A stretch of 64,000 nt of DNA from Isoetes taiwanensis. Taxonomy: Eukaryota; Streptophyta; Lycopodiopsida; Isoetales; Isoetaceae. Each line of letters begins with the position of its first letter. Positions within the stretch are counted from its first letter, which is position 1. Location: NCBI GenBank assembly GCA_021234155.1, contig JAJEKV010000017.1:7973253-8037252 (forward strand), given 5' to 3'. Both the position numbers and the translations under genes were made by a program. Shown one piece after another: positions 1 to 64,000 of this stretch. The notes under the pieces are model-generated. The model was given only the letters and a program-made list of their open reading frames with translations. It was not told where the DNA came from and ran no database searches.

Positions 1-1339
1 ATCCTTATAATTCTTCTTCAACCATGCACTCAAGTTTTTCTGCATCTTCTCAAACATACATGCCTCCTCTGTTGTACATTCATAGGGCCTTAAAATACAG
101 GTGACCATCATAGGTGGCTTTGGAAAATCGAATCTGCATCCGACATTTTTTTTCTTTCTACATGTCTTAGTATGCCTGTGTGTTTGCATTGCTTGCAAGT
201 CTATCGGAAGCACATCTGCATCTGTTGTTATCAGTTTATCAACGAACGTTACAATCTCTTCGTACGTAGCATATGGATACTGTGGTGCTTCATCAATCCA
301 TAACATCATATGATCATGAGGACTGCCCCTCCACCAAATAGTGTTGGAAAACATTGCTCCTCCACATATGGAGTGTTATAAAAACCCAATGGATGAGAGC
401 CTTCACCTGGAGCTACAACAACTATTTTGTCATCATAGTCATTGATCACATCAGGAGAGAAATTCCACATCAATGTATGGCCACCGAATTCAAAGATAAC
501 AACTTCATCTTCACCAAGACTTGCATTCAACATCGGGACATCAAAATGATCTCTAAACAATGTTTCCCAACTATCGTTTATTCTAATACCGGCTTTCTCG
601 TGATATACTTGAATGCTCTAATTGTTTCAAAGGCAAATTACCAACACAGCCTTACACCACCTTCCATATAAGCGTTAGTGTCACTCATCCTTCTCTTTAA
701 TCAATCAGATTGCACGTGTGCATCATCTAACCTTGGAAGACTTGCTTTATGTTGATTCTACATTGGTCGCAACGTGCACCATTCCTCCTTGCAATCGTTC
801 TGTCCTATTCTTAAATCGATAGTGATATATGAGCAAATGGCAGCCCTCGAGAGATATAATTCTTTTCCTCCAGATCCGACAATATCTTCACATTCTCGGT
901 ACTTCATTCATGACCATCTTCCTTTTTCCTTCTACCTTTTCTTGTCTATGACATCTTGTACATTTTCTCTTCCTACGCCATAATGTACACCACTCAACAC
1001 ATTCATTCTATTCTTAAAATGTGTTTTTTTTTCACTTGCATTTGGTTCAAAACCATAGTCTATTGCAACTTTCACATGTATAAATAGGCATGTCCATAGA
1101 GCGCTTCTCAAATTTCTTACAACTTACAATGGGGCCAACCATTCCTTCTGCAGATCGTCTCCTACAACATCAACTTCCTCACTTTCTTCCCTCCTTTCTT
1201 CATTGCAAGAATATGTGCATACACCGTGACGCTCGTCCACTTTATATCATCGTGCATTTGAATAAATGCTTTTGCCTTCTGCCTATCGACATTTGCATAT
1301 AATTTTTATCCCGTAAGAACTCATTAGTTTCTCAACATT
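1..1339 (-). pseudogene. Helitron Rep/helicase N-terminal fragment, frame-broken
   Basis: Read on the minus strand, this is the second copy of the N-terminal half of the Helitron protein (compare 6118-7460). Recognisable pieces are the Cys-rich segment, the 'LPFAHISLSDL'-like DUF6570 stretch and 'FPTLFGG', followed at once by the Rep HUH peptide. Several short frame breaks are present (for example around 700-820, 890 and 1225-1290), while the 6118-7460 copy keeps longer open frames. It cannot encode a working protein as written, but part of the damage may be sequencing error (see findings). Confidence 0.75.
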
Positions 1340-1896
1340 CGATCTGAAACATATTTTTTCCCCACATTTTGAATGCTATTCCCAATTCTCTTCACGTGTC
1401 TTGTAACAAGCATTCAACCGTCATTTTCATGCTAGGGTTTTGTTTCATAATTTCGATTTTACAATCCTATTACGGAAATTGCACTACATCTTTCTCTCTC
1501 ATAGAATCTTGTAACAATTTCTTCATCCTCTTTTGTCCATTTCACTAAGCTTCCCACTTCGCTTCATCCATCTACAACAATGCTCGAGATTTAGCTAGAC
1601 CATTTGTTTGGTATTCATTTTCCATGCTTCTTCCACCTACTTCTACTCATAGCATATCTAATACCCTCTTAAATAATAGTATTTTCCTAGCTTTGTTTTA
1701 TTGCTTAAATTCCTATGTGTCAAAATTGTTGATTCTTTGCCTAACCTCCTTCCCGCTCGATTTTGCTCCCCCTCGCGACTTTTCGATACCGTAATTCGCT
1801 CCAACCTCGCTTTATGATTTTAGATGCTCTGTGTCCAGATCTTTGTCATAAAGTTTTTCCCTATTTTCTTTGACATGTTCCCATTAGTTATCAAAA
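1340..1896. other. 557-bp block present only in the left Helitron copy
   Basis: The flanks of this block are contiguous in the copy at 7460. It is therefore either an insertion here or, more likely, a deletion there. On the minus strand it continues upstream of the known Rep N-terminal frame, with a short acidic stretch reading like TKEDEEIVTRFYERERC. It may hold the real protein start and the divergent promoter shared with the RPA-like gene. I see no separate gene. Confidence 0.5.
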
Positions 1897-2164
1897 ATGT
1901 TCTTTCCTATTTCATTTCCACGGTTCCTTACAAAACAACTTGATCCACACATTTTTTTACCTTTTTTACGCTTTTAGGTGTTCCATTGTCGTCCACGAGC
2001 TTGTCTTTAGCTCTTACATCTTTTGCATGCATCCCACATTATAAAGCTACTTTATGGCATATCTTTTGATTCATCGGACTATATATACATACGTTTGTCG
2101 GGTTACATGTCACTTCGCATCCCGTATCTTCTTTGTCTTGTATCTTCATGTTCTCTCTGTCAAC

Positions 2165-2630
2165 ATGTCTTTTTGTCCGAAATTGACCCATCTCTTAGTC
2201 CCGCAAACTCTTCCTTTCCTCACAAACATTCTCTCATTGAATCGTTCCTATAACATTCACGCTTCCATGCCTATCTTATGCAATTCCAATTTGTTTCTAA
2301 TGTTCCTAGCCAATCTGGCATTAATATGTCTAACTCTGTGAACACAGATTTACCTGCCATTAATCTATGTGATTCTTTTGATCAATCGCCCAAGCGCAAA
2401 CGTGTGCTAGACACCTACGGTCTACACGGGTTTGATGGCAATAAAATTGAAGTTCTTGTTCTCGTTCAATATGGTAACATTGATCGAAAGAGCTCCAAGA
2501 GATTTTGTGTCCTAAGTTCAGATGTTGTTGACAAAGATGCCCTTGAGACTATTTCAGTTACGGGCAACGGAGATGAGGCGCGTAAATCCCGTCACCTCTT
2601 CAAACCTGGTAATTGGTTGCTCATTAAGAA
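2165..2630 (+). pseudogene. RPA-like OB-fold gene, 5' fragment
   Basis: This is the counterpart of 7728-8200. It has the same start context and the same nuclear-localisation-like 'SPKRKRVLDTYG' and 'IEVLVLVQYGNIDRKSSKRF' segments. The first part is frame-broken at CTG-to-CCG or CG differences (for example near 2185, 2202, 2241 and 2257). The copy stops inside the first OB fold at the junction with the next element. Confidence 0.7.
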
Positions 2631-2803
2631 TAACGCGATGGCATCATGGTTTTCTATTTATGAAATAATTAAGCATCAATTGCTAAATGTCCCCATGATT
2701 ATAGGACACGTGAAAATGTTCACTATGTTATATGTCTTAAATCAAGAGACACATACATTTACATGAGTACAAAATAAAGTTAATGCGTTGTTTCAATTTG
2801 TGC

Positions 2804-3582
2804 TTATTCCAATAATATGGAGACTCTCCTATGATCACTCCAGTAACACGGAAATACCCATGCTTTACATGTGGAGAAGTTAGTCCATATGTGATCTAGT
2901 AAAGCAGTATGCCTAGTAGAAATCTTCACGTTCTGAATGAAGCCATGAAATATGCCAGTCAACATGTCATAATAACTGTTCTTGCAATGCATGTTTATGT
3001 TGAAGTCCCCGAGAACTATTATCTTATGCGAATAGTTCAAATTGTTAAGTAGTGTACGTACATCTTCGATGAATACGTGGAATCGAGGAACTAGGAGGCC
3101 CAGTAAATGTTGATGATCTGGATAACGTCTTTAGTTTTGTCATCTAATAAATGAACCACTGAATATAGGCCTGCATCTGAATCAAGATTACTGTAATGTA
3201 ACAAACTTATTCTTGGAGTTTTGTAAAGTGTGGCAATCCAACATTTGGCAGTGTTCATAATAGATTGATAACCTTCTCTGTTAAACATGCAATTGTCATT
3301 GGATCTAACTTCTTGTAAGCATAGTATATGTGAACTCATCAACTGATGATCACCACATATGTCTTCAATGTGAAGACTCGCAGAAGATGCATTCAATGTC
3401 GTTACAATACATGTCGTATCTGCAAATTCGTAAACATTTGGCATCGAATACTCCCATGATGCCCATGTTTTAAACCGCTCCATTTCATGATCTACAATAG
3501 GATTAACCTTGAAGTTTGAGTGCTCCAATGGCTTCATCAGATACAAGCCACTACTAGAGTGCATGCGAGATAACGCAAACAA
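2804..3582 (-). pseudogene. EEP (apurinic-type) endonuclease domain, frameshifted copy
   Basis: The same domain is intact at 12,898-13,668. Here the frame breaks near 3,090, just after 'IINIY', where the intact copy reads on through 'RPPSSS'. It resumes as 3040-2804 with 'IVLGDFNIN' and 'WSDHR'. The domain follows directly on the helicase end ('LSRMHSSSGLYL'), so it is the C-terminus of the transposase and not a stray LINE endonuclease. Confidence 0.8.
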
Positions 3583-3589
3583 GACCAGG

Positions 3590-5330
3590 TTTTTTTATAG
3601 ACGCTGGATTGAAGCAAAGTTCATGCAATGATGATCCTTGTGCTCGTAGTGCATTTCGAGGCTACGCTAGTTGTACAGGAAATTGCTCACGCATTATTTT
3701 ATGCTTGTCATTCTGTCTATCCGCATAATTTACTCGATTTCTCTATAGGTGTCCACATTGCATCAATGTCATTAGTTCTACAATATTTGAATCTTTCTCT
3801 AGCATTTGCACCTGTACGGGTTTTTTCAAAGCATATCCATAGCAGCTTCTTTGGCACCTGAGTGTATACATGAAATATACCCTCTGCACCGTTCACCAAG
3901 CCATCAAATAGATCTATATTACTTGTAAGCTCTACAAACATACCAGTTTCAATCTTAACTGCTTGTGCAAACCGTGTGTCTTGTTTACATCTGATGATAG
4001 TGATGATGATGTTGGACATCCATCCTGATGCGTGTCTTTTGAATCAAATATGTCAATGTTTCCATCACTCCTCATTAGTACCTAAGTAATGAAGTCATAA
4101 TGAGTAAATGAATTTGTTTTAGTTACATGTTTTGCAATTATATAGTAAACGAACCTTATCATTGTGACCTTTCACATCGTCCACGCTTATAAAACAAGTA
4201 TGGCAATGCAAGATCATCCGGAGGTCATCTTACACACGTGCCATTTGAAAAATTTATATCGTCATCACTTTGTTTTCCAATTCTCATGCGAAAGCTAAAA
4301 CTTTTGCGAACGGTATATCACTTTGTTGTCTAACTAATTCCTTCAATTCACATGCCTTGAAATTGGATTTCCATGGATGATATAATGCCGGTAAACAAAT
4401 AGATCCCAACCGCCTTATATCTTTTGCATCAGGATCACAGAATATCATTTTGTCATATAATGGTGGCAACTGGTAAAAATCTCTAGATGTTATAACATCT
4501 AGTCCTCCAAATGGTATATGGAATGTTCCTTTGAACCTGCATAAAATACATAAATTATTTAGTTAAATATAGCATACAATTTTACATTGTCAATTTATTT
4601 TGGCCAAAGATTATCTCTTACCTATTGCACATGTGATCCATTTTGCATAGAATAGTGTCAAACCAACCATAGATATCTCATCGATGACAAGAAGCTTAAC
4701 TGTGTCATGTGTGTTTCTCGTATGTTGTAATGATTCGTACGACGTCGAATTCAACTGACGACCATAATCGACATTAGGCCGTATTCCCATAGCTGAGTGT
4801 ATGGTAATCCCGTTTATATGATCTCGACCTTACCCGTAAATGCCAGTAACAATTGTTGTTGGTTTCCCCACGCACTCAATATACTCATGCTCATACCACC
4901 TTTTCATTCCTTGAATTATGCATTTTAATACTTGTAGACTTCCCAACTCCCCGCTCCACTGTGAGAAATAACATTATCCGGTGTCGTGGATCTATCATTT
5001 TCTTATACATAATGTCATCAAACAATAAGCGTTGCTCAATGTTTAGTCTTCTTATCATACTATGGTATACATGAGTTTCTACCAATTCCGTATCTCGTAT
5101 CAAGCAAGCACTATGTTTCTTAGGTATCGTTTCGTTAAACGCCTCTTTAGGAAACTCATTCCCAACATCAAACTCATGAGCAACATTAGCATCATCATCT
5201 AGTAAATGTCCAGTTCCTTCTTGTTTCAAAAGCACATTCAATGTTTGCCCAATCATCTGCTTCTCCATCTCCTCAATATTAACTTCTTGTGGCGCTTTTC
5301 TATTGCTTCCTCACGCATTGCATATGACTC
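3590..5330 (-). pseudogene. Pif1-family helicase domain of the Helitron, frame-broken
   Basis: Helicase motifs appear in the right order on the minus strand. These are Walker A 'GVGKST' near 4950, Walker B 'VIDEISMVG' near 4680, 'LPPLYDKMIF' and a 'LKELVRQ' region at 4469-4284, and 'GMFVELTSNIDLFDGLVNG' at 4019-3890. The motif VI region 'REQFPVQLAVARTVHRAQGSS' is readable in the 12.7-15.7 kb copy. Several frame breaks separate the pieces. The helicase would unwind DNA during rolling-circle transposition. Confidence 0.8.
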
Positions 5331-5429
5331 GTAACATGTTTGTCCACACATAACAAGTTCTTTTCATCACGAAGCGGAATGTGCAACATTAATCTCTCAG
5401 ATGCCCATGCCTGCGTGTCTTTATGCTTA

Positions 5430-6471
5430 TTAACAATCTGAGAATCTTATTATCGCACTTTTTTCACGGTGATATACATCCTTCCTTTTTTTATTTATGT
5501 AACGCCCGCCTACATCTCTATATTGGGATACAACTACAGCAAGGCTTACATCTTCCAGTTCCTTATCTCTATTCATATATTTGTTTATAACATTGTTTGC
5601 AACAACATCACGTACTATCTGCGTTAGCTTCTTCAATTCTTCTTTCCTCTTCAACACCACGACTTTCATTATCGGGTACATTAGTATCAACAAATATAAC
5701 TGTACGACTGCTCGTTTGTAGCGGCATTCCTAATATCAACATTATAGCCTCCGATATACTTATCTCTTGACATCGAATTAGAGCATTGCCCAACTTTCTT
5801 ATTCTCTGTACAGCATGCTCATTGTTTTCATTACAACATTCTATAATTTTAGCAAGTGTTGCAGATATATCAGATTCAGGTGACGTTATATATGATAAAC
5901 AATACGTAGCCACAGCATATGCATTGAATATATATTGGAAATCAGTGTTTGCTCTCCACAGCACTGCTATCTTATAATTGAATGCATTCACTTTACAATG
6001 TTTCAGTTTCCGTTTCAAATATACTTTTGGTCCTTTCAGACCATATGCAACTACTTTTAAATATACTTCATCTGTAATTCCAAGTTCCTCCAACATTGTG
6101 TTGTAGTCCTTCATATCATCCTTATAATTCTTCTTCAACCATGCACTCAAGTTTTTCTGCATCTTCTCAAACATACATGCCTCCTCTGTTGTACATTCAT
6201 AGGGCCTTAAAATACAGGTGACCATCATAGGTGGCTTTGGAAAATCGAATCTGCATCCGACATTTTTTTTCTTTCTACATGTCTTAGTATGCCTGTGTGT
6301 TTGCATTGCTTGCAAGTCTATCGGAAGCACATCTGCATCTGTTGTTATCAGTTTATCAACGAACGTTACAATCTCTTCGTACGTAGCATATGGATACTGT
6401 GGTGCTTCATCAATCCATAACATCATATGATCATGAGGACTGCCCCTCCACCAAATAGTGTTGGAAAACAT
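5430..6471 (-). pseudogene. Helitron HUH Rep nuclease domain and connector
   Basis: The 287-codon open stretch 6471-5608 begins next to the HUH peptide 'RGSPHDHMMLW'. The two metal-binding histidines are present, with Asp as the middle residue. Further on comes 'WRANTDFQYIF' and a tyrosine-rich 'AYAVATYCLSYI', the expected place of the DNA-nicking tyrosines. The next stretch (5693-5430) has 'NKYMNRDKELEDVSLA', typical of the link to the helicase. The Rep nicks single-stranded DNA at the transposon ends and covalently holds the 5' end. A frameshift near 5650 separates the two stretches. Confidence 0.8.
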
Positions 6472-7419
6472 TGCTCCTCCACATATGGAGTGTTATAAAA
6501 ACCCAATGGATGAGAGCCTTCACCTGGAGCTACAACAACTATTTTGTCATCATAGTCATTGATCACATCAGGAGAGAAATTCCACATCAATGTATGGCCA
6601 CTGAATTCAGTATTAACAACTTCATCTTCACCAGTACTTGCATTCAACATCAGGACATCAAAATGATCTCTAAACAATGTTTCCCAACTATCGTTTATTC
6701 TAATACCAGCTTTCTCGTATATACTTGAATGCTCTAATTGTTTCAGTGCAGCGATTACCAACACAGGCCTTACACCACCTTCCATATAAGCGTTCGTGTC
6801 ACTCATCCTTCTCTTTAACTGCAATCGTATTATCACAGTGTGCATCATCTAACCTTGGAAGACTTGCTTGCGTTGATTCTACATTGGCTGCAACGTGCAC
6901 CATTCCTCCTTGCAATCGTTGTTGTCCTATTCTTAAATCTGATAGTGATATATGAGCAAATGGCAGCCTCAGAGATATAATTCTTTCCTCCAGATCCGAC
7001 AATATCTTCACATTCTCAGGTACTTCATTCATGACCATCTTCCTTTTCCCTTCTACCTTTTCTTGTCTATGACATCTTGTACATTTTCTGCTTCCTACGT
7101 CATAATGTACACCACTCAACACATTCATTCTATTCTTAAAATGTGTTTTTTTGCACTGCATTTGGTTCGCAAACCATAGTCTATTGCAACTTTCACATGT
7201 ATAAATAGGCATGTCCATAGAGCGCTTCTCAAATTTCTTACAACTTACAATGGGGCCAACCATTCCTTCGGTATCGTCTCCTACAACATCAACTTCCTCA
7301 CTTTCTTCCCCTCCTTTCTTCAGTGCAAGAATATGTGCATACACTGTACGTTCTGTCCACTTTATATCATCGTGCATTTGAATAAATGCTTTTGCCTTCT
7401 GCCTATCTGACATTTGCAT
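6423..7419 (-). pseudogene. Helitron protein N-terminal region (zinc-finger, DUF6570, Helitron_like_N start)
   Basis: The first open stretch (7419-6799, 206 codons) has CxxC pairs (CESC, CTRC) and then 'LEERIISLRLPFAHISL', typical of the DUF6570 region of Helitron proteins. It passes by a one-base shift near 6840 into 6848-6423, which reads 'LQLKRRMSD', 'GGVRPVLVIAAL', 'APGEG' and 'CFPTLFGG'. The protein probably began further upstream; that part seems deleted at 7460. Confidence 0.75.
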
Positions 7420-7727
7420 ATAATTTTTATCCTGTAAGAACTCAGCTAGTTTCTCAACATTATGTTCTTTCCTATTTCATTTCACGGTTCCTTACAGAAA
7501 CAACTTGATCCACACATTTTTTTCTGCTTTTCTGCTTTTAGGTGTTCCATTGTCGTCCACGAGCTTGTCTTTAGCTCTTACATCTTTTGCATGCATCCCA
7601 CATTATAAAGCTACTTTATGGCATATCTTTTGATTCATCTGGACTATATATACATACGTTTGTCAGTTACATGTCACTTCTGCATCCTGTATCTTCTTTG
7701 TCTTGTATCTTCATGTTCTCTGTCAAC

Positions 7728-9196
7728 ATGTCTTTGTCTGAAATTGACCCATCTCTTAGTCCTGCAAACTCTTCCTTTCCTGTCAAACATTCTCTCATTG
7801 AATCTGTTCCTATAACTGTTACTGCTTCCATGCCTATCTTATGCAATTCCACTGTTTCTAATGTTCCTAGCCAATCTGCTGTTAATATGTCTAACTCTGT
7901 GAACACAGATTTACCTGCCATTAATCTATGTGATTCTTTTGATCAATCGCCCAAGCGCAAACGTGTGCTAGACACCTACGGTCTACACGGGTTTGATGGC
8001 AATAAAATTGAAGTTCTTGTTCTCGTTCAATATGGTAACATTGATCGAAAGAGCTCCAAGAGATTTTGTGTCCTAAGTTCAGATGTTGTTGACAAAGATG
8101 CCCTTGAGACTATTTCAGTTACGGGCAACGGAGATGAGGCGCGTAAATCCCGTCACCTCTTCAAACCTGGTAATTGGTTGCTCATTAAGAATTTTGGTGT
8201 GTCTGATACAAACCGTAGATATCAAGATATGGTGATCGTGGACTGGTCCATTAGCTTAATGTCGAATACAACGATCCAAATCATTTCTGGTCAAGAAATT
8301 GTTCTAAACTTAAGGCCTTCCTTGGGCCTTTATCTCAAGGGCCTCAAATATGCAAAGCCTTCTGCAACACTTCATGGCAGTATTCTTGCAACAGTTGTTG
8401 GTGTCAATGAATCAAATCGTCGTCTTCTCTCGTTCTTGCGGATGGCCTAACGAAAGATGACACATCGCCCTTATACTTCTGGAAAGACCAACTAGACTTA
8501 TTCAATGTCCTTAAGAACTCGTTTGTGACAGGAGGTGATACAGTTTTCCTCTTCAAAAGTATTGCACGTTCTACTCTAGCTAACAGCTCCAATCTTGTGA
8601 CGACAAGTGCAACAATGGCTTTAATGCCTAGGGCCGATCGAGGAGCGGCTTCCTTTCCTTCTTCTTTTAGATATACATATCCATGGCTTGAAACAACTGC
8701 GGCAAGGATGTATTCGCTTTACACCGCAAGGTGCCTTGTGGCGGCCCGGTACGAATATTTGGATTATTTCATCTACTACATACTCTATCCTTCATTCTTA
8801 ATATTCTAGAAGCCAACCTCATTTCTCCTTCTCTTTCGGACAGTTTCTGGTCACCGCTTTACGAAGGTCGGCATTACCAATGACATTAAGAACATATGTG
8901 CCACTTGTAGCGCACCTAAAGACCCTGATAGCATCTGCATCGCATGTGGCTCCAAAATCTCTAAGGCACATCTCACTCTTCATGGTAAACTCCTCGACCG
9001 AAGACAAATGATGCACCTATTAATGTTTCTATCTGGCCCTCTTTGGGCGTGGCTCTTGGTCACAAATGAAGGTGGCACCTTTGTCCGCATTGCTCGAGAC
9101 CGCTTTGAGTTCCGTGATTCACTTCGACCGATTGCACCCAAAGGCACTTTCAAACTTAACAACGCTGGAGTGGTTGTAGACTTCCTTACTCAGTAA
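7728..9196 (+). pseudogene. RPA-like single-strand DNA-binding protein of the Helitron
   Basis: From the ATG at 7728 the frame is open to 8447. It contains a KRKR nuclear-localisation-like motif and two stretches compatible with OB folds ('IEVLVLVQYGNIDRKSS' and 'SATLHGSILATVVGV'). After a one-base loss near 8431 it continues in another frame ('VLADGLTKDDTSPLYFW', 8432-8650). The C-terminus has a zinc-ribbon-like 'CATCSAPKDPDSICIACG' (about 8898-8951) and runs to the stop at 9196. Plant Helitrons commonly carry RPA70-like genes thought to coat single-stranded transposition intermediates. The region 8650-8880 changes frame again and may hide further errors or an intron. The break at 8431 is exactly what a CTG-to-CG change would give. 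Confidence 0.65.
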
Positions 9197-10934
9197 CTTC
9201 CTTCTTGTCATGCACACTTGTTCTTTACATGTGTTTCTGTTCCATTAGTTAAGCTTCACTTTTTGAGCATTGTGATTTTACTTCACACATGTTTTTGTAA
9301 TTCCAACTCTACAAATGTCCCTCTTCTGACTTCGTGCGCTATATTATTCACTTCATCTAAACTATTCTGTCATTATTACAACTTCTCCTTGTCTTCTTAT
9401 TCTACCTTTATTTCTAATGTGTTACATGTTGCTATGTCATCTAACATTTTAGCATCTCACCAATTGAAGATTATATTTTATCAAACCATTGTCTTACTCA
9501 TATATTTGGGTCTACATTTCACCCAATATTTACAACAAATATATCGGACTTTTTTTTCGTGCTTTTGTGTTTGTGCATCTACAATAGGCTGTAATTACCT
9601 TATAAATCCCTATGCAAATTTTTTTCTAATTACAATATCGACATCCCAACTAAATGCTTGCTTGTACTTCCATAGTGCATAGCCATCACTTATGTCAGAA
9701 GTCAGAGGTCAGCATGACCAGGATTACCAGTTGCAGCCTGCTATAGTGCTCCAAGCGTCGTTTTCGAGTCTGATAAATACTACGATACATGGTACGGAAC
9801 ATCATAACCATTGAACCAAATTAGACATCTGCAGCACTTACAGTAATGTGGAGCTTGCCCACAAATGCCATGATATTCTCATCTCAATCATTTTACAAAC
9901 CTAGGCAAGATATCAAACATGGGTCTTACTTATATAAACAAAAAACAACCAATATTGCTTGTGATGTTAGACCAAAACAGAAAACATAAGAGAGTGTCGA
10001 AAAATTAAACGGGAAACTTGTTCTTAGTATCAAGCCGCATTACTACATGCGAATCGGTTCCTTGTTCCAATATCATTACGTCAAAAAATAACCATGGACT
10101 CAAACTCCACTTAATTCAATCATTTGCAACTAATACTTAACGATATATTACCTCGTGCTCAAAGACATGTACAAACTGTTCACAAATTTGTCGGCCCCAA
10201 TTAGCCTTTTAAATCAACATTCACGCTTGGAACTCTGCGCCGTGTTATTTTAGCAACTATATCGAAATAAATCTCACTACTTCCCCTATCTTATCTCCAT
10301 TGTCAGCCTTTCTCTAAAAAAGAGTATGTTGGAATGTCAGTAAACTATGTGATGACAGAAATACAGCCTAGCAGAATCGACACTTCGTGAACCATCAGCC
10401 ACTTTGATATAGGGATTCGCGTCTGAGTCATTAGAAGATTATATTCATTTCTTTGTTTGTTTCTTTAATCTTTCTTCATTTATCAAACATCATTCTTGCG
10501 GGAGGAGAAAGGTTGTGGGCAAATCGATGCATATTGTGTGCGGATGTGTCCCCATCTCATTGACTTATCAACCATAAATGATGCAACACACAAAGATGGA
10601 GATACCATGACCGGATCGCATAAACCGGCCCGCTTTAGCCGCGATTGAATCTTTGAAGTCAAAATGACAAAGGAAGAAAAGCGCTTACAATGCTATCTTG
10701 GGTGAAGGTGGGATATAGAGTCGTGATGGAAATCAAAATTTGACCTGGTTTCCTCATTGGTTAATTTGATGAAGGACCTTGCAGGATGTTTCTATTTAAT
10801 GCTAAAAATTGAGAACAACAAGATGCTAAAGTTATTTGCAATTTCCTTCCTTTATATTTTTTTGTAAGCTTATCATTCCATTTTCTTTTTCCATAATTGT
10901 GGTGCAAACATTAAGTTACCCAACTTTGATGCAG
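9197..10934. other. AT-rich non-coding DNA
   Basis: No reading frame here resembles a known protein, and no RNA gene was recognised. The only marked structure is the first copy of a 35-bp repeat at 10,358-10,392. Confidence 0.5.
10358..10392 (+). repeat. 35-bp direct repeat, copy 1
   Basis: This sequence, beginning GAAATACAGCCTAGCAGAAT, recurs without a mismatch at 12,510-12,544. The two copies bracket 2.1 kb that contains the PWWP-like fragment. Confidence 0.9.
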
Positions 10935-11412
10935 ATTCAAGAGACTGGGATATGGTGGCCTGGAATGTTATTAAGTAGGAATAAATGGCCCAAGGCCCTT
11001 GTTAAAAAGAAATTGGCAGGTAAACACAGGGTTGTGCGTCTTTTTCATCTGTTTGATTCATCTCAACAATATCCGTGCTTCCTCGAAGAGGTAATCATTC
11101 TTTGGAAGGTCATGTTACATGCAATGGATTATTAATGTTATTGTAAACTTTCCTTTAAGTTGCTTAATGTACCAATTCAAACTTGTATTGGGTTTGTTAG
11201 TGTACTAAACATTCCTTATAAACGAAATTACCCTGCTTGTGGGTTTTTGAATTCTAGTTTCTCTTTTCATTACTTTGACTCTATTTAAGTTTGCTTGTCC
11301 TAAAACTTGTCTATCCTCCAAAATACAGACTTCTTTGCGGCCATTCGGGGAGAATCACGATTTCATCAAGGACGGGCGATAATGGAAGGTCATCAATTTC
11401 CATCCTCAATGG
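10935..11412 (+). pseudogene. PWWP-domain gene fragment, two exon-like pieces
   Basis: The first piece (10,935-11,090) follows a good acceptor (TGCAG), ends at a good donor (GAG|GTAATC) and is open for 52 codons. It reads 'GIWWPGMLLSRNKWP' and 'VVRLFHLFDSSQQYPCF'. The second (from 11,329 after ATACAG) reads in phase 'SLRPFGENHDFIKDG' and then stops. Together they resemble a PWWP chromatin-reader domain: an aromatic WWP core, a hydrophobic strand and a 'LxPFxEN' end. The stop and the lack of any further gene suggest a captured or decayed fragment. The identification is by eye only. Confidence 0.45.
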
Positions 11413-12724
11413 CAACATCTTGGGTATGAAATTCTCTTCGCATTTTTGGATGGTTTGGGTTTTCAGTGGTTTATAGATGACTTCTTACGCTACAATAAAA
11501 CATATATTAAGACCTTGTTCATTCATAGCAAACAGGAGATGCATTGAACATAGTGAGAAGCCAAACTTTATATAATTTGCAGATACATATAACATTACCA
11601 AGTTTTGAACTGTAATCTTAGAACTGTAAGAGAGCATAGGTATTTAGACAAAAAAGGTCTATGCTCGATAAACTTAAGTGTATGAGAGCTGATACTACAC
11701 ATAGGCATATGTAGTAGCATAATCTAGTAGGTCTGATCTAGTAACACTGACGTAATGGATACCATATTAAGTATCTATCATGCACTTCATGTAACTTTGT
11801 TGTCAAAACCTTGGTGAGAAGTCGCTAATAATCCTTCTGTGGTTTACTTCAAACCTCTTGAATATGCGCCTTGTTGCTAAATTATTTCGGAATTCAACTG
11901 GATCAAACATTAGGTTTTGCCAGCGTCCGGCCCATCACCGTGATATTCTAGTAAACTATCTAGAACAGCATTACCACCAACACTTACATTAATTATTTAA
12001 ATGCGTGTATGAATCCTTCCATGCAAAGATGAGACATCCTTTTATTTCATGACTACCGCAATTGTCGTGATGTTTCTTCTAATCGCCGCTTGCTTGACGG
12101 CTAAGACACAAACTTGTAATCGTGTTATTTGTGCCAACAAAAAGTTCTAGATGGCCTTCTATCTCAGAAATCACAACATTTCTGAAATTTATGAGCACAT
12201 CGACTTATGCTTTTTCATTTGAAATTTATGCTATCATCATACCTGGCCGTTGTTCGGCAGTCGGTTCTGCATGGGAAACACGACATTTCGGTGGAACTCT
12301 ATGGTACTTACATGACACTTTGTCGTGTATGGAAGTGATGACCTCCGAGGATTTGACGACATACGCAGAATTATAGTTGCACTTGTGGTCATCAGGACGT
12401 CTTCGCCATTTTGATTTGAACGTTTCAGGCTTTTGAACAACATTGAGGTTCTATTTCCTATTCGAAACAATGCTTTCATGCGTGCATACAGGTGTCTCTT
12501 GTATGGACTGAAATACAGCCTAGCAGAATCGACACTTCGTGAACAATATGCAACGTAGCAAACTTAGAGTTCTGAATCCTCCTTCAGCGATTTTATCGAT
12601 TGTTTAATGTTTTACCTTACCAAATGTCTTGCTAGAAACAGCTTATAGTACTTTTGCCCTGCAGTTAGTTGGAAACCAACGAATCCTAATCTTGCCAACG
12701 TAATCGTACATAAAGGTAATGAAA
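11413..12724. other. Non-coding DNA between Helitron pieces
   Basis: No gene is recognised. The stretch ends with the second 35-bp repeat and about 180 bp of unmatched DNA before the helicase/EEP copy begins. Confidence 0.45.
12510..12544 (+). repeat. 35-bp direct repeat, copy 2
   Basis: This is identical to 10,358-10,392. It lies about 180 bp before the start of the third Helitron-type piece. Confidence 0.9.
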
Positions 12725-12897
12725 TAACGCGATGGCATCATGGTTTTCTATTTATGAAATAATTAAGCATCAATTGCTAAATGTCCCCATGATTATAGGA
12801 CACGTGAAAATGTTCACTATGTTATATGTCTTAAATCAAGAGACACATACATTTACATGAGTACAAAATAAAGTTAATGCGTTGTTTCAATTTGTGC

Positions 12898-13668
12898 TTA
12901 TTCCAATAATATGGAGACTCTCCTATGATCACTCCAGTAACACGGAAATACCCATGCTTTACATGTGGAGAAGTTAGTCCATATGTGATCTAGTAAAGCA
13001 GTATGCCTAGTAGAAATCTTCACGTTCTGAATGAAGCCATGAAATATGCCAGTCAACATGTCATAATAACTGTTCTTGCAATGCATGTTTATGTTGAAGT
13101 CCCCGAGAACTATTATCTTATGCGAATAGTTCAAATTGTTAAGTAGTGTACGTACATCTTCGATGAATACGTGAACTGAGGAACTAGGAGGCCTGTAAAT
13201 GTTGATGATCTGGATAACGTCTTTAGTTTTGTCATCTAATAAATGAACCACTGAATATAGGCCTGCATCTGAATCAAGATTACTGTAATGTAACAAACTT
13301 ATTCTTGGAGTTTTGTAAAGTGTGGCAATCCAACATTTGGCAGTGTTCATAATAGATTGATAACCTTCTCTGTTAAACATGCAATTGTCATTGGATCTAA
13401 CTTCTTGTAAGCATAGTATATGTGAACTCATCAACTGATGATCACCACATATGTCTTCAATGTGAAGACTCGCAGAAGATGCATTCAATGTCGTTACAAT
13501 ACATGTCGTATCTGCAAATTCGTAAACATTTGGCATCGAATACTCCCATGATGCCCATGTTTTAAACCGCTCCATTTCATGATCTACAATAGGATTAACC
13601 TTGAAGTTTGAGTGCTCCAATGGCTTCATCAGATACAAGCCACTACTAGAGTGCATGCGAGATAACAC
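12898..13668 (-). CDS. EEP endonuclease domain of the Helitron, open copy
   Basis: This is a 256-codon open stretch. It starts with the tail of the Pif1 domain ('LSRMHSSSGLYLMKPLE') and continues into an endonuclease/exonuclease/phosphatase fold. The key motifs are visible: 'LCLQEVRS' (metal-binding Glu), 'INIYRPPSSS', 'VLGDFNIN', 'LLDHIWTN' and the catalytic 'WSDHR' near the end. EEP enzymes of transposons nick target DNA. The fold is shared with LINE endonucleases, but no reverse transcriptase follows and the helicase motif VI precedes it. It is part of a larger, upstream-broken gene, so it probably has no start codon of its own. Confidence 0.75.
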   Translation of the reverse strand: MLSRMHSSSGLYLMKPLEHSNFKVNPIVDHEMERFKTWASWEYSMPNVYEFADTTCIVTTLNASSASLHIEDICGDHQLMSSHILCLQEVRSNDNCMFNREGYQSIMNTAKCWIATLYKTPRISLLHYSNLDSDAGLYSVVHLLDDKTKDVIQIINIYRPPSSSVHVFIEDVRTLLNNLNYSHKIIVLGDFNINMHCKNSYYDMLTGIFHGFIQNVKISTRHTALLDHIWTNFSTCKAWVFPCYWSDHRRVSILLE

Positions 13669-15508
13669 TGTGTAAACAAGACCGGGTTTTTATAGGCCGG
13701 ATTGAAGCAAAGTTCATGCAATGATGATCCTTGTGCTCTGTGTACAGTTCGAGCTACTGCTAGTTGTACAGGAAATTGCTCACGCATTATTTTATGCTTG
13801 TCATTGCTGTCTATCTGGCATAATTTACTCGATTTCTCTATAGGTGTCCACATTGCATCAATGTCATTAGTTCTACAATATTTGAATCTTTCTCTAGCAT
13901 TTGCACCTGTACGGGTTTTTTCAAAGCATATCCATAGCAGCTTCTTTGGCACCCGAGTGTATACATGAAATATACCCTCTCCAGACCGTTCATCAACCCA
14001 TCAAATAGATCTATATTACTTGTAAGCTCTACAAACATACGGGGTTTCAATCTTAACTTTGCTTGTGCAAACCGTGTGTCTTGTTTACATCTGATGATAG
14101 TGATGATGATGTTGGACATCCATCCTGATGCGTGTCTTTTGAATCAAATATGTCAATGTTTCCATCACTCCTCATTAGTACCTAAGTAATGAAGTCATAA
14201 TGAGTAAATGAATTTGTTTTAGTTACATGTTTTGCAATTATATAGTAAACGAACCTTATCATTGTGACCTTTCACATCGTCACGCTTATAAAACAAGTAT
14301 GGCAATGCAAGATCATCGGAGGCCGTCTTACACACGTGCCATTTTACTGAAAATTTATATCGTCATCACTTTGTTTTCCAATTCTCATCTTGAGCTAAAA
14401 CTTTTGCGAACGGTATATCACTTTGTTGTCTAACTAATTCCTTCAATTCACATGCCTTGAAATTGGATTTCCATGGATGATATAATGCCGTAAACAAATA
14501 GATCCCAACCTTCTTATATCTTTTGCATCGGGGATCACGAATATCATTTTGTCATATAATGGTGGCAAATCGGTAAAATCTCGGATGTTATAACATCTAG
14601 TCCTCCAAATGGTTATATGGAATGTTCCTTTGAACTGCATAAAATACATAAATTATTTAGTTAGGTATAGCATACAATTTTACATTGTCAATTTATTTTG
14701 GCCAAAGATTATCTCTTATGTGATCCTTTGCATAGAATAGTGTCAAACCAACCATAGATATCTCATCGATGACAAGAAGCTTAAGCTGTCATGTGTGTTT
14801 TTCTCGTCACGTTGTAATGATTATTCGCACAACGTCGAATTCAACCCGGCGACCATAATCGACATTAAAGGTATTCCCATAGGAAGTGTATGGTAATCCG
14901 TTTATATGATCTGCCGACCTTACCCAGTAAATGCCGTAACAATTGTTGTTGGTTTCCCCCCGCACTCAATATACTCATGCTCATACCACCTTTTCATTCC
15001 TTGAATTATGCATTTTAATCTTGTGAACTTCCCAACTCCTGCTCCACTGTGAGAAATAACATTATCCGGTGTGTCGTGGATCTATCATTTTCTTATACAT
15101 AATGTCATCGGACAATAAGCATTGCTCAATGTTTAGTCTTCTTATCATACTATGGTATACATGAGTTTCTACCAATTAAGGTATCTCGTATCAAGCAACC
15201 ACTATGTTTCTTAGGTATCGTTTAGGTTAAACGCCTCTTTAGGAAACTCATTCCCAACATCAAACTCATGAGCAACATTAGCATCATCATCTAGTAAATG
15301 TCCGATTTCCTTCTTGTTTCAAAAGCACATTCAATGTTTGCCCAATCATCTGTTTCTTCTCCATCTCCTCAATATTAACTTCTTGTGGCGGCTTTTCTAT
15401 TGCTTCCTCACGCATTGCATATGACTCGTAACATGTTTGTCCACACATAACAAGTTCTTTTTCATCCGCGAAAGGATCGTGTGCAACATTAATCTCTCGT
15501 ATGCCCAT
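13669..15508 (-). pseudogene. Pif1 helicase part of the third Helitron copy
   Basis: The best pieces are 13,952-13,629 ('MWTPIEKSSKLCQIDSN' and motif VI 'VARTVHRAQGSS') and 15,508-15,287 ('CGQTCYESYAMREEAIE'). The Walker B region is recognisable near 14,765. Frame breaks sit where the first copy has CAG or CTG, for example 15,302 (CCGATTTCC against CCAGTTCC) and 14,040 (ACGGGGTTTC against ACCAGTTTC). Confidence 0.7.
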
Positions 15509-15680
15509 GCCTCTGTGTCTTTATGCTTATTAAAAGATCACGAATCTTATTATCGCACTTTTTTTCACGGTGATATACATCCTTCCTTTTTTATTTATGT
15601 AGCAGCCTACACATCTCTATATTGGGATACAACTACAAACAAGGCTTACATCTTCCGGTTCCTTATCTCTATTCATATAT

Positions 15681-17470
<1,790 letters not shown>

Positions 17471-17479
17471 TATATATCA

Positions 17480-17580
17480 AGAAGAAGGTAAACCACCGTA
17501 GTTGTACATTCGTAAGGCCTCTAATGCAACATCACAAGCAACTGGATGACCAAAATAAGTCCTGTTCACTCCCAAAACTT
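17480..17580 (-). pseudogene. Relic of a class-III aminotransferase exon (GABA-transaminase-like)
   Basis: The minus strand reads 'RTYFGHPVACDVALEALRMY', close to the conserved TYSGHPV(S/A)CAVALEAL stretch of plant class-III aminotransferases. Upstream on the same strand 'FSPHLLTQFLL' may be a weaker continuation. No further conserved exons were found nearby, so it is a small fossil or captured fragment about 0.5 kb before the dynein start. Confidence 0.45.
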
Positions 17581-18015
17581 GGAATTTGTTCCAGAGCTTC
17601 GTACAAAGAAGAAACTGGGTTAGAAGGTGTGGCGAAAACATCACATTGTGACAAGATCCGACCTCATTCGAGCACTCCAACAAAAAAAACCTTCAGCATC
17701 ATCTAAAAAGTTCTGTCAATCCTTGGACTGCATGGAACTTGTGAAACTGACATGAAAATGCTTAGATTGATGAGTCCAATTAAGAGCTTCAGTCTGCGTT
17801 ATCTCCATAGTTTGTCTGCCTTGCCAATTAGGCGGTTCAAACATCAGCAACCCACAGTAGGTTTGAAGCAGTTTCTGGCATGTCCTGAGTATATTCCAGT
17901 ATATACTTAGAATATGCTGGAAACCCCACGTGAGCGAGGGGCAACCCAAAAAGACCCGTTGACGTTTGTTTGTATACGTGATAACAAAGAAATGAGAGGC
18001 CAACCGCTAAACCTA

Positions 18016-18048
18016 ATGTGTCCGTCTGCCTTTCTCAAGGTTTTGTGA
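18016..18048 (+). promoter_or_regulatory. Possible upstream ORF in the dynein 5' leader
   Basis: A 10-codon ATG-to-TGA frame ends 14 bases before the presumed dynein ATG at 18063, in another frame. It matters only if transcription starts upstream. The TGCAG at 18,051-18,055 could instead be a 5'-UTR splice acceptor that removes it. Confidence 0.25.
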
Positions 18049-18062
18049 GCTGCAGGAACGAC

Positions 18063-63686
<45,624 letters not shown>

Positions 63687-64000
63687 GTGAGTATGCAATT
63701 TTTATATAAGTAATCTTATTCCCACCATCCCCTTTTTTTGGGACTTCTTAATGGGGAAATCCCCAGTTTCAAAGGTAAACGTAAGATGACTCCTCTTCAC
63801 CCTAACATCTAAAATGGCTACATACATACATGAATTGTGCCCCATTCAAAGTAGCCTTTCTACGGCTAGCAATCAAAGAAAGAAGTAAACTGAAAGAAAG
63901 ACGAAATTATCACCATTGTTAAAGTCTGGCCAAATACTGGCAGACAATTGTGATCCTGCCTAAAGACACAAGGTGTTAAATAAATACCTAACGCACAAAC

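Follow-up and report, generated by a model that had tools for sequence, protein, structure and literature searches.

We hold with high confidence that most of the CAG/CTG-linked differences between transposon copies in this part of the Isoetes taiwanensis genome are consensus errors in the published assembly, made where methylated native DNA was misread by nanopore sequencing and incompletely polished. Many small differences between transposon copies are very probably sequencing mistakes at chemically tagged DNA, so that a good share of the gene disruptions and surplus CG dinucleotides in this mobile DNA is probably unreal. The differences are motif-specific and strand-symmetric in outcome, copies fall into two states, damage lies in patches and is accompanied by homopolymer changes, and the same change is seen in 5S rRNA genes. 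The original prediction of a base-calling error at methylated CHG sites is supported and was right in substance; we infer that methylation, rather than bare sequence context, causes the error.

Copy pairs in the window

The window is a 64,000 nucleotide stretch of contig JAJEKV010000017.1, and the following features were used:

1..2631, minus strand: partial Helitron (DNA transposon) copy, truncated by the window edge (self-BLAST, alignment); error signature at 485-1339 and 1897-2320, with 1-484 and 2321-2631 matching the partner copy exactly
2629..5580, minus strand: Helitron second half (helicase and endonuclease region), of which 3575-5580 is copy L001 of the nine-copy set
6118..8192, minus strand: partner of 1-2631, the version largely keeping CAG/CTG (where CWG faces CG, the CG lies on the 1-2631 side in 21 clusters and on this side in 2)
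8201..8700, plus strand: stretch with the frameshift originally noted at 8431, compared across up to six copies
12723..15680, minus strand: partner of 2629-5580, of which 13674-15680 is copy L009
39861..42002, minus strand: LINE reverse-transcriptase ORF (713 aa) between dynein exons, an internal clean control
58441..59495, plus strand: more diverged LINE (zf-RVT) fragment that supplied a third family, largely clean in the 21 copies sampled

Helitron (Helentron-like) domains were found on ORFs of the sister copies L003 and L007 (Helitron_like_N, 3.8e-12; PIF1, 7.7e-12; Exo_endo_phos, 1.3e-9), and those of the 2629-5580 half were also detected at 12898-13689 of the window. L007 also gave a weak hit to Herpes_Helicase; at 17.8 bits against a cut-off of 27, it was discarded as general helicase resemblance.

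Self-BLAST pairs 1-1339 with 6118-7461 (95.6%), 1897-2631 with 7462-8192 (95.7%) and 2629-5580 with 12723-15680 (94.8%). The pairing first proposed, 1-2630 with 6118-8211, is indeed homologous, but consists of two blocks, because 1340-1896 has no partner within 6118-8192 by self-BLAST, and ends at 8192. The alignments of these pairs contain 140 difference clusters, 95 of them with an indel. CAG/CTG (CWG) in either copy is touched by 71 clusters, against 12.5 ± 3.4 under random placement (maximum 24 in 1000), which bears out the claim that copy differences concentrate there. For the control GAC/GTC the count is 14 against 10.7; the control GCA/GCT/AGC/TGC is raised too (44 against 22.4, maximum 37), partly because these trinucleotides overlap CTGC and GCAG. 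CG is touched in 73 clusters (20.1 at random, maximum 38).

CWG in one copy faces CG in the other in 44 of the 140 clusters, and the six examples originally quoted were all recovered in the alignment within 2 bases of where they had been placed. The claim that CHG changes create CG holds for these clusters, but about half of the differences miss CAG/CTG altogether; 55 of the 140 clusters involve no difference in CWG or CG count, which counts against our explanation, and the pattern is therefore strong rather than universal. Both directions occur, as had been claimed, though unevenly: CG is on the left copy in 29 clusters and on the right in 15, the ratio being 21:2 in the two 1-2631 blocks and 8:13 in the 2629-5580 block. 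Differences are also patchy, with none against the aligned partner in 1-484, 2321-2631, 2629-3078 and 3103-3574. Observed/expected ratios are 0.48 (CAG+CTG) and 0.86 (CG) at 485-1339, and 0.25 and 0.99 at 1897-2318. The reading of extra CG as artefact stands only in part, as the cleanest Helitron copies are themselves rich in CG (CG observed/expected 0.74 and 0.71 in the nearly indel-free L002 and L007); for this reason regional composition was dropped as main evidence.

At 8 places within 8201..8700 the window copy differs from the commonest reading among up to six copies; 6 of these places touch CAG/CTG. Among five other, partly aligned copies, three (L077, L078 and L081) are open in one frame over the whole aligned part, whereas neither the window copy nor the remaining two are, in agreement with the suspicion that the frameshift at 8431 may be unreal.

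Affected and clean copies

We compared 9 of the 20 matches listed for the Helitron piece, 21 of the 44 listed for the LINE (40 of 989 candidates scored) and, counting the window copy, 21 of the 42 listed for the third family (where 40 of 300 candidates were scored). The final classes are 2 clean and 7 affected Helitron copies, and 13 clean and 7 affected of the 21 LINE copies; they supersede first splits of 4 and 5 (Helitron) and of 8 and 4 among 12 LINE copies. The intermediate LINE copy L061 lies outside both classes and was grouped with those not counted as affected for the analysis of patches and outcomes.

CAG/CTG ranks first among the 32 trinucleotides across the nine Helitron copies (74/248 deviant, against 992/17310 overall). 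In the seven affected copies CWG is deviant at 72/194 sites, against 727/12699 for other non-CG trinucleotides (odds ratio [OR] 9.7, rank 1 of 32), and in the seven affected LINE copies at 243/478 against 2171/12348 (OR 4.8, again rank 1 of 32). The thirteen clean LINE copies are at background (123/884 against 3056/22653, OR 1.04, rank 20). Counting against our explanation, the two cleanest Helitron copies have CWG deviant at 2/54 against 49/3500 (OR 2.7, p 0.18), and the third family, although mostly clean, gives 76/482 (OR 1.86). Within the window, the partner of 2629-5580 (L009) has the highest CWG deviation of the nine Helitron copies (18/28 sites, 32 indel clusters); the LINE at 39861..42002 has no indel clusters, and all of its CWG changes are C>T/G>A.

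Indel clusters number 13.0 per kb in the affected and 1.75 per kb in the clean LINE copies. Circularity from classing copies by indels was avoided by correlating CWG miscalls with indels away from CWG: Spearman coefficients are 0.85 (9 Helitron copies), 0.86 (21 LINE copies) and 0.53 (21 third-family copies), against 0.73, 0.35 and 0.21 for CAH/DTG changes, the Helitron control thus tracking indels too, contrary to our explanation. The longest frames span 91-326 aa in the affected LINE copies and 239-713 aa in the clean ones. L057 and L058 have 139 and 138 deviations yet keep a 712 aa frame, while L030 has 96 and a frame of 168 aa. Near-identity alone does not block polishing, because L057 and L058 share one common pattern and both are clean, a point that also weighs against our explanation. 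Flank composition of 12 LINE copies gave no clear rule for affected versus clean.

Outcomes, patches and the 5S rRNA yardstick

In affected patches, 287/503 CAG/CTG sites are deviant, against 84/894 for CAA, 83/496 for CAC and 89/1029 for CAT; the third-position G is thus important, as it is in CHG methylation. The original prediction named CHG sites, and CAG/CTG does come top, but CG contexts are error-prone too in affected copies (CGC 59/159, ACG 76/235, CCG 47/163, CGA 65/262); this, and the raised AGG/CCT (119/422), count against our explanation. An apparent exemption of CCWGG (6/15 deviant against 281/488), perhaps reflecting a base caller familiar with Dcm sites, was dropped, 15 sites being too few.

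The commonest outcomes are the reverse-complement pair CTG to CCG (50/184) and CAG to CGG (24/80), and 164/264 contain CG. An identical outcome at an identical site recurs in two copies in 61/291 LINE cases (29.2 when shuffled) and 10/53 Helitron cases (5.4), so that errors centred on a methylation motif (rank 1 of 32) repeat their outcome elsewhere, the 5S genes included. Clusters gaining and losing CG are balanced in clean LINE copies (88:89) and skewed in affected ones (182:51; Fisher p 2.7e-9). Errors are clustered, with fewer state switches than in shuffles (p<0.05) in 10/14 affected copies; in the other 4/14, patchiness falls short of significance, against our explanation. Homopolymer length changes away from CWG amount to 16/217 near errors and 9/505 elsewhere. 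This clustering with homopolymer changes is as in an unpolished consensus.

The 5S rRNA gene provides an independent yardstick and shows the same change from CAG to CG. Of 77 matches, one at a locus edge was left out; among the remaining 76 units, 41 show ATCGAA in place of ATCAGAA, 26 keep ATCAGAA, and 9 units are exact. The CG version is CCCATCGAACTCCG and its counterpart CCCATCAGAACTCCG. Of four CAG/CTG sites, one or more are altered in 61/76 units, whereas deviation is 0-8% in regions remote from CG and CAG/CTG; exact and damaged units adjoin within one array. Less favourably, CAG is only third in mean deviation (0.57), behind GCC (0.68) and AGA (0.62) and ahead of CGC (0.46); GCC and AGA there overlap a CCG and a CAG.

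Source of the error and comparison with known systems

The platform, which the original prediction had proposed checking, fits: native DNA was sequenced with SQK-LSK109 on ONT R9.4.1 and called with Guppy 3.1 flip-flop, a model untrained on the modification, followed by racon and Illumina pilon; the base-caller training set is as given in the part of a review covered here (PMC7501810). Methylated CAG/CTG in native plant DNA, CG- and CHG-methylated in repeats, would often be called CCG/CGG, CG or nearby garble by a base caller untrained on plant methylation. Racon read consensus would be unable to clear an error recurring in most reads, and pilon would then have mended only those copies and patches that short reads reached; a later gap-filling step may have contributed more raw stretches. 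A CHG account must explain why damage is confined to some copies and patches, and incomplete short-read polishing is the likeliest reason. Both clean copies and exact 5S units occur, and the damage is accompanied by homopolymer changes. Uneven polishing would have made the patches. Judged by domain order, a locus elsewhere in the assembly (L067, C61:37700-43200) is a probable chromomethylase gene: it has, in what we take to be the chromomethylase order, a BAH-like exon whose E of 0.0012 misses the Pfam cut-off, a Chromo piece that narrowly misses it (E 2.2e-5) and a DNA_methylase match that passes it (E 4.1e-9).

Affected copies might instead have genuinely decayed through mutations aimed at CHG sites. 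They are transposons, in which decay is expected, and 5-methylcytosine mutates faster; deamination, however, turns CAG/CTG into TAG, CAA, TTG or CTA and creates no CG. Of 123 CWG changes in clean LINE copies, 62 are C>T/G>A, 28 make CG and 33 are other; of 243 in affected copies the numbers are 41, 129 and 73. With the 5S gene showing the same change alongside exact units, and error patches switching within a copy together with homopolymer changes, real mutation is highly improbable. C>T in clean LINE copies (the 8 so classed under the first split) does affect CWG more often than CHH (35/1026 against 90/4201), a modest sign of germline CHG methylation that we count against our explanation.

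The R9.4.1 caller might also misread CAG/CTG irrespective of methylation, with polishing alone separating clean from affected copies; patches and homopolymer signs of unpolished consensus fit this equally well. We consider it very unlikely, since the three trinucleotides next below CAG/CTG contain CG, which is the second methylated context, CAA and CAT rank close to last with CAC mid-list, and default ONT models fail at CC(A/T)GG in Dcm-methylated bacterial DNA but hardly do so once Dcm-trained (PMC6591954, in the part covered). That the affected state is set by copy-specific methylation instead of polishing, clean copies being unmethylated, is somewhat less improbable: the clean window LINE sits between dynein exons, and patches could equal methylation boundaries. 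Against it, homopolymer changes, expected to be independent of methylation, cluster near errors, and exact and damaged 5S units lie side by side in one array. It is a variant of misread methylated DNA with incomplete polishing rather than exclusive of it, and both may act.

Work on young repeats in this genome would be misled about ages, intact frames, CpG content, copy divergence and 5S gene counts, given the excess of indel clusters in affected copies (13.0 against 1.75 per kb) and the 61/76 altered 5S units. The signature (CAG/CTG loss, CG gain, frameshifts, patches) is easily sought in native-nanopore plant assemblies of the same era, for which the 5S gene could act as a quality gauge. More tentatively, the leftover errors could be a record of CHG methylation, each unpolished CAG/CTG reading CCG, CGG or CG marking a methylated site; if true, published plant nanopore assemblies could reveal, without a methylome, how young transposons and 5S arrays are methylated.

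Among the literature matches listed (titles and abstract openings), we found no description of plant assemblies in which CAG/CTG is miscalled as CG, nor of Isoetes with CHG. ONT reads of native plant DNA are reported to be less accurate, with plant methylation named as likely cause and species-specific models used (PMC9749173, PMC7501810); the signature seen in Isoetes was not found in the passages covered, and the main text of PMC9749173 contains none of "CHG", "CAG" and "CTG". Our case resembles the Modpolish/demodification work (PMC10687267), in which untrained modifications produce systematic errors that whole-genome amplification lowers; the part covered deals with bacterial isolates and does not contain a plant CHG signature. 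The closest parallel, in the portion of PMC6591954 covered, is the Dcm motif (CCAGG/CCTGG) of Enterobacteriaceae, where about 70% of consensus errors by then-current ONT callers fell (Wick et al. 2019): 5-methylcytosine, a C(A/T)G core, untrained models and survival through read consensus are shared, and we count this misreading by the same caller family as a precedent for our explanation. That case concerns bacterial CCWGG, whereas Isoetes is a plant with errors at CAG/CTG generally and at CG sites, and in the repeats and 5S arrays of Isoetes the errors outlast Illumina polishing.

Paired Helitron copies in the window

The differences linked to CAG and CTG (together CWG) are a real, systematic artefact, as the original prediction had recognised; the test of paired copies, the copy sets drawn from the assembly and the 5S rRNA units all bear this out. 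Self-comparison of the window finds three blocks approximately 95-96% identical, and base-level alignment of the paired blocks gives 140 difference clusters, 95 with an indel. All six example sites offered in support of a CHG-methylation base-calling error are among these clusters, and the claimed concentration at the motif holds: 71 of the 140 touch a CAG or CTG in one copy (12.5 expected; maximum of 24 in 1000 random placements). Control motifs under random placement are GAC/GTC (14 clusters, 10.7 expected), GCA/GCT/AGC/TGC (44, 22.4 expected) and CG (73, 20.1 expected). CAG or CTG stands opposite CG in 44/140 clusters; in 55/140, the CWG and CG counts are each equal between the paired copies. 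Predicted domain content identifies the pairs as copies of a Helitron, a DNA transposon: Helitron_like_N, PIF1 helicase and Exo_endo_phos are all encoded by sister copies.

Difference-free runs (1-484/6118-6601, 2321-2631/7882-8192 and 2629-3078/12723-13172) adjoin stretches differing by approximately 5%, with sharp edges. Almost no difference is seen across 2319-3078 despite its CG richness (o/e 0.82-0.90), which is either real or the same error in both copies. Immediately right of the Helitron copies, at 16039-16157, is a tandem repeat of approximately 60 bases (two copies, 97% alike).

The frameshift at 8431, suspected of being spurious, may indeed be unreal. Six sequences were compared over 8201-8700, judging only columns with at least four present. 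Relative to the majority, the window copy differs in 8 places, of which 6 touch CAG/CTG. A single open frame runs through the aligned part of L077 (285 bases), L078 (497 bases) and L081 (328 bases), but not through that of the window copy, L079 or L080.

Affected and clean copies across the assembly

Copies of three window elements were aligned from the assembly (G000; 1,658,258,908 bases and 1110 contigs searched):

3575-5580: Helitron piece; nine copies at 93-100% identity, from 20 matches listed
39861-42002: LINE between dynein exons, with many copies; 21 aligned, out of 44 matches listed
58441-59495: more diverged LINE (third family); 21 aligned, out of 42 matches listed

In the Helitron, majority CAG/CTG sites are deviant at 74/248 copy-sites, the highest of 32 trinucleotides (overall 992/17310). 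CWG deviates at 0/28 and 2/26 sites in copies L002 and L007, which carry 1 and 0 indel clusters, and at 16/28 and 18/28 in L008 and L009, which carry 31 and 32. When copies are classed by indel clusters, CWG is deviant at 72/194 sites in the seven affected Helitron copies versus 727/12699 at their other non-CG trinucleotides (odds ratio [OR] 9.7), and at 2/54 versus 49/3500 in the two clean ones (p 0.18). The LINE behaves similarly, with 243/478 versus 2171/12348 in seven affected copies (OR 4.8) and background levels in 13 clean copies (123/884 versus 3056/22653, OR 1.04). The 243 affected-copy changes comprise 129 creating CG, 41 C>T or G>A and 73 other; the 123 clean-copy changes comprise 28, 62 and 33, respectively. 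The third family is mostly clean (76/482 versus 1831/19993, OR 1.86): CWG ranks fifth, behind the four CG trinucleotides, and the copy most clearly affected is L054 (12/23 CWG sites).

Because the classes were defined by indel count, the test was redone using indels away from CWG. Spearman coefficients with CWG miscalls versus control CAH/DTG changes are 0.85 versus 0.73 (Helitron), 0.86 versus 0.35 (LINE) and 0.53 versus 0.21 (third family). Age does not account for the affected state: LINE copies L057 and L058 keep 712-aa frames despite 139 and 138 deviations, whereas L030, the worst affected (17/68 CWG sites kept, 41 CG-gaining and 44 indel clusters), has 96 deviations and no frame above 168 aa. 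Longest frames are 239-713 aa in clean copies and 91-326 aa in affected ones. The window LINE has a 713-aa open frame; this and the 712-aa frames of L057 and L058 may reflect recent LINE activity.

The damage is patchy. Switches between intact and miscalled sites are fewer than in shuffles (p<0.05) in 10/14 affected copies, and in LINE copies L026, L028, L029 and L060 the middle of the stretch is damaged and the sequence towards the ends intact. Away from CWG, homopolymer lengths change at 16/217 places close to errors; the figures are 0/122 for the rest of these copies and 9/383 for the other copies. Errors in homopolymers are typical of an unpolished R9 consensus, so the damaged patches were probably skipped by polishing or placed afterwards by gap filling. 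The available portion of the assembly paper (PMC8566536) describes native DNA sequenced on ONT R9.4.1 flow cells, Guppy 3.1 flip-flop base calling, miniasm assembly, polishing by racon and, using Illumina reads, by pilon, and gap filling with LR_Gapcloser in two rounds separated by a pilon step; it gives 1658.30 Mb in 204 scaffolds plus 909 contigs.

5S rRNA units as a yardstick

Four 5S rRNA array stretches (L073-L076) provided 76 units for comparison with a reference unit, which scores 110 bits (genome's best, 111.4); nine units, the reference included, are letter-identical to it. Deviation is strong near CAG at 15 (0.57), CAG at 39 (0.64), CTG at 78 (0.74) and CTG at 111 (0.33) and near CG/CCG sites (up to 0.78). 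From there it extends over a few adjacent bases, for example into CACAC (24-26), TTAA (52-53), CTCCC (92-94) and GTCCC (102-104). Unit ends show 0.1-0.3; far from both motifs (31-37, 41-43, 70-72, 79-91), deviation is 0-0.08. At least one of the four CAG/CTG sites is altered in 61/76 units, and ATCAGAA is given as ATCGAA in 41 and is intact in 26.

Since the gene is highly conserved and exact units occur in the same arrays, most units can hardly be truly different, although some, e.g. in L076, look truly diverged. The main escape from a sequencing artefact is a homogenised 5S pseudogene variant, but this leaves the same change in two transposons unaccounted for. Exact units lie beside heavily miscalled ones in C13:282500-302499 and C907:40703000-40709900 (L073-L075), where gene finders may score many miscalled units as pseudogenes.

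Error context, methylation and known base-calling errors

Among the 264 CWG sites miscalled in affected copies, CTG is replaced by CCG at 50/184 and CAG by CGG at 24/80, one event seen on either strand; 164 outcomes contain CG. Two copies share an identical outcome at one site in 61/291 LINE pairs (29.2 expected) and 10/53 Helitron pairs (5.4 expected), to which common descent could contribute. Within affected patches, 287/503 CAG/CTG sites deviate, compared with 84/894 for CAA, 83/496 for CAC and 89/1029 for CAT; next come CGC (59/159), ACG (76/235), CCG (47/163), AGG/CCT (119/422) and CGA (65/262). The list is thus headed by the two contexts most methylated in plants, and we infer that methylation causes the CAG/CTG errors.

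Chromomethylases carry BAH, chromo and C5-methylase domains in that order, and locus L067, with BAH-like, chromo and C5-methylase exons so arranged, probably holds such a gene; its BAH-like and chromo pieces score under Pfam cut-offs. The L033 methylase gene, with two BAH stretches, we take to be MET1-like, and the L064 frame is presumably DRM-like. L033 (C1019:9327000-9333500) and L034 (C1072:446000-452000) are near-identical MET1-like genes on separate contigs, either a haplotig pair or the product of recent duplication; no single frame listed for L034 corresponds to the long one open in L033 (1852-2946). Scores are equal within two further methylase pairs (C61/C1026 and C1056/C277). Chromomethylases are reported from lycophytes in the accessible part of PMC5410703. 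Among the matches listed for Isoetes and CHG methylation, as far as their available text goes, no Isoetes methylome was found.

Nor, in the available text of the matches listed, was the CAG/CTG to CG error found named for plant assemblies. We place it alongside the Dcm errors known from this family of base callers, as described in the accessible part of PMC6591954; new relative to these are the plant CHG form, its persistence in a polished assembly and its occurrence in 5S genes.
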